From Alphaproteobacteria bacterium (GTDB lineage: Bacteria > Pseudomonadota > Alphaproteobacteria > Micropepsales > Micropepsaceae), in contig CANIAL010000013.1 in assembly GCA_947465395.1 (NCBI GenBank), positions 1 to 64,000 of the forward strand: a stretch of 64,000 nucleotides of DNA, read 5' to 3'. A model generated the notes under the pieces. It was not told where the DNA came from. It saw nothing but the letters and a program-made list of their open reading frames with translations, and made no database searches. Made by a program: the position numbers and the translations under genes. Below, in pieces: positions 1 through 64,000 of the stretch; position 1 is the stretch's first letter, and every line of letters begins with the position of its first letter.

Positions 1-63
1 CCGCCGGATGTCCTTCACCACCTGCACTGCAGGCTTCTTGGCGCTCAAGGGTTTTGGTCTCAT
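1..63 (-). CDS. IS3-family transposase OrfA, N-terminal 21 residues (cut by window edge)
   Basis: ATG at 63-61 opens a frame reading MRPKPLSAKKPAVQVVKDIR, still open at the edge. The KPAVQVVKDIRR stretch is typical of the N-terminus of one group of IS3 OrfA proteins, helix-turn-helix DNA-binding partners of the OrfAB transposase. An AAGGAACGAAG ribosome binding site precedes the ATG. Assignment rests on this short signature alone; intactness cannot be judged. Confidence 0.55.
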   Translation of the reverse strand, partial: MRPKPLSAKKPAVQVVKDIRR

Positions 64-100
64 CTTCGTTCCTTCGTCACTACGACGAGACCAAAACCCT
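48..100 (-). promoter_or_regulatory. Hairpin enclosing the OrfA ribosome binding site
   Basis: Positions 48-61 and 87-100 form a perfect 14-bp inverted repeat. In the OrfA transcript one arm covers the last base of the start codon and codons 2-5, the other lies upstream, and the 25-nt loop holds the Shine-Dalgarno and the first two bases of ATG. Such a structure could block translation on transcripts reading in from outside, as known for IS10 and IS50. The repeat is seen; the function is inferred. Confidence 0.55.
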
Positions 101-167
101 CCTTAAGTCACAACCTCAAATCTGGGCCACAGGCGCTGACGGCGGACAGATCGGCTAACCTGTTCTT

Positions 168-575
168 TTAACGTTGGGCTTTGACATCCGCTGCCGTGAT
201 CTTGTCACGGTAGCGGTTGCCAAAATTGCTGCGGATGTAATTGACCACATCGGCGATCTGCTGGTCGTTCAGCAGATTGCCCAGCGGCAGCATGGCCTTT
301 GACCCGTTCAGGATCAGCGCGACGGGATAGGCCGCCGCTTCCAGCTTTGGATTGGCCACCAGCGACGGGAACGCGCCCGCACCCACCGCGCCCTTGCCGT
401 CGGGCATGTGGCAAGCCTGGCAGACATGGCTGTAAACCGCAGGCCCGCCGGAAAAGGAATAATCGCCCGGCCTTCCCATGGCGCCGGTGCCAAGATCGCG
501 GCCTTGACCCAGCGCGGGCGCGAAGGCCGAACCGGCAGACAGAACCAGGATCGCCGCGGCGATGCGAAGGGACAT
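168..575 (-). CDS. Secreted class I c-type cytochrome
   Basis: A 135-residue periplasmic electron carrier. The N-terminus (MSLRIAAAILVLSAGSAFAP) is a Sec signal peptide. One haem-binding CQACH motif follows, and PLGNLLNDQQIADVVNYIRSNFG matches the C-terminal helix with the distal Met of class I cytochromes. Start 575 is chosen because GGAG lies 6 nt upstream; an ATG at 587 is in frame. It follows the flavin amine oxidase by about 15 bp, so it probably accepts electrons from that enzyme, an inference from context. Confidence 0.85.
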   Translation of the reverse strand: MSLRIAAAILVLSAGSAFAPALGQGRDLGTGAMGRPGDYSFSGGPAVYSHVCQACHMPDGKGAVGAGAFPSLVANPKLEAAAYPVALILNGSKAMLPLGNLLNDQQIADVVNYIRSNFGNRYRDKITAADVKAQR

Positions 576-589
576 GATGCGCTCCATGG

Positions 590-2179
590 TCAGGCCGTCA
601 TGGCTTTGGCGTGCAGGCGCAGAATCGCATCGGTGGCGGATACCACCGAGCCTTCCTGCCAGGTGGGCAGGCGCGAGGCATGCTCCCCCGCCAGCACGAT
701 GCGCCCGTCCAGCGCGCAGAGATTGTCGTAATGCCGCTCGCGCCCCGCTTCCGTCCATTGCCCGGAACAGCCCAGCGTCCAGGGCACGCGGTGCCAGGCC
801 ACGGACACACCGTTCTCGAATTCCTTCTTGTAGTTGCCGGGATGGATATTCTCGCCATAGTCCAGCAAATCCTTGATGCGCTCTTCCGGCGACTTGGCCG
901 ACATCAATATGCCGCCCGGCCCGCTGGCCTGTGAGGCCTGAAGCACGCCCTTGCCGTCCGAGAAATAGTCGAACATGGGATAGCCGATCAGCGCATTGGG
1001 CTGATTGGTGAAGGAAATGCCGCCATAGATGCCGTCATCCTGTTCCCAGAAGCGGCGCTTGAATTGCAGCCCGCTCTTGACGCTGCCGCCATAGGGAATC
1101 TGGTTGATGGCGGCCTTCATCCTGCCGCCCACATTCATGGGAATCTGCGACAGGATGCTGGCCGGAATGGTGCAGACGCACCAGTCGGCCCGCGCCGTGC
1201 GGGCAGCGCCGCCCTTGGCCGCATCCACATAGGTCACCGTGACGCCGGTTTTGTCCTGGCGGATATCCGTCACCTTGGCATTGTACTGGATCAGACTGCC
1301 CAGCTCTGCGCCAAAGGCCTTGCCGATCATGCCCATGCCGCCCTTGGGCTGGAACAGGGGCGTCTGGTATTCGAACTCATGGCTCCAGTTGATGGCGCGC
1401 CACAGATACGAGTTCAGCGTTTCGCTGAGGCCCACCGGTTCTGAAAAAACGGGCAGCGAATCCAGCCCGCCGCCATAATCCTTGACGAAGCCGCGCCGCA
1501 TGGATGTTTCGCGGCCTTTTTTATATTCGTAATTCTTGTCCAGCGCCCCCCAGGCCTTCAGCGCGGTGAGCAGGATTTCCTGGTCCTGCTTGCTGACCGC
1601 CGTGTCCAGCGCGCTTTGCTTTGTGCTTTTCGCCAACAGCTCGGCGACATGGCCGTGGAAATCGGCCTGCACCTCGCGGTAGCGGCGCGGCTTGCCATTG
1701 TTGACGAAAGTGGAATGGACATAGGCGTTGTAATTGACCTGGACGAAGGGCTCCATCTGCACCTTCAACCGCTTCACATAATGCAGGATGCCGGCGTGGT
1801 GATAGGGAATGCGCCATGGCCCGGGGTTCAGGTAATGGCCGGGATCAAAGCCGACATGCTGGGTGGCGCCGCCCAGCTCGGTATACGTGTCGCCGCCATA
1901 GAGCGACCAGTTCCGGCCGCCGGCGCGGTTCTGATATTCCAGGACCTGCACCTTGTATCCGGCGTCGCGCATTTCGATGGCCGCCACCATGCCCGCCAGG
2001 CCCGAACCCAGCACCAGCACCGATGCGCCAGGCTTGGCCTTGCCCAATTTTGGCGGCCCGGCGTAACTGGATTCTTGCGCGAAGCCCAACTCGGTCATGG
2101 CGTTGTACATGGCGGACGCGCCCGCCACCGTGCCGATCATGCCCAGCAGCGAGCGGCGGCTCATTGGTTTTTTGGTCAT
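590..2179 (-). CDS. Flavin amine oxidase/dehydrogenase, Tat-exported
   Basis: A 529-residue FAD-dependent monoamine/L-amino-acid oxidase family protein. Residues 7-13 (SRRSLLG) start a Tat signal. The dinucleotide fold is VLVLGSGLAG (residues 54-63) ending at Glu81, followed by RAGGRNW (85-91), the family's FAD motif. Near the C-terminus, VLAGEHAS and TWQEGSVVSA form the second FAD-contacting region. GGGGGAAC precedes the ATG. With a permease upstream and cytochrome c downstream it probably oxidises an amine or amino acid in the periplasm, passing electrons to the cytochrome rather than to oxygen. The substrate is unknown. Confidence 0.88.
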   Translation of the reverse strand: MTKKPMSRRSLLGMIGTVAGASAMYNAMTELGFAQESSYAGPPKLGKAKPGASVLVLGSGLAGMVAAIEMRDAGYKVQVLEYQNRAGGRNWSLYGGDTYTELGGATQHVGFDPGHYLNPGPWRIPYHHAGILHYVKRLKVQMEPFVQVNYNAYVHSTFVNNGKPRRYREVQADFHGHVAELLAKSTKQSALDTAVSKQDQEILLTALKAWGALDKNYEYKKGRETSMRRGFVKDYGGGLDSLPVFSEPVGLSETLNSYLWRAINWSHEFEYQTPLFQPKGGMGMIGKAFGAELGSLIQYNAKVTDIRQDKTGVTVTYVDAAKGGAARTARADWCVCTIPASILSQIPMNVGGRMKAAINQIPYGGSVKSGLQFKRRFWEQDDGIYGGISFTNQPNALIGYPMFDYFSDGKGVLQASQASGPGGILMSAKSPEERIKDLLDYGENIHPGNYKKEFENGVSVAWHRVPWTLGCSGQWTEAGRERHYDNLCALDGRIVLAGEHASRLPTWQEGSVVSATDAILRLHAKAMTA

Positions 2180-2207
2180 GGCGTTCCCCCGAACGTGTGA
2201 AGGGATG

Positions 2208-3587
2208 CTAGCGCGAGTGTCCGCGCCGGAACAGGGCGTAAATCCCCATCAGAACCGCCACCAGGATGATGCTGGTGATCAACTGACTGCGTAAATCCGC
2301 CTGCGCCGCCATTGCCATCAGGATCAGGAGAATCGCCGCCATGGTCCCCATGCTCAGCGCCGGGAACAGCCACATTTTCAGCTTGAGCGCGCCCGCCTCG
2401 GCCGCGCTCATGCGGCGGCGGGCCGTCACCTGCGCCGCCCCGATCAGGAAATACAGGAACAGCATGGCGACGCCGGAGGCGTTGATCAGAAATGTGAAAA
2501 CCGCTTCGGTGGAGGAAGAGCGCGACGCGATCATGGCGCCAAAGCCGAACAGGCTGGAGGCGAGAATGGCCCGCGCCGGGACCTTGCGGCCCGTCAGCTT
2601 CACGAGGCCCTGCGGCGCGTCGCCATGGGCCGCCAGCGCGAACAAAACGCGGGAAGTGACGTAAAGCCCGGAGTTCAAACATGACAGCACCGCCGTCAGC
2701 ACCACGAAATTCATCACCAGCGCCGCGCCCGGCACGCCCACCTTCACCAGCCCCGCCACGAAGGGCGATGTGCCGGGCGTGATGCTGGGCCAGTCCACCG
2801 CCCAGACGATCAGGAAGATGGAAACGATATAGAACAGCACCACCCGCAATGTCAGCGTGGTGGACATGCCCGCGATGGCGCGGGCAGGCTCGCGCGATTC
2901 CACGGCGGCGACAGTTGTGATCTCCGCCCCCGTCAGCGCGAAGATCACGGTGGCGACACCCGCCACCACCGACAAAACGCCATGCGGGGCAAAGCCGCCA
3001 AAGCGGGTGAGATTGTCGATTGGAGACGGCGCGCCGCCCAGTGCGCCCGCCAGCCAGGCGCCCATCAGCGCGATAAAGGCCAGGATCGCTGCCACCTTGA
3101 TGGAGGAAAACCAGAACTCGAACTCGCCATAGGACTGCGCCGACATCAGATTGACGGCGGTGAGAATGGCCAGCACCACCAGCCCGATCACCCAGACGGG
3201 GGCCGCGATGAAACCATGCAATATGTTGGCGCCCGCCAAAGCCTCCACCGCCACCACGCTGATCCAGAAATACCAATAGAGCCACCCGCCCAGGAAGCCC
3301 GCGCCATGGCCCAGATACTTGCGTGCGTAATCGGTGAAGAAGCCCACTTCGGGGTTGGCGATGGCCAGCTCGCCCAACATGCGCATGGTCAGGAAGATCA
3401 CCGCGCCCGCCAGCGCATAGCTGACCACGATGGCCGGGCCGACACTGGCGATGGAAGCGCTGGAGCCGACGAACAGTCCCGCGCCGATGATGCCGCCAAT
3501 GGAGATCATCGCGACATGGCGCGACTTCAGGCTGCGCTCAAGACCTTTGGTGTGGCCCGCAGCAACCGGCGCGGCATCGCTTGTCAT
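2208..3587 (-). CDS. APC-superfamily amino-acid permease
   Basis: A 459-residue inner-membrane transporter with about 12 hydrophobic helices. The first helix has the IGGIIGAGLFVGS motif of the amino-acid/GABA permease group (GabP/AnsP/AroP-like), and TMRMLGELAIANPEVGFF follows, as in that family. Start 3587 is preferred: GGGGG lies 5 nt upstream and it precedes the cytosolic KGLERSLKSRHVAMISIGG segment. The amine oxidase begins 28 bp downstream, so co-transcription is likely. Substrate is not inferable beyond an amino acid or related amine. Confidence 0.88.
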   Translation of the reverse strand: MTSDAAPVAAGHTKGLERSLKSRHVAMISIGGIIGAGLFVGSSASIASVGPAIVVSYALAGAVIFLTMRMLGELAIANPEVGFFTDYARKYLGHGAGFLGGWLYWYFWISVVAVEALAGANILHGFIAAPVWVIGLVVLAILTAVNLMSAQSYGEFEFWFSSIKVAAILAFIALMGAWLAGALGGAPSPIDNLTRFGGFAPHGVLSVVAGVATVIFALTGAEITTVAAVESREPARAIAGMSTTLTLRVVLFYIVSIFLIVWAVDWPSITPGTSPFVAGLVKVGVPGAALVMNFVVLTAVLSCLNSGLYVTSRVLFALAAHGDAPQGLVKLTGRKVPARAILASSLFGFGAMIASRSSSTEAVFTFLINASGVAMLFLYFLIGAAQVTARRRMSAAEAGALKLKMWLFPALSMGTMAAILLILMAMAAQADLRSQLITSIILVAVLMGIYALFRRGHSR

Positions 3588-3622
3588 GAAAACCCCCGTT
3601 CCCATGGATAATCATAGGGGCT

Positions 3623-3766
3623 TCAGCCCACCATGTCGCGCACCAGATTGCACAGCCGGTCCAGGTCAAAGGGCTTGTGCAGGGTCTGGATGTCGCGGGC
3701 GCGGGACAGGCCCGCGGGAGGATCCTGGGCATAGCCCGTCATCAGCAGAATTTTTATGCCAAAACG
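3623..3766 (-). pseudogene. C-terminal fragment of a response-regulator receiver domain
   Basis: The minus strand reads KILLMTGYAQDPPAG, then LHKPFDLDRLCNLVRDMVG and TGA. This is the end of a CheY-like receiver: beta-4 with the Thr/Ser (LLMTGYA) and the conserved Lys-Pro of beta-5 (LHKPFD). An in-frame TAG at 3767-3769 precedes it, there is no usable start, and the Asp-phosphorylation half is missing. It ends like the receivers fused to hybrid histidine kinases. About 48 codons remain: a relic, not a working protein. Confidence 0.7.
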
Positions 3767-3882
3767 CTATTGGCCCAGGAAAGTTCCCCATTTTGATAGA
3801 TTTTTTCGGGCGGGCTGGCCACGCCCCAGCGCGTGTGGCGGCTGTGCAGCACGATGTCGGGAAGTGATCGTAGCAGCGCGAA

Positions 3883-3901
3883 GGATGTCCAATGGACATC
3901 C
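3883..3901. repeat. Perfect 19-bp palindrome
   Basis: ggatgtcca-a-tggacatcc: two 9-bp arms around one central base, between the receiver fragment and the VWA gene's end. It could be an operator left from the decayed regulator locus, or chance. No second copy was noticed nearby. Confidence 0.5.
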
Positions 3902-3955
3902 GAGCAAAGATGCCCCCGCCCGCGAAGCGGGCAAAAAGATTGGGACCGGATGGGG

Positions 3956-5092
3956 TTAAAGTATTCGACTAAACCAGGCCAGTGACAGACCGCCGGCCGC
4001 CATCAGCAACAGGCTGGCCAGGGCCGCGAAGAAGGCGGTGATTTCCATCTGCTTGGTTTCCAGCACCAGCTGCTTGGACAGCGCGGCATAGACGGTTTTC
4101 AAGTCTTCCGCCGAGGCGGCATGGAAATAGCGGCCCCGTGTCATGTCGGCGATTTTCTTCAGCGAGTCTTCGTCCAGCTGGGCGCGCATGGAAAAGCCGC
4201 CAAAGCCCACAATGTTGCCGCGGGTGGTGCCAAAGCCCACCGTATAGACGCGCACGCCGTAATTGGCGGCGATGCGCGCCGCCTCGATGGGGTCATAGCC
4301 GGAATTGGTGGCGCCGTCGGTGAGCAGGATGATCACCGCGTTTTTATAAGAGCCTGGCTCCACCGGCACATGCGGTTTCTTGGGGCCGTCGCCGGGCCGC
4401 CGGTCGGTCAGCGAACGCCCGCCGCCGAAACGGCCAAAGCCGCGCCCGAAACCGCCGCCGCCGCCATAACCATCACTGGTGAAGCGGTTGAGGGGAAAAT
4501 CCTCGGCCGGGAAGATGGTCTGCATGGAAACAAGGATGCCGCTGCCCACCGCGGTGGCGCGCTGGAGTTCAAAGCGGTCAATGGCGGCGTTGAGCTGGAG
4601 GCGGTCAACCGTGGGGCTTTGCACCAGCAGCGCCGTGCCCGCAAAGGCCACCACGCCCACCAGCACATCCTTGGGCTGGTTCTTGATGAAAGCCTTGGCC
4701 GCCGTTTGCGACGCCTGGATGCGGGAGGGATTCACATCGCGCGCGCGCATGGAGCCGGAAACGTCCATCGCCATGATCACGGTGGCCTGGTTGGACGGCA
4801 GGCTGACTTCCGCCGTGGGCCGGGCAATCGCCAGCAGCATCAGGGTCAGCGCGCCCAGGAAAAGCGCGGGCGGCAGATGTCGCCGCCAGGCACGCGGCCC
4901 CACCGCCAGCTTGACCACGCCCATGTTTCCGTAACGCAGCGCCACTTTTTTCCGGCGGCGCAGCAGCAGGATATAAAGGCCCACCAGCAGCGGCACCAGC
5001 AGCAGCAGCCAGAGCAGCATGGGCGACAGGAAGCTGATATGCGGCACCAGCCCCCAGGCCTTGGTCCCGAAATCGGAAAGGGATTTCATCAT
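3956..5092 (-). CDS. BatA-type VWA-domain membrane protein
   Basis: 378 residues. The N-terminal FLSPMLLWLLLLVPLLVGLY and RRRKKVALRYGN region matches the BatA aerotolerance N-terminal domain, with a second helix at about 74-90. A von Willebrand A domain follows with an intact MIDAS (DVSGS, 110-114) and a later LLTDGATNSG loop. A C-terminal helix (AFFAALASLLLMAAGG) closes it, so the VWA domain faces the periplasm. A glycine-rich insertion (GYGGGGGFGRGFGRFGGG) sits inside the VWA domain. Its start overlaps the DUF58 stop by 4 nt; with MoxR this is the usual MoxR/DUF58/VWA trio. No second VWA or BatD gene is adjacent. Confidence 0.85.
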   Translation of the reverse strand: MMKSLSDFGTKAWGLVPHISFLSPMLLWLLLLVPLLVGLYILLLRRRKKVALRYGNMGVVKLAVGPRAWRRHLPPALFLGALTLMLLAIARPTAEVSLPSNQATVIMAMDVSGSMRARDVNPSRIQASQTAAKAFIKNQPKDVLVGVVAFAGTALLVQSPTVDRLQLNAAIDRFELQRATAVGSGILVSMQTIFPAEDFPLNRFTSDGYGGGGGFGRGFGRFGGGRSLTDRRPGDGPKKPHVPVEPGSYKNAVIILLTDGATNSGYDPIEAARIAANYGVRVYTVGFGTTRGNIVGFGGFSMRAQLDEDSLKKIADMTRGRYFHAASAEDLKTVYAALSKQLVLETKQMEITAFFAALASLLLMAAGGLSLAWFSRIL

Positions 5093-6018
5093 GACGCCAT
5101 CTCTGTTGGCATGTTGCCGCTGAAGGCGGCGATCCGCCGCTTGCGCATTTCTACAAAATTCATGATCGCATCCACCAGATCATCGTCGGTGGAAAGCTCC
5201 AGCGCGTCCACGCCGGCCTTGGCAAAGGCCTGGCGCAAATTGTCCTCGCGCTCGGCGGCGATCTTCACGAAACGGTGGCGGAAGCCCTTGTCATGGGTGT
5301 CCACGAAGACCTGCTCGCCGGTTTCGGAATCCTGGAAGGTGACCAGGCCCAGGTCAGGCAACTGCGTCTCCAGCGGATCGAACAGCCGCACCGCCACCAC
5401 TTCATGTTTCACGGCAAGACGGCCCAGCGCCTTTTCCCATTCGCCCGTCGTTATAAAGTCCGATACCACGAACACCACCGAACGGCGGCGGATCATGCGG
5501 GCGGCATCGTCCAGCGCCTTGCCCAGGTCGGTGGAAGGCGCGCTGCGCGAAACGCGATGCTTGAAGATCACGTCCAGCAGGTGCAGCACCTGCCTGCGGC
5601 CGCTGGCGGCGGGGATCAAGCGTTCAACACCGGCGGAAAACAGAAGCGCGCCCACCCGGTTGCCCTTGCCGGTGAGAAGACGGCTGAGGACGGCGGTGAA
5701 TTCGGCCAGCACCACGCGTTTCGACACGGTGGCAGCTTCGAACTCGATGGACGGGCTGAGATCCAACAGGAACCAGGCCGTGATCTCGCGGTCTTCCTGG
5801 TACTGGCGGACATAGGGCGTATCCAGCCGCGCCGTCACATTCCAGTCTATGTGGCGCACGTCGTCGTAATATTGATATTCGCGGATATCGGCCAGGTCCG
5901 TGCCGTGGCCGCGGAACAGGCTGCGATAGTCACCTTGCAACAGCCCTTGCAGCCGGCGAACCACCGACCATTCCAGGCGGCGCAGGACCGCTTCAGGCGT
6001 TTGCGGCGAAGCGGACAT
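5089..6018 (-). CDS. DUF58 domain protein of the MoxR/BatA cluster
   Basis: 309 residues. RSLFRGHGTDLADIREYQYYDDVRHIDWN is the diagnostic DUF58 segment (G-x-x-DLADIREYQ-x-x-DDVRxIDW). The following TAWFLLDLSPSIEFE resembles a degenerate VWA beta-strand. No export signal, so it is cytoplasmic. It starts 26 nt inside the end of moxR and its stop overlaps the VWA start, showing a coupled operon. MoxR AAA+ proteins act as chaperones on VWA partners in the family; the client here is unknown. Confidence 0.85.
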   Translation of the reverse strand: MSASPQTPEAVLRRLEWSVVRRLQGLLQGDYRSLFRGHGTDLADIREYQYYDDVRHIDWNVTARLDTPYVRQYQEDREITAWFLLDLSPSIEFEAATVSKRVVLAEFTAVLSRLLTGKGNRVGALLFSAGVERLIPAASGRRQVLHLLDVIFKHRVSRSAPSTDLGKALDDAARMIRRRSVVFVVSDFITTGEWEKALGRLAVKHEVVAVRLFDPLETQLPDLGLVTFQDSETGEQVFVDTHDKGFRHRFVKIAAEREDNLRQAFAKAGVDALELSTDDDLVDAIMNFVEMRKRRIAAFSGNMPTEMAS

Positions 6019-7015
6019 GGCTCTCCAGCGGCTTGTCGGGCGGCGAAATGCGCCGCATCAACTGGGTGATGATGCTGTCGGCGGAAACGCCTTCGGCCAG
6101 GGCTTCATAGGACGGCACGATGCGGTGGCGCAGCACGTCGGGCGCGATGTCGGTGACATCTTCAGGCAGCACGTAATCGCGCCCGCGCAGGAAGGCCAGC
6201 GCCCTGCCCGCTTCGATCAGGCCGATGGTGGCGCGGGGGCTTGCCCCGTAAAGAATAAAGCGCGCCTGGTCGTCCAGGCCCGCCTTGGTGGGATGGCGGG
6301 TGGCGGCCACCAGCTTGACGGCATAGGTGACCAGGGCCGGATCGACATAGGTCTTGCGGGACTGTTTCTGCATTTCCAGCAACTCCTCGGCGCTGGTGAC
6401 GGCGCTGACGGAGACGGGCGCGCCGGTGACGCGCTGCACGATCACGAACTCCTCGTCTTCATTGGGATAATCCACCAGCACCTTCATCATGAAGCGGTCC
6501 ACCTGCGCTTCGGGAAGCGCATAGGTGCCTTCGGTCTCGATGGGGTTCTGCGTCGCCATCACGACAAAGGGACTTGGCACGGCGTGCGACTGGCCCGCGA
6601 TGGTGACCTGGCGTTCTTGCATCACTTCCAGAAGCGCGCTTTGCACCTTGGCGGGGGCGCGGTTGATTTCGTCGGCCAGCACAAGATTGGCGAAGACGGG
6701 TCCCAGCGAAGTTGCGAACTCACCCGTCTTCTGGCTGTAGATGCGCGTGCCGACAAGATCGGCGGGCACAAGATCAGGCGTGAACTGGATGCGGCGGAAG
6801 CTGCCCTGCATGGCCTTGGCCAGCGTCGCCACCGTCAGGGTCTTGGCCAGGCCCGGCACGCCTTCGACCAGAAGATGCCCGCCCGCCAGAAGCGCGATCA
6901 AGACGCGCTCCAGGAAACGGTCCTGGCCCACCACCACCTTCTTCACTTCATAGAGAAGCTGTTCCAGGCCAGCATGCGCGCCTGTGGGTTTGTTCTCGCT
7001 CACACCGGACTCCAT
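5993..7015 (-). CDS. MoxR-family AAA+ ATPase
   Basis: 340 residues. Walker A is GVPGLAKT (52-59) and Walker B LVLADEINRA (111-120). The MoxR-specific stretches VVGQDRFLERVLIALLAGGHLLVEG and ATQNPIETEGTYALPEAQVDRFMMK are clear. The start at 7015 is chosen because MESGVSENKP directly precedes the conserved region; the longer frame is unlike the family. It begins 4 nt after the protease stop and overlaps the DUF58 gene, so the four genes are one transcript. A metal-insertion or folding role for a VWA partner is inferred from the family. Confidence 0.9.
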   Translation of the reverse strand: MESGVSENKPTGAHAGLEQLLYEVKKVVVGQDRFLERVLIALLAGGHLLVEGVPGLAKTLTVATLAKAMQGSFRRIQFTPDLVPADLVGTRIYSQKTGEFATSLGPVFANLVLADEINRAPAKVQSALLEVMQERQVTIAGQSHAVPSPFVVMATQNPIETEGTYALPEAQVDRFMMKVLVDYPNEDEEFVIVQRVTGAPVSVSAVTSAEELLEMQKQSRKTYVDPALVTYAVKLVAATRHPTKAGLDDQARFILYGASPRATIGLIEAGRALAFLRGRDYVLPEDVTDIAPDVLRHRIVPSYEALAEGVSADSIITQLMRRISPPDKPLESHVRFAANA

Positions 7016-7019
7016 CTTG

Positions 7020-8063
7020 CTAAAGGGGGTTCTGGCCCACGGCGCTGGCGGCATTCTCGATGGGCACGGCAAAGGCCATGCCCGCGAACACCCGCGCGCC
7101 GGAGGGATTGTAGATGGCGGTGACAATGCCCACCACTTCGCCGTCCCGGTTGACCAGCGGGCCGCCGGAATTGCCGGGATTCACGGCCGCGTCGAACTGG
7201 ATCAGATTCTTCATGGACGATTTGTCCTTGTCGTCCGGGTCGGCGAATTCGCGCTTCAACCCCGCCACCACGCCCGCGGAAACGGACGGGCCGATGCCGA
7301 AGGGAAAGCCCACCGCCACCACCGTGTCGCCGGGCAAAAGGTCCTTGGTGGACGCAAGGGTCGCGGGTTTCAGTTCATCCGGCACCTTCTTGGCGCGGAT
7401 CACGGCCAGGTCGGTTTCCGGCTTGGTGGTGATCAGAATGGCTTCAGACTTGCTGCCATCCGCGAAGGTGATTTCCCAGCGGTCGGTGGAAGAGATCACG
7501 TGCAAATTGGTGAGGATGTTGCCCTTTTCATCAATCACCACGCCACTGCCGGTGGAATCGGGATGCACGTCGTCCGGGTTGGCGGGATGGCTGGGCAGCT
7601 TGGGCGGCTTCTTGCCATGCTTCTCCGCCAGCTTTTCGGCGGCGGCTTCTTCCTTGGCGACCTGGGCGGCATGTTCGGGCGAGAGAAAACCGTCCACCCG
7701 CACCAGCGACGGCGCCACGGTGGCCGCCGCGATGGTGGTCTGCGCCGGGCCATCGGGCGTGTGCTCCAGCGTGTATTTCACGGCGTTATCTATGTCCCAC
7801 TGGGTCAGCGCCGCGGGCGTGGGGAAAACCAGGCTGAAGCCCACATAGACAAGAAGCATGATGGCGATGGACAGCGCGATGGAGGCGGCGCGGTCATGGC
7901 GCGCCACAAAACGGCGCGTGGCGGCCCAACCGATGGCGCCCAGGCTGGGGCCGTCCTGAAAATCATCTTCCAAAAAGGATGGCGCGGGTTCGCTGCCTTG
8001 CAACAGCGAGGCAGATTTTTTTCGACCACGGGTGGCGCGGCTGTAAAGAGCTTTGCGCTTCAT
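7020..8063 (-). CDS. Membrane-anchored trypsin-like (S1C) serine protease without PDZ
   Basis: 347 residues. A basic cytosolic N-terminus precedes one membrane helix at about 61-80 (SIALSIAIMLLVYVGFSLVF), putting the protease domain in the periplasm. The triad is His188 (TNLHVI), Asp218 (TDLAV) and Ser299 (GNSGGPL). A Lys/Glu-rich stretch (136-160) separates anchor and catalytic core. No PDZ domain follows, unlike DegP/DegQ. It is the first gene of the MoxR operon. Whether it cleaves envelope proteins together with the VWA protein is unknown. Confidence 0.85.
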   Translation of the reverse strand: MKRKALYSRATRGRKKSASLLQGSEPAPSFLEDDFQDGPSLGAIGWAATRRFVARHDRAASIALSIAIMLLVYVGFSLVFPTPAALTQWDIDNAVKYTLEHTPDGPAQTTIAAATVAPSLVRVDGFLSPEHAAQVAKEEAAAEKLAEKHGKKPPKLPSHPANPDDVHPDSTGSGVVIDEKGNILTNLHVISSTDRWEITFADGSKSEAILITTKPETDLAVIRAKKVPDELKPATLASTKDLLPGDTVVAVGFPFGIGPSVSAGVVAGLKREFADPDDKDKSSMKNLIQFDAAVNPGNSGGPLVNRDGEVVGIVTAIYNPSGARVFAGMAFAVPIENAASAVGQNPL

Positions 8064-8456
8064 GGCTAAACGCCGCTGGAACTCGGACGGGAGCGTATGC
8101 CGCCCAGTGGATTTGGCAAGCCCGCCAGCCCCGCCTTTACATTATGGCGACAATTGAAGGGCTTGGATGTTCGCAGCCTGCGCTTACACCATATTATTGG
8201 GACTAAGTTTTGGGACTTGGTTCCACCCTTTTCCCTTTGTGGAAACAGGCGTTGACGCCCCCGCCAGACAGGCGTCTAATTTTCGCGACGCCGGATGGCT
8301 TTGGCCGAACGCGTGCGCTTCCTGGCCTGCCGCGACGCGCGGTCCTTCGGACCGCCTGCCGTCGCAAAGCCCCTGATGGTGGGCCGGCACACCAATAGGA
8401 ACCCGCGCGGCCCGCCATTCATCGTCTGGACGAGCCGTGAGCAAGGAGGATTCCGC

Positions 8457-8552
8457 ATGGAAGATACACCGCCGGCGATAAGACCCGACCCCTCCCTCGC
8501 GAGGGGCCAACGGCTTTCCGACAAGAAGCCGCCAAACACAGAGATGACCTGA
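8457..8552 (+). CDS. Candidate small protein (31 residues)
   Basis: ATG at 8457 is preceded by AAGGAGG with 7-nt spacing, a near-perfect ribosome binding site. The frame reads MEDTPPAIRPDPSLARGQRL and ends with TGA at 8552. The product would be polar and Pro/Arg-rich with no signal or membrane segment. No family is recognised. The frame is open further upstream, but the ribosome binding site points to this start. Translation is plausible, function unknown; it could also be chance in a structured intergenic stretch. Confidence 0.35.
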   Translation: MEDTPPAIRPDPSLARGQRLSDKKPPNTEMT

Positions 8553-8637
8553 AAGCGGATTCAGTCCGCACGAATGATCCGGCCTGATGCCGGAACAATC
8601 ACAGAGTGCTTCTTCAATACCGCCGCTGACACGGCAC

Positions 8638-8670
8638 AAAAAAGCCCCCGGACTTTTCAGTCCGGGGGCT
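8638..8670 (-). terminator. Rho-independent terminator of the 8711-9274 gene
   Basis: Perfect 12-bp stem (agcccccggact/agtccgggggct, 8643-8654 and 8659-8670) with a tttc loop. On the minus strand a run of six T follows, and it lies about 40 bp after the gene's stop. Confidence 0.85.
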
Positions 8671-8710
8671 TCGTTGTTTTCAGGCGGTTAGATCGCCCGA
8701 GGCCCGTTCA

Positions 8711-9274
8711 TTACATCGGGGCCGCAGCGGTCGGAACGCCATTGGAGATGTGCAGATGCGCACCGGGGGTACCGGCGGCCTGCAGCCACGGCAGACCCGG
8801 GGGGCCCTTCTTGTCCGGCACGCCCAGCATGTCGCCGGTCATGTTCGGCAGCGCGATCACCCAGGTGGTGCGGGCGTCGGCTTCCGTCTTGCCACCGCGC
8901 GAATAGCGCATGGAGCCCATCGGGGCGAGCGGCAGCTTGCCGGCGGTGCGGGCTTCGGCAACGGCGGCCTGGATGGCCTTGGCGTCCTTGCCTTCGGCGC
9001 GCAGCTTGGCGGTCATGTCATTCTGGGCGCGAAGAGCCTTGTTGAAGCAGCTCACGGCAAAGCCTTCGGTGGGCTGGTCGGGAACGCAGACCAGAACGCC
9101 GGTGCCCTGGCGAAGAACGGTGGCATTGCCCTTGGCGTCATAGTTGATGACGGTGGCGGAGGCCTTCAGGGCGTCCGGCAGCGGCGAGGTCGCCTGGGCG
9201 ATGAGGTCCTGCGCCATGGCGGCGGAGGCGAACGACGCCGACAAAAGGGCGGCGGCAACGAGAATACGCTTCAT
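8711..9274 (-). CDS. Secreted protein of unknown function
   Basis: 187 residues. The N-terminus (MKRILVAAALLSASFASAAM) is a Sec signal ending at AMA-Q. The mature protein has two cysteines (LVCVPDQ, VSCFNKA) that could form a disulfide, an Ala/Lys helix and a Gly/Pro-rich C-terminal half (LGVPDKKGPPGLPWLQAAGT, then PGAHLHIS). I recognise no family. It is a single-gene unit with its own terminator, divergent from the UPF0016 gene. Periplasmic or surface location is inferred from the signal. Confidence 0.65.
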   Translation of the reverse strand: MKRILVAAALLSASFASAAMAQDLIAQATSPLPDALKASATVINYDAKGNATVLRQGTGVLVCVPDQPTEGFAVSCFNKALRAQNDMTAKLRAEGKDAKAIQAAVAEARTAGKLPLAPMGSMRYSRGGKTEADARTTWVIALPNMTGDMLGVPDKKGPPGLPWLQAAGTPGAHLHISNGVPTAAAPM

Positions 9275-9541
9275 GCAATTACTCCTGTTTCAATCCCCAG
9301 AGATCCTGGATCGGCGCGGACCATAGCGATTTTCCGGGGTCGCTGGAAGGTAGCTTTGGCGTCGGTACATGTCTTTACGCTGGCTCCACAGAACCGCCAC
9401 AATCCCGGCAAGCCCTTGTTATCAAGGCTTTCAATCGCATGATGTTTGCCTTGATGCTTGGCGGGGCCTTTGCCCTTAAGGAAAGAAGGGTTGTGAGCTG
9501 GTCCCGCCGCCATTAGACCCCGCCCAAAAGGGAGACTTTCC

Positions 9542-9820
9542 ATGCGCGAATTCGCGATCATGTTCTTCACGGTTTTCATGGCCGAGCTGGGCGACAAGAC
9601 CCAGCTTTCCACGCTTCTGTTTGCGTCCGAGCGCAAGACATCGGCGCTGTTCGTCTTTGCCGCGTCCGCAAGCGCGCTGGTGCTGGCATCGGCCATTGGC
9701 GTGCTCGCCGGAACGGTGGGCGCGCGGTATCTCGGCATGGTACCACTGAAACTGATCGCGGGATTGGGCTTTATGATTCTGGGCGCGATGACGGTGGTGC
9801 AGTATTACCGGGGCGGCTAA
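9542..9820 (+). CDS. Half-size UPF0016/GDT1-family membrane protein
   Basis: 92 residues, one three-helix repeat carrying a single ELGDKTQ motif (15-21), the cation-binding signature of the UPF0016 (GDT1/TMEM165) family of Mn/Ca exporters. Most members have two repeats, so this one would have to pair with itself or a partner. GGGAG lies 8 nt upstream of the ATG. No second half is adjacent: the next gene is a convergent MaoC 3 nt away. Mn export is inferred from the family. Confidence 0.8.
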   Translation: MREFAIMFFTVFMAELGDKTQLSTLLFASERKTSALFVFAASASALVLASAIGVLAGTVGARYLGMVPLKLIAGLGFMILGAMTVVQYYRGG

Positions 9821-9823
9821 GGC

Positions 9824-10276
9824 CTAGCCGTAGACAAGCATGATGATCTCGGCCACGCAGGCCGGGCGCTTTTCGCCTTCGATCTCCACCGTCACTTCGC
9901 TGACAAGCTGCAAGCCGCCGCCCTTGGGTTCGGCGCGCAGCAATTTCTGGCGGGCACGCAAGCGGCTGCCCACCGGCACCATGGCGGTGAAGCGCACTTT
10001 ATCAGTGCCGTAATTGATCACCCGCGTCAGGCCTTCGATTTCCATCAAGCCTTCGGTCATGGCCGGGATCAGCGACAGCGTCAGATAGCCATGGGCGATG
10101 GTCTTGCCGCCCGGCAATTCGCGCGTTGCGCGTTCCGTGTCCACGTGAATCCATTGATGATCGCCGGTGGCGTCCGCGAAAAGATTGATCCGGTTCTGGT
10201 CCACCGTCAGCCAGTCGGAAACGCCGATCTCGCTGCCCGCCAGCGACGGCAGGGTGGCGAAATTTGTCTTGGGCAT
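9824..10276 (-). CDS. MaoC-like (R)-specific enoyl-CoA hydratase
   Basis: 150 residues, a single hot-dog domain. The hydratase-2 motif is present as DATGDHQWIHVD with catalytic Asp39 and His44, followed by GGKTIAHGYLTLSLIP, typical of this small MaoC group. It hydrates trans-2-enoyl-CoA to (R)-3-hydroxyacyl-CoA. The TetR gene ends 12 bp upstream on the same strand, so the two are probably co-transcribed. A PHA-precursor (PhaJ) role is possible but not shown. Confidence 0.85.
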   Translation of the reverse strand: MPKTNFATLPSLAGSEIGVSDWLTVDQNRINLFADATGDHQWIHVDTERATRELPGGKTIAHGYLTLSLIPAMTEGLMEIEGLTRVINYGTDKVRFTAMVPVGSRLRARQKLLRAEPKGGGLQLVSEVTVEIEGEKRPACVAEIIMLVYG

Positions 10277-10288
10277 GGAAAGCTCCGG

Positions 10289-10885
10289 TTAGTGCGCAGC
10301 GGTGAAGTGCGTGTCCAGCCGCGCCAGGACTTCCTGGGTGGTGAAGCCAAGCGCCGACAGGCGGCCGGAGCGTTCCAGCATCGCCATGCCCGACAGGGCG
10401 GCTGCCACCAGAACCACATCGCACTGGCCTTCGCGGCTGACAGTGGGACGGCCGATGGCATCAGAGAGAGCCTTCAGCGCCGCGATCATGCGGCCGTTGA
10501 AGAGGCGTTCGGCATCGCCGCCGCCGCCGGCCTGGCGCGGCAGCGCGGCGGAAGCCGCGGCAAAGGTTTCGGTATCACCCATCACGGACAGCGCAGCAGC
10601 GCTGGCGCCCGCCAGGCCGGATGCGCCCCGCATGGCGCGGGCCATCACGGTCAGATCATCGGCGGCCAGGGCCAGCAGCAATTCATCCTTGGAGCGGAAA
10701 TAGCCATAAAGCGCGGCGGGCGCGAAACCGGCTTCCGCCGCCACCGAGCGCAGGGAAAGATCGCGGGCGCCGTCGCGGGCCGCCACGATGCGCGCCGCCG
10801 CCAATATGGAGACACGCGAGTCTTCCTTGCTGGCGCCCTGGGGACGGGATTTGCGTCTTGATCGGTCTATGGCTGCTTCGCTCAT
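10289..10885 (-). CDS. TetR/AcrR-family transcriptional regulator
   Basis: 198 residues. The N-terminal DNA-binding domain spans about 22-72: ILAAARIVAARDGARDLSLR, then SVAAEAGFAPAALYGYFRSKDELL, the usual TetR helix-turn-helix with the YxYFxSK ending. The basic N-terminal tail (RSRRKSRPQG) is common. The C-terminal ligand domain is Ala-rich and unassignable. Likely regulates itself and the adjacent MaoC gene; ligand unknown, acyl-CoA being a reasonable guess from the neighbour. Confidence 0.88.
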   Translation of the reverse strand: MSEAAIDRSRRKSRPQGASKEDSRVSILAAARIVAARDGARDLSLRSVAAEAGFAPAALYGYFRSKDELLLALAADDLTVMARAMRGASGLAGASAAALSVMGDTETFAAASAALPRQAGGGGDAERLFNGRMIAALKALSDAIGRPTVSREGQCDVVLVAAALSGMAMLERSGRLSALGFTTQEVLARLDTHFTAAH

Positions 10886-10932
10886 GGCCGAATCATAAGT
10901 GATTCGGGGCCATACGCGAATCCACCAAAAGC

Positions 10933-10964
10933 AAAAACCGCACGGGGGTTGCCCGCACGGTTTT
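10933..10964 (-). terminator. Terminator after the 11000-11368 gene
   Basis: Minus strand: AAAACCG-TG-CGGG pairs with CCCG-TG-CGGTTTT around a short loop with one internal TG/TG mismatch, followed by TTTTTGCTTTT. It sits about 35 bp after that gene's stop. Confidence 0.7.
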
Positions 10965-10999
10965 CACGCCAAACTTCATGTCAGACCCTGTTTGGGGCC

Positions 11000-11368
11000 T
11001 TATTTCGGTTGTGCCGCCTTGAAGGCCACCAGGGAGGCATTGATTTCCCCGCCCACCTTTTCCTTCATGGCCTGGTTGGCCGTGACCTTGGCGGCGATGT
11101 CCTTTTCGATATTGGCGTCAAAGGGCGTCTTGTTGGTGACCGCCGCCGCCTTTTGCGCGGTGAGGTAATTGCCCAGGCACACTTGATATGTGTCCGATGC
11201 CGCGATGAACGCCTTGACGTCGGCCACCGCCGACAGCATCTGCGGCTTTGTCGCACTTGCACCATTCACGGCGGCGGGCGCCACCGGAGCCACGCAGTCA
11301 GTCTGGGCCAGTGCGGGCGCAATGAACGCACCCATCAACGCAACAGCCAGTCCCATTCGCTTCAGCAT
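11000..11368 (-). CDS. Small secreted protein of unknown function
   Basis: 122 residues with a signal peptide (MLKRMGLAVALMGAFIAPAL, cleavage about AQ-TD). The mature part has two cysteines (DCVAP, VCLGN), possibly a disulfide, and is otherwise Ala/Lys-rich and helical (AKVTANQAMKEKVGGEINAS). No family recognised. It is a monocistronic gene with its own terminator. Periplasmic location is inferred. Confidence 0.6.
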   Translation of the reverse strand: MLKRMGLAVALMGAFIAPALAQTDCVAPVAPAAVNGASATKPQMLSAVADVKAFIAASDTYQVCLGNYLTAQKAAAVTNKTPFDANIEKDIAAKVTANQAMKEKVGGEINASLVAFKAAQPK

Positions 11369-11511
11369 TTCAGTCCCCTATGATTATGGCACGTGATTTT
11401 TCACGCGTTGTACGGCCCCGCACACCCAATTCAAGCATAGTTTTTTCGGTTCCTCCAGCCCGCAATTATGCAGGTGGCGAAACCGTACAAAGATCAATGG
11501 ATATCGGAGTA

Positions 11512-12201
11512 TTACGCGAAGGCGGCGGGATGATCTGGCGCGGAACCGGACTTCAGCCGCAGCATCAGCCGGTCGGAAAACCGCACCAGCAGCACCGCCA
11601 CCATCACTGACAGGCAAAGGCCATAATAGCCGTCCGGGCGGTGCGGGCCGGACAGATGCGCCAAGCCCATCACCGCGTAAGAGGCCCAGAAAAAGCAAAG
11701 CCCGGCGCTGAGGATATTGCGCCGCAGCCTGTCACCCAGAAGCGGCGTGGCGCTGCGGCTGGCGGTGAAGGCGATGGCCGCCGCCACCAGGGCGCCGAGA
11801 ATGAGGAATTCATTGATGCCGGTGGCCGCGGATTCGCCGCGCAGCAGGTTGCGCGCGCCCTGCGCCGCCAGATAGATGCCGAAGCTGGCGGTAAAGCCCC
11901 AGATCACGCAGCGCCGGTCTGGCAGCACGCGTTGCACGGCTTCAAAGGGCAGCAGCCGTCCAATCGGACCCACCAGCACGGCAGCGGCAAAAACAAAGCT
12001 GGCAAAGCGCCAGCTGATATCGCCGCCCATTCTCGACGCATCGGTGACGGTGCCTTCATGTCCCAGCCAGGTGACCGCCATGCCGGATGCCGCCACGCCA
12101 AGCGCCGCCAGGATGATGATGTTCAGGGCCGAGGGGCGCAGCCAGCGGGACAAATGGAAAGAGGGCCGATCCAGCGCCGCATCGTGATCCATGGCTACCA
12201 A
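11512..12201 (-). CDS. Multi-pass membrane protein of unknown function
   Basis: 229 residues with about six hydrophobic helices, for example LNIIILAALGVAASGMAVTW, FASFVFAAAVLVGPIGRLLP and CLSVMVAVLLVRF. The frame opens with TTG at 12201, where GGGGG lies 5 nt upstream; an ATG three codons later (12192) is the alternative. Several His and Arg residues flank helices (GHEG, HLSGPHRP), so a haem-binding ferric-reductase-like fold is conceivable, but no diagnostic motif was seen. It stands alone, with the methyltransferase gene 69 bp upstream on the same strand. Confidence 0.6.
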   Translation of the reverse strand: MVAMDHDAALDRPSFHLSRWLRPSALNIIILAALGVAASGMAVTWLGHEGTVTDASRMGGDISWRFASFVFAAAVLVGPIGRLLPFEAVQRVLPDRRCVIWGFTASFGIYLAAQGARNLLRGESAATGINEFLILGALVAAAIAFTASRSATPLLGDRLRRNILSAGLCFFWASYAVMGLAHLSGPHRPDGYYGLCLSVMVAVLLVRFSDRLMLRLKSGSAPDHPAAFA

Positions 12202-12270
12202 GGCAACCCCCGTTGTTCGTTCAGGGGTTGCAACGCGGCTGATGCGAAAACGCTCCCTTTGTGAAGATTT

Positions 12271-13353
12271 TCAGGCCCGGTGTAGCGCCACGGCCAGCCC
12301 CGGCACGGGCTGGCCCGCCTCCGTGCGGGGGGCGGCGTCCATCATCCCGGCCACGTTCAGCCCCGCGGCGGCGGCCATTTCCCGCAAATACGCCTCACTG
12401 TGCCGCCAGCGGCGCTTGGGACCCAACTCATATCCCTGCCCTGCCTTCTCGGTGGTGAAGAGGAAATAGCCATCCGGGGCCAGCCGCCTGGCGACATGGC
12501 CGAACAGGGATCGAAGATCGCCCAGATACACCAGCGTGTCGGCGGCAAGGATCAAATCATACGCATCGCCCTGCGCCACCAGCGCACTTTCCAGGTCGGC
12601 CACCACCAGCGTGTCATAGATATTGCGGGCGCGGGCCTTGGCGATCATGGCGGGCGACAGGTCAACCCCGTCCATGCGGGCGGCGCGGGCGTGGAATGCC
12701 TGGCCCGCCAGCCCGGTGCCGCAGCCAAGATCAAGGACGGAGATGTGTTCCCGCCCCGGCATCACAAGATCGGCCAGCGCCGCCAATATCTGCGGCGCGG
12801 CGTAGGACAGCGGCCCCGTCATGCGCTGGTCGTAATCCACCGCGAACTGGTCAAAGAGATGGCGCACATAGCCGGGATCGGAACGGTGCGCCGTCTTGAT
12901 GCTGTGCGCGCGGGCGATCATGGCGTCGCGTTCGCCCGATGGCTCCAGCGCCTCGAAATATTCCAGCGCCTTGTCCGCCTCGCCCGCTTGCAGCCAGGCC
13001 CGGCCCGCCAGCAATCGCGCGGGCGCATATTCGGGATCAAGCCGCAGGGCGCGCTGAAACTCGGCAATGGCCAGCGGCAGGTTTTCTTTTTGCAGCAGGC
13101 CCTCGCCCAGCGCGGTGATCACCTGCGGCACATCGGGGTTCAGCGCCACGGCCTGGCGGGCCTCTTCCAGGGCGGCATCCGTCTCGCCCGATGCCAGCAG
13201 CGCCTTGACCAGGGTGATGCGCGCCAATGCGCCGCCACGTCCCGCCGCAAGACGCGCGCGCAGATCGGCAGCGGCCTGTTGTGCGTTGCCCGCCGCGATC
13301 AACGCCTCGGCATCGGCGATGGGATCATCCAAACTGATTATCCAAGGACACAA
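12271..13353 (-). CDS. TPR-repeat class I SAM-dependent methyltransferase
   Basis: 360 residues. Residues about 13-140 are TPR-like helices (ALEEARQAVALNPDVPQVIT, AIAEFQRALRLDPEYAPARL). The methyltransferase part starts near 165 (FDQFAVDYDQRMTGPLSYAA), with the SAM motif VLDLGCGTG at 206-214. YVRHLFDQFA...YDQ is typical of TPR-methyltransferases of alphaproteobacteria. The frame starts with TTG (13353) or a second TTG at 13332; it overlaps the MaoC end by up to 16 nt, implying coupling. Substrate unknown. Confidence 0.82.
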   Translation of the reverse strand: MCPWIISLDDPIADAEALIAAGNAQQAAADLRARLAAGRGGALARITLVKALLASGETDAALEEARQAVALNPDVPQVITALGEGLLQKENLPLAIAEFQRALRLDPEYAPARLLAGRAWLQAGEADKALEYFEALEPSGERDAMIARAHSIKTAHRSDPGYVRHLFDQFAVDYDQRMTGPLSYAAPQILAALADLVMPGREHISVLDLGCGTGLAGQAFHARAARMDGVDLSPAMIAKARARNIYDTLVVADLESALVAQGDAYDLILAADTLVYLGDLRSLFGHVARRLAPDGYFLFTTEKAGQGYELGPKRRWRHSEAYLREMAAAAGLNVAGMMDAAPRTEAGQPVPGLAVALHRA

Positions 13354-14213
13354 AGCCCGTTATTCAGAGCGACAATGCCGGGGCGTTCTTTCACGCCAGC
13401 GCGGAAGGACAGCGTGGACCCGTCGGCCCAGATTTCCATCACCAACGTCTCACCGGGGAATATCGGCTTGGAGAAGCGCACATCGAACTGCCGGATGCGG
13501 GCGGGATCGTAATTGGCCATGCTGGACAGAATGGCGCGGCAGGCAGTGCCATACGAGCAAAGTCCATGCAGGATGGGCCGCTCGAACCCCACCATCTTGG
13601 CGAAGGCCGGATCGCGGTGCAGCGGATTGCGGTCGCCCGACAGCGCATAAAGAAACGCCTGGTCGGGGCGGGTGGGACATTCAACGATTTTGTCGGGTGC
13701 CCGCGCCGGTATCGCGTGGGGTTCGGGTGCTGATCCTTCCGGCCCGCCAAAGCCGCCATCGCCGCGCGCGAAGATGGAGCTGACCATGGTGAAGTATTTT
13801 TCGCCCGTGACGGCGTCGCGCACCACGCGCTCCTGCACGATCACCGCGCCCTTGTCCTTGCCCTTGTCATAAATGCCGGTGGTGCGTTCATCAGCCAGCA
13901 GTTCGGCGCGGGGCGGCAGCGGCTTGTGGAAGGTGATGCGCCGCTCGCCATCCACCACCATCATGAAATTGATGTTGGATTTTTGCGGCATGCGCTGGCG
14001 CTCGGGCGGCGCCTCGCCCCGGTTGATGACGCTGGCGAAGGTGGGCGCGACTTTCAGGCCCGCATTCTCATAGACAAAGGGCAACTCGTTCATGTCCAGC
14101 GGATCGCGCATGAAGCCCACGCCCAGCGCGTAAAGCATCACGTCTTTTTCATCATAGCGCGCGGCAAGACCCGTCGCACCGGAACCCATCATGTCGTCGT
14201 AATCAATCGCCAT
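13338..14213 (-). CDS. Double-hot-dog MaoC enoyl-CoA hydratase 2
   Basis: 291 residues, two hot-dog halves. The C-terminal half has a perfect hydratase-2 motif ALSGDRNPLHRDPAFA with Asp194 and His199; GFERPILHGLCSYG follows as in peroxisomal MFE-2 hydratases. The N-terminal half is catalytically empty, as usual. It acts on medium/long or steroid-like 2-enoyl-CoA. It lies 3 bp after the patatin gene and overlaps the methyltransferase, in a run SDR, patatin, MaoC, methyltransferase. The SDR could supply the next (R)-specific dehydrogenase step, as in MFE-2, an inference from order. Confidence 0.88.
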   Translation of the reverse strand: MAIDYDDMMGSGATGLAARYDEKDVMLYALGVGFMRDPLDMNELPFVYENAGLKVAPTFASVINRGEAPPERQRMPQKSNINFMMVVDGERRITFHKPLPPRAELLADERTTGIYDKGKDKGAVIVQERVVRDAVTGEKYFTMVSSIFARGDGGFGGPEGSAPEPHAIPARAPDKIVECPTRPDQAFLYALSGDRNPLHRDPAFAKMVGFERPILHGLCSYGTACRAILSSMANYDPARIRQFDVRFSKPIFPGETLVMEIWADGSTLSFRAGVKERPGIVALNNGLCVLG

Positions 14214-14216
14214 GGG

Positions 14217-16061
14217 TCACACTATCAATTTGGCGCGGTGATCAATCGGCAGCGCCGGGCCATAGGCCTGGATATCCGCCAGCGGAACGCCATTCTTTTC
14301 GATGCTGGCACGGGCCGCGTCATAGCCTTCCTGGATCGCCTGGTCGAATTTCTTCCAGTCGCGCAAGCCAACGGTGGGCAGCGGCGGCTCGATCAGATAA
14401 TCGGCCTGTTCGCGCACGATGCGGCGCTGCGCTTCCGATCCCACCGTGCCGGAGCGCATCAATATGGAAATGATGGAAGGGCTGCCGCGCATGCGTTGCC
14501 AGGCCAGCCACCACCAGGGCCGCTCGCCATAACGCTCGTCCCGCGCCTGCAAATCCAGCTCGCCCGTGACGTCGCAGGCAATCACGGGACCCGCGCCCGC
14601 CGAATGTTCCTTCATCACGTCCACGGGCAGATTGTTCATCACCCCGCCATCCACCAGCAGGTGCCCGTGATGGATGACAGGCGGCAAAATCCCCGGCAGC
14701 GAAACCGATGCCCTGAGCGCCCGCCACAACGAGCCATTGCGATGTTCATGGATGCGCCCGGTGGTGAGGTCGGAGGAGACGCAGAAGAAGGGCTTGGGCA
14801 ATTCCTCGATCCGCGCCTCCCCGAAGCTTTTGCGCAGCATGGTGCTGGCCTTCTTGCCCCGCACCAGCGCGATCAGGGGAAGGGTAAAGTCATCCAGCGG
14901 ATTGGTGGCGACAAAGCCCGCCCGCATTCGCTCGGTCAATTCCTGCACGTCCCATTCCTGGGCCAGGCCCGCCGCGATGATGGCGCCCATGGAGGTGCCG
15001 CCCAGCTGGTCGAAGGGCACGCCCGCCTCCGTCAGTGCCTTGATGATGCCGATATGGGCAAAGCCGCGTGCGCCGCCGCCCGCCAGCACCAGCCCCACCG
15101 CGCGACCGGCGATGAAACGGGCCAGGCGCTGAATGTCATTGGTGTTGCCGGCGCGGATGTGATGATGCGATTCAAAAAGCCCGGAACGGATGGAGAATTG
15201 CCGGGGCAACCCCGTGTCGGCGGGGCCATGCAGCAGCAGCAGTTGCGGCAACCCGCTGGCGCGCTCTTTAAAGGCGGGCAAATCCAGCGGGCGCTGCGGC
15301 AAAGGACGCTCGGCGCGCGAAAGCAGGAAGATGCGGTCGGCCTGGCGCAGGCATTGATGCGTCCAGGGACTGTCGGGCGCGTCGCCGCGATAAAAGACGA
15401 CATCATGCGCGGCTTCAAAAGTGTTGAACCATTCGGCGCTTTGCTCCGCCGCGCCCACATCCAGCACCGCGGCGCGCATGCCCATTTCGCCCAGCGCATT
15501 GGCCAGACGATACGCCACCGGTGCGTCGGCCATGTCGTCCTGCAAGGGCACGATGGCGAAGGTCTTGGGCCGCGCATGGCCGGAATTGTTGCAGGTTGTG
15601 GCCTGGAGACGCCGCACCAGCACCTGCATCAGGTTCAGCATCACCTTGGGATGGCGCGCGATCAATGTCTCGAAGCTTTGCGGGCTGATGCGCAGGAGCT
15701 CTGTGTCACGCAGCGCCACAAGCTGCGCGGAATGATGATTGTCGCGTGCGATCAGCGACATCTCGCCCACTGTCTCGCCCGCCGCGATATGGGCGATCTG
15801 CTTGCGCTGCCCGTTCACGTCGGAAATGAAAACGCCCAGCGAACCCGTCACCACCAGGAACAGCGCCGAATTATTCTCGCCGTCCCGGTCCAGCAAGGTG
15901 CCGCCCGGCAATCCGAACCAGTTGGCTTCCGCCAGCAGGTTTTTCAGCGCGCCTTCGCCCACATTGTCCAGCAGGGGGAAATCGGCCAGCCGCTCGCGCA
16001 ATTCTTCCGGATAGACGGTCTGCTGGCCGATGCGGAAGGAGGAAAGGAACGACATGGTCAT
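14217..16061 (-). CDS. Patatin-like phospholipase with N-terminal cyclic-nucleotide-binding domain
   Basis: 614 residues. Residues about 15-140 form a cNMP-binding fold (LLDRDGENNSALFLVVTGSL, IAAGETVGEMSLIARDNHHS with its phosphate cassette). A middle region (165-310) resembles the linker of NTE-like esterases. The patatin domain has the oxyanion loop LAGGGARGFAHIG (326-338), nucleophile Ser357 in GTSMG and Asp471 in VDGG, so the dyad is intact. Start 16061 has GGTG 8 nt upstream. Probably a membrane-associated lysophospholipase of the YchK/RssA-NTE type. Ligand control by a cyclic nucleotide is inferred from the domain only. Confidence 0.88.
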   Translation of the reverse strand: MTMSFLSSFRIGQQTVYPEELRERLADFPLLDNVGEGALKNLLAEANWFGLPGGTLLDRDGENNSALFLVVTGSLGVFISDVNGQRKQIAHIAAGETVGEMSLIARDNHHSAQLVALRDTELLRISPQSFETLIARHPKVMLNLMQVLVRRLQATTCNNSGHARPKTFAIVPLQDDMADAPVAYRLANALGEMGMRAAVLDVGAAEQSAEWFNTFEAAHDVVFYRGDAPDSPWTHQCLRQADRIFLLSRAERPLPQRPLDLPAFKERASGLPQLLLLHGPADTGLPRQFSIRSGLFESHHHIRAGNTNDIQRLARFIAGRAVGLVLAGGGARGFAHIGIIKALTEAGVPFDQLGGTSMGAIIAAGLAQEWDVQELTERMRAGFVATNPLDDFTLPLIALVRGKKASTMLRKSFGEARIEELPKPFFCVSSDLTTGRIHEHRNGSLWRALRASVSLPGILPPVIHHGHLLVDGGVMNNLPVDVMKEHSAGAGPVIACDVTGELDLQARDERYGERPWWWLAWQRMRGSPSIISILMRSGTVGSEAQRRIVREQADYLIEPPLPTVGLRDWKKFDQAIQEGYDAARASIEKNGVPLADIQAYGPALPIDHRAKLIV

Positions 16062-16068
16062 GCTTGTA

Positions 16069-16839
16069 TCACCAAGCGGTCCAGCCGCCATCTACGTTGA
16101 GATTGGCGCCGGTGACGAAACTGGCGGCGGGAGAGGCCAGGAACAGCAGCGGCCCCGCGATCTCGTCCGCCTTGCCGATGCGGCCCAGCATGGTGCGGGC
16201 GGCCAGCCTGGCGGCAAATTCGGCATCGTCCAGTTTTGCGGGGAAAGGCCCGGGGCTGATGGCATTGACGCGGATATGGAAGGGGCCCAGTTCCGCCGCC
16301 AGATGCCGCGTCAGTTGCAACAGCCCTGCCTTGGCCGGGCCGTAATGAAAGGGGCTTTGACCCTCCGCATCGGCATAAAGCCGTGCATCGGGCGACACGG
16401 CGCCATACATGGAGGCGATGTTGATGACATTGGCGTCCTGGCCTTTTTTCAGGGCAGGCAGCGCGGCGCGAACCGATTCAAAGGCGGCGGTGACCGCGCT
16501 GGCATAGGTGGCGGCGAAATCCTGCGGCTCCAGCTTCGCAAACGGCTTCACCGTCATGGAGACGGCATTGTTGACCAGGATATCCAGGCGCGTGAGGCCG
16601 GCGAAAAACCCGCGCACGGCTTGGGTGTCGGTGATGTCGAAGGCGGCGCGCGAGACGTCCAGATTCTCGGCCCGAAGCTGGGCCTCGAAGCGCGCCAGCT
16701 TTTCATCGTCGCGTCCGTTCAGGATGACATGGGCGCCTGCCCCTGCCAGCGCCCGCGCCATGGCCGATCCCAGGTGGCCCGCTGCCCCCGAAACAAACGC
16801 GGTGCGCCCATCCAGGCGAAAAAGCTCCACTGATTTCAT
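16069..16839 (-). CDS. Short-chain dehydrogenase/reductase
   Basis: 256 residues, classical SDR. Coenzyme motif SGAAGHLGSA (17-26), NNA at 90-92, catalytic Ser143, Tyr166 and Lys170 (YGPAK), then VNAISPGPFP and a C-terminal VDGGWTAW. The residue after the second Gly-rich strand favours neither cofactor clearly (NGRDD), so NAD(H) or NADP(H) is open. The start is set by AAGGGG upstream of the ATG. It opens the run leading to patatin, MaoC and methyltransferase. Likely a 3-hydroxyacyl or similar alcohol substrate; unproven. Confidence 0.87.
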   Translation of the reverse strand: MKSVELFRLDGRTAFVSGAAGHLGSAMARALAGAGAHVILNGRDDEKLARFEAQLRAENLDVSRAAFDITDTQAVRGFFAGLTRLDILVNNAVSMTVKPFAKLEPQDFAATYASAVTAAFESVRAALPALKKGQDANVINIASMYGAVSPDARLYADAEGQSPFHYGPAKAGLLQLTRHLAAELGPFHIRVNAISPGPFPAKLDDAEFAARLAARTMLGRIGKADEIAGPLLFLASPAASFVTGANLNVDGGWTAW

Positions 16840-17040
16840 GCCGCGCCCCTTGTCGCACCAAGCTGTCATCGCATGGTAAAAAAGCCCTTTACGGGTTTTG
16901 CTGCAACGCAACATAGATCGAGAGGGGCCGGGCCACTTGGAAACACCATGCCGCCCCATTATGGTCGCAAAGCGCTCCGATAGTTGCGACTCTCAGGGGC
17001 GTTTCGCGCGGCCAACGAGCCGCACTTTCAGGAGGAATTT

Positions 17041-18279
17041 ATGACTGCCAATAAACTGCGCGCATCGCTGGTGGCTGCGCTTCTTGCCTCGGCCGCGCTG
17101 ACGGCCGCCCCGGCTTTTGCTGCCAAGCTCGGCACCAAGACCAACAACGACCTGGCCAACGCCCAAAAGGCGCAGAAGGCCGGCGACGCCGCCGCCATGA
17201 AGGCTGCCCTGGACAAAGCCGCGGTCGATGCCAGCTCGGATTACGACAAGTACATGGCGGCCTTCATCGCCGCGAGCCTGGCGGCCCAGACCAATGACCT
17301 GGCCACCGCCGGTGTGCAGGCGGAACTTGCGGGCGATTCGGCCTACCTGGCCAGCGCCGACGCCACGCCGGAAGACAAGACGAACGGTTATCGCATTGCC
17401 CTGATCCTGGCCTACAACAACAAGCATTATGACAAGGCCAAGATCTATGCGAAGGGCCTGGAAGCCACCAACCCCACCGATCCGGCCCTGATCAACACCA
17501 TGATCCAGGCCTATGCGCTGGGCGGCGACAGCGCCAGCGCCAAGGCGCTGGTCAACAAGCGCATCGCGGCCATGGGCGGCAAGCCCGACCGCGCCGCGCT
17601 GCAGGCGATGCTCAACATCAACGTGGCCGACAAGGACGAAGCCGCGGCGGAAGAGACGCTGGAAAAGATCGTCGCCAATTTCGGCGATCCCAAGGACTGG
17701 TCGCAGCTGATTGACGTTGCCATCAGCACCAAGGGCCTTCGCGACGTGGAGCTGGTCTGGCTGGGCCGCCTGATGTTCGTTACCGGCTCGACGCCGTCGG
17801 CGCAGGACCTCAGGCTGGTCGGCGACACTGCCAGCCACCTGGCCTTCTATGGCGACGCGCTTCTGGCGCAGCAGCATGGCGGCAAGGATTTTGCCGATCC
17901 CACCGCCAAAGCGGACGCCGACAAGAAGACCATCCAGGCGCAGATCGCCGCGGTGCCGAAGCAGAATGGCAACTATGCCGCCAAGCTGGCCGAAGCCCTG
18001 TATTCCTATGGCATGTATGCGGAAGCCGAATCCGCCGCCAATGCCGCCATGGCCAAGGGCGGCGTGCCGGACTCTTCCGAAGCGCCCATGGTTCTGGGCC
18101 AGGCGCTGGCAGCGCAGGGCAAGTATGACGAAGCCATTGCCGCATTCGGCAAGGTTACGGGCGGTGGTCCCGCCACGGCGCGCATCACGCGCCTGTGGGT
18201 CGATCATGTGAACCTGAAGAAGAACCCGCCGGCAGCCGAAACGGCCGCTGCGGCTCCTGCGGCTCCCGCAAAGAAGTAA
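17041..18279 (+). CDS. Secreted TPR-like repeat protein
   Basis: 412 residues after a strong AGGAGG ribosome binding site. The signal peptide (ASLVAALLASAALTAAPAFA) is cleaved about residue 27. The rest is Ala-rich paired helices typical of TPR/Sel1-like solenoids (ALILAYNNKHYDKAKIYAKG, LGQALAAQGKYDEAIAAFGK). It ends in an Ala/Pro tail. No catalytic motif; probably a periplasmic scaffold. It has its own terminator. Not assignable to a named family. Confidence 0.75.
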   Translation: MTANKLRASLVAALLASAALTAAPAFAAKLGTKTNNDLANAQKAQKAGDAAAMKAALDKAAVDASSDYDKYMAAFIAASLAAQTNDLATAGVQAELAGDSAYLASADATPEDKTNGYRIALILAYNNKHYDKAKIYAKGLEATNPTDPALINTMIQAYALGGDSASAKALVNKRIAAMGGKPDRAALQAMLNINVADKDEAAAEETLEKIVANFGDPKDWSQLIDVAISTKGLRDVELVWLGRLMFVTGSTPSAQDLRLVGDTASHLAFYGDALLAQQHGGKDFADPTAKADADKKTIQAQIAAVPKQNGNYAAKLAEALYSYGMYAEAESAANAAMAKGGVPDSSEAPMVLGQALAAQGKYDEAIAAFGKVTGGGPATARITRLWVDHVNLKKNPPAAETAAAAPAAPAKK

Positions 18280-18285
18280 GACAAG

Positions 18286-18319
18286 GGCGGGACCGGTCCA
18301 GAACCGGTCCCGCCTTTTT
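18286..18319 (+). terminator. Rho-independent terminator of the TPR gene
   Basis: Perfect 12-bp stem ggcgggaccggt/accggtcccgcc with a 5-nt loop, followed by TTTTT, 6 bp after the stop codon. Confidence 0.9.
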
Positions 18320-18352
18320 CCTTTCCAGACTTTATTTCAAGCCGGGCAATCC

Positions 18353-18886
18353 ATGACTCTGGTGCTGGCTTTTTCCCCCTTCATTCTTTTCTCTGTCCTG
18401 TCGCGCCTGTCCGCGGACCTGGCGCTGTGGATCGCGTTCGCCGCGGCGTTCGTGGTCACCATCCGAGATTTCATCGAAAGCCCGTCCTTGCGCCTGCTGG
18501 ATGGCGCCTGCCTGGTGCTGTTCGGCGCGCTGGCGCTGCTGCGCGGTTTCCTGGCGCCGGAATTGCCGCTGGCCGCCGTGCGCACCATCGTGGATGTGGG
18601 CCTGCTGGCGGTGATCATCCTGTCGCTGGTTCGGGGCAGGCCCTTTTCGCTGGCCTATGCGCGCGCGCAGGCTGACTGGGCGCCGGAACCCTATCTGCGC
18701 GTAAACCGGGTGATCAGCTGGGCCTGGGCGGGCGCTTTCGCCGTGATGGCGGTTGCTGACGGCGTTGTCACATTTTTCCCGGTTCCGCTGTATGTGGCGA
18801 TTGCGGCCAGCGTCGTCGCGCTGGGCCTCGCCATCAGCTTCACCTTGCGCTATCCCGCGCTGGCGGCGCATCGTCTCGCCAAATAG
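18353..18886 (+). CDS. Integral membrane protein of unknown function
   Basis: 177 residues with about five hydrophobic helices ([86 protein letters not shown]). The middle loop [20 protein letters not shown] is well ordered and polar. The start lies 33 bp after the TPR terminator without a clear ribosome binding site. The thiolase gene begins 26 bp downstream, so the two may be co-transcribed. No family assigned. Confidence 0.65.
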
Positions 18887-18912
18887 CGCCTGCCGCCCAA
18901 GGAGAGAACGCC

Positions 18913-20121
18913 ATGAAAGAAGCCGTGATCGTTTCCACCGCGCGGACCGGGCTGGCCAAATCGGTGCGCGGCGGCTTCAACCAGACCCATGGCGCCGTCC
19001 TGGGCGGCCACGCCATCAAGCATGCCATCGCGCGCGCCGGAATTGATCCGGGTGAGGTGGAAGACGTGATGATGGGCTGCGGCATGCCCGAAGGCGCCAC
19101 CGGCAACAATATCGCCCGCGAGGCGCTGATCTGGGCGGGCTGCCCGGTGTCCACATCCGGCGTCACCATCAACCGCTATTGCTCCAGCGGGCTGCAGGCC
19201 ATCGCCATGGCGGCGCAGCAGATCATGACCGACGGCACCGATGTGGCGGTGGGCGGCGGCGTGGAATCCATCTCCCTGGTGCAGATGGGCGGCATGAATT
19301 TGAACCATTTCACCGAAGAGCATCTCCTGAAGGTCAAGCCCGCCCTCTGGATGAGCATGATCGAGACCGCCGAGATCGTGGCGGAGCGTTACGGCATCAG
19401 CCGCGAGCGAGCCGATGCGTACGCGCTGGAAAGCCAGAAGCGCACGGCAGCGGCGCAGGCCGCAGGGCGTTTTGACGACGAGATCGTGCCTTTGACCGTG
19501 CAGATGAAAAAGCATGACAAGGCCACGGGCACCGACACCATGGTGGAAGTGACGGTGACGAAGGATGAATCCAACCGTCCCGACACCACACTGGAAGCCC
19601 TCGCGGGGCTGAAACCCGTGCACATGGGCGGCCAGCAGATCGCACAAGGCAAATACGTCACTGCCGGCAATTCCTCGCAATTCGCGGACGGCGCCTCTGC
19701 CTGCGTGGTGATGAGCGCGGAACTGGCGGCGAAGAAGAACATCAAGCCCCTGGGCATTTTCCGGGGCTTCGCCGTGGCGGGCGTGGAGCCGGAGGAAATG
19801 GGCATCGGCCCGGCTTTGGCGGTGCCGCGCTTGCTGAAGCGGCACAATCTGACCGTGGCCGACATTGATCTTTGGGAATTGAACGAGGCCTTTGCCTGTC
19901 AAGTTTTGTATTGCACCGACAAGCTGGGCATCCCGCACGAAAAACTGAACGTGAATGGCGGCGCCATTTCCATTGGCCATCCTTATGGCATGTCGGGCGC
20001 GCGCATGGCGGGGCATCTGCTCCTGGAAGGCCGCCGCCGCAAGGCCAAATATGGCGTCGCCACCATGTGCATCGGCGGCGGCATGGGGGCTGCCGGGCTG
20101 TTCGAGATTCTGCCCGGATGA
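18913..20121 (+). CDS. Acetyl-CoA acetyltransferase (thiolase family)
   Basis: 402 residues, complete thiolase. Catalytic Cys90 lies in [44 protein letters not shown] and the C-terminal [10 protein letters not shown] give the active-site Asn, His and second Cys. GGAGAGAACGCC precedes the ATG. It condenses two acetyl-CoA or cleaves 3-ketoacyl-CoA; direction cannot be read from sequence. Position 5' of a CAP lipoprotein is unusual and suggests overlap by chance packing. Beta-oxidation or PHA supply are both possible. Confidence 0.92.
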
Positions 20122-20831
20122 CATCGAAGATTATCGCCGCATTTTTCGTCGTGGCTCTGCTGGCGGGCTGCGCCACAGCGCCCGCCGACAATTTCCCCGA
20201 TCCCAAGCTTCAGATGGGCGCGCTGGAAACCCGCATCGCCATCCTGGTGGAAGAGCAGCGCGAGAAACTCGCCCCCGACGCCAAGATCATGGCGATTGAT
20301 CCCGAGCTGACAAAAATCGCCCGCGCCCGCGCCCAGGACATGGCGGACAAGAATTACCTGGCCCATGCCGCGCCCAATGGCGACACATCGGCCACCTTGC
20401 TGATGGCGGAGAACGCCAAGTTCCAGGGCCTGCTGGGCGAGAATTTGGCGGCGCAGCATTATGTGAAAGAGAGCGGCGTGGACGCCGACGCCTTTGCCCA
20501 GCGCTTCCTTGCCACCTGGGCCGACAGCACGCCGCACCGGGAGAATTTCAGCTTTCCCGATTATGACCGCACCGGCGTGGGCGCGGCGGTGAATGGCGAT
20601 ACGGTGTACGTCGCACAGCTTTTCGCGGGCGACATGGGCCTTGGCCCCCGCGATGAAAAGGCGGCGGCCGCGGGCGACAATGAATCCAAGACCCGCCTGG
20701 GCGTGCTGCAGACCCAGCTTTCGGAAACCGACCGCACGGCGGCGCAGAAGTCTGCGGCCACCTTCCACGCCACGGCGCTAAACCGCAGCGCCAACGTGCC
20801 GCCCGAAACTGCGGATCTTCCGGCCAACTAA
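20118..20831 (+). CDS. CAP-domain (SCP/PR1-like) lipoprotein
   Basis: 237 residues. A lipobox LLAGC (Cys18) ends the signal peptide. The CAP domain covers about 38-175: [20 protein letters not shown], the GENLAAQ segment and [20 protein letters not shown], characteristic of bacterial CAP proteins. The C-terminal tail is a charged helix ([20 protein letters not shown]). ATGA overlap with the thiolase stop shows translational coupling. Likely outer-membrane-anchored; function of bacterial CAP proteins is mostly unknown. Confidence 0.85.
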
Positions 20832-20944
20832 TCCCCGCTAACGCTGTTCCAAACGGCGGTTGACCCATCGCCGCACGGCGCGCACATTGGCCCGAACCTG
20901 CGCGCGGGGCGCGCGCGATTCGCTTCTTTCTGCCGGGCTAGGGC

Positions 20945-21859
20945 ATGGAAATCTACCTGCCGATCGCGGAAATTTCGGTCCATTGGCTGGTGCTGCTGGG
21001 GCTGGGCGCGGGCGTGGGTTTCCTGTCAGGCCTGTTCGGGGTGGGCGGTGGTTTTCTTCTGACGCCGCTGCTGGTTTTCTATGGCATCCCGTCTGCCATC
21101 GCGGTGGCCACCACCCTCAGCCATATTACAGCCTCTTCCATCTCCGGCGCGCTGGCGCAGTGGCGGCGCAAGGCCGTGGACTTCACCATGGCCGCCGTGA
21201 TGAGCGCGGGCGGCCTGGTGGGCACCCTGGTGGGCGTCTGGCTCTTTTCCATCATGCGCCAGCAGGGCCAGATGGACCTGGTGGTGGGCCTTTCCTATGT
21301 CGTGCTGCTGGGCATTGTCGGCGGCATCATGCTGAATGAAAGCATCGCCACCCTGCGCGCGCGCATGGGCGCGGACGTCAAGCGGGCGCGGCCCGTCAAC
21401 CATGTCTGGATCCATGGCCTGCCTTTCAAGATGCGCTTCCGCCAGTCGCGGCTCTATATCAGCGTCATCCCGCCGGTGGTGATCGGTTTCGTGGTGGGCG
21501 CGCTCAGCGCCATCATCGGCATTGGCGGCGGCTTCATCATCATCCCTTCCATGATTTACCTTTTGCGCATGCCCACCAACATGGTAGTGGGCACATCGCT
21601 GGTGCAGATCATCGCCATCACCGCCTTCACCACCATCCTGCAGGCCACCAGCAACTATACGGTGGACATCGTGCTGGCCGCGATCCTGGTGGCGGGCGGC
21701 GTGGTGGGCGCCCAGTTCGGAGTGCGGGTGGGTGCCAAATTGCGCGGCGAACAGTTGCGCCTGTTGATGGCGCTGCTGGTGCTGGCGGTGGCGCTCCGCC
21801 TGGCCTGGGGCCTGGTGGTGACGCCGCAAGACGTTTATTCCATCGCGTTCGGCTCATGA
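20945..21859 (+). CDS. TauE/SafE-family sulfite exporter-like permease
   Basis: 304 residues, eight or so membrane helices in two repeats. Each repeat has the family glycine motif: LSGLFGVGGGFLLTPLL and IIGIGGGFIIIPSMI. The NHVWIHGLPFKMRF central loop is seen in the group paired with TIGR02186 proteins. The next gene overlaps by 4 nt. Export of sulfite or an organosulfonate anion is the family role; the substrate here is unknown. Confidence 0.88.
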   Translation: MEIYLPIAEISVHWLVLLGLGAGVGFLSGLFGVGGGFLLTPLLVFYGIPSAIAVATTLSHITASSISGALAQWRRKAVDFTMAAVMSAGGLVGTLVGVWLFSIMRQQGQMDLVVGLSYVVLLGIVGGIMLNESIATLRARMGADVKRARPVNHVWIHGLPFKMRFRQSRLYISVIPPVVIGFVVGALSAIIGIGGGFIIIPSMIYLLRMPTNMVVGTSLVQIIAITAFTTILQATSNYTVDIVLAAILVAGGVVGAQFGVRVGAKLRGEQLRLLMALLVLAVALRLAWGLVVTPQDVYSIAFGS

Positions 21860-22599
21860 GAAAGCTGGCGGCAGTTTTGGCGTTTTTGGCGGTTTGCTCG
21901 CCCGCCGCGGCGCAAGATTTGGTGTCCGGCGTCAGCCAGGATCAGATCCAGATCACCTCCAATTATACCGGCAGCGACATTGTCGTCTTTGGCGCCATCG
22001 AGCAGAAGGGCGCCGACCAGGACCGCGATGTGGTGGTGGTGCTGCGCGGGCCGGAGACGCAGATCGTGGTGCGCCGCCGCGACCGGGTGGCCGGCGTCTG
22101 GATCAACCATGACGCGGCCCGCCTGAACGGCATGCCGTCTTATTATTACCTGGCCAGCACGCGTCCGCTGGCCGCCGTCGCGCCCGCCCCTGTGCTTGCC
22201 GGCGAAGGCATCGGCTTGCAGAATCTGGCGCCGCGCGACGTCACCAGCCATCATGACTTCCGCCCCTTCTGGCAGGCGGCCTTGCGCAAGATGCGGGCCG
22301 AGGGTTTTTACAATGAGACGGCGGGCGGGGTGGAGTTTCTCTCCGGCTCGCTTTTCCGCGCCCATGTGCCGGTGCCCGCAAGCGTGGCGCGCGGCCAGTA
22401 TAATGTGGAGGTCTATCTTTTCCGCAAAGGCGAAGTGCAAAGCGCCCAGTCCACGCCGCTGTTCATTGACCAGACGGGGCTTGAGCGCCGCCTGTTCAAC
22501 TTCGCCCATACCAGCCCCCTGGGCTATGGCCTGGCGGCTGTCCTGATGGCGGTGCTGATGGGCTGGCTGTCGTCGCTAATGTTCCGCCGCCCGCTCTGA
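21856..22599 (+). CDS. TIGR02186-family exported membrane protein
   Basis: 247 residues. A signal peptide (MRKLAAVLAFLAVCSPAAAQ) leads a periplasmic domain (ITSNYTGSDIVVFGAIE, VVVLRGPETQIVVRRRDRVA, GVWIN) and a C-terminal anchor (GYGLAAVLMAVLMGWLSSLMF). These features match the family that is nearly always linked to TauE-type permeases in alphaproteobacteria, as here with a 4-nt overlap. It probably assists that transporter. Its 3' end overlaps the convergent pdeM frame by 76 bp. Confidence 0.85.
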   Translation: MRKLAAVLAFLAVCSPAAAQDLVSGVSQDQIQITSNYTGSDIVVFGAIEQKGADQDRDVVVVLRGPETQIVVRRRDRVAGVWINHDAARLNGMPSYYYLASTRPLAAVAPAPVLAGEGIGLQNLAPRDVTSHHDFRPFWQAALRKMRAEGFYNETAGGVEFLSGSLFRAHVPVPASVARGQYNVEVYLFRKGEVQSAQSTPLFIDQTGLERRLFNFAHTSPLGYGLAAVLMAVLMGWLSSLMFRRPL

Positions 22600-23249
22600 C
22601 GCGGTATCGCGTAAACCCGTTCCTGCCCCAGCATGAAAGCGTGAAAGGACCCTCTGAAAAGCTGCGCGATGGCCGCATCACCCACATCCAGCCCGCCCGT
22701 ATAGGCCCCGAAAGATGGCAGGATCATGCGGGTCCCATCGGCGGCAAAACAGCGCCGCCGTACCCCGCAGCCCCATTTGAAGACTTTTGCCGCCAGATGC
22801 AGATGCCCCGCGATTTCGCCGGGGCGCGCTCGCATTTGCTGTTCGTGCCGGAAGAGCAGCCCGCCTTCGGCCAGTTCCTCGGTCACCGTGCCGCCCAGCC
22901 AGGCGGGCGGATGGGGATCATGGTTGCCGCTGATCCAGACAAACGGCGCGGCATCACCCAGGCGCGCCAGCACCGCCCGGCAATCACCATCCATCCTGTC
23001 GGCGGTATTGGAATTGTGGAAGGAATCTCCCAGGGCGATGATGCGGGCCGGGCTGCGGCGGGCCACCGCCTCCATCATGCGCAACAACGTGGCATGGGTG
23101 CCATAGGGCGGCAGGAATTGCTGCCCCCGGGCATAGGAGCTGCCCTTTTGCAGATGCAGGTCCGCGAAGATGAGCGTTCGGGTGCAGGGCTAGAAGGCCG
23201 CAACGGAAACATCCAGCAGCAGCAACTCCCCGTTCACCGTCACCTGCAA
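22524..23249 (-). pseudogene. pdeM: PdeM-like metallophosphoesterase interrupted by an amber codon
   Basis: The frame from TTG 23249 reads LQVTVNGELLLLDVSVAAF, then TAG at 23190-23192, then PCTRTLIFADLHLQKGSS and the rest of a ligase-associated DNA-repair phosphodiesterase (ALGDSFHN, ISGNHDPH, GHLHLAAK). Homologues have a Trp at the stop (FWPATRTLIFADLHL), so TGG to TAG explains it. Restart downstream of the stop would lose the DLHL metal ligands unless a rare codon is used. The C-terminus also runs on past the usual end (RVYAIPR) into the convergent gene. Likely a young pseudogene; readthrough is the alternative. Confidence 0.75.
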
Positions 23250-23444
23250 ATCAGAGCGATTTCGCCTTTGAAAAAGAGGGCTATCTCTGTACGGGAACGT
23301 ACCCGCCGGAAAAAAAGGTCGCGCTGAAATATGGAAGACACCATGGATCAATGCCGATCGTGGATATTCCATGTACAGACTATTAAAAATAGGCAAGCGG
23401 GAAACTGGCTCTATGGAGTGAAAACGCCCCAACCCGCATTCCGT

Positions 23445-24209
23445 TCAGCTTTTGAGAAAATCCAGTACCGCCAGCCGCGTATGGCGCTCGCCCACCGCAG
23501 ACATATGGTCGCGCCCGGCAATAGTGATGGGCTTGCCGTTGGAGAAAGCAGCGGCCAGGGGCGCGGCATCGCCCGCCACGTCATCTTTTTCGCCGCACAC
23601 CACCAGCACAGGACAGGCGATGCTATTGAGAATATCTCGCGCCAGGGCCGGCGACATGGCGCGCATGCAGGCGGCCAGGGCCAGCCGGTCCTTGCCCTTC
23701 TGCTCGGCAAAATCGCGGAACATGCGCGCGCGCGCATCGGTGATACCGGCCTTGTCCTCGGTGAGAAGCGCATCGGCGATGCGGGTGCGTTGTTCGGGGT
23801 CGGAAACGCGCGGTCCAGTCAAATAATGGCTGCCCACACCGCCCAGCGCCAATTTTGTTACGCGCTGGGGCATGCGCAATGCCAGCCGCAGGCTGATCAG
23901 CCCGCCCATGGAATAGCCGATGATGGGTGCGGCGGAGACACCGGCAATGTCCATCACCGCCAGCAGATCGTCGGCCATGCGTTCATGGTCATAGACAGCC
24001 GGATCGTGCGGCTTGCCGGAATGGCCATGGCCGCGATGGTCCATAGCGATGGCCTGGTAACCGGCTTCCGCCAAGCTGAGATACCAGCCCGTGGATTTCC
24101 AGTTCTGCTCGGCGCTGGAGCCGAAGCCATGCACCAGCAGCACGGGCGCGCCGGAGCCGACCCGTTCAAAAGCGATCCGGGTGCCATCTTGGGCGGTCAA
24201 AAATTCCAT
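23445..24209 (-). CDS. Alpha/beta-hydrolase
   Basis: 254 residues, cytoplasmic. Oxyanion HGFG at 27-30, DHRGHGHSGKP at 57-67, nucleophile Ser100 in GYSMGG, catalytic Asp in GEKDDV and His in GRDHMSAVGE near the end. AAGAG 5 nt before the ATG at 24209 decides the start; an ATG at 24212 is adjacent. Starts 51 bp from the divergent DUF423 gene. Typical of small esterases or lactonases; substrate not readable. Confidence 0.85.
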   Translation of the reverse strand: MEFLTAQDGTRIAFERVGSGAPVLLVHGFGSSAEQNWKSTGWYLSLAEAGYQAIAMDHRGHGHSGKPHDPAVYDHERMADDLLAVMDIAGVSAAPIIGYSMGGLISLRLALRMPQRVTKLALGGVGSHYLTGPRVSDPEQRTRIADALLTEDKAGITDARARMFRDFAEQKGKDRLALAACMRAMSPALARDILNSIACPVLVVCGEKDDVAGDAAPLAAAFSNGKPITIAGRDHMSAVGERHTRLAVLDFLKS

Positions 24210-24260
24210 CATCGCTCTTATATATGCTAGAAAGGGCAGCGTTTGCGAAGGTGAAACGAG

Positions 24261-24617
24261 ATGCGGGCATGGCTTGGGATTGCCGCCATCAATGGTGGGC
24301 TGGCGGTGCTTCTGGGCGCCTTTGCGGCGCATGGGCTGAAGGCCCGGCTGACGCCCGACATGCTGGGCGTGTTTGAAACCGGCGCGCGCTATCACATGTA
24401 CCATGCCCTGGCGATGGGCCTGGCGGCGCTGGCGCCCGATACGCGATTCGCAAGATTGGCCGGCATCCTGTTCCTGGCGGGGACCGTGTTGTTCTGCGGC
24501 TCGCTTTACCTGCTGGCTTTCGGTTTTCCCCTGGGAATCGTCACGCCCTTTGGCGGCCTGGCTTTCATGTCGGGATGGGCGGCGCTGGCTGTTTCTGCCT
24601 TCCAGAAAAGGACCTGA
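24261..24617 (+). CDS. DUF423 (YgdD-type) membrane protein
   Basis: 118 residues with four helices. The opening AINGGLAVLLGAFAAHGLK and the later YHMYHALAMGLAAL and TPFGGLAFMSGWAALA are the standard DUF423 signature, including the conserved GAFxAHGL. Function is unknown in the family. It is divergent from the alpha/beta-hydrolase and precedes ada by 72 bp. Confidence 0.88.
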   Translation: MRAWLGIAAINGGLAVLLGAFAAHGLKARLTPDMLGVFETGARYHMYHALAMGLAALAPDTRFARLAGILFLAGTVLFCGSLYLLAFGFPLGIVTPFGGLAFMSGWAALAVSAFQKRT

Positions 24618-24689
24618 TTCAATAACAAGCGTCGGAGTGAAGGCTCTGTCCTGCCCTGCTAGATTGGCGACAGCGACAGGAGAAGCACT

Positions 24690-25759
<1,070 letters not shown>

Positions 25760-25763
<4 letters not shown>

Positions 25764-26440
25764 ATTGGGAAGCGATTGGCGAAAGCCTGGATGCACAGGG
25801 CTGGGCGGTCCTGCCTGGGCTGGTGGCAGAAAAAGACTGCGTGGCGCTCAAGGCTCTATACGCCGATGCGGCGCGTTTTCGGTCCAAAGTGGTGATGGCG
25901 CGGCATGGTTTCGGCAAGGGCGAGTACCAGTATTTCGCCTATCCCCTGGCGCCGCTGGTGGAAAAACTGCGAACCACGCTGTATCCGCCGCTGGCCGGGA
26001 TCGCCAATAGGTGGCAGGCGGCGATGGAGATGGATTTCCGTTTTCCTGATGCTCATGCCGATTACATGGCCCATTGTCATGCGGCGGGACAGAAGCGGCC
26101 AACGCCGTTGCTCCTGTCCTACCAGGCGGGCGATTACAACTGCCTGCACCAGGATTTGTATGGCGCGGAGTCATTCCCGCTCCAGGCCACCATTCTGTTG
26201 TCACGGCCGGGCGATGATTTCAGCGGCGGCGAGTTCGTGATGACCGAACAGCGGCCCCGCATGCAGTCAAAGGCGGCGGTGATACCGCTCAATCTGAGCG
26301 ATGCGGTGGTCTTTGCCGTCAACCAGCGCCCGGTTAAAGGTACGCGCGGCATTTACCGGGTGCGCCACCGCCATGGCGTGTCCTTGGTGACAGAAGGCAA
26401 GCGCATGACCATGGGATTGATTTTCCACGACGCCACCTAG
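25760..26440 (+). CDS. 2-oxoglutarate/Fe(II) oxygenase of the Oxygenase-NA type
   Basis: 226 residues. The iron ligands are His130 and Asp132 in NCLHQDLYG and probably His205 in [30 protein letters not shown] and [10 protein letters not shown] are typical of the PF09859-like family predicted to act on alkylated nucleic acid. GTG start overlaps the ada stop (GTGA). Context with ada suggests oxidative demethylation of damaged DNA. It is not a close AlkB homologue, so the exact lesion is open. Confidence 0.85.
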
Positions 26441-26595
26441 CTGGGCATCGGAAAACTCTGCAGCGGCGATTGCGCGGCCCTTGATGGCCTGAGGTCGTAG
26501 GCCTTTGTTCCCATCAGGGCGGTGAAGAAGTTATCACCCCATTTGGAAATATCGTTGCGCAGCAGCGCCGCTATAAGTTCCCGTAAAAGCGACCG

Positions 26596-27636
26596 CTAGC
26601 GCGGCGCGTATTTCACGATGGATTTTTCGCGGACCTGCGCGCCGTAAACCACGCCCTTGTCATCGGCCCAGATGCCTTCGGCGCCGCTGGTGCTGACCCG
26701 GTCCGGCGATTCATATGTGTCGGGAATAAAAGTGCGGACAATACCGTCCTTCACATTGCCGATGCGGATGCCGCGCTTCCAGCCGGGATGATAGCCGCTG
26801 GACACCGGCTCACGCGATTCTGAATCGCTGACATAGATATTGTCTTTTTTGTCTATGTAGATGCCGCTGGGGCGGCCAAATTGCGTCCAGACGTCATGCA
26901 GGGTGCCGGTCTGGTCGAAAATCTCGATGCGGTTGTTCCAGCGATCGGCGACATAGAGCATGCCCTTGCTGTCCATCGCCAGCGCATGGGGCACGTTGAA
27001 CCCGCCCAGCCCGTCGCCATGCCCGCCCCATTGCTTGATGAACTTGCCATTGGGATCGAATTTGGTGATGCGCGCCGAACCCACATTGGGGCGGTGGCCG
27101 TCGGCGACAAAGATGCTGCCATCGGGCGCCACCAGCACGGCATTGGGTTCGTTGAAGATGCCCGGATCATCGCCCGCCACGCCGGGCTTGCCCAGGGTAC
27201 GCAGCAACTTGCCGCTCTGGTCAAACTCCATCACCACATGGCCCTTGCCATCGGCGCCGCGTCCGTCCGTCACCCAGATGTGATCGTCCTTGCCGATGAA
27301 AAGCCCGTGCGGGAAATTCATCATGCCGCCGCCGAACGCCTTGATGAAGGTGCCGCTGGCGTCGAACTCCATGATCGGGTCAAGCTTGCTGCCTTCGCAG
27401 CCATTGGCGGCGCAGCGTTCCAGCACCCAAAAATTACCTTTGGAATCGCCAGCGACGCCGGTGCTGGAACCCATGGTGCGGCCCGCGGGCAATTTCAGGA
27501 ACGATGTGGCGGGGCCATACGTGTTGGGGAAGCTGTTGGGGTCGGCGTCTACCCGGCCCAGGAACTGGGCGCTGCTGGCGGTAATGCCGGCGGCAAAGGC
27601 GACAATGGCGGCGGCAAAAAACAGGCGCGTTTTCAT
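26596..27636 (-). CDS. Secreted NHL-repeat beta-propeller protein
   Basis: 346 residues. Signal peptide (TRLFFAAAIVAFAAGITASS) then six NHL-like blades, for example NFPHGLFIGKDDHIWVTDG, NEPNAVLVAPDGSIFVADG and NVPHALAMDSKGMLYVADR, each ending WVTD or VAD. This is the fold of peptidyl-alpha-hydroxyglycine lyase and related periplasmic lactonases, but the metal and catalytic residues cannot be fixed by eye. One C-rich loop (ERCAANGCEG) could be a disulfide. GGAG lies 8 nt before ATG 27636. The frame stays open for 52 codons past the stop. Confidence 0.8.
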   Translation of the reverse strand: MKTRLFFAAAIVAFAAGITASSAQFLGRVDADPNSFPNTYGPATSFLKLPAGRTMGSSTGVAGDSKGNFWVLERCAANGCEGSKLDPIMEFDASGTFIKAFGGGMMNFPHGLFIGKDDHIWVTDGRGADGKGHVVMEFDQSGKLLRTLGKPGVAGDDPGIFNEPNAVLVAPDGSIFVADGHRPNVGSARITKFDPNGKFIKQWGGHGDGLGGFNVPHALAMDSKGMLYVADRWNNRIEIFDQTGTLHDVWTQFGRPSGIYIDKKDNIYVSDSESREPVSSGYHPGWKRGIRIGNVKDGIVRTFIPDTYESPDRVSTSGAEGIWADDKGVVYGAQVREKSIVKYAPR

Positions 27637-27769
27637 GAATCCAGCTCCAGCAATGGCAGAACAATGCCCCGGACCCATGGCGCGCACCAGTGGCGGAATA
27701 TGAGGCGCTGTTCATGCGGCGGGCATGGTGTGTGCGGACCCGGGATTCCCCGCTAAGTCCTTGAAATAA

Positions 27770-27845
<76 letters not shown>

Positions 27846-27961
27846 ACACACCCTTGCCCGGGCCTTTTCGGCCGCTTTTTGACGCGGGAGGGGGCTATTA
27901 GCATCAGGGGTATGGCCTGTCCAGCGATGCCGCCAGCTACGCCTGTGACTTAAATACGGGC

Positions 27962-29116
27962 CTAAATGATACCGCCGGAATGGCGCGGGATTTCCACCTG
28001 GCGGTGGACATGGACGCTCATCAAAAGGCCAAAGCCGAACATCACCGTCAGCATGGCGGTGCCGCCATAGGACAGCAGCGGCATGGGTATACCCACCACC
28101 GGGATCAGGCCCATCACCATCAGCCCGTTGATCATGATGTAGAAGAAGAAATTGAGCGTGACGCCCATGGCCAGCAGGCGCCCGAACTGGCTGCGCGCCG
28201 CCATGGCGATCTGCAGGCCATAACCGATCACCACCGCGAACAGGATCAGCAGCGCCACCGAGCCCACAAAGCCGAACTCCTCCCCGAAATTGGTGAAGAT
28301 GAAGTCGGTCTGTTTTTCCGGCAGGAAGTTGAGGCGGCTTTGCGTGCCGTTGAGAAAGCCCTTGCCCGACAGCCCGCCCGAGCCAATGGCGATCTTGGCC
28401 TGGGTGATGTTCCAGCCCGCGCCCAACGCGTCGGAATCCGGGTCCAGGAAGGTCATCACCCGCGCCTTCTGGTAATCATGCAGAACAAAGCGCCAGGCCA
28501 GCGGCACCGCGGTCGCCACCGCCGCCAGCGCAGGGGTGATCCAGTACCAGGACAGGCCCGCCAGGAACAAAAGCGCGCAGCCATCGGCCACGATGATCAG
28601 CGTGGTGCCCAAATTGGGCTGCAGCACCACGAAAATGGCGGGAATGCCGATCATAGCCATAGCGATGCCCAGCGAGAGCGGGCGCGAGACTTCCTCCACG
28701 CTCTTGCCGTGCAGGAAGCGGGCAAGCGCCAGCACCAGCGACACCTTCATCAATTCGGACGGTTGCAGGTCCACCCCGCCCAGATTGATCCAGCGTTGTG
28801 CGCCAAGGCCCGAATGGCCCGCCACCACAACGGCCACCAGCAGCAGCAGCGCCAGCGCATAGGCGGGATAGGCGAGCGACATCCAGATGCGGATATCAAT
28901 CATCGCCACCGCCACCAGGATGAAACAGCCCGCGATGAAGCGGATGATCTGGGGCGTGGCCCAAGGCGAGAAATGCCCGCCCGCCACGGAATAGAGCATG
29001 GCAAAACCGGCGGATGCGAGCAGCGCGATCAGGAGCACCAGGCCCCAATTCACATCCATCATCTTGTCGCCGATGGAAAGCCGGTTCTTGGCGGCGGCAT
29101 AGGGGCGCGTGATCAT
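27962..29116 (-). CDS. rodA: RodA, peptidoglycan glycosyltransferase of the elongasome
   Basis: 384 residues, about ten membrane helices. SEDS signatures include QRWINLGGVDLQPSELMKVS, FVVLQPNLGTTLIIV, the catalytic-loop Asp region LNFLPEKQTDFIF and MPLLSYGGTAML. It polymerises lipid II for sidewall growth, paired with PBP2 (mrdA). Its start overlaps the mrdA stop by 1 nt (ATGA). It closes the mreB-C-D-mrdA-rodA operon. Confidence 0.97.
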   Translation of the reverse strand: MITRPYAAAKNRLSIGDKMMDVNWGLVLLIALLASAGFAMLYSVAGGHFSPWATPQIIRFIAGCFILVAVAMIDIRIWMSLAYPAYALALLLLVAVVVAGHSGLGAQRWINLGGVDLQPSELMKVSLVLALARFLHGKSVEEVSRPLSLGIAMAMIGIPAIFVVLQPNLGTTLIIVADGCALLFLAGLSWYWITPALAAVATAVPLAWRFVLHDYQKARVMTFLDPDSDALGAGWNITQAKIAIGSGGLSGKGFLNGTQSRLNFLPEKQTDFIFTNFGEEFGFVGSVALLILFAVVIGYGLQIAMAARSQFGRLLAMGVTLNFFFYIMINGLMVMGLIPVVGIPMPLLSYGGTAMLTVMFGFGLLMSVHVHRQVEIPRHSGGII

Positions 29117-31011
29117 CAGCCGCCCTTTTTATTGGTGGTGTTTTCCGCCGCCTTGACGGGATAGGCGGTCGGCATGGCCAGGGGATCGCGTTTTTGCGCG
29201 TAAAGAAGGATGTCGCGCGCCATCTGCACCTGCACATGCGCCACGGTGGCGCCATGTTCGATGACGCAGACGATGGCATATTTGGGATTCTCAATAGGCG
29301 CGAAGCCGATGAAGAGCGCATGGTCGCGCATCTTCCAGTCCAAATTTTCGTTCTTGGTGATGCCGCGCTGGTGTTCCTCGCGGGTGAAGACGCGCACCTG
29401 GGCGGTGCCGGTCTTGCCGGCCATTTCAAAGCCCGGCTCGGTGATGCGCCAGGGATAGGCCGAGCCGCCCGGCTCATTCGTCGTGGCGATCATGCCCGCG
29501 CGAAGCTGGGCAAAGGCCTCTTCGCTGAAATCCAGCGGCGGCGCCGTCTCGCGGTGCATGACGTTTCCGCCAACCATATGCACCAGGCGCGGTGACACGG
29601 CCTTGCCCGACGCGATGCGGGTGACTTCCTGCGCCAGTTGCAGCGGCGTGACGGTGACATAGCCCTGGCCGATGCCGACATTGAGCGTGTCGCCCTGCTG
29701 CCAGGTGGCCTTATAGGTTTTCTGCTTCCAGGCGCGGCTGGGCACCAGCCCCGATTTCTCGCCCGGCATTTCGATGCCCGTGGGCGCGCCCAGGCCCATC
29801 TTGCGCGCCGCCGTCTCGATCTTGTCTATGCCCACGCGCCGCGCGGTTTCATAGAAGAAGACATCGCAACTGTTCTTGATGCCGCCCTTGAGGTCCAGGC
29901 TGCCATGGCCTTCCTTGCGCCAGCAGTGGAAGTCGTGGCCGCCAAAGGTGATCTTGCCACTGCAATGCACGCGGTAATCCGGCGTGGCGATGCCCGCATC
30001 CACAGCCGCCAACGCCACGATGGGCTTGAAGGTGGAGCCCGGCGGATAGGTGCCGGACAGCGCCTTGTTCAAAAGCGGCTTGTGGTCGTTTTCCGTCAGC
30101 GTCTTCCACAAATCAAGCGAGATGCCGGTGTTGAATTCGTTGGGATCGAAGCCGGGGGTTGAGGCCAGCGCCAGCACGTCGCCGGTGGTGATGTCTGTGA
30201 CCACACAGGCGGCGCTTTCCTGGCCCAGCCTTTCGGCGGTGAAGCGTTGCAGGTCGCGGTCAATGGTCAGCCAGACATCCTTGCCCGGCTGGCCCGGATC
30301 ATGGCCCAGCTCGCGGATGACGCGACCAAAGGCGTTCACTTCCACCCGCGCATTGCCTGCCTCGCCGCGCACATCGGAATCCAGCTGCTTTTCAATGCCG
30401 CGCTTGCCGATGCGATAGCCGGGAATGTCCAGCAACTGGTCGTCTTCGCTTTTCTTGTCCTCGGGGGACACGGCGGCGACATAGCCCAGCACATGCGACA
30501 GCTCGGACTGGAAGGGATAGGCGCGGGTCTCGCCCACATCGGGCTGTACGCCGGGCAGGTAAGGCAAATGCAGGTTGATGCGCGAGAATTCCTCCCAGCT
30601 GAGGTTCTCGGCAACTGGCACCGGCACGAGTTTCTTGTTTTGGGCGATGGTCTGAAGGACGCGCTTTTTCTGCGTCTCGCTGAGGGAAATGACTTCGCCG
30701 ATCGTGTCCAGCGCCTGGCGGACACCGCCGCGCGCCTGTTCGGCCACCAGCAGCACGCGGTAATTGCGCTTGTTGTTGGCCAGCTCCACGCCGAAACGGT
30801 CCAGGATGCGGCCACGCGGCGGCGCCAGCAACCGTTCGCTGACCCGGTTGTCCTCGGCCTGGGTCATGTATTCGTCGCCGTCGCGGATCTGCAGCTGGTA
30901 GAGCCGGCCCGCCAGCACCGCGAAGATGGCCGTCATGCCGCCGCCGGCCGCGACCGTGCGGCGCGTGAAGGTTTCGTAGCGGCTTTTGTCTTTTTTATCG
31001 AAGACTGGCAT
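29116..31011 (-). CDS. mrdA: Penicillin-binding protein 2
   Basis: 631 residues. One N-terminal membrane helix (VAAGGGMTAIFAVLAGRLYQ), a pedestal domain (PRGRILDRFGVELANN), then the transpeptidase with the catalytic Ser326 and Lys329 (PPGSTFKP), SxN as KNSCDVFF and KTG as AGKTGTAQV. This is the transpeptidase partner of RodA, acting in the periplasm on sidewall peptidoglycan. MreD lies 18 bp upstream. Confidence 0.96.
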   Translation of the reverse strand: MPVFDKKDKSRYETFTRRTVAAGGGMTAIFAVLAGRLYQLQIRDGDEYMTQAEDNRVSERLLAPPRGRILDRFGVELANNKRNYRVLLVAEQARGGVRQALDTIGEVISLSETQKKRVLQTIAQNKKLVPVPVAENLSWEEFSRINLHLPYLPGVQPDVGETRAYPFQSELSHVLGYVAAVSPEDKKSEDDQLLDIPGYRIGKRGIEKQLDSDVRGEAGNARVEVNAFGRVIRELGHDPGQPGKDVWLTIDRDLQRFTAERLGQESAACVVTDITTGDVLALASTPGFDPNEFNTGISLDLWKTLTENDHKPLLNKALSGTYPPGSTFKPIVALAAVDAGIATPDYRVHCSGKITFGGHDFHCWRKEGHGSLDLKGGIKNSCDVFFYETARRVGIDKIETAARKMGLGAPTGIEMPGEKSGLVPSRAWKQKTYKATWQQGDTLNVGIGQGYVTVTPLQLAQEVTRIASGKAVSPRLVHMVGGNVMHRETAPPLDFSEEAFAQLRAGMIATTNEPGGSAYPWRITEPGFEMAGKTGTAQVRVFTREEHQRGITKNENLDWKMRDHALFIGFAPIENPKYAIVCVIEHGATVAHVQVQMARDILLYAQKRDPLAMPTAYPVKAAENTTNKKGG

Positions 31012-31029
31012 CAGAAATCATGACCCATC

Positions 31030-31566
31030 TTAAAAATCACTTCTAAGGGGGCCGACAAGATGGCGATGGATAATGCCGATGACAAAAGTCGCGGGAACAT
31101 AGAACAGCACCGTCATCGCCAGCTCGCTGAAGATGGGCGCGAAAAGCGGCGGCCGGCCATGCAACGCCGCCACCGTGAGCCAGGCGCAGGCGCAGGCGAA
31201 GGCCGCTGCCGCCGCAAAGCCCAGCACCGCCACCAGGCCGGACAACCCGGCGAAACTGTCACGCTGGCGCGCCACCAGCGCATAGGTGAGGACGAAGGAC
31301 AGCGTCCAGACGCCGGGCGGGCCGCCCGAGACGACGTCTTCCAGCAGGCCGATAACAAGGGTAACAGCCGGGGTCATCAGGTCTGGCCGCACTAGGCACC
31401 AGAAATAGACCGGCACCAGGCCCAGGAGCGGCGTCGGCACCAGTCCGCCGAAAAGCGGCACCGGCAAATTCGCCAGCAGCACCGCCAGCATGCCGCAAGT
31501 GACCGGCACCAGCGCCGAGAAAAAGCGCAAGACGGGCATCTGGGCAAATCGCTCCGCTAACGTCAT
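31030..31566 (-). CDS. mreD: Rod shape-determining protein MreD
   Basis: 178 residues with about five helices (VTCGMLAVLLANLPVPLFGG, LTPAVTLVIGLLEDVVSGGP). It links MreC to the cytoplasmic elongasome parts. The start overlaps the mreC stop by 4 nt. The sequence of MreD is poorly conserved; the assignment rests on size, topology, the FWCLVRPDLMTP motif (known MreD region) and position between mreC and mrdA. Confidence 0.93.
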   Translation of the reverse strand: MTLAERFAQMPVLRFFSALVPVTCGMLAVLLANLPVPLFGGLVPTPLLGLVPVYFWCLVRPDLMTPAVTLVIGLLEDVVSGGPPGVWTLSFVLTYALVARQRDSFAGLSGLVAVLGFAAAAAFACACAWLTVAALHGRPPLFAPIFSELAMTVLFYVPATFVIGIIHRHLVGPLRSDF

Positions 31567-32603
31567 GGCGGGGGCGGTTCGTCGGAGGCGGGACCCGGCT
31601 TTGCCACCTCCAGCGGCGCCTGCGAGGCGGACGGGATCGGCCTTGTTGCGGCCTGCAAGGTCGTGAGGGGCGCCACTTGCGGCGCGACCACGGGCATGAC
31701 GGGCGCAGGCACGACAGGCTTCAGCCCCGCCGCCACGGCGGGCAACTGGGCGCTGGTGCCGGGCGGCAACGTCTCGGGCGCGCGGCGGAAGGCCAGCACT
31801 TCCACATCTTCGCTGGAAGCGGCTTCCGCCAGCAGCGCCACGCGATAGCTCCCGGCGTCCCCAACCACCGTGCCGATGGGAAGGCCAGGCGGCAGCAACC
31901 CGCCATCACCGGACGAGACCACCTGGTCGCCCACATTCAGATGCACCTGGCGCGACAGCGTATCCAGCGCGGGCATGGGCGTGTTGTCGCCCGCCATGAT
32001 GGCCTGGGTGTTGCCCACCTTGGCGTCATTATGGACGATGGTGACGGGAATGCGGCTGTTCAAATCCGTCAGCAGGATCACCCAGCTGGTGCGGTCACCG
32101 GCCAGGTAAATACGCCCGATCATGCCGCGCGCATCCACCACTGCCTCGCCCGGCTTGACGTTGCTGGTGCGCCCCGCATCCAGGATCATGGTTTCCAGGA
32201 AAGGGCGGCTGGCGCGGCCAATAACGCGGGCCAGCACCGAATTGACGTCGGGGTCGGGCACGGCATGCAGCAGCGACTGGTAGCGCGCCACCCTGCCCTG
32301 CATCACCACCGCCACATTGCGCCACTGGCGCAGGCGCGCATTCTCGTCCTTCAGGCGCAGATTTTCCTGATAGACGCTGAAGATCTCGCCGATGGAGCCG
32401 GCAAAGCGGCCAAAGCTCTGCACCGGGGCATGCACGCTTTCCAGCATGGGCTGCATCCAGTCCGTCAGGCGGGTGCGGGCGCTGTCGAACAATCCGCTCT
32501 GCGCCTTGCCCACCAGGACCAGGACAACAGCCAGCGCAATCACGATCACCAGCGGAAGCTGGGCGTTGCCGCGTCGGGCTATCTTCCAGACTCCATTGGC
32601 CAT
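31563..32603 (-). CDS. mreC: Rod shape-determining protein MreC
   Basis: 346 residues: one N-terminal helix (LPLVIVIALAVVLVLVGKAQ), a coiled coil (YQENLRLKDENARLRQWRNV) and two beta-barrels (AVVDARGMIGRIYLAG; PGLPIGTVVGDAG). The C-terminal tail is Pro/Ala/Val-rich and disordered. MreC forms filaments in the periplasm coupling MreB to PBP2. It follows mreB by 26 bp. Confidence 0.95.
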   Translation of the reverse strand: MANGVWKIARRGNAQLPLVIVIALAVVLVLVGKAQSGLFDSARTRLTDWMQPMLESVHAPVQSFGRFAGSIGEIFSVYQENLRLKDENARLRQWRNVAVVMQGRVARYQSLLHAVPDPDVNSVLARVIGRASRPFLETMILDAGRTSNVKPGEAVVDARGMIGRIYLAGDRTSWVILLTDLNSRIPVTIVHNDAKVGNTQAIMAGDNTPMPALDTLSRQVHLNVGDQVVSSGDGGLLPPGLPIGTVVGDAGSYRVALLAEAASSEDVEVLAFRRAPETLPPGTSAQLPAVAAGLKPVVPAPVMPVVAPQVAPLTTLQAATRPIPSASQAPLEVAKPGPASDEPPPP

Positions 32604-32629
32604 GACGAACGCGGTCCCTTTCCGCGGGT

Positions 32630-35328
<2,699 letters not shown>

Positions 35329-35347
35329 GACGCGTGTCCTTGAGTTC

Positions 35348-35556
35348 GCCGCTTTGCGGCTTCTGTTTTCTTGCCCGTTGATCCCCCAGTCGCCCGCGCG
35401 CAAATCATTTTGCGCGCTTGCAAGCGCCTAGGGGCAGCTAAGAAAAAGAAGCGACAGCGAAGAACCGGCAGAAGGACCGGTTTTCGAAACCGGGCGCGCG
35501 AAATTGCGGGCGGAGAATCCACCATTCGCAAAATCCTGTTGCACACCCTTCGTCAT
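35348..35556 (-). promoter_or_regulatory. Candidate attenuator leader of leuA
   Basis: Minus-strand leader: a 42-codon ORF ending in leucine codons, a palindrome (GCGCTTGCAAGCGC, 35414-35427) right after its stop, an overlapping and so mutually exclusive perfect 9-bp stem (gcgcgcaaa/tttgcgcgc, 35396-35417), and a gccgc/gcggc stem (35348-35360) 7 nt from the leuA Shine-Dalgarno. Inside the ORF ccggttt/aaaccgg (35477-35493) competes with aaccgg/ccggtt. No strong U-tract is seen. Structures are directly visible; control by leucine is inferred. Confidence 0.5.
35428..35556 (-). CDS. Putative leuA leader peptide (42 residues)
   Basis: ATG 35556 opens a frame ending SAGSSLSLLFLSCP and TAG (35428-35430). 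The clustered Leu codons (L-S-L-L-F-L) just before the stop, ahead of competing hairpins and 100 bp before leuA, fit a leucine-sensing leader. Two other frames across the region are also open, so coding is not certain, and the ribosome binding site is weak. Confidence 0.45.
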   Translation of the reverse strand: MTKGVQQDFANGGFSARNFARPVSKTGPSAGSSLSLLFLSCP

Positions 35557-35811
35557 GGACCTGTCCGAGCATCGCGGTAAGCGACGGTAATAGCACCGTT
35601 TTTCCGCGGTATACGGGCCATTTTACGCCGCTTTTGCGTGGGTACGCAAGGCGCAAGCCCGCCCCCTGCGTTAATACATTGAATTCCGTGTGTTATTTCC
35701 CGCTGTCACCATTCCGCGCTTTCACCCTTCGCCCTGAAGTGCTTGTGTCACCCGGCGGTGGGCTTTAAGGCGGCCGCATATCTTTGGCCCCATTTCAGGC
35801 CCGCCAGACAC

Positions 35812-37536
35812 ATGAAAATCCTGCCGCCCGTCTCCATCGAAGCAGGCCGCCTGCTGCCCAGCCGCTGGGACCTGCTGGCGGCGGTGCTGGTGCTTGGATT
35901 CATTGCCGCTTTTGCCGATGTCAGCCGCACCCTGGTGCAGCCTCTTTCCACCGTGACCAGCCATGGCCTGAGCCTGGACCCCTGGCTGCTGCCCGGCTAC
36001 GCGCTGCGCACCGCTCTTCGCATGCTGCTGGCGATGGGGACGTCGCTGGTCTTCACCTTCACCTATGCCACCTGGGCGGCCAAGAACCCCCGTGCCGGGA
36101 CCCTGCTGGTGCCGCTGCTGGACGTGCTGCAATCGGTCCCCATCCTGGGGTTCCTGTCGGTGACGGTGGTGTGGTTCATCTCGCTGGCGCCGGGACGGGT
36201 CTTTGGGGCGGAATTGGCGGCCGTCTTTGCCATCTTCACCAGCCAGGCCTGGAACATGGCCTTCAGCTTCTACCAGTCGCTGCGGTCTGTCCCTGAGGAC
36301 CTGACACAGGCAGGGCGCATGTTCGGACTGTCGGCCTGGGCGCGCTTCTGGCGGATCGAGGCGCCCTTCGCCATGCCGCCGCTGATCTGGAACATGATGG
36401 TGTCCATGTCGGGGGGCTGGTTCTTCGTGACCCTGTCCGAGGCCATCAGCGTGGGCAAGACCACCATCGCGCTTCCCGGCATCGGGTCGTACATCGCGGT
36501 CGCCATCGCGCAGAAGAACATGACCGCCATCTTCTATGCCATCGCCGCCATGCTTGTGGTGATCCTAGTCTATGACCAGTTGCTGTTCCGCCCGCTGGTG
36601 GCCTGGGCCGACCGCTTCCGGGTGGGCGACGATGTCAGCGATGATCCGCCGCAAAGCTGGGTTTTCACCATGCTGCGCCGCTCGCGGCTGATTGACGTTA
36701 TCAGCGCCCCGTTCGAACAGATGATCCGCTGGAGCTACCGCTTCCAGCCGCCGTCCTTCGGCGTCAGCGCCGGCATGCGCGAGCGCGGCGGCCGCGCCGG
36801 CGACATCATCTGGTATGCGCTTCTGGCCGTGCTGGGTGTCTATGCGGCCTGGCGCATCTATGATTTTTCCGTGACCAACCTGACCTGGGGCGACCTGGGC
36901 ATCACCGTCTGGCTGGGCGCCATCACCATGCTGCGCGTGGTGGTGCTGATTTTGCTGGCCAGCCTGATCTGGCTGCCCATCGGCGTCTATGTGGGCCTGC
37001 GCCCCCGCCTGACCAGCATCTTGCAGCCGGTGGCGCAATTCTTCGCAGCCTTCCCCGCCAACATTCTCTTCCCGCTGGTGGTGTCGGTGATCGTGGCCTG
37101 GTCGCTGAACCCCGACATCTGGCTTTCCCCGCTGATGGTGCTAGGGACGCAATGGTACATCCTGTTCAATGTTATTGCGGGTGCCAGCACCATGTCGCGC
37201 GAACTTCTGGATGCGGGCGACAATTTCGGGGTCAAGGGCTGGCTGTGGTGGAAGCGCATCGCCCTGCCCGCCGTCTTTCCCTATTATTTGACGGGCGCCA
37301 TCACCGCGTCGGGCGGCACCTGGAATGCCTCCATCGTGGCGGAGGTGGCAAGCTGGGGCACGACCACGCTTCACGCGCATGGCCTGGGCGCGTACCTGGC
37401 CGACGCCACATTGGCGGGAGATTTTCGCCATGTCATGCTGGGCATGGCGGTGATGGCCTTTTTCGTGGTGGTGGTGAACCGCATTTTCTGGCAACCGCTT
37501 TACTGGTATGCCGAACGCAAATTCCGGGCGGATTGA
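35812..37536 (+). CDS. ABC transporter permease with two fused permease domains
   Basis: 574 residues. Two BPD_transp_1 domains are joined in one chain: the first with the EAA-like loop GRMFGLSAWARFWRIEAPFA, the second with AGDNFGVKGWLWWKRIALPA. Each half is six-helical in outline. The NitT/TauT (nitrate, sulfonate, bicarbonate) class has this form with an AAA-associated ATPase. Start 35812 is chosen because the earlier codons are not hydrophobic or conserved. The ATPase gene follows 1 bp later. No solute-binding protein is nearby, so substrate and even direction stay open. Confidence 0.85.
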   Translation: MKILPPVSIEAGRLLPSRWDLLAAVLVLGFIAAFADVSRTLVQPLSTVTSHGLSLDPWLLPGYALRTALRMLLAMGTSLVFTFTYATWAAKNPRAGTLLVPLLDVLQSVPILGFLSVTVVWFISLAPGRVFGAELAAVFAIFTSQAWNMAFSFYQSLRSVPEDLTQAGRMFGLSAWARFWRIEAPFAMPPLIWNMMVSMSGGWFFVTLSEAISVGKTTIALPGIGSYIAVAIAQKNMTAIFYAIAAMLVVILVYDQLLFRPLVAWADRFRVGDDVSDDPPQSWVFTMLRRSRLIDVISAPFEQMIRWSYRFQPPSFGVSAGMRERGGRAGDIIWYALLAVLGVYAAWRIYDFSVTNLTWGDLGITVWLGAITMLRVVVLILLASLIWLPIGVYVGLRPRLTSILQPVAQFFAAFPANILFPLVVSVIVAWSLNPDIWLSPLMVLGTQWYILFNVIAGASTMSRELLDAGDNFGVKGWLWWKRIALPAVFPYYLTGAITASGGTWNASIVAEVASWGTTTLHAHGLGAYLADATLAGDFRHVMLGMAVMAFFVVVVNRIFWQPLYWYAERKFRAD

Positions 37537-37537
37537 A

Positions 37538-38824
37538 ATGACCAACTTGCTCGATGTGCAGAATGCCAGGCGCACCTTTCCCCGCAGCGGGGGCGAGGAA
37601 TTGCTGGTGCTGGATGACGTGAACCTGACCATGAAGCAGGGCGAGATCGTGGGCCTGCTGGGCCGGTCCGGCTCCGGCAAATCCACCTTGCTGCGCCTGA
37701 TCGCGGGCCTGGCGCGGCCGCAGGGCGGCAGCCTTTCCTATATGGGCGCGCCCATCGAAGGCCCGGTGCAGGGCGTCGCCATGGTGTTCCAGGGCTTTGC
37801 GCTGTTCCCCTGGATGACGGTCTTGGAAAATGTGCAGTTGGGACTGGAGGCGCTGGGCCTGCCGCAAGCCGAAATCCGCGCCCGCGCCCTGGCGGCCATC
37901 GATCTGATCGGGTTGGACGGTTACGAAAGCGCGTACCCACGCGAATTGTCCGGCGGCATGCGCCAGCGCGTGGGCTTTGCCCGCGCCGTGGTGGTGCATC
38001 CCAGCATCCTTCTGATGGACGAACCCTTCAGCGCGCTTGACGTGCTGACGGCGGAGAATTTGCGTACCGACCTGATCGAGTTGTGGGGCAATGGCAAGCT
38101 GCCCATCAAGGGCATTCTTCTTGTCACGCACAATATCGAGGAAGCGGTGCTGATGTGCGACCGGGTCTTGCTGATGACGTCCAATCCGGGGCGCATCAGT
38201 TCGGAGATCAAGATTGATTTGCCGCAGCCGCGCGACCGCACCAGCGCGCCGTTCGAGGATTATGTGGACCAGATCTACGTGGAAATGACCGCACGGCGGG
38301 TGGAGCGCATGCGCGCCATCACCGGCACCACCGGCATCGAGATGCCGCTGACGCATGTGTCGCCCAACCAGGTGGCCGGCTTGATCGAGGCGCTGGCGGC
38401 CATGCCCTATGACGGCAAGGCGGACTTGCCCGACATTGCGTACGAACAGGAACTGGAAGTGGACGAATTGTTTCCGGTGGCCGAAGCCATGCAGTTGCTG
38501 CGCCTGGCGGAAGTGGAAGGCGGCGACATCAAGCTGACCCATATGGGCAAGCGTTTTGCCGATGCCGATCTGAACGAGCGCAAGGAAATCTTCTCCCGCG
38601 CCTTGATGAGCCATGTGCCGCTGGCCGCCCATATCCGAAAAGTGCTGGACGAGCGCAAAAGCCATTCGGCGCCCAAGACCCGCTTCCTGGACGAACTGGA
38701 AGACCATATGGCGGAAGACGCAGCGGAAGACACGCTGAAGACGGTGGTGAGCTGGGCGCGCTTCGGAGAACTCTTCTCCTATGACGACGACGCTGCGGCG
38801 TTCTCGCTTGAGAACCCGACTTAA
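37538..38824 (+). CDS. ABC transporter ATP-binding protein with AAA-associated C-terminal domain
   Basis: 428 residues. Walker A GRSGSGKST (42-50), signature LSGGMRQRVG, Walker B ILLMDEPFS and switch His (VTHNIEEAV) are intact. After about 270 an extra winged-helix-like AAA-associated domain follows (FPVAEAMQLLRLAEVEGGDI, RKEIFSRALMSHVPLAAHIR). This is the NitT/TauT subgroup with a C-terminal regulatory domain. It begins 1 nt after the permease stop, giving a two-gene unit. Confidence 0.9.
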   Translation: MTNLLDVQNARRTFPRSGGEELLVLDDVNLTMKQGEIVGLLGRSGSGKSTLLRLIAGLARPQGGSLSYMGAPIEGPVQGVAMVFQGFALFPWMTVLENVQLGLEALGLPQAEIRARALAAIDLIGLDGYESAYPRELSGGMRQRVGFARAVVVHPSILLMDEPFSALDVLTAENLRTDLIELWGNGKLPIKGILLVTHNIEEAVLMCDRVLLMTSNPGRISSEIKIDLPQPRDRTSAPFEDYVDQIYVEMTARRVERMRAITGTTGIEMPLTHVSPNQVAGLIEALAAMPYDGKADLPDIAYEQELEVDELFPVAEAMQLLRLAEVEGGDIKLTHMGKRFADADLNERKEIFSRALMSHVPLAAHIRKVLDERKSHSAPKTRFLDELEDHMAEDAAEDTLKTVVSWARFGELFSYDDDAAAFSLENPT

Positions 38825-38829
38825 AGCAA

Positions 38830-38859
38830 AACGCCGCGCATCTTTCGATACGCGGCGTT
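38830..38859. terminator. Bidirectional terminator between ABC ATPase and ilvC
   Basis: A 9-bp stem aacgccgcg/cgcggcgtt encloses a loop with a further atc/gat pairing. Minus-strand reading gives GCGTTTTGCTTT after the stem, serving ilvC; the ABC ATPase stops 6 bp away on the other side. Confidence 0.75.
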
Positions 38860-38882
38860 GAGCAAGACGAAAGTCGAAGCGG

Positions 38883-39914
<1,032 letters not shown>

Positions 39915-39989
39915 TTAATCAGCGGCGGTTTCTATCCGCTGACGCCCTTTTGGGCAATTGTATTTATAACCATGCCCCTCCGGGGCAAT

Positions 39990-40604
39990 TCACATATTCA
40001 AAAGCATGACCACGCTGGCGGCCAGGAGCAGGCCCATGGCCATGTTAAAGGCCCGGATACGGGCCGGAATCTTGAGGAAATCCCTGAGCGCCACGCCGAA
40101 CCCCGCCCAGATCAGCATGCAGGGTATGTTGATAATGGAGAACACCAAGGTCACCAGCGCCACGTCCCGCGCTACATGGCCGGGATGCACATACAGGGCA
40201 GTGGCGGTGATGGTCATCACCCACAATTTGGGGTTCACCCACTGGAAGGCCACCGCCGCGCCAAAGCGCATGGGATGGGGATGATGGGCGTCGCCGCCGC
40301 CCAGGCTGCCAGCGGTGGCGATCTTCCAGGCCAGCCACAGCGTATAGGCGATGCCCGTCGCCTGCACCGCCCGGCGCACGATGGGATATTCCTGGAAGAC
40401 AAAGCCTAGTCCGAAGCCGGTGGCCAGCATGATGATGATCAGCCCGGTGAAGATGCCCGCCATGTGCGGCACCGTGCGCGCCATGCCGAAATTCACCCCG
40501 GAGGTAGTCAGCATGATGTTGTTGGGGCCGGGCGTGATGGAGCTGGCCACCGTGAAGGAAACCAGCGCCGTCAATAACGGCAATGTTAAGGGGTCAGGCG
40601 ACAT
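39990..40604 (-). CDS. LysE/RhtB-family amino-acid exporter
   Basis: 204 residues, six helices. VASSITPGPNNIMLTTSGVN is the family N-terminal motif (TPGPN). MRFGAAVAFQWVNPKLWVMT is the second motif (NPK). It lies between ilvC and ilvH, 12 bp after ilvH, so co-expression is likely. Export of branched-chain amino acids or intermediates is inferred from position. Confidence 0.88.
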   Translation of the reverse strand: MSPDPLTLPLLTALVSFTVASSITPGPNNIMLTTSGVNFGMARTVPHMAGIFTGLIIIMLATGFGLGFVFQEYPIVRRAVQATGIAYTLWLAWKIATAGSLGGGDAHHPHPMRFGAAVAFQWVNPKLWVMTITATALYVHPGHVARDVALVTLVFSIINIPCMLIWAGFGVALRDFLKIPARIRAFNMAMGLLLAASVVMLLNM

Positions 40605-40616
40605 GGCATCACGCCG

Positions 40617-41114
40617 TCACACGGCATCCGCGTCGCGGCTGATGGCCGCCACGCCGGTGCGCGAGACATCCAGCAAGCCCAAAGGCCGCATGGCGGCGAT
40701 GAAGGCATCAATCTGGCCGGGCGCATCCATGATCTCGAACACCAGCGTCTTGCCGCCGGTTTCCAGCGCGCGGGCCTTGAACGGCTCCGCCGCCTTCAGG
40801 GCCGCATCGCGCTTGCCGCCGTCCAGCTTGACCAGCGCCATTTCGCGTTCGATCCCGCCCTTGGCGCTTGTCCAGTTGACCACGCCATGCACCGGCACCA
40901 GGCGGCGCAGTTGCGCCTCGATCTGCTCGACCACGGCGGGCGTGCCAGAGGTGACGATGGTGATGCGCGACGTGTGCTGGGCGGCGTCGGTTTCCGCCAC
41001 CGTCAGGCTTTCGATATTGTAGCCGCGCGCGGAAAACAGCCCCACCACGCGGGCCAGCACGCCAGCCTCATTGTCCACCTGAACCGTCAGGATATGTCGC
41101 TTGATATCGGCCAT
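40617..41114 (-). CDS. ilvH: Acetolactate synthase small subunit
   Basis: 165 residues. The ACT domain opens with HILTVQVDNEAGVLARVVGL, then FSARGYNIESLTVAETDAAQ, the classical ilvH/ilvN form, and a second ACT-like half (FEIMDAPGQIDAFIAAMRPL). It gives valine feedback and activates the large subunit. It begins 2 bp after the ilvI stop. Confidence 0.95.
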   Translation of the reverse strand: MADIKRHILTVQVDNEAGVLARVVGLFSARGYNIESLTVAETDAAQHTSRITIVTSGTPAVVEQIEAQLRRLVPVHGVVNWTSAKGGIEREMALVKLDGGKRDAALKAAEPFKARALETGGKTLVFEIMDAPGQIDAFIAAMRPLGLLDVSRTGVAAISRDADAV

Positions 41115-41116
41115 GG

Positions 41117-42904
41117 CTAAACCAGCATCTTCCCTTCCTCGCTGACGCCGGGGCCATCGCCCGCGTCAGAAAGGATCATTTCGTTATGTGCCGCGCCCGA
41201 CGGGATCATGGGATAGCAATTTTCCGTCTTGTCCACGCGGCAATCGAACAGCACGGCTTTCTTGGAGTTGATCATCTCCAGGATCTTGCCGTCCAGCTCG
41301 TCCGGGGTGGTGGCGCGCAGGCCCAGGCATCCAAAGGCTTCCGCCATCTTGACGAAATCGGGCAGCGCCTCGGAATAGGAATGCGAATAGCGCCCGCCAT
41401 GCAGAAGCTGCTGCCACTGGCGCACCATGCCCATATATTCATTGTTCAGGATGAATATCTTGATGGGCAGGTTGTACTGAACCGCGGTGGACATTTCCTG
41501 CATGGTCATCTGCACGGACGCCTCCCCTGCCACGTCAATCACCAGCGCATCAGGGTGCGCCACCTGCACGCCCACGGCGGCGGGAAGGCCATAGCCCATG
41601 GTGCCAAGCCCGCCCGATGTCATCCAGCGATGCGGTTCCTCGAATTTCAGGCGTTGGGCCGCCCACATCTGGTGCTGGCCCACTTCGGTGGTGATGTAGA
41701 GATCGCGCCCCCGTGTCAGTTCGTACAGGCGGTCCAGCGCATATTGCGGCTTGATGGTGGTCTTGGACGGGCGATAGGCCAGCGAGTTTTTCGCCCGCCA
41801 TGTTTCGATCTGCGTCCACCAGTCCTTCAATGCGGGCGCGTCCACCTTTTTGTTCTGCGCCTTCCAGGCCGCCACCATGGCGCCGATGGCCTTGCCGGCA
41901 TCGGCCACGATGCCAAGGTCGACGCGGATCACCTTGTTGATCTGTGACGCATCAATATCCAGATGGATTTTCTTCGAGCCGGGCGAGAAAGCGTCAATGC
42001 GCCCGGTGCAGCGGTCGTCGAACCGCGCGCCCAGGCAGATCATCAGGTCGCAGTCATGCATGACATTGTTGGCTTCGTAGGTGCCGTGCATGCCCAGCAT
42101 GCCCAGCCATTGCGGCGACGAGGCGGGGAATGCGCCCAGTCCCATCAAGGTGGACGTCACCGGGAAACCCGTCAGCGCCGCCAGCTCGCGCAAGGCTTTG
42201 CTGGCGGTGGGACCGGCATTGATGATGCCGCCGCCGGTATACAGAACGGGCCGCTTGGCCGCCGCCATCATCTCGACCGCCTTGTTGATGGCTTCGACGT
42301 CCGGGTCGGTCTTGGGGCGGTAGCTGCGCAGGCGCAGTTCATTGGGCCTGAGGTACGGGCCGGGCTTGAATTGCACGTCCTTGGGAATATCCACCACCAC
42401 CGGGCCGGGGCGGCCGGACGTGGCGATATAGAACGCTTCGTGCAGGGTGTGCGCCAGATCGTTCACATCCTTCACCAGCCAATTGTGCTTGGTGCAGGCG
42501 CGGGTGATGCCGACCGTGTCGGCTTCCTGGAAAGCGTCGGTGCCGATCAGATGCGTGGCGACCTGGCCGGTCAGGACCACCAGCGGAATGGAATCCATCA
42601 GCGCGTCGGTCATGCCGGTAACGGCATTGGTGGCGCCGGGGCCGGATGTCACCAGCACCACGCCGGGCTTGCCGGTGGAACGGGCATAGCCTTCGGCGGC
42701 ATGGGTGGCGCCCTGTTCATGGCGCACCAGAACATGCGTAATGCCTTCGTCCGCAAACAGCGCGTCATAGATGGGCAGCACCGCGCCGCCGGGATAGCCG
42801 AAGATGTGCGTCACGCCCTGGTCCTTCAGCGCGCGCACGACGATCTGCGCGCCGGTGAGGGTTTCCTGCGTGGCTTTCGCCGCTGTCTTGGTGTCCGTGC
42901 TCAT
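41117..42904 (-). CDS. ilvI: Acetolactate synthase large subunit
   Basis: 595 residues, a ThDP enzyme. HIFGYPGGAVLPIYDALF, the conserved Glu in RHEQGATHAAEGYA, and the ThDP motif VAGEASVQMTMQEMS (with a GEAS where GDGS/GDAS is commoner), ending FILNNEYMGMVRQWQ. It makes acetolactate from two pyruvates. Start 42904 is supported by the conserved distance to GAQIVVRALKDQGV. A terminator-like hairpin lies in the leader. Confidence 0.95.
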   Translation of the reverse strand: MSTDTKTAAKATQETLTGAQIVVRALKDQGVTHIFGYPGGAVLPIYDALFADEGITHVLVRHEQGATHAAEGYARSTGKPGVVLVTSGPGATNAVTGMTDALMDSIPLVVLTGQVATHLIGTDAFQEADTVGITRACTKHNWLVKDVNDLAHTLHEAFYIATSGRPGPVVVDIPKDVQFKPGPYLRPNELRLRSYRPKTDPDVEAINKAVEMMAAAKRPVLYTGGGIINAGPTASKALRELAALTGFPVTSTLMGLGAFPASSPQWLGMLGMHGTYEANNVMHDCDLMICLGARFDDRCTGRIDAFSPGSKKIHLDIDASQINKVIRVDLGIVADAGKAIGAMVAAWKAQNKKVDAPALKDWWTQIETWRAKNSLAYRPSKTTIKPQYALDRLYELTRGRDLYITTEVGQHQMWAAQRLKFEEPHRWMTSGGLGTMGYGLPAAVGVQVAHPDALVIDVAGEASVQMTMQEMSTAVQYNLPIKIFILNNEYMGMVRQWQQLLHGGRYSHSYSEALPDFVKMAEAFGCLGLRATTPDELDGKILEMINSKKAVLFDCRVDKTENCYPMIPSGAAHNEMILSDAGDGPGVSEEGKMLV

Positions 42905-42934
42905 GTTCCAGTCCCGAAATTCAAAATCGTTTCG

Positions 42935-43043
42935 CCAAAAATAAAGGGGCGTTGCCGCCCCTTGCCATACGCCGTCGCCAGGGAAAGACGGGTCAAACCC
43001 GTTCCGACGACAGCTCCTTGCCAAGTACGGATGTGTTTTTCAT
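42935..43043 (-). promoter_or_regulatory. Candidate transcription attenuator of ilvI
   Basis: In the ilvI leader, aaggggcg/cgcccctt (42944-42963, loop ttgc) is followed on the minus strand by CTTTATTTTTGG, a complete intrinsic terminator 30 bp ahead of the coding start. Upstream lies acgggt-caa-acccgt (42988-43002). A short frame (ATG 43041-43043) reads MKNTSVLGKELSSERV and stops at the first hairpin, a possible leader peptide with Val and Leu codons but no long run. Terminator is seen; attenuation is inferred. Confidence 0.55.
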
Positions 43044-43087
43044 CGGGCGCGACCATAAATGACAAAAGCGCAGGCGGTCAAACACTT

Positions 43088-43999
43088 TCATGCGGTAAAT
43101 TGGCTATAAATTGTAATTATATTGCTCTCATGGGGGTCAAACCGGGCATAATCGCTCATCCGGCCCCGAAACCAGGTGCTTTGGCGCTTGGCGAACTGGC
43201 CGGTGGCGGTCACGGCCTGGGCCACCGCCTCATCTTTTGAGATTTCGCCCCGCGCCAGCGCCAGCAGCGGGCGCAGGCCCAGCAGCTTTGCCGCGGGAAG
43301 CGCGGGGTCCAGATCGGCCAGCGCCCGGGCCTCGTCCAGCGCGCCAGAATCCAGCATGGCTTCGAAGCGCGCGGCGATGCGGGCGCGCAAGATATCGCGG
43401 GGCGGATCAATCAGGAATTTGGCGATGCGCAGACCCGCCAGCACCGGCTGGCCGGTCTTGGCTTGCCATGTGGTCAGCGGCGTGCCGGTGGCGGCGAAGA
43501 CTTCATAGCCGCGCAGCACGCGCTGGGGATCGGTGGGACGCAGGCGCGACGCCGTTTGCGGGTCCAGCGAAGCCAGTCTTTCGTGCAGAGCCTCCACGCC
43601 GATTTTTTCCAGCAGCGCGCGGGCGTCATCGCGCACATCGTCCGGCACGGGCGGAATCTCGGACAGGCCATCGGTCAGCGCCGTGAAATAAAGCCCGGTG
43701 CCGCCGGTGAAGATGGGAATGCGCTTTTCGGCCCGCGCCTGCGCCAGCGCGGCGGCGGCGTCTTCGGCATAGCGGCCCACCGAATAAAGCCGCCGCGCCG
43801 GAATATGGCCATAGAGAAGATGCGGCGCGGACGTCTGATCCGCCGCGCCGGGCTGGGCGGTCAGCAGTGGCGCTTCGGCATAGACCTGCATGGAATCGGC
43901 ATTGACCACCACGCCGCCAATGGCGCGGGCCAGCGCCAGCGCCGCCGCGGACTTGCCGCTTGCGGTGGGGCCTGCAATAAGCACGACGTCATAATTCAT
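43088..43999 (-). CDS. miaA: tRNA dimethylallyltransferase
   Basis: 303 residues. P-loop GPTASGKSAAAL (10-21), NADSMQVYAEAPLLTAQPGA, then GGTGLYFTALTDGLSEIPPV and the zinc-like RQSTWFRGR near the end, as in MiaA. It isopentenylates A37 of tRNAs reading UNN codons. Start 43999 is fixed by the conserved MNYDVVLIAGPTASG. The serB start lies 9 nt away on the opposite strand. Confidence 0.96.
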   Translation of the reverse strand: MNYDVVLIAGPTASGKSAAALALARAIGGVVVNADSMQVYAEAPLLTAQPGAADQTSAPHLLYGHIPARRLYSVGRYAEDAAAALAQARAEKRIPIFTGGTGLYFTALTDGLSEIPPVPDDVRDDARALLEKIGVEALHERLASLDPQTASRLRPTDPQRVLRGYEVFAATGTPLTTWQAKTGQPVLAGLRIAKFLIDPPRDILRARIAARFEAMLDSGALDEARALADLDPALPAAKLLGLRPLLALARGEISKDEAVAQAVTATGQFAKRQSTWFRGRMSDYARFDPHESNIITIYSQFTA

Positions 44000-44008
44000 G
44001 GCGGCACA

Positions 44009-44869
44009 ATGTTTGTTCTGAATGTCATCGGCAAGGGCGCTGATCCGGCGATGTTCGCAGGATTGAGCGCGGGCGCGCCGGTGATCCTGTCGCCGGGCCT
44101 GGCTTTTGACCTGCCGGTACAAAGCTCCGATGTTTTGGCTGCGGCGCGCAAAGTCGCAAGCGACGTGCCGCTGGACATCAATCTTGTCGCCGCCGAACAC
44201 CGCCGCAAGAAGCTGCTGATCGCCGACATGGATTCCACCATCATCAATGTGGAATGCCTGGACGAGCTGGCCGACATGGCGGGCCTGAAGCCGAAAATCG
44301 CCGCCATCACCGAACGGGCCATGCGGGGCGAACTGGAATTCGAGGCCGCCCTGCGCGAGCGGGTGGGCATGCTGAAGGGGCTGGCACTTTCGGCGCTGGA
44401 AAAAACCTGGGCCGAGCGGGTGCGCCTCAATCCCGGCGCGGCGTCCTTGCTGGCGACCATGCGGGCCCATGGCGCGCATACCATGCTGGTGTCCGGCGGC
44501 TTCAGTTTCTTCACGCGGAAAGTGGCGGAGGCGGCAGGCTTTCACGCCGAACGCGGCAACACATTACTGGATGATGGCGCGGCGCTGACCGGCGAAGTGG
44601 GCACGCCCATATTGGGCCGGGAAGCCAAGCTGCAGGCGCTGGAAGAAGAAGCGGCCAAGCTGGGCATCAGCATGGAAGAGTGTTTGGCAGTGGGTGACGG
44701 CGCCAACGACCTGGCCATGATCCAGAAGGCTGGCCTTGGCATCGCCTATCACGCCAAGCCTGTGGTGGCCGAAGCCGCCGGTGCGCGCATCAATCACAAT
44801 GATTTGACGGCGCTGCTGTATCTGCAAGGTTATTCGGACGCGGACATCAAAAACGATCGCAATTTATAG
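44009..44869 (+). CDS. serB: Phosphoserine phosphatase
   Basis: 286 residues. HAD motif I is LLIADMDSTIINVE (Asp73, Asp75), motif II LVSGGFSFFT, motif III region with Lys, motif IV GDGANDLAMI. N-terminal 70 residues are a degraded ACT-like segment. It releases serine from phosphoserine. Only 9 nt separate its ATG from the miaA ATG, so each promoter must lie in the other gene or the mRNA is nearly leaderless. Confidence 0.93.
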   Translation: MFVLNVIGKGADPAMFAGLSAGAPVILSPGLAFDLPVQSSDVLAAARKVASDVPLDINLVAAEHRRKKLLIADMDSTIINVECLDELADMAGLKPKIAAITERAMRGELEFEAALRERVGMLKGLALSALEKTWAERVRLNPGAASLLATMRAHGAHTMLVSGGFSFFTRKVAEAAGFHAERGNTLLDDGAALTGEVGTPILGREAKLQALEEEAAKLGISMEECLAVGDGANDLAMIQKAGLGIAYHAKPVVAEAAGARINHNDLTALLYLQGYSDADIKNDRNL

Positions 44870-44880
44870 AAGAAAACTGG

Positions 44881-44903
44881 ATGGCCCGGACAAGCCGGGC
44901 CAT
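44881..44903 (+). terminator. Hairpin after serB
   Basis: Perfect 9-bp stem atggcccgg/ccgggccat with a 5-nt loop, 12 bp after the serB stop. No U-tract follows, so termination may be weak or Rho-aided. Confidence 0.5.
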
Positions 44904-44927
44904 GACAGTTGGGGAAACACAGCCCCG

Positions 44928-45060
44928 CCTCCCCTTCGCGTGCGCGTCAGCACGCAGGAAGGGGAGGTGGCCGCAGCAACGCGAGGAGCGCAGGGTGAGG
45001 CTGGCAGTCAAGCCAGCCGAACGCCGAGCACCGGAGCAAAGTTGCGGAGGCCGGAGGGGT
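44928..45060. repeat. Extragenic hairpin cluster (repeat-like)
   Basis: Between serB and degP: a 10-bp stem cctccccttc/gaaggggagg (44928-44937, 44958-44967) with an inner gcgtgc/gcacgc pair, then ctggc-agtcaa-gccag (45001-45016), then purine-rich GC sequence. This looks like the dispersed extragenic repeats of alphaproteobacterial genomes, but other copies cannot be seen here. Confidence 0.4.
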
Positions 45061-46482
45061 TCAATTCAAACGAAGCCCAACGTAAGTCATATCCCCGCGC
45101 CTATTTACCAGCATCAACGTCACGCTCTTGCCCGCCTTCACATCGGCGGCGATGCGCTGTTCCACATCGGCAGGCGTCTTCACCGGCAGGCTTTCCACTT
45201 CCACGATCACGTCACCGGCCTGGAAATTCTTGTCCGAGGCCGGGCTGGCTGGCCCCACAGCGCTGACCAGCACGCCCTGGATGCTGTCGGCCAGCTTGAA
45301 GCGGCTGCGCGCAGCGCCATCCAGCGGCGCCAACGTCAATCCCAGTTCCGCCAGCTTGGATTTTGCCCTGGGCGCGGGCGGGGCTGCTTTCGCCACCTTG
45401 GCGGGCGCGTCATCCTCAAGCTTTGCGATCTGAATTTTCAAACTCTGTTTCTTGCCCTTGCGCACCACGTCAATCGCCACGGTCTTGCCCACCGGCGTGT
45501 CGGCCACCAGCCGCGGCAGGTTGCGCGATTCCACAATGGGCTTGTTGTCGTAGAGCGTGATGACATCGCCATTGCGAAGCCCGGCCTTCGCGGCGGGGCC
45601 ATTGTCGGTCATGCCCGCCACCAGCGCGCCCATGCGGCTGGGAAGGCCCATGCCTTCGGCGATTTCCTGGCTGACGGCCTGGATGCGAACCCCGATCCAG
45701 CCGCGCCGCGCTACGCCGAACTGGCGCAGCTGCTGCACCACGCTGCGCGCCAGGTTCGCGGGAATGGCGAAGCCGATGCCGACGCTGCCGCCCGACGGCG
45801 AATAGATGGCAGAATTGATGCCGATGACATTGCCGTCCATGTCGAACAGCGGCCCGCCGGAATTGCCCCGGTTGATGGGTGCGTCGGTCTGGATGAAATC
45901 ATCATATGGCCCGGCATTGATGTCGCGGTTGCGGGCCGAGACGATGCCCGCCGTGACGGTGGAGCCCAGGCCAAAGGGATCGCCGATGGCCATCACCCAG
46001 TCGCCGATGCGCGCCTTGTCGCTGTCGCCGAAATGGGTGGCGGGCAGCGGCTTTTTGGGGATCACTTTCAAAAGCGCCAAATCGGTCTTGGTGTCGCGGC
46101 CCACGATTTTCGCGGGCAGCGAATTGCCGTCGTAAAAGGTCACCGTCACCTGCTCGGCATCCTCGATGACGTGGTTGTTGGTGACGATGAAGCCGGACGG
46201 ATCAATCACGAAGCCCGAACCCAGTGACGTGACATGGCGCGGCGCACCGTTGCCGCCCTGGAAATTCTTGAACAGGTCGGCCAGCGGCGAATCCGGCGGC
46301 ACGTCCGGCAGCGCCGTCTTGGGCGGCGCCTTCAGGGTCTGGGAGGTGGCGATATTGACCACGCCGGGCAGAAGCTTGTCGGCCAGGTCGGCGAAAGAGT
46401 CGGGCGCGGGGCGCGCCATTGCGGGGGCCGCAGCCAGTATCAGAACGGCACACATCGCCAGTTTCAAACGCATCTGTTTCAT
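45061..46482 (-). CDS. degP: DegP/HtrA-family periplasmic serine protease
   Basis: 473 residues. A signal peptide (MRLKLAMCAVLILAAAPAMA) precedes the protease core with His104 (TNNHVI), Asp134 (KTDLAL) and Ser208 (GNSGGPLF). Two PDZ domains follow (IQAVSQEIAEGMGLPSR..., then LTLAPLDGAARSRFKLAD...). An Ala/Lys/Pro linker joins them. It degrades or chaperones misfolded envelope proteins. Start 46482 fits the signal peptide; the longer frame is not signal-like. DegP versus DegQ subtype is not decided. Confidence 0.92.
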   Translation of the reverse strand: MKQMRLKLAMCAVLILAAAPAMARPAPDSFADLADKLLPGVVNIATSQTLKAPPKTALPDVPPDSPLADLFKNFQGGNGAPRHVTSLGSGFVIDPSGFIVTNNHVIEDAEQVTVTFYDGNSLPAKIVGRDTKTDLALLKVIPKKPLPATHFGDSDKARIGDWVMAIGDPFGLGSTVTAGIVSARNRDINAGPYDDFIQTDAPINRGNSGGPLFDMDGNVIGINSAIYSPSGGSVGIGFAIPANLARSVVQQLRQFGVARRGWIGVRIQAVSQEIAEGMGLPSRMGALVAGMTDNGPAAKAGLRNGDVITLYDNKPIVESRNLPRLVADTPVGKTVAIDVVRKGKKQSLKIQIAKLEDDAPAKVAKAAPPAPRAKSKLAELGLTLAPLDGAARSRFKLADSIQGVLVSAVGPASPASDKNFQAGDVIVEVESLPVKTPADVEQRIAADVKAGKSVTLMLVNRRGDMTYVGLRLN

Positions 46483-46591
46483 CTTGAGCTTGGATTCGAG
46501 AGGCCAGCATAGCGGCTTTGGCGGGGTTTGCGCCTGAAAATTGCCTGCCAAACCGCAGGTTCCCCGGCACGCAAATTGAATGTTTTGCCCC

Positions 46592-47203
46592 ATGGAAAAG
46601 CCGGTTCTTTCCCGCGCAATGCTGATCCGTGGAGCGCTGGTCGCCCTTTTGGGGCTGACCGTGGCGGCCTGCGGCAGCGGGTTGTTGCCCGCGCAGAACC
46701 AGAAGGCCGCCACCCTTTTCGACAGCTATGACCAGGTGGTCAGCGCCTATGACCAGATCGTGCCGGGCCGCACCAGCGAAGATGATTTGGTGCGCATCGG
46801 CTTTGACGCCCGCACGGGCAACGTGGATGTGCTGTCGTATCTGGGCATCCAGGAACTCTACATGCCGCGCGATTCTTTCAAGTTCGACCAGCTGAACCCG
46901 GAAGTGCGCCGCTGCATCCTGTCGGAGACGGGGTGCCTGGGCTATGTCTTCCATCCCGCCCATAATGGCTCGCGCCGCATCGGCAACACCGCGCTTGATG
47001 TTCTGGGATTTGAACGCATCACCCGGTCCGAGCGCTGGTCCGCCGACATCGTGCTGCTGCTGCGCGGCGGCGTGGTGGTGCACAAGGTCTTTTCCGGCAG
47101 CCCCCGCACGGAAAGTATCGAGGACAAGGTTTCGCCCCTGGGTCCGTTGCAGGACCTGGGCAGCGCCCTGGCCGGCGCCGTGGGCGGGATTGCCTCCCAC
47201 TAG
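46592..47203 (+). CDS. Outer-membrane lipoprotein of unknown function
   Basis: 203 residues. The lipobox is VAAC (Cys27) after a hydrophobic stretch (GALVALLGLTVAAC). The mature part has a helical DSYDQVVSAYDQIVPGRTSE, a GFDARTGNVDVLSYLG strand pair and a Gly/Ala tail (GSALAGAVGG). No domain recognised; only its lipoprotein nature is firm. Start 46592 is chosen because four more codons upstream add nothing hydrophobic. It is divergent from degP and precedes mrp by 41 bp. Confidence 0.75.
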   Translation: MEKPVLSRAMLIRGALVALLGLTVAACGSGLLPAQNQKAATLFDSYDQVVSAYDQIVPGRTSEDDLVRIGFDARTGNVDVLSYLGIQELYMPRDSFKFDQLNPEVRRCILSETGCLGYVFHPAHNGSRRIGNTALDVLGFERITRSERWSADIVLLLRGGVVVHKVFSGSPRTESIEDKVSPLGPLQDLGSALAGAVGGIASH

Positions 47204-47244
47204 ATTTTCGCCTTTAAAGGCCGCGCAATTTCCGCGATCCGGCC

Positions 47245-48333
47245 ATGACACGCGACGACATCCTTAAAGCGCTGGACAATGTGAGCGACCCGGTATCGGG
47301 CCGCAGCGTCGTGCAGCAGAACATGATCACCGGGCTGGTGTTGCGGGCCGCTGGTGACGCCTTTCATGTCGGCTTTGCGGTGGAAGTGCCCCCGGCCCAA
47401 GCGCGGGATGCCGAGCCCTTGCGCGCCGCTTGCGAAGCGGCGGTGAAGGCCATGCCCGGCGTGCTGTCGGTGACGGCGGTCCTGACCGCGCATCAGGGCG
47501 CACCACAATCCCAACAACGGCCGCAAACACCCGCGCCACATGGCGTCGCCGGTGTCGCCAACATCATCGCGGTGGCCAGCGGCAAGGGCGGGGTGGGCAA
47601 ATCCACCGTCGCCGTCAACCTGGCGCTGGGACTGAAAAGACTGGGCCTGAATGTGGGCTTGCTGGACGCCGATATCTATGGCCCAAGCCTGCCGCGCCTT
47701 TTGGGCATTTCACAAAAGCCGGACAGCGATGGAAAGAAGCTGAAGCCCATCGAGAAATTCGGCATCAAGACCATGTCCATCGGCTACCTGGTGTCGGAAG
47801 ACCAGGCCATGATCTGGCGCGGGCCGATGGTGCAGTCCGCGCTGACCCAGATGCTGAACGATGTGCTGTGGGCGCCACTTGACGTGCTGGTGCTGGACAT
47901 GCCGCCCGGCACGGGCGACGCGCAGCTTACCATCGCCCAGCGCGCGCCTTTGCGCGGGGCGGTGATCGTCTCCACGCCGCAGGACATCGCGCTGATGGAT
48001 GCGAAAAAGGCCGTCACCATGTTCAACAAGACCCAGGTGCCGGTGCTGGGCGTGGTGGAAAATATGAGCGTCTTTGTCTGCCCCGATTGCGGGCATGCCC
48101 ATCACATATTCGGTGAAGGCGGCGCGAGGGCGCTGGCGGAAAAATCGGCGCTACCGTTCCTGGGCGAGATCCCGCTGGTGGGGCGCATCCGCGAATTGTC
48201 GGACAGCGGCACACCGGTGATGGTGGAAGCGCCGGACGGGCCGGAGGCTTTGGCCTTCCTGGCGATCGCGGAAAAAGTGGCGGCGGCGCTGAAAACACCC
48301 ATGCGGGCCGCGCCCAGGATCACGATCACCTGA
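47245..48333 (+). CDS. mrp: Mrp/ApbC iron-sulfur cluster carrier ATPase
   Basis: 362 residues. An N-terminal DUF59/MIP18 domain (DNVSDPVSGRSVVQQNMITG), a His/Pro linker, then the P-loop IAVASGKGGVGKSTVAVNLA (113-121) and the cluster motif CPDCGHAHHIFG. LDMPPGTGDAQLTIAQ is the family Switch II. It carries Fe-S clusters to targets. It ends 6 bp from the convergent folA. Confidence 0.95.
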   Translation: MTRDDILKALDNVSDPVSGRSVVQQNMITGLVLRAAGDAFHVGFAVEVPPAQARDAEPLRAACEAAVKAMPGVLSVTAVLTAHQGAPQSQQRPQTPAPHGVAGVANIIAVASGKGGVGKSTVAVNLALGLKRLGLNVGLLDADIYGPSLPRLLGISQKPDSDGKKLKPIEKFGIKTMSIGYLVSEDQAMIWRGPMVQSALTQMLNDVLWAPLDVLVLDMPPGTGDAQLTIAQRAPLRGAVIVSTPQDIALMDAKKAVTMFNKTQVPVLGVVENMSVFVCPDCGHAHHIFGEGGARALAEKSALPFLGEIPLVGRIRELSDSGTPVMVEAPDGPEALAFLAIAEKVAAALKTPMRAAPRITIT

Positions 48334-48339
48334 ACTTTA

Positions 48340-48813
48340 TCAGCGAACGGGGACCAGACTCACAAAGCTGTAGGCCAGGCCTTCGGGCGTCGTGTGTTTT
48401 TCACGCGCAATCTCGCGCCAGTCATCGCGGTCGAAATTGAAAACCGCATCGCCAGCGAAATCGCCATGCACTTCGGTCAATTCCATGGCCGTGGCCCGGC
48501 CCAGCGCCGCGCCATAGATTTCCGCGCCGCCGATGACGCAGATATCGCCGCCGCCGGACAATGCGTCATTCATGCTGTGCGCCACACGCGCGCCATCGGC
48601 GTGCCAGCCCGCATCGCGCGTCACCACCACATTGTCACGGCCGGGCAGCGGCTTGCGCGGCAGGGAATCCCAGGTCTTGCGGCCCATCACGATGGTCTTG
48701 CCCAGGGTGAGCGCCTTGAACCGCTTGAGGTCATCGGAAATATGCCAGGGAATCGCGCCGTCTTTGCCGATCACGCCATTGCGGGCCGCAGCCAAAATCA
48801 ATGTGATGGACAT
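48340..48813 (-). CDS. folA: Dihydrofolate reductase
   Basis: 157 residues. MSITLILAAARNGVIGKDGA, PWHISDDLKRFKALTLGKTI, VMGRKTWDSLP and the IGGAEIYG motif are standard DHFR. It reduces dihydrofolate with NADPH. Start at 48813 (MSIT) fits the family; an upstream ATG at 48819 is in frame. No thymidylate synthase gene is adjacent. Confidence 0.93.
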   Translation of the reverse strand: MSITLILAAARNGVIGKDGAIPWHISDDLKRFKALTLGKTIVMGRKTWDSLPRKPLPGRDNVVVTRDAGWHADGARVAHSMNDALSGGGDICVIGGAEIYGAALGRATAMELTEVHGDFAGDAVFNFDRDDWREIAREKHTTPEGLAYSFVSLVPVR

Positions 48814-48912
48814 AATCAATCCCCAATTCGTTCAGCCCCGGTTCATGCCATAAACGCAAGATGGAACATCAGGGCCGCTTGTGGGTTTAACCCTGACTGA
48901 CAGGAGTACGCC

Positions 48913-49676
48913 ATGAAAAAATTGCTGGTTTCCACGGGCCTGGGCCTGCTGATGGCCTGTGCCGCGCCTGCGCTGGCCATGGCGCAGGAACATCGCGACG
49001 AACATTCCGACAGGCGCGGCGACCGCGACAACAATCATTCGCAGGCCGCACCGCAGCGCACCGCGCAGGCCCAGCCGCGCAGGCCCAGCCGCGCAATCCC
49101 CAGCCGGGCGAGCCCGGATTCAACCGCGGCAATGCCCCGCCCCCGGGTGTCAACGTGGCCCCTCCCGGCGCCGTGCCGCCGCCGCTGGGTGGACAACAGA
49201 ACGCCGCACCCGCACAGCAGAACCGCGGCAGCGCCCAAAACAACAACCGGAATGACAACAACCGGAACAACGACTTCAACAACAACAACAATCGCGGCAA
49301 CAACAATTTCGGCAACAATAACCGCGGCAATAACAATTTCGGCAACAACAACAATAACAACCGCAACACCCGCTTCAACAGCCGTTTCCGCAGCCAGCCG
49401 AACTTCAGCAGCATGCGTCGCAACTTCACGGCGCCCCGGCATTATCGGGCCGGGAATTACAACCGCCCCCGGGGCTGGTATTCGCATCGCTGGACGTTCG
49501 GCGAATTCCTGCCGGTTGCCTTCTATGCCAACAATTACTGGCTGGGCGATTACCAGCGTTATGGCCTGATGCCGCCGCCCTATGGCACCGTCTGGGTGCG
49601 GGTGGACAATGACGCCCTGCTGATTGACGAGGATGACGGCGAGGTCATCCAGGTCGCCTATGACGTCTTTTACTGA
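48913..49676 (+). pseudogene. RcnB-type periplasmic protein gene, frameshifted by a 14-bp tandem duplication
   Basis: The 5' part (signal MKKLLVSTGLGLLMACAAPA, then EHRDEHSDRRGDRDNN) and the 3' part (GVNVAPPGAVPPPLGGQQN, an Asn-rich tract, then the RcnB domain GWYSHRWTFGEFLPVAFYAN to EVIQVAYDVFY) lie in different frames. They switch exactly at a perfect 14-bp repeat (gcgcaggcccagcc at 49063-49076 and 49077-49090). Deleting one copy gives a continuous 249-residue protein. RcnB is a periplasmic Ni/Co homeostasis protein in E. coli; this relation is by domain only. Real, phase-variable or assembly-derived are all possible. Confidence 0.85.
49063..49090 (+). repeat. 14-bp perfect tandem duplication
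   Basis: gcgcaggcccagcc occurs twice in a row, followed by a partial third gcgca (49091-49095). The unit is not a multiple of three and breaks the RcnB-type reading frame. Confidence 0.9.
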
Positions 49677-49813
49677 CGCCATTTGGGCGCGATTCGCGGC
49701 GATGTGATGGGCCATTTTTAGGCCTATCCATCGCCGCGGCGTTGCTATAAATGGTCACCGTGCCCGTGGACTTCCTACGGTGCTCCGCAAGAAATCCGGG
49801 TACGGAATTTGAC

Positions 49814-51103
49814 ATGGCGAATGTGACGGTGATCGGCGCCCAATGGGGCGACGAGGGCAAAGGCAAGATCATTGACTGGCTGTCGAACCGCGCCCAGATG
49901 GTGGTGCGCTTCCAGGGCGGCAACAATGCCGGCCACACCATCGTGGCGAACGGCAAGACCTATAAATTGTCGCTGCTGCCGTCCGGCGTGATCCAGGGCA
50001 AGCGTTCCATCATCGGCAATGGCGTGGTGGTGGACCCCTGGTCCCTGCTGGACGAAATCGCGCGGCTGGATGCGGCGGGTCTCAAGATCACGCCCGAGAT
50101 ACTGGTGCTGGCGGAAAACGCCGTGCTGGTGCTGCCGCTGCACCGCGAGCTGGACGCCATGCGCGAGGACGCCGCGCCCCAGAAAATCGGCACCACCAAG
50201 CGCGGCATCGGCCCCGCCTATGAAGACAAGGTGGGCCGCCGGGCTTTGCGCGCCATTGACCTGATGGATCTGGCGGCGCTGCCGGCGAAAATTGAACGCC
50301 TGCTGGCGCATCACAATATCCTGCGCCGGGGCTTTGGCGTGGCCGACGCCGATGGCGCGGCGCTGGTGAAATCATTGACCGAAATTGCCCCGAAGCTGGC
50401 GCCCTTTATCGGCTCCTCCTGGCGCGAGCTCCATGCCGCCAAGCTGGCGGGCAAGCGGGTGCTGTTCGAAGGCGCGCAGGCCGTGCTGCTGGACATTGAC
50501 CATGGCACTTATCCCTTCGTGACATCCTCCAACACGGTGGCGGGACAGGCGGCTGCGGGCGCTGGCGTCAGTCCCCGCGCCATCGGCACGGTGCTGGGCA
50601 TCGTCAAAAGCTACACCACGCGGGTGGGCGAAGGCCCCTTCCCCACCGAACTGAAAGGCGCCACCGGCGAAAAGCTGGGCGAGCGCGGCAAGGAATTCGG
50701 AACAGTGACGGGGCGCAAGCGCCGCTGCGGCTGGTTTGATTCCGTGCTGGTGCGCCAGACCGTGATCACCGGCGGCATTGACGGCATCGCGCTGACCAAG
50801 CTGGACGTGCTGGACGGCTTTCCCACCATCCGCATCTGCACCGCCTATCAGCTGGACGGCAAGACCTTGGATTATTTGCCCGCCGATGCAGGGGCGCAGG
50901 CCCGCGTCACGCCCGTTTATGAAGAGATGGAAGGCTGGAGCGAATCCACGCAAGGCGCGCGAAGCTGGGCACAGCTTCCCGCCAATGCCATCAAGTATGT
51001 GCGCCGGATCGAGGAACTGACCGGAACACAGGTCAGCCTGCTGTCCACCAGCCCGGACCGTGATGACACGATCATGGTCAGCGATCCCTTCGTAGATCGT
51101 TGA
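49814..51103 (+). CDS. purA: Adenylosuccinate synthetase
   Basis: 429 residues. [20 protein letters not shown] is the GTP loop with catalytic Asp, [20 protein letters not shown] and [15 protein letters not shown] follow, and [10 protein letters not shown] closes the active site. First step from IMP to AMP. Start 49814 is set by conserved [12 protein letters not shown]. It lies 137 bp after the RcnB-type gene and has a strong hairpin after its stop. Confidence 0.97.
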
Positions 51104-51126
51104 GTTAGCGCCTAGGCGCCGGCTTT

Positions 51127-51160
51127 CTTCCCCCGCGCGCGTAGCGCATGGCGGGGGAAG
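51127..51160. terminator. Strong hairpin between purA and thiD
   Basis: Perfect 10-bp stem cttcccccgc/gcgggggaag with a 14-nt loop in the convergent gap; no clear U-tract. It could terminate either transcript. Confidence 0.5.
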
Positions 51161-51202
51161 ATGTGCGGTAGCGGGTTTACCCGCGTGCCGCACAGATGGG
51201 GG

Positions 51203-52000
51203 TCAGAATTTATGACTTAATGGGCCATTTCCAGCACCGATGCCCGGCGCGCGGCTGATGGCCTGCTGCACAAAGCCATGTGCGCGCACCACGGCATGCG
51301 TCAATTCCATGCCCATGGCCAGCTCGCAGGCAATGGCTGACGCCAAGGTGCAGCCGGTGCCATGGGTGTGCCTGGTGTCCTGCCAGGGCGCGTTCACGGC
51401 CACGAAATTGCCGTCCACGGCCAGGATATCGCGCACGATCTTCTCGCCCTTTTCCCTGATGGGCGGGGCGTGGCCGCCCTTGAACAGAACATTTTTCGCA
51501 CCCAGCGCCGTGAAGGCGTCCATGGCGTCCAGCACAGATTGTTCGTTCACAGGTTCAATGCCCACCAGCGCCCTTGATTCCGGCACATTGGGCGTCACCA
51601 CCAGGGCGCGGGGGATCAGGCGGGTTTTCAGAATGGCCAGCGCCGCATCATCCAGCAGCCGCGCGCCCGTGGCCGACACCATCACCGGGTCCAGCACCAC
51701 GGGCAAATCTGTTTCGTCCAGCGCATCGGCCACGGCGGCGGCCACCGCCGCATCGCCCAGCATGCCGATCTTGATGACGTCCGCGCCGATATCGTCCAGC
51801 GCCGCCTTGATCTGCGCCCGCACCAGCGACGGCGGCATCACCTGTACCGCCGTCACGCCAAGCGTGTTCTGGGCGGTGATGGCGGTGATGGCGGTCTGGG
51901 CGTAAACGCCAAAGGCCTGGGCGGTTTTGAGGTCGGCCTGGATGCCCGCGCCCGCGCTGGAATCCGAGCCCGCGATCACCAATATACGCCCGTTTATCAT
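51203..52000 (-). CDS. thiD: Hydroxymethylpyrimidine (phosphate) kinase
   Basis: 265 residues, ribokinase-like. ILVIAGSDSSAGAGIQADLK with TAQAFGVYAQTAITAITAQNT is the ThiD start; KIGMLGDAAVAAAVADAL, LDPVMVSATGARLL and GTGCTLASAIACELAMG (anion hole) complete it. It phosphorylates HMP twice for thiamine synthesis. It starts 6 bp after glmM; no TPP riboswitch motif was seen before it. Confidence 0.95.
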   Translation of the reverse strand: MINGRILVIAGSDSSAGAGIQADLKTAQAFGVYAQTAITAITAQNTLGVTAVQVMPPSLVRAQIKAALDDIGADVIKIGMLGDAAVAAAVADALDETDLPVVLDPVMVSATGARLLDDAALAILKTRLIPRALVVTPNVPESRALVGIEPVNEQSVLDAMDAFTALGAKNVLFKGGHAPPIREKGEKIVRDILAVDGNFVAVNAPWQDTRHTHGTGCTLASAIACELAMGMELTHAVVRAHGFVQQAISRAPGIGAGNGPLSHKF

Positions 52001-52006
52001 TGCAGT

Positions 52007-53350
52007 TTAAGCCGCAACTTCTTCGATGGTCCCGGCAATGGCGCGCACCACCGCCTGTACCAGCTTTTCGTCATCGCCTTCGGCCATTACCCGTATCAGG
52101 GGTTCGGTGCCGGATTTTCGCACCAGCACGCGGCCGCTGTCGCCCAGCTGGGCGCGGCCCGCGTCAATGGAAGATTTCACCCGCGCATCATCCAGCGGCG
52201 AGCCTTTCTTGAAGCGCACATTGACCAGCGCCTGGGGCAAGGGTTCGAACAGATGCGCCACGTCGGAGACCGGTTTGTTTTCCTTGGCGATCACGGCCAG
52301 CACCTGCAGCGCCGCGATCAGGCCGTCGCCGGTGGTGGAGAAATCCGACAAGATGATATGGCCCGACTGTTCGCCGCCGACATTGAAGCCGCCCTTGGCC
52401 ATTTCTTCCAGCACATAGCGGTCGCCCACGGCGGAGCGGCCCAGCTTCAGGCCCAGCGTGCCAAGGTAGCGGTCCAGCCCGGCATTGGACATCACCGTGC
52501 CCACCACGCCGCCGCCCTTGATTTTTTCATCGCGCGACCAGCTTTTGGCGATCAGGGCCAGGATCTGGTCGCCGTCGATGATGCGGCCTTCTTCATCGGC
52601 CATCACCACCCGGTCGGCATCGCCGTCCAGCGCAATGCCGAAATCGGCCCGCACTTCGCGCACCTTGGCGCACATGGCGTTGGGCGCGGTGGAGCCGCAT
52701 TCCCAGTTGATGTTGGTGCCGTCGGGCGCCACGCCCATGGTGACGATGTCGGCGCCCAGTTCCCACAACACTTCCGGCGCCACTTTATATGCCGCGCCAT
52801 TGGCGCAATCGATCACGATGCGCATGCCGTCCAGGCGCAGGTTGCGCGGAAAAGTGTGCTTGGCGAATTCGATATAGCGCGCCTGGCTGTCGTCGATGCG
52901 CTTGGCGCGGCCAATGCTGGCGCTTTTGGCAAGACCCTGTTCCAGGGACTGGGCCATCAGGCTTTCGATTTCCTTTTCCACCGCGTCGGAAAGCTTCTGG
53001 CCGTCGGGGCCGAAGAACTTGATGCCGTTATCTTCATACAGATTGTGCGAGGCGGTGATCATGACGCCGATGTCTGCGCGCAAGGAGCGCGTCAGCATGG
53101 CGACGGCCGGTGTCGGCAGCGGGCCAAATTGAAACACGTCCATGCCCACGGCGGTGAAGCCCGCAACCAGCGCATTTTCGATCATGTAGCCGGAAAGGCG
53201 CGTATCCTTGCCGATCACCACCCGGTGGCGATGATCGCCGCGAGTGAATATGCGGCCCGCCGCCATTCCCGCCTTCATGGCGATTTCCGGCGTCAGGCCA
53301 GGGCCGTTGGTGCGGCCGCGTATGCCGTCGGTGCCGAAAAATTTGCGCAT
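52007..53350 (-). CDS. glmM: Phosphoglucosamine mutase
   Basis: 447 residues. [20 protein letters not shown] opens it; the phosphoserine loop is [15 protein letters not shown], the metal loop is GDADRVVM, the sugar loop EQSGHIIL and the phosphate-binding [12 protein letters not shown]. It interconverts glucosamine-6-P and -1-P for peptidoglycan and LPS. It follows folP by 55 bp, as in many proteobacteria (ftsH-folP-glmM). Confidence 0.97.
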
Positions 53351-53405
53351 CGTTCAGTCCCCGGACCCTGGAAGCAGTTTACCACGGTTTGATAGCACGA
53401 AACCC

Positions 53406-54188
53406 TTAATCCGCGTCCAGATTATTGAGCAATTCCAGCCCCTTCACGAGGGCGCCGGGGTCATGGGTGCGGATGTAGCCAGCCCCCTGGGCGGCCGCGA
53501 ACATCTCTGCCGCCAGGCTGGGGTCCTCACCCGCCCGGGACAGGGCCGACAGGAAAGACTTGCGCGAAACCGAGACCAGGATGGGCAAGCCGAAGGCCTC
53601 GGCCAGCTGGGGAAGATTGCCCAGCACGGTAAGAGAGGCCTGGGGATCAGTTCCCAGGAAGAAGCCCATACCGGGGTCCAGGATCAGGCGCTCCTGGGCG
53701 ATGCCTGCCTGCACCAGCTGGGTGAGACGCGTTTCAAAGAACTTCAAAATGCGGTCCATGATGGCGTCCGGCGGCACATCCATACGGGTGGCCCTGCCCG
53801 CGTCCTGCACCGCATGCATCACGATCAGCTTGCAGTTGGCGTGCGCCAGCTCGGGATAAAGCGCGGGATCGGCAAAGCCGTGAATGTCGTTGAGATAATC
53901 CACGCCCTGCTCCAGGGCCCAGCGCTGCACCGGCGTGGAGAAACTGTCTATGGAAAGCGATGCGCCCAGATCGTGCAGCGCCGTCACCACCGATGCCAGG
54001 CGTGCGATTTCGGTTTCCACCGGCACGGAGGCGGCATCGGGATGCGAGGATGCCGCGCCTATGTCCAATATGTCGGCGCCATCGGCCAGGAGGTTGTTGG
54101 CATGCAGCATGGCGGCATCGCGCGCCAGATATTTGCCGCCGTCGGTGAAACTGTCGGTGGTGAGATTGAGGATGCCGAGGATTTTCAT
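53406..54188 (-). CDS. folP: Dihydropteroate synthase
   Basis: 260 residues. ILGILNLTTDSFTDGGKYLA (with a Thr-Asp-Ser where NVTPDSF is usual), GADILDIGAASSHPDA, SIDSFSTPVQRWALEQGVDY and VSRKSFL are the DHPS segments. The sulfonamide target, joining pABA to the pterin. The NLTTDSF and DIGAASS changes are at the substrate rim, so drug response cannot be predicted. A strong terminator lies upstream, so it has its own promoter. Confidence 0.92.
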   Translation of the reverse strand: MKILGILNLTTDSFTDGGKYLARDAAMLHANNLLADGADILDIGAASSHPDAASVPVETEIARLASVVTALHDLGASLSIDSFSTPVQRWALEQGVDYLNDIHGFADPALYPELAHANCKLIVMHAVQDAGRATRMDVPPDAIMDRILKFFETRLTQLVQAGIAQERLILDPGMGFFLGTDPQASLTVLGNLPQLAEAFGLPILVSVSRKSFLSALSRAGEDPSLAAEMFAAAQGAGYIRTHDPGALVKGLELLNNLDAD

Positions 54189-54204
54189 ATGGACGCTCGA
54201 AAAG

Positions 54205-54232
54205 AAAAGGGCGGTCTTGCGACCGCCCTTTT
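54205..54232 (-). terminator. Rho-independent terminator between ftsH and folP
   Basis: Perfect 12-bp stem aaaagggcggtc/gaccgccctttt with loop ttgc. Minus strand ends CCCTTTTCTTTTCG. It lies 70 bp after ftsH and 16 bp before the folP start. Confidence 0.88.
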
Positions 54233-54302
54233 ATCACAGAAGCTGGATTCCCATTTATTTCCTTGCCGCGCTTTGCGCGGCGGGGCGCGGGAATGACAAC
54301 TG

Positions 54303-56234
<1,932 letters not shown>

Positions 56235-56407
56235 GAAGTGTCCTTTTCGCCAAAACCCGCCCCACGATACGCATGGGGCTGGGGGTCATCCTGCCGGGGC
56301 AGCCGCTCTTTAGATAGGGCGTTTCTAGCCTGTTACCAGCCAGCAAAATGTTAAGAAATTTGGCGATTTGGCGCAACGCCGGGCCATTGGGATGGTGAAG
56401 CCCGGAT

Positions 56408-57400
56408 TCAGGCCTTTTTGCGGGAACTTTCCCGCACCAAAACCAGGGTCTTGGGGCCAAAACGCTGGAGACGCCGGGGGGCCGGGGCCAGCGCGCAGCC
56501 ATGCAAGGTGGCGGCGGGCTTGCCGGTTTGGATGGCATCATAGAGCCGCTCCAGCGCCTCGAAGCGGGGGCGATAGGCCCGGCCCGACACGCCCATCAGC
56601 AGCCGCGCCAGGACCCGCAGCCCGATCTCGCGAGGGGCAGCGACCAGGGCTGCGGCATCCACGAAGACGCGTCCCTTTTCAGCGGCGGCGACACCGGCCA
56701 GCACGGCATCGCTGGCCAGCTCCAGCGCGGCGCGGGCGCGGGCCAGATGCGCGGCAGCGGACGCGATGCGGCCAGCGGACAAGCCGGCATCTTCCAGCGC
56801 GGGCAAGAGTTTTCGGATGCGGGCGCGGGCAAAACGCGGATCGGCATTCATGGGGTCTTCGGCCCAAATGTGACCGCGCGCTTTCAGATGGGCGCGCAGA
56901 TCGGAGCGGGTGAGGCCCAGCATGGGGCGCACCACCGTCAACGCAGCGAAACCTTCAATCGGCCAGGGTGCCGTCTCGCGCATGGCGCAAAGCCCATCAA
57001 GACCGCTGCCCCGCGCCAGCCGCAGCAGGAATGTTTCGGCCTGGTCATCGCGGCTGTGCCCGACATACAGCGCGGCGATTTTATTCTTGGCCAGCCAGTT
57101 ACCCATCAAGGTGTAGCGGGCCTCGCGCGCTGCGGCCTCGATGTCGCCATTTGGGATTTTTCCCTTGCGCGTCAAAAGCTGCGCTTTCAGGCCGCGCTTG
57201 CGCGCCAGTGCCACGGCTTTTCTTGCATCCTTGTCCGATCCGGGGCGCAATCCGTGATCCACGGTCAGGACGATGGGCGCGGGCAATTTGCGCTTCGCCG
57301 CCCAGTCCGCCAGCAGATGCATCAGGCAAAGGGAATCGCCGCCGCCCGACAGGGCCGCCGCACCGGGCCATGAAGCACCCGCCGCCACCAGCCGGTCCAT
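56408..57400 (-). CDS. tilS: tRNA(Ile)-lysidine synthase
   Basis: 330 residues. PP-loop ALSGGGDSLCLMHLLADW (SGGGDS at 18-23), VDHGLRPGSDKDARKAVALA, VGHSRDDQAETFLLRLARGS and RPMLGLTRSDLRAHLKARGH are TilS-specific. It makes lysidine in tRNA-Ile(CAT), essential in bacteria. ATG 57400 is the only good start after the cpoB stop. It is shorter at the C-terminus than E. coli TilS, as usual in alphaproteobacteria. Confidence 0.93.
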   Translation of the reverse strand: MDRLVAAGASWPGAAALSGGGDSLCLMHLLADWAAKRKLPAPIVLTVDHGLRPGSDKDARKAVALARKRGLKAQLLTRKGKIPNGDIEAAAREARYTLMGNWLAKNKIAALYVGHSRDDQAETFLLRLARGSGLDGLCAMRETAPWPIEGFAALTVVRPMLGLTRSDLRAHLKARGHIWAEDPMNADPRFARARIRKLLPALEDAGLSAGRIASAAAHLARARAALELASDAVLAGVAAAEKGRVFVDAAALVAAPREIGLRVLARLLMGVSGRAYRPRFEALERLYDAIQTGKPAATLHGCALAPAPRRLQRFGPKTLVLVRESSRKKA

Positions 57401-57425
57401 CACATCAGAGAAAACCGATGCGATA

Positions 57426-58400
57426 TCAGCGGCAGGCGGTTTTGCGCGCCGTGCTTGCCGCAGCGAGGGTGGACGCCGAGGCTTTGGGATATTTGCTCTT
57501 GAGCGCGCCAAGGGTGGTGCAGCCTTCCTTGTTTTGACCCATCGCCAGCAGCGACTGGCCCAGCTTGAGCATGGAATCCGGCCCACGCGTGCTTTGCGGA
57601 TATTTCTTGATCTGCTCGGCGAAGGCGCGCGCCGCGTTCGGGTAATCGCGCTGCACGTAGCTTATGTCGCCCACCCAGTAAATCGCCTGGGCCGAAAGGT
57701 CGGCATCTTCCGGGTTGGCATCGGCATAGGCGCGAAAGCCCGCCTTGGCTTCATTGTATTGCGCCCGCGCCAGCATATTCATCGCGCTGTCGAATTGCGA
57801 AGCACCGCCATTGTTCATCGGGCGCGCATTGCCCGCCGGCAAGGTGCCCAGCGTGCCGGGCGGACGGCCAAGCTGCGATGGTGCGCCCGCCTGCGGCGCA
57901 TTGGAAAAACCGCCCGGCTGGATGCCGTCATTGTTGCCGCCGCCAAGCGGGGGCAATGGTGCGCCGGGCGCGATGCCGCCGCCGCTGGAGAAGTTTGTGG
58001 CCCCGGCATTTGTGGGCGCGCCAACCGCGGCGCAGTTCAAGCCGGAATCCGCATCCGCCCCAAGCTGCTGGGCCGAGATCATGCATAACCGGTAGGCGAA
58101 ATCCTTTTCCTGCCGGTCCATCTTCTGGTTGGTCGTCTGCAATTCATGCCGCAGATCTTCATTGGCGCCGGTGGCGCGGCTGAGGCTGTCGGTGAGGCTA
58201 CGCACTTTATCCTCAAGCTGCTGGGTGCGGCCCGACAACTGGCTGATGGCAGCTTCCTGGTCGTCTTCGCGCTGCAGGCGCGCCGCCTTGTCCTTGTCGC
58301 TTTCGCCGAAAAGTTGCGCGCTGGCGGGCAGGGCTGCGGGCATCAGCAATGCGCCCGTCAGGCACAATCCCAGTGTGAAGAACATCAGGCGCTGTTTCAT
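57426..58400 (-). CDS. cpoB: Tol-Pal system protein CpoB/YbgF
   Basis: 324 residues. Signal peptide (LCLTGALLMPAALPASAQLF), a coiled coil (ISQLSGRTQQLEDKVRSLTD), a Gly/Asn/Pro-rich linker (about 130-200), then TPR repeats (FDSAMNMLARAQYNEAKAGF, QAIYWVGDISYVQRDYPNAA). It coordinates Tol-Pal with PBP1B in E. coli. It starts 82 bp after pal, with a terminator between, so it may be less strongly expressed than pal. Confidence 0.92.
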   Translation of the reverse strand: MKQRLMFFTLGLCLTGALLMPAALPASAQLFGESDKDKAARLQREDDQEAAISQLSGRTQQLEDKVRSLTDSLSRATGANEDLRHELQTTNQKMDRQEKDFAYRLCMISAQQLGADADSGLNCAAVGAPTNAGATNFSSGGGIAPGAPLPPLGGGNNDGIQPGGFSNAPQAGAPSQLGRPPGTLGTLPAGNARPMNNGGASQFDSAMNMLARAQYNEAKAGFRAYADANPEDADLSAQAIYWVGDISYVQRDYPNAARAFAEQIKKYPQSTRGPDSMLKLGQSLLAMGQNKEGCTTLGALKSKYPKASASTLAAASTARKTACR

Positions 58401-58419
58401 GCAAACCTCGGAAACAAAA

Positions 58420-58444
58420 GGGCGCGGGACATCATCCCGCGCCC
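58420..58444 (-). terminator. Terminator between pal and cpoB
   Basis: Perfect 10-bp stem gggcgcggga/tcccgcgccc with loop catca. Minus strand continues CTTTTGTTTC. It lies 38 bp after the pal stop. Confidence 0.8.
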
Positions 58445-58482
58445 CATTTTCAGGTCGTCAAGTTGATTGCGTCAAGCGCCGA

Positions 58483-59007
58483 TCAAGACGTGGCGCCGCC
58501 GGTGACGGTGGAAACGCCGCGGCGATTCTGCGCCCAGCAGCCTTCGTTGGATTCCGTGCAGACCGGGCGTTCCTTGCCATAGGACACGGTTTCCAGGCGG
58601 CCGGTGGCCACGCCCTGGGCAACCAGGAATTCCTTGATGGCGTTGGCACGGCGCGCGCCAAGGGCCAGGTTGAATTCGCGGGTGCCGCGTTCATCGCAAT
58701 CGCCTTCCAGAGTCAGGCGCACGGCGGGATATTTCGCCAGCCAGGCGGCCTGCTTCTGCAGTGTGCCGCGATCTGCGTCCTCGATGTTGAACTGGTTGAG
58801 CGCGAAATGGACCGTGTCGCCCACATTGACTTTGAAGTCCTGCTCGCTGCCCGGAATGATGCTGGAGGTCTGGGGGGCAGCGGCCATCGGCGGCGGCGAG
58901 GCCGGAGGCGGGGCGGTGTTGGTGGCCTGGGGCTTGGTGGTGCAGGCGCTCATCAGGAGCGCGGCGGCGAGGACGGTGAATTTCACCGAGCTGGAAATTC
59001 TGTTCAT
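58483..59007 (-). CDS. pal: Peptidoglycan-associated lipoprotein Pal
   Basis: 174 residues. Lipobox LMSAC (Cys22), an Ala/Pro linker, then the OmpA-like domain with [54 protein letters not shown] and YGKERPVC. It anchors the outer membrane to peptidoglycan and binds TolB. Start 59007 is set by the signal peptide. The 245-bp gap to tolB suggests its own promoter. Confidence 0.95.
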
Positions 59008-59252
59008 GGCAAATGGGTCTCCCGAATGAGGCGGCGGCCGCCGCCGACTATGGCTGCACAACAAGCAAAACGTACTAGTCCAGAAAAAGAGCCAAAAATT
59101 TGGCATAAAAATCAATGCGGCGGATGCTTTTCAAAATCTGCGATGCACGAATGGGCTTGCCCCCACATTTGCCCATGCGCGGGCCAGCCGGGGCAAGCGA
59201 ATTTTGGGTAACAGGACTATTTTGTCCTACATGTTACTGCCGGTAACAAAAC
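59008..59252 (-). promoter_or_regulatory. tolB-pal gap, candidate pal promoter region
   Basis: 245 bp, AT-richer than neighbours. It holds a GTAAC/GTTAC and aggac/gtcct hairpin group near 59204-59250 (possible tolB terminator) and a perfect palindrome ggcggcggccgccgcc at about 59030-59045. A promoter for pal is inferred from the gap; no clear -35/-10 pair is named. Confidence 0.35.
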
Positions 59253-60569
59253 CTATTTCAGGAGCGGCGACCAGGCCGGATCGGAGGCATCGCCGGGCGT
59301 CATCACTCGGCGCTCGTTGCGGCCCGTCACATCCACCGACCATATCTGCGAACCGCGCCCATTCTGCGCCTCGCGGTTGAACATCAGGACGCGGCCATTG
59401 GGCGCCCAGGTGGGGCCTTCGTCATGATAGGCGTTGGTCAGCATGCGCTCGCCCGATCCGTCGAAACGCATCACGCCCACGGTGAAATGCGAACCATGCT
59501 GCTTGGTGAAGGCGATCAAATCGCCGCGTGGGCTCCAGACCGGCGTGCCATTCTCACCCGCGCCGAAGCTGACGCGGTGCTGGCCCGAGCCATCGGCATT
59601 CATCAGGTAAACCTGCTTGGAGCCGCCCCGGTCCGATTCAAAGGCGATCTGCCTTCCATCGGGTGAAAAGCTGGGCGCCGTATCAATGGCAGGGTCGGAG
59701 GTCAGCCGCGTCATCTGGTGCGAGCGCAGATCCATCACATAGATGTCGGAATTGCCGCCATTCTCAAGCGTGATCGCCACCTTGTTGCCATCGGGCGAGA
59801 AGCGCGGCGAGAAGGTCATGTTGGGGAAATTGCCCAGCATTTCCTGCTTGCCGGTTTCCAGGTCGAACAGATAAACGCGCGGCTTGGTGTCTATGTAGGA
59901 CATGTAGGCGATCATCTGCGCCGTGGGATTGAAGCGCGGCGTCAGCACCATGTATTCGCCCCGGGTCAGGAAAATGGGATTGGCCCCGTCCTCGTCCATC
60001 ACCGCCAGGCGCTTGACCCGCTTCAATGCCGGGCCGGATTCCGAAATAAAGACGATGCGGGTGTCGAAATAACCCTTCTCGCCCGTCACCCGCTCATAGA
60101 TGAAGTCGGAAATCTGGTGGGCGATGCGCCGCCAGTCATTGGGCTGGGTGGTCAGGATGCGCCCGTCCATCTGGCTTTCGCCAAAGACATCCCACAGCCG
60201 GAAGGACACGCGGATTTGCCCGGTGGACAGGACTTCCACCTGCCCCGCCGCCAGGCCTTGCGCGTTGATGGCGCGCCAGCTGGCGAAGGTGGGCGCCACA
60301 TTGATGTTGGTGATGCGTTCCACGAACGCGCGTGGATCAATGGATTTGAAAAGCCCGGAGCGATCCAGGTCGGCGCGGACAACACCGGCGATCTGCGCGC
60401 CCATGGCGGCCTGGCCGGGATCGCTGGCCACGAAATCGGGAATGGCGATGGGAAGCGGCTGGGCGTTGCCTTGCGTGACATCCACCTGCAGGGCAGCAAG
60501 GGCCGGACCCGTTACCGGAAAAACGAACAGCGCCGCGAGAACCAGAACAGCAACGGACAAATTTTTCAT
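59253..60569 (-). CDS. tolB: TolB periplasmic beta-propeller
   Basis: 438 residues from ATG 60569. GGAG 6 nt upstream and the signal peptide ([20 protein letters not shown]) choose this start; an ATG at 60596 overlaps the tolA stop and is the alternative. D1 domain then WD40-like repeats ([60 protein letters not shown]). It links Pal and TolA. Operon with tolA, tolR, tolQ. Confidence 0.95.
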
Positions 60570-60592
60570 CGCCATCTCCGAAATCCGAATCT

Positions 60593-61417
60593 TCATTGGC
60601 CCATCATGTCCCGCGGGTCAAATCTGAGCGGGTCGATATCGCGCCACTGGCCATAGCGGCTGGCAGGCAGCCGGTAGGGCTGGCATTGATAGATCGCCCG
60701 CATCGCCGCTTCCGATGCGGCGCGGGTATAGGCATTGCCGTTCGCCGCCATGGCCGACTGGGATGATAATTGCGGGCGGCCGGACACGGTTCCATCGGGA
60801 TTGAGCGCCAGATGGAAATCCACCACCAGGTCGCTGGCATTGGGCGCGCCCACCGGCGGATTCCAGCAGCGATAGATCTGACTTTTCAGGGCGTCGGCCA
60901 GATCAGCGGTCATGGCATTGGCGTTGCCGATTCCCGTAATGGCCTGCGCGCCCTTCTTGGCATTGGGCGCGGGCTTGGGCGCGGCGGTGAGCTTGTTGAG
61001 CAGGGCCGCGAAATCCTGGGTCTTTGATTTTTGCGTCTCGGGCTTGGGCTTTGGCGGCTCTTTAATGGTGATGTCAGGCGCCACGGGATCGGGCGGCTGG
61101 ACTTCCGTGAAATCGGGCAAGGCCGGCGGCGTCATTTGCGTGTCGGGCTGCACCAGCTTGTCCGGCTCGGGCTTGTCGGGTTCGGGCGGGGCCATGGCCG
61201 CCACGTTTGTCTCGTCCGCGATGGTGACCAGTTCCACCGGCACGGTGTGGCTGTTGTTGGGCATTTCGATCAGGCGCGACCAGGTGAAGAAGGTGGCCGC
61301 CACCAGCCCCGCATGCAGGCCGATGGAAACCAGCAAGCCGATGCGGGGCTGCCGCGCCGTGGTGGGGCGCGGCATACGCAACATGGCGCTCTTATTGTTT
61401 GTCGGGTTTGACGACAT
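60593..61417 (-). CDS. tolA: TolA, inner-membrane energy-transducing protein
   Basis: 274 residues. One N-terminal helix ([20 protein letters not shown]) and a Pro/Glu/Lys-rich arm ([29 protein letters not shown]), then a TonB-like C-terminal domain ending [16 protein letters not shown]. It spans the periplasm to TolB/Pal. It overlaps tolR by 26 nt. The arm is shorter than E. coli TolA, typical of alphaproteobacteria. Confidence 0.9.
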
Positions 61418-61834
61418 CTGTCACCAACCCGATATGGGTGAAGCCCGCAGCGGCCAGCATGCCCATCACCTGCATCACCCGGCCATAATCGACTGTCTTG
61501 TCGCCGCGCACGAAGATGCGCTGGTCATAGCCGTTCTGGGAAATGGCCTGCAATTTCGCCACCAGCGTTTCCGGGTCCACGACCTGCTTCTGCAAATAGA
61601 CTTTTCCGTCCTTGGCCACGGTGACCGATAGCGGTTCTTTGTCCTGGCCCAGCGCGGGCGCACGGGTCTTGGGCAGGTCCACCGGCACGCCCACCGTCAA
61701 AAGCGGCGCGGTGACCATGAAGACGATCAAGAGCACCAGCATCACGTCCACCATGGGCGTGACATTGATTTCCGACATGGCCCTGCGGCGCTGCCTGCGC
61801 CCGCGTCCTGTCGAATGTTGCAGGGTTGCCGCCA

Positions 61835-61835
<1 letters not shown>
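61392..61835 (-). CDS. tolR: TolR proton-channel subunit
   Basis: 147 residues. The helix MVDVMLVLLIVFMVTAPLLT carries the functional Asp (VDVML). The periplasmic part ends YGRVMQVMGMLAAAGFTHIG. ExbD/TolR type; with TolQ it energises TolA. The start touches the tolQ stop (1-nt overlap). Confidence 0.95.
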
Positions 61836-62740
<905 letters not shown>

Positions 62741-62831
62741 GCAAGGAACCTTGTTGGGACCGCCGCGACGGTAAAATTGCCCTGAATATTGGCCCAAATG
62801 AGGCGCATCACGCGAAGCACCCGATTCAGTA

Positions 62832-63296
62832 TCAAGCCCCGGAATCCAAAAGAAAAGGGGCCAGTGCGCGGGCCACCTCTTCCGGCAGGCGGCGCGGGCG
62901 TCCCGTTAACGTGACAATGCAGGCTTCGATCCGTGCTTCGACCAGCAGCGCATCGGCGCACATCACGCGCTGATGGGCGTTGATGCGCACGCCGGATATG
63001 GCCGTGAGCGTCGTCAGCACGGTCAGGGCATCGTCCAGCCGCGCCGGGCGGTGGAAGCGGACATCGGCATGGGTCAGCGTCCAGGCGGTGGGTTCGGGCG
63101 ACTCCAGGTCCGCCATGCGGCTGACACCGGCGGAGCGGAAGAACTCAGTGCGCGCCCGTTCCATGTAGCGCAGGTAGTTGGCGTGATAGACCATGCCCGA
63201 CAGGTCAGTGTCTTCGTAATAGACGCGCAGCGGCAACAGATGCGTCTTGCCATCGAAATGGCCGAGACCCGCAATGCCCTTGTGCAAACCCGTCAT
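62832..63296 (-). CDS. ybgC: YbgC-type acyl-CoA thioesterase
   Basis: 154 residues, 4-hydroxybenzoyl-CoA-thioesterase fold. The motif [26 protein letters not shown] contains the catalytic Asp and the family YxxxDxxGxVYHxxY pattern. It hydrolyses short acyl-CoA; in many genomes it heads tol-pal, as here. It overlaps the ruvB end by 4 nt. Confidence 0.93.
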
Positions 63297-64000
63297 ACGT
63301 CGTCGCCCGAAAACAGCGCCGCCTGCACGGCGCTTTGCGGCGGCGCGCCCAGGCCCAGGTGACCATAGGCGGCGCTGGTCAGGATGCGCCCGCGCGGCGT
63401 GCGCTGCACAAAGCCCTGCTGCATCAGGAACGGCTCCACGATTTCCTCGATGGCGTCGCGCGCTTCGCCAAGCGCGGCGGCGATGGTCTCGATCCCCACC
63501 GGGCCGCCGGAAAAACTTTCCGCGATAAGGGTGAGATACCGCTTGTCGAAACCGTCCAGCCCCTTGCCGTCCACTTCCAGGCGGGTGAGCGCGGCATCGG
63601 CGATTTTCGCATCCACCGTCTTGTGTTTCCCCACCGATGCAAAATCGCGCACGCGTTTCAGAAGCCGCCCGGCAATGCGGGGCGTACCGCGCGAACGGGC
63701 GGCGATTTCCCGCGCGCCTTCCTCGGTCAAATCAAAGCCCAGCACCTTCGCGCCCCGCGCCACGATGCGGCAAAGCTCGTCGGTGGTATAGAAATTCAGC
63801 CGCAGCGGAATCCCGAAACGGTCGCGCAGCGGCGTGGTGATCAGGCCGGAGCGGGTGGTGGCGCCCACAAGCGTGAACGGCGCCAGCGCGATTTTCACGG
63901 AACGCGCCGATGGCCCCTCCCCGATCACAAGATCCAGTTCGAAATCCTCCATGGCGGGATAGAGAATTTCCTCCACCGCCGGGCTGAGGCGGTGAATCTC
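63293..64000 (-). CDS. ruvB: Holliday junction helicase RuvB, C-terminal part (cut by window edge)
   Basis: About 235 residues present. [40 protein letters not shown] (sensor region with arginine finger) and [19 protein letters not shown] are RuvB. The winged-helix end is [22 protein letters not shown]. The Walker motifs lie outside the window. It works with RuvA and RuvC in recombination. It precedes ybgC with a 4-nt overlap. Confidence 0.96.

Follow-up and report, generated by a model that had tools for sequence, protein, structure and literature searches.

In E. coli, RcnB is a periplasmic protein essential for nickel and cobalt levels (so the title of a work in the reference list of PMC7055735 has it), and the YohN/RcnB domain is represented by Pfam family PF11776 and by PDB entry 2l1s, which was deposited as yohN. 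Two further systems concern duplications rather than domains. In the capsule genes of Streptococcus pneumoniae, spontaneous tandem duplications have been reported together with their reversal and with phase variation (Waite et al. 2001, 2003, as cited in PMC4243769), and PMC13207564 describes a microhomology-mediated tandem duplication in the fungal gene ssp1.

The gene considered here, found within a stretch of 64,000 nucleotides that we refer to throughout as the window, has a domain match to YohN/RcnB at 52.5-55.5 bits, but differs from it in having a long Asn/Gly/Gln-rich linker, in being broken and in sitting in a draft genome without a match to RcnA or RcnR. Judging by what PMC4243769 relays of the capsule genes, the likeness is that an exact duplication within an ORF stops function and is, in principle, removable; unlike those genes, the window lineage is known in one state only, and its gene has been lost repeatedly within the genus. 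With ssp1 it shares two short identical words that flank the duplicated segment, to leave two units and one extra word; ssp1, however, belongs to a fungal system with its own repair background. On the analysis below, we consider it likely that the duplication has recently turned a dispensable RcnB gene into a null allele, the gene being one that is predicted to encode an exported protein and that has been lost several times in the genus.

A gene divided at a 14-bp tandem array

The gene order in the window is mrp, folA (minus strand), the RcnB-domain gene and purA, where the three neighbours are, from their sequence, what we take to be Mrp, FolA and PurA. The features needed for the argument are as follows.

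47245..48333, plus strand: Mrp-like ATPase, conserved neighbour
48340..48819, minus strand: folA-like dihydrofolate reductase, conserved upstream neighbour
48902..48906, plus strand: AGGAG, Shine-Dalgarno-like sequence 6 bp 5' of ATG 48913
48913..49569, plus strand: ATG-opened frame of 218 aa, with a signal-peptide-like start (by eye) and linker, and no RcnB domain
49061..49095, plus strand: 14-bp repeat in perfect tandem, with full units at 49061-49074 and 49075-49088 and a 7-bp remainder at 49089-49095
49155..49676, plus strand: RcnB half of 173 aa, in another frame, first start codon GTG 49155
49500..49652, plus strand: PF11776 (RcnB) domain, covering profile positions 1-51 of 51 at 55.5 bits
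49814..51103, plus strand: purA-like adenylosuccinate synthetase, conserved downstream neighbour

The signal-like start and the RcnB domain lie in different frames, so that the domain has no signal peptide in frame with it. Up to the array, the 218-aa frame encodes the original linker; beyond that point its residues are out-of-frame and Thr/Ala-rich, and a Pfam search with this ORF gave no match. The 173-aa half comprises an Asn/Gly-rich linker and the RcnB domain, and neither a ribosome site nor a signal peptide is evident by eye at its GTG. Neither ORF was matched in a search of NCBIfam. Third-position GC changes frame at the same place: 5' of the array it is highest in the first frame (0.76, against 0.71 and 0.48 in the others), and 3' of the array in the second (0.81, against 0.57 and 0.44). 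No further stops were seen in either half. The Asn/Gly-rich linker at 49255-49354 is itself an imperfect repeat with a period of 30 bp (and 15 bp), both of which are frame-keeping lengths.

The array spans 35 bp (2.5 copies), and it is here that the change of frame between the two halves of the gene falls. From 48913 to 49676 there are 764 bp, which leave a remainder of 2 on division by three, and 764 - 14 is divisible by three. The initial annotation had described two halves in different frames that meet at a 14-bp duplication, a description borne out by the ORFs, by third-position GC and by alignment to an intact relative (P0002, see below); the two copies it recognised are the 49061-49095 array read in another register, and the same arithmetic upholds its statement that one copy less restores a single frame. 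The partial third unit, CCGCGCA at 49089-49095, repeats the first 7 bases of the unit, such that the duplicated segment has the short identical words at its ends that go with a microhomology-mediated tandem duplication.

Eight perfect tandem duplications with a period of 7-60 are present in the 64-kb window, and a period of at least 10 occurs only in the array of the RcnB gene. Of 20 sequences randomised under a second-order Markov model, 4 also contained a duplication of such a period; a matched run of at least 14 was seen in none of the 20, and the run in the window array is 21. A 31-bp stretch of DNA spanning the array, sought as an exact pattern, had no match in genome_contigs and none in viral_contigs, sets that possibly do not include the window's own genome, and a search of genome_contigs for the 173-aa RcnB half gave 209 pattern matches, of which none was confirmed. 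Against the DNA of 69 genomes of the genus, the 381 bp around the array found a full-length match in the window alone, the remainder being pieces of 25-58 bp. A literature search joining RcnB with the alphaproteobacteria, or tandem duplication with phase variation, yielded nothing on the window gene by title or abstract, the organism's own literature being outside its scope.

Intact relatives and the RcnB domain

A protein search over 5.8 billion proteins gave 121 matches, the best 120 of which were examined; among the matches listed, P0002, with 244 aa, and P0003, with 241 aa, stand nearest, and each is a full-length protein. Residues 1-66 of P0002 align to 48913-49107 in the first frame (78% identical) and residues 40-244 to 49041-49673 in the other (90% identical), with the two alignments overlapping at the array, where the P0002 protein reads as a one-unit form. 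For residues 1-54 of the 218-aa frame, the match is 85% to P0002 and 79% to P0003. The latter lacks 14 residues at the array region, and this difference between P0002 and P0003 marks the linker as prone to insertions and deletions.

Among the RcnB loci of relatives (n=29), 26 are full-length single-frame genes and three are cut by contig ends. Seven of the 26, which are open by construction and whose signal peptides were picked by a simple rule, contain between them eight perfect tandem arrays, and every period is divisible by three. Because P0002 has the one-unit form and the relatives' arrays keep the frame, the two-unit state of the window gene is most likely derived and not ancestral. Relative to intact orthologs the frame is broken, as befits a null allele. 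The RcnB half remains close to P0002, with 88 of 93 residues matching in its last part and 65 of 73 aligned residues in the linker part; such good conservation is as expected after a recent break, and would equally fit a gene that is still used occasionally.

With the 173-aa ORF as query, PF11776 scores 52.5 bits against a curated cut-off of 25.9, which identifies the domain. We also considered a predicted model of P0002, that is, of the intact relative and not of the window gene. Confidence is low up to about residue 150 and is followed by a confident C-terminal domain (pLDDT 61 for the whole model; 82-94 in blocks from residue 161 onwards). The best PDB match of the model is 2l1s (E 1e-3, with a probability of 1.00 and an rmsd of 1.3 over 58 columns), which places it in the YohN/RcnB fold, and this is followed at E 0.15 by 4ew5, the C-terminal domain of CigR; by sequence, the match to 2l1s is weak (E 0.03-0.06). 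Neither RcnA-type NicO (PF03824) nor RcnR-type (PF02583) proteins found a match in the draft genome, which is 93.5% complete, and an E. coli-type Rcn system (RcnA and RcnR in one genome) is to that extent missing. Because of this, a nickel/cobalt role for the window gene is, as far as gene content can tell, only a domain label.

Fate of the gene between folA and purA

Across the 69 genomes of the genus, P0002 has a match in 58 and PurA in 68. The interval between folA and purA was surveyed in 28 of these genomes, namely 27 with a PurA at least 83% identical and G001, in which purA is split over contigs. An open RcnB frame is present in 19, where 'open' denotes a single frame that closes with the RcnB domain, with a signal peptide not visible in every case; two further genes are cut by contig ends, one is a pseudogene with three TAG codons, five intervals contain no gene, and the last of the 28 is the window allele. 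The syntenic gene is, then, broken or absent in 6 of 27 other close genomes, which marks it as dispensable.

The five genomes with no RcnB gene between folA and purA are G015, G036, G086, G091 and G092 (L072-L076); two of them have intervals of 208-218 bp, and the other three have intervals of 631-640 bp. In four of the five, P0002 finds no match anywhere in the genome. The fifth, G092, is counted as a loss and its gene could have moved, because a 35%-identical match to P0002 lies on another contig. When 120 RcnB relatives were used as queries for remnants in these five intervals, the sole match was to P0117 (in L074 and L075); this was rejected as an RcnB remnant, since it falls in a short non-RcnB stretch 5' of purA, and a looser cut-off adds a match in L072 within the same pre-purA stretch, which is common to genomes with and without RcnB. 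P0117 itself, a catalogued RcnB relative, departs from the RcnB frame shortly before the domain is complete and continues into the sequence ahead of purA; it is probably one more broken copy, or else the product of a sequencing error. In the window, the corresponding stretch (~49741-49770, directly before purA) reads tgctataaatggtcaccgtgcccg and is conserved in relatives whether or not they have the RcnB gene, possibly as a promoter or leader of purA.

In G088, which has a genome of 1.9 Mb, the syntenic RcnB gene (L069:1532-2206, minus strand) contains three internal in-frame TAG codons and is otherwise free of stops up to its end; compared with the relative in L029, two of them stand in place of glutamine and one in place of tyrosine. 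Recoding of TAG was considered for this genome and rejected, given that mrp and another adjoining gene end in TAG and that purA has no internal stop. Because these neighbouring genes end in TAG, the G088 gene looks like a pseudogene rather than a case of recoding. A match in G072 with two TGA codons was likewise rejected as a broken ortholog, as it belongs to a separate open ORF of 145 aa, in a stretch without folA or purA matches.

A tree built from PurA, FolA and Mrp suggests about five separate losses. Several of its nodes are weak (0.057, 0.155, 0.348 and 0.614), and if these are distrusted, the two gene-less pairs, G015 with G092 and G036 with G086, could go back to a single loss between them, which would reduce the number to four. 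Genomes with a loss are also smaller: corrected for completeness, the seven loss genomes measure 1.89-2.80 Mb and the 19 open-gene genomes 2.22-4.29 Mb (two-sided Mann-Whitney p = 0.0016, with kinship ignored, the two contig-cut genomes dropped and sizes rounded). The window genome, at 1.77 Mb and 93.5% complete, is the smallest among the 69, the others being taken as rounded figures. G025 and G006 retain an intact RcnB gene in genomes of 2.2 Mb, which argues that small size alone is not the cause of loss.

Origin of the window allele and alternative readings

Synthesising these observations, we propose a sequence of events for the window gene. The 7 bp left over behind the second unit imply a one-unit ancestor in which CCGCGCA would have occurred twice, 14 bp apart. 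Replication slippage between these two copies probably generated the 14-bp head-to-tail duplication in the linker, which would have placed the start and the RcnB half in separate frames and is likely to have silenced the gene. From the normal start, translation would yield a 218-aa product with no RcnB domain, and the RcnB half, if translated at all, would carry no signal peptide. The break in the frame by the duplication is directly visible, as is the broken or missing gene in several relatives; a slippage origin, loss of function and the recency of the break are what we infer from the sequence. Because the gene is broken or missing in other close genomes, which are mostly smaller ones, the window allele may well represent the first step of one more loss in the genus. 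If so, the locus offers a clean snapshot of early gene loss, comprising one duplication, probably templated by a 7-bp repeat, and no further stop as yet, with apparent later stages (nonsense codons, then absence) seen in relatives. The initial annotation had put forward a recent null allele as one of its options, and this is the reading that has fared best, being well supported by the one-unit form of P0002, by the lack of a further stop and by the proportion of close genomes in which the gene is gone or disrupted.

It had also raised an on/off switch, in which slippage would set the gene on (frame kept) or off (two units) at useful rates. The length of the unit, which lies inside an ORF and is not divisible by three, is a property of tandem-repeat phase-variable loci, the shifted copies share a perfect match of 21 bp, and the reversible in-ORF duplications that PMC4243769 cites for pneumococcal capsule genes offer a precedent. 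The array, however, has 2.5 units only, and searches with either half as query found no one-unit, full-length protein of the window lineage, albeit that assemblies would hide a minority allele. Moreover, other members of the genus have lost the same gene to nonsense mutation or lack it altogether, a pattern that suggests a dispensable gene and not a regulated switch; with no positive evidence in its favour, we judge such a switch improbable. Slippage could in principle undo the duplication exactly, given that the repeat is a perfect tandem one, and this admits a variant of the idea, namely an off state that is reversible for as long as the gene has not decayed as it has in G088, in which the array would let rare cells recover the gene and the locus would act as a slow switch in both directions. 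We give this variant just an outside chance; if true, a reversible off state would sit in the member of the genus with the smallest genome, where it would silence an RcnB-domain envelope protein.

The two-unit allele might instead still yield protein, through ribosomal frameshifting or a restart at the internal GTG. Between the array and 49569 both frames are open, and this long overlap leaves room for a shift; but the genes of relatives use one frame, no ribosome site is evident by eye before GTG 49155 and a restart product would have no signal peptide, so that we regard this as very unlikely. Just as implausible is an assembly or sequencing error that conceals a real genome with one unit. 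The genome is indeed a draft, in 17 contigs, yet the reading frames of the window's other genes are long and intact, and a 35-bp array is short relative to common read lengths and easily spanned. General frame noise was examined as a candidate and rejected, as the three inner gaps of >500 bp left by a first ORF pass hold ordinary open ORFs. The 173-aa half is, furthermore, a catalogued protein (P0001), as is expected of a gene caller when the upstream frame is broken, and its cluster counts three member sequences and 17 contigs, although the identity of the 173-aa form across all 17 is not visible from the cluster counts. The longest of these contigs, at 220,246 bp, exceeds the 68,242 bp of the window's own contig, and on the strength of this and of the contig count the broken form has most likely been assembled elsewhere too. 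The initial annotation's concern over an assembly error has, in consequence, lost most of its weight.

On the null-allele reading, annotation pipelines will list a 173-aa RcnB protein at this locus that is probably neither made nor exported. The same genome has a second RcnB-domain ORF, of 111 aa, on another contig (L001:1480-1815, minus strand), near a tRNA-Val at L001:1168-1242; we speculate that it may cover some function of the broken gene.
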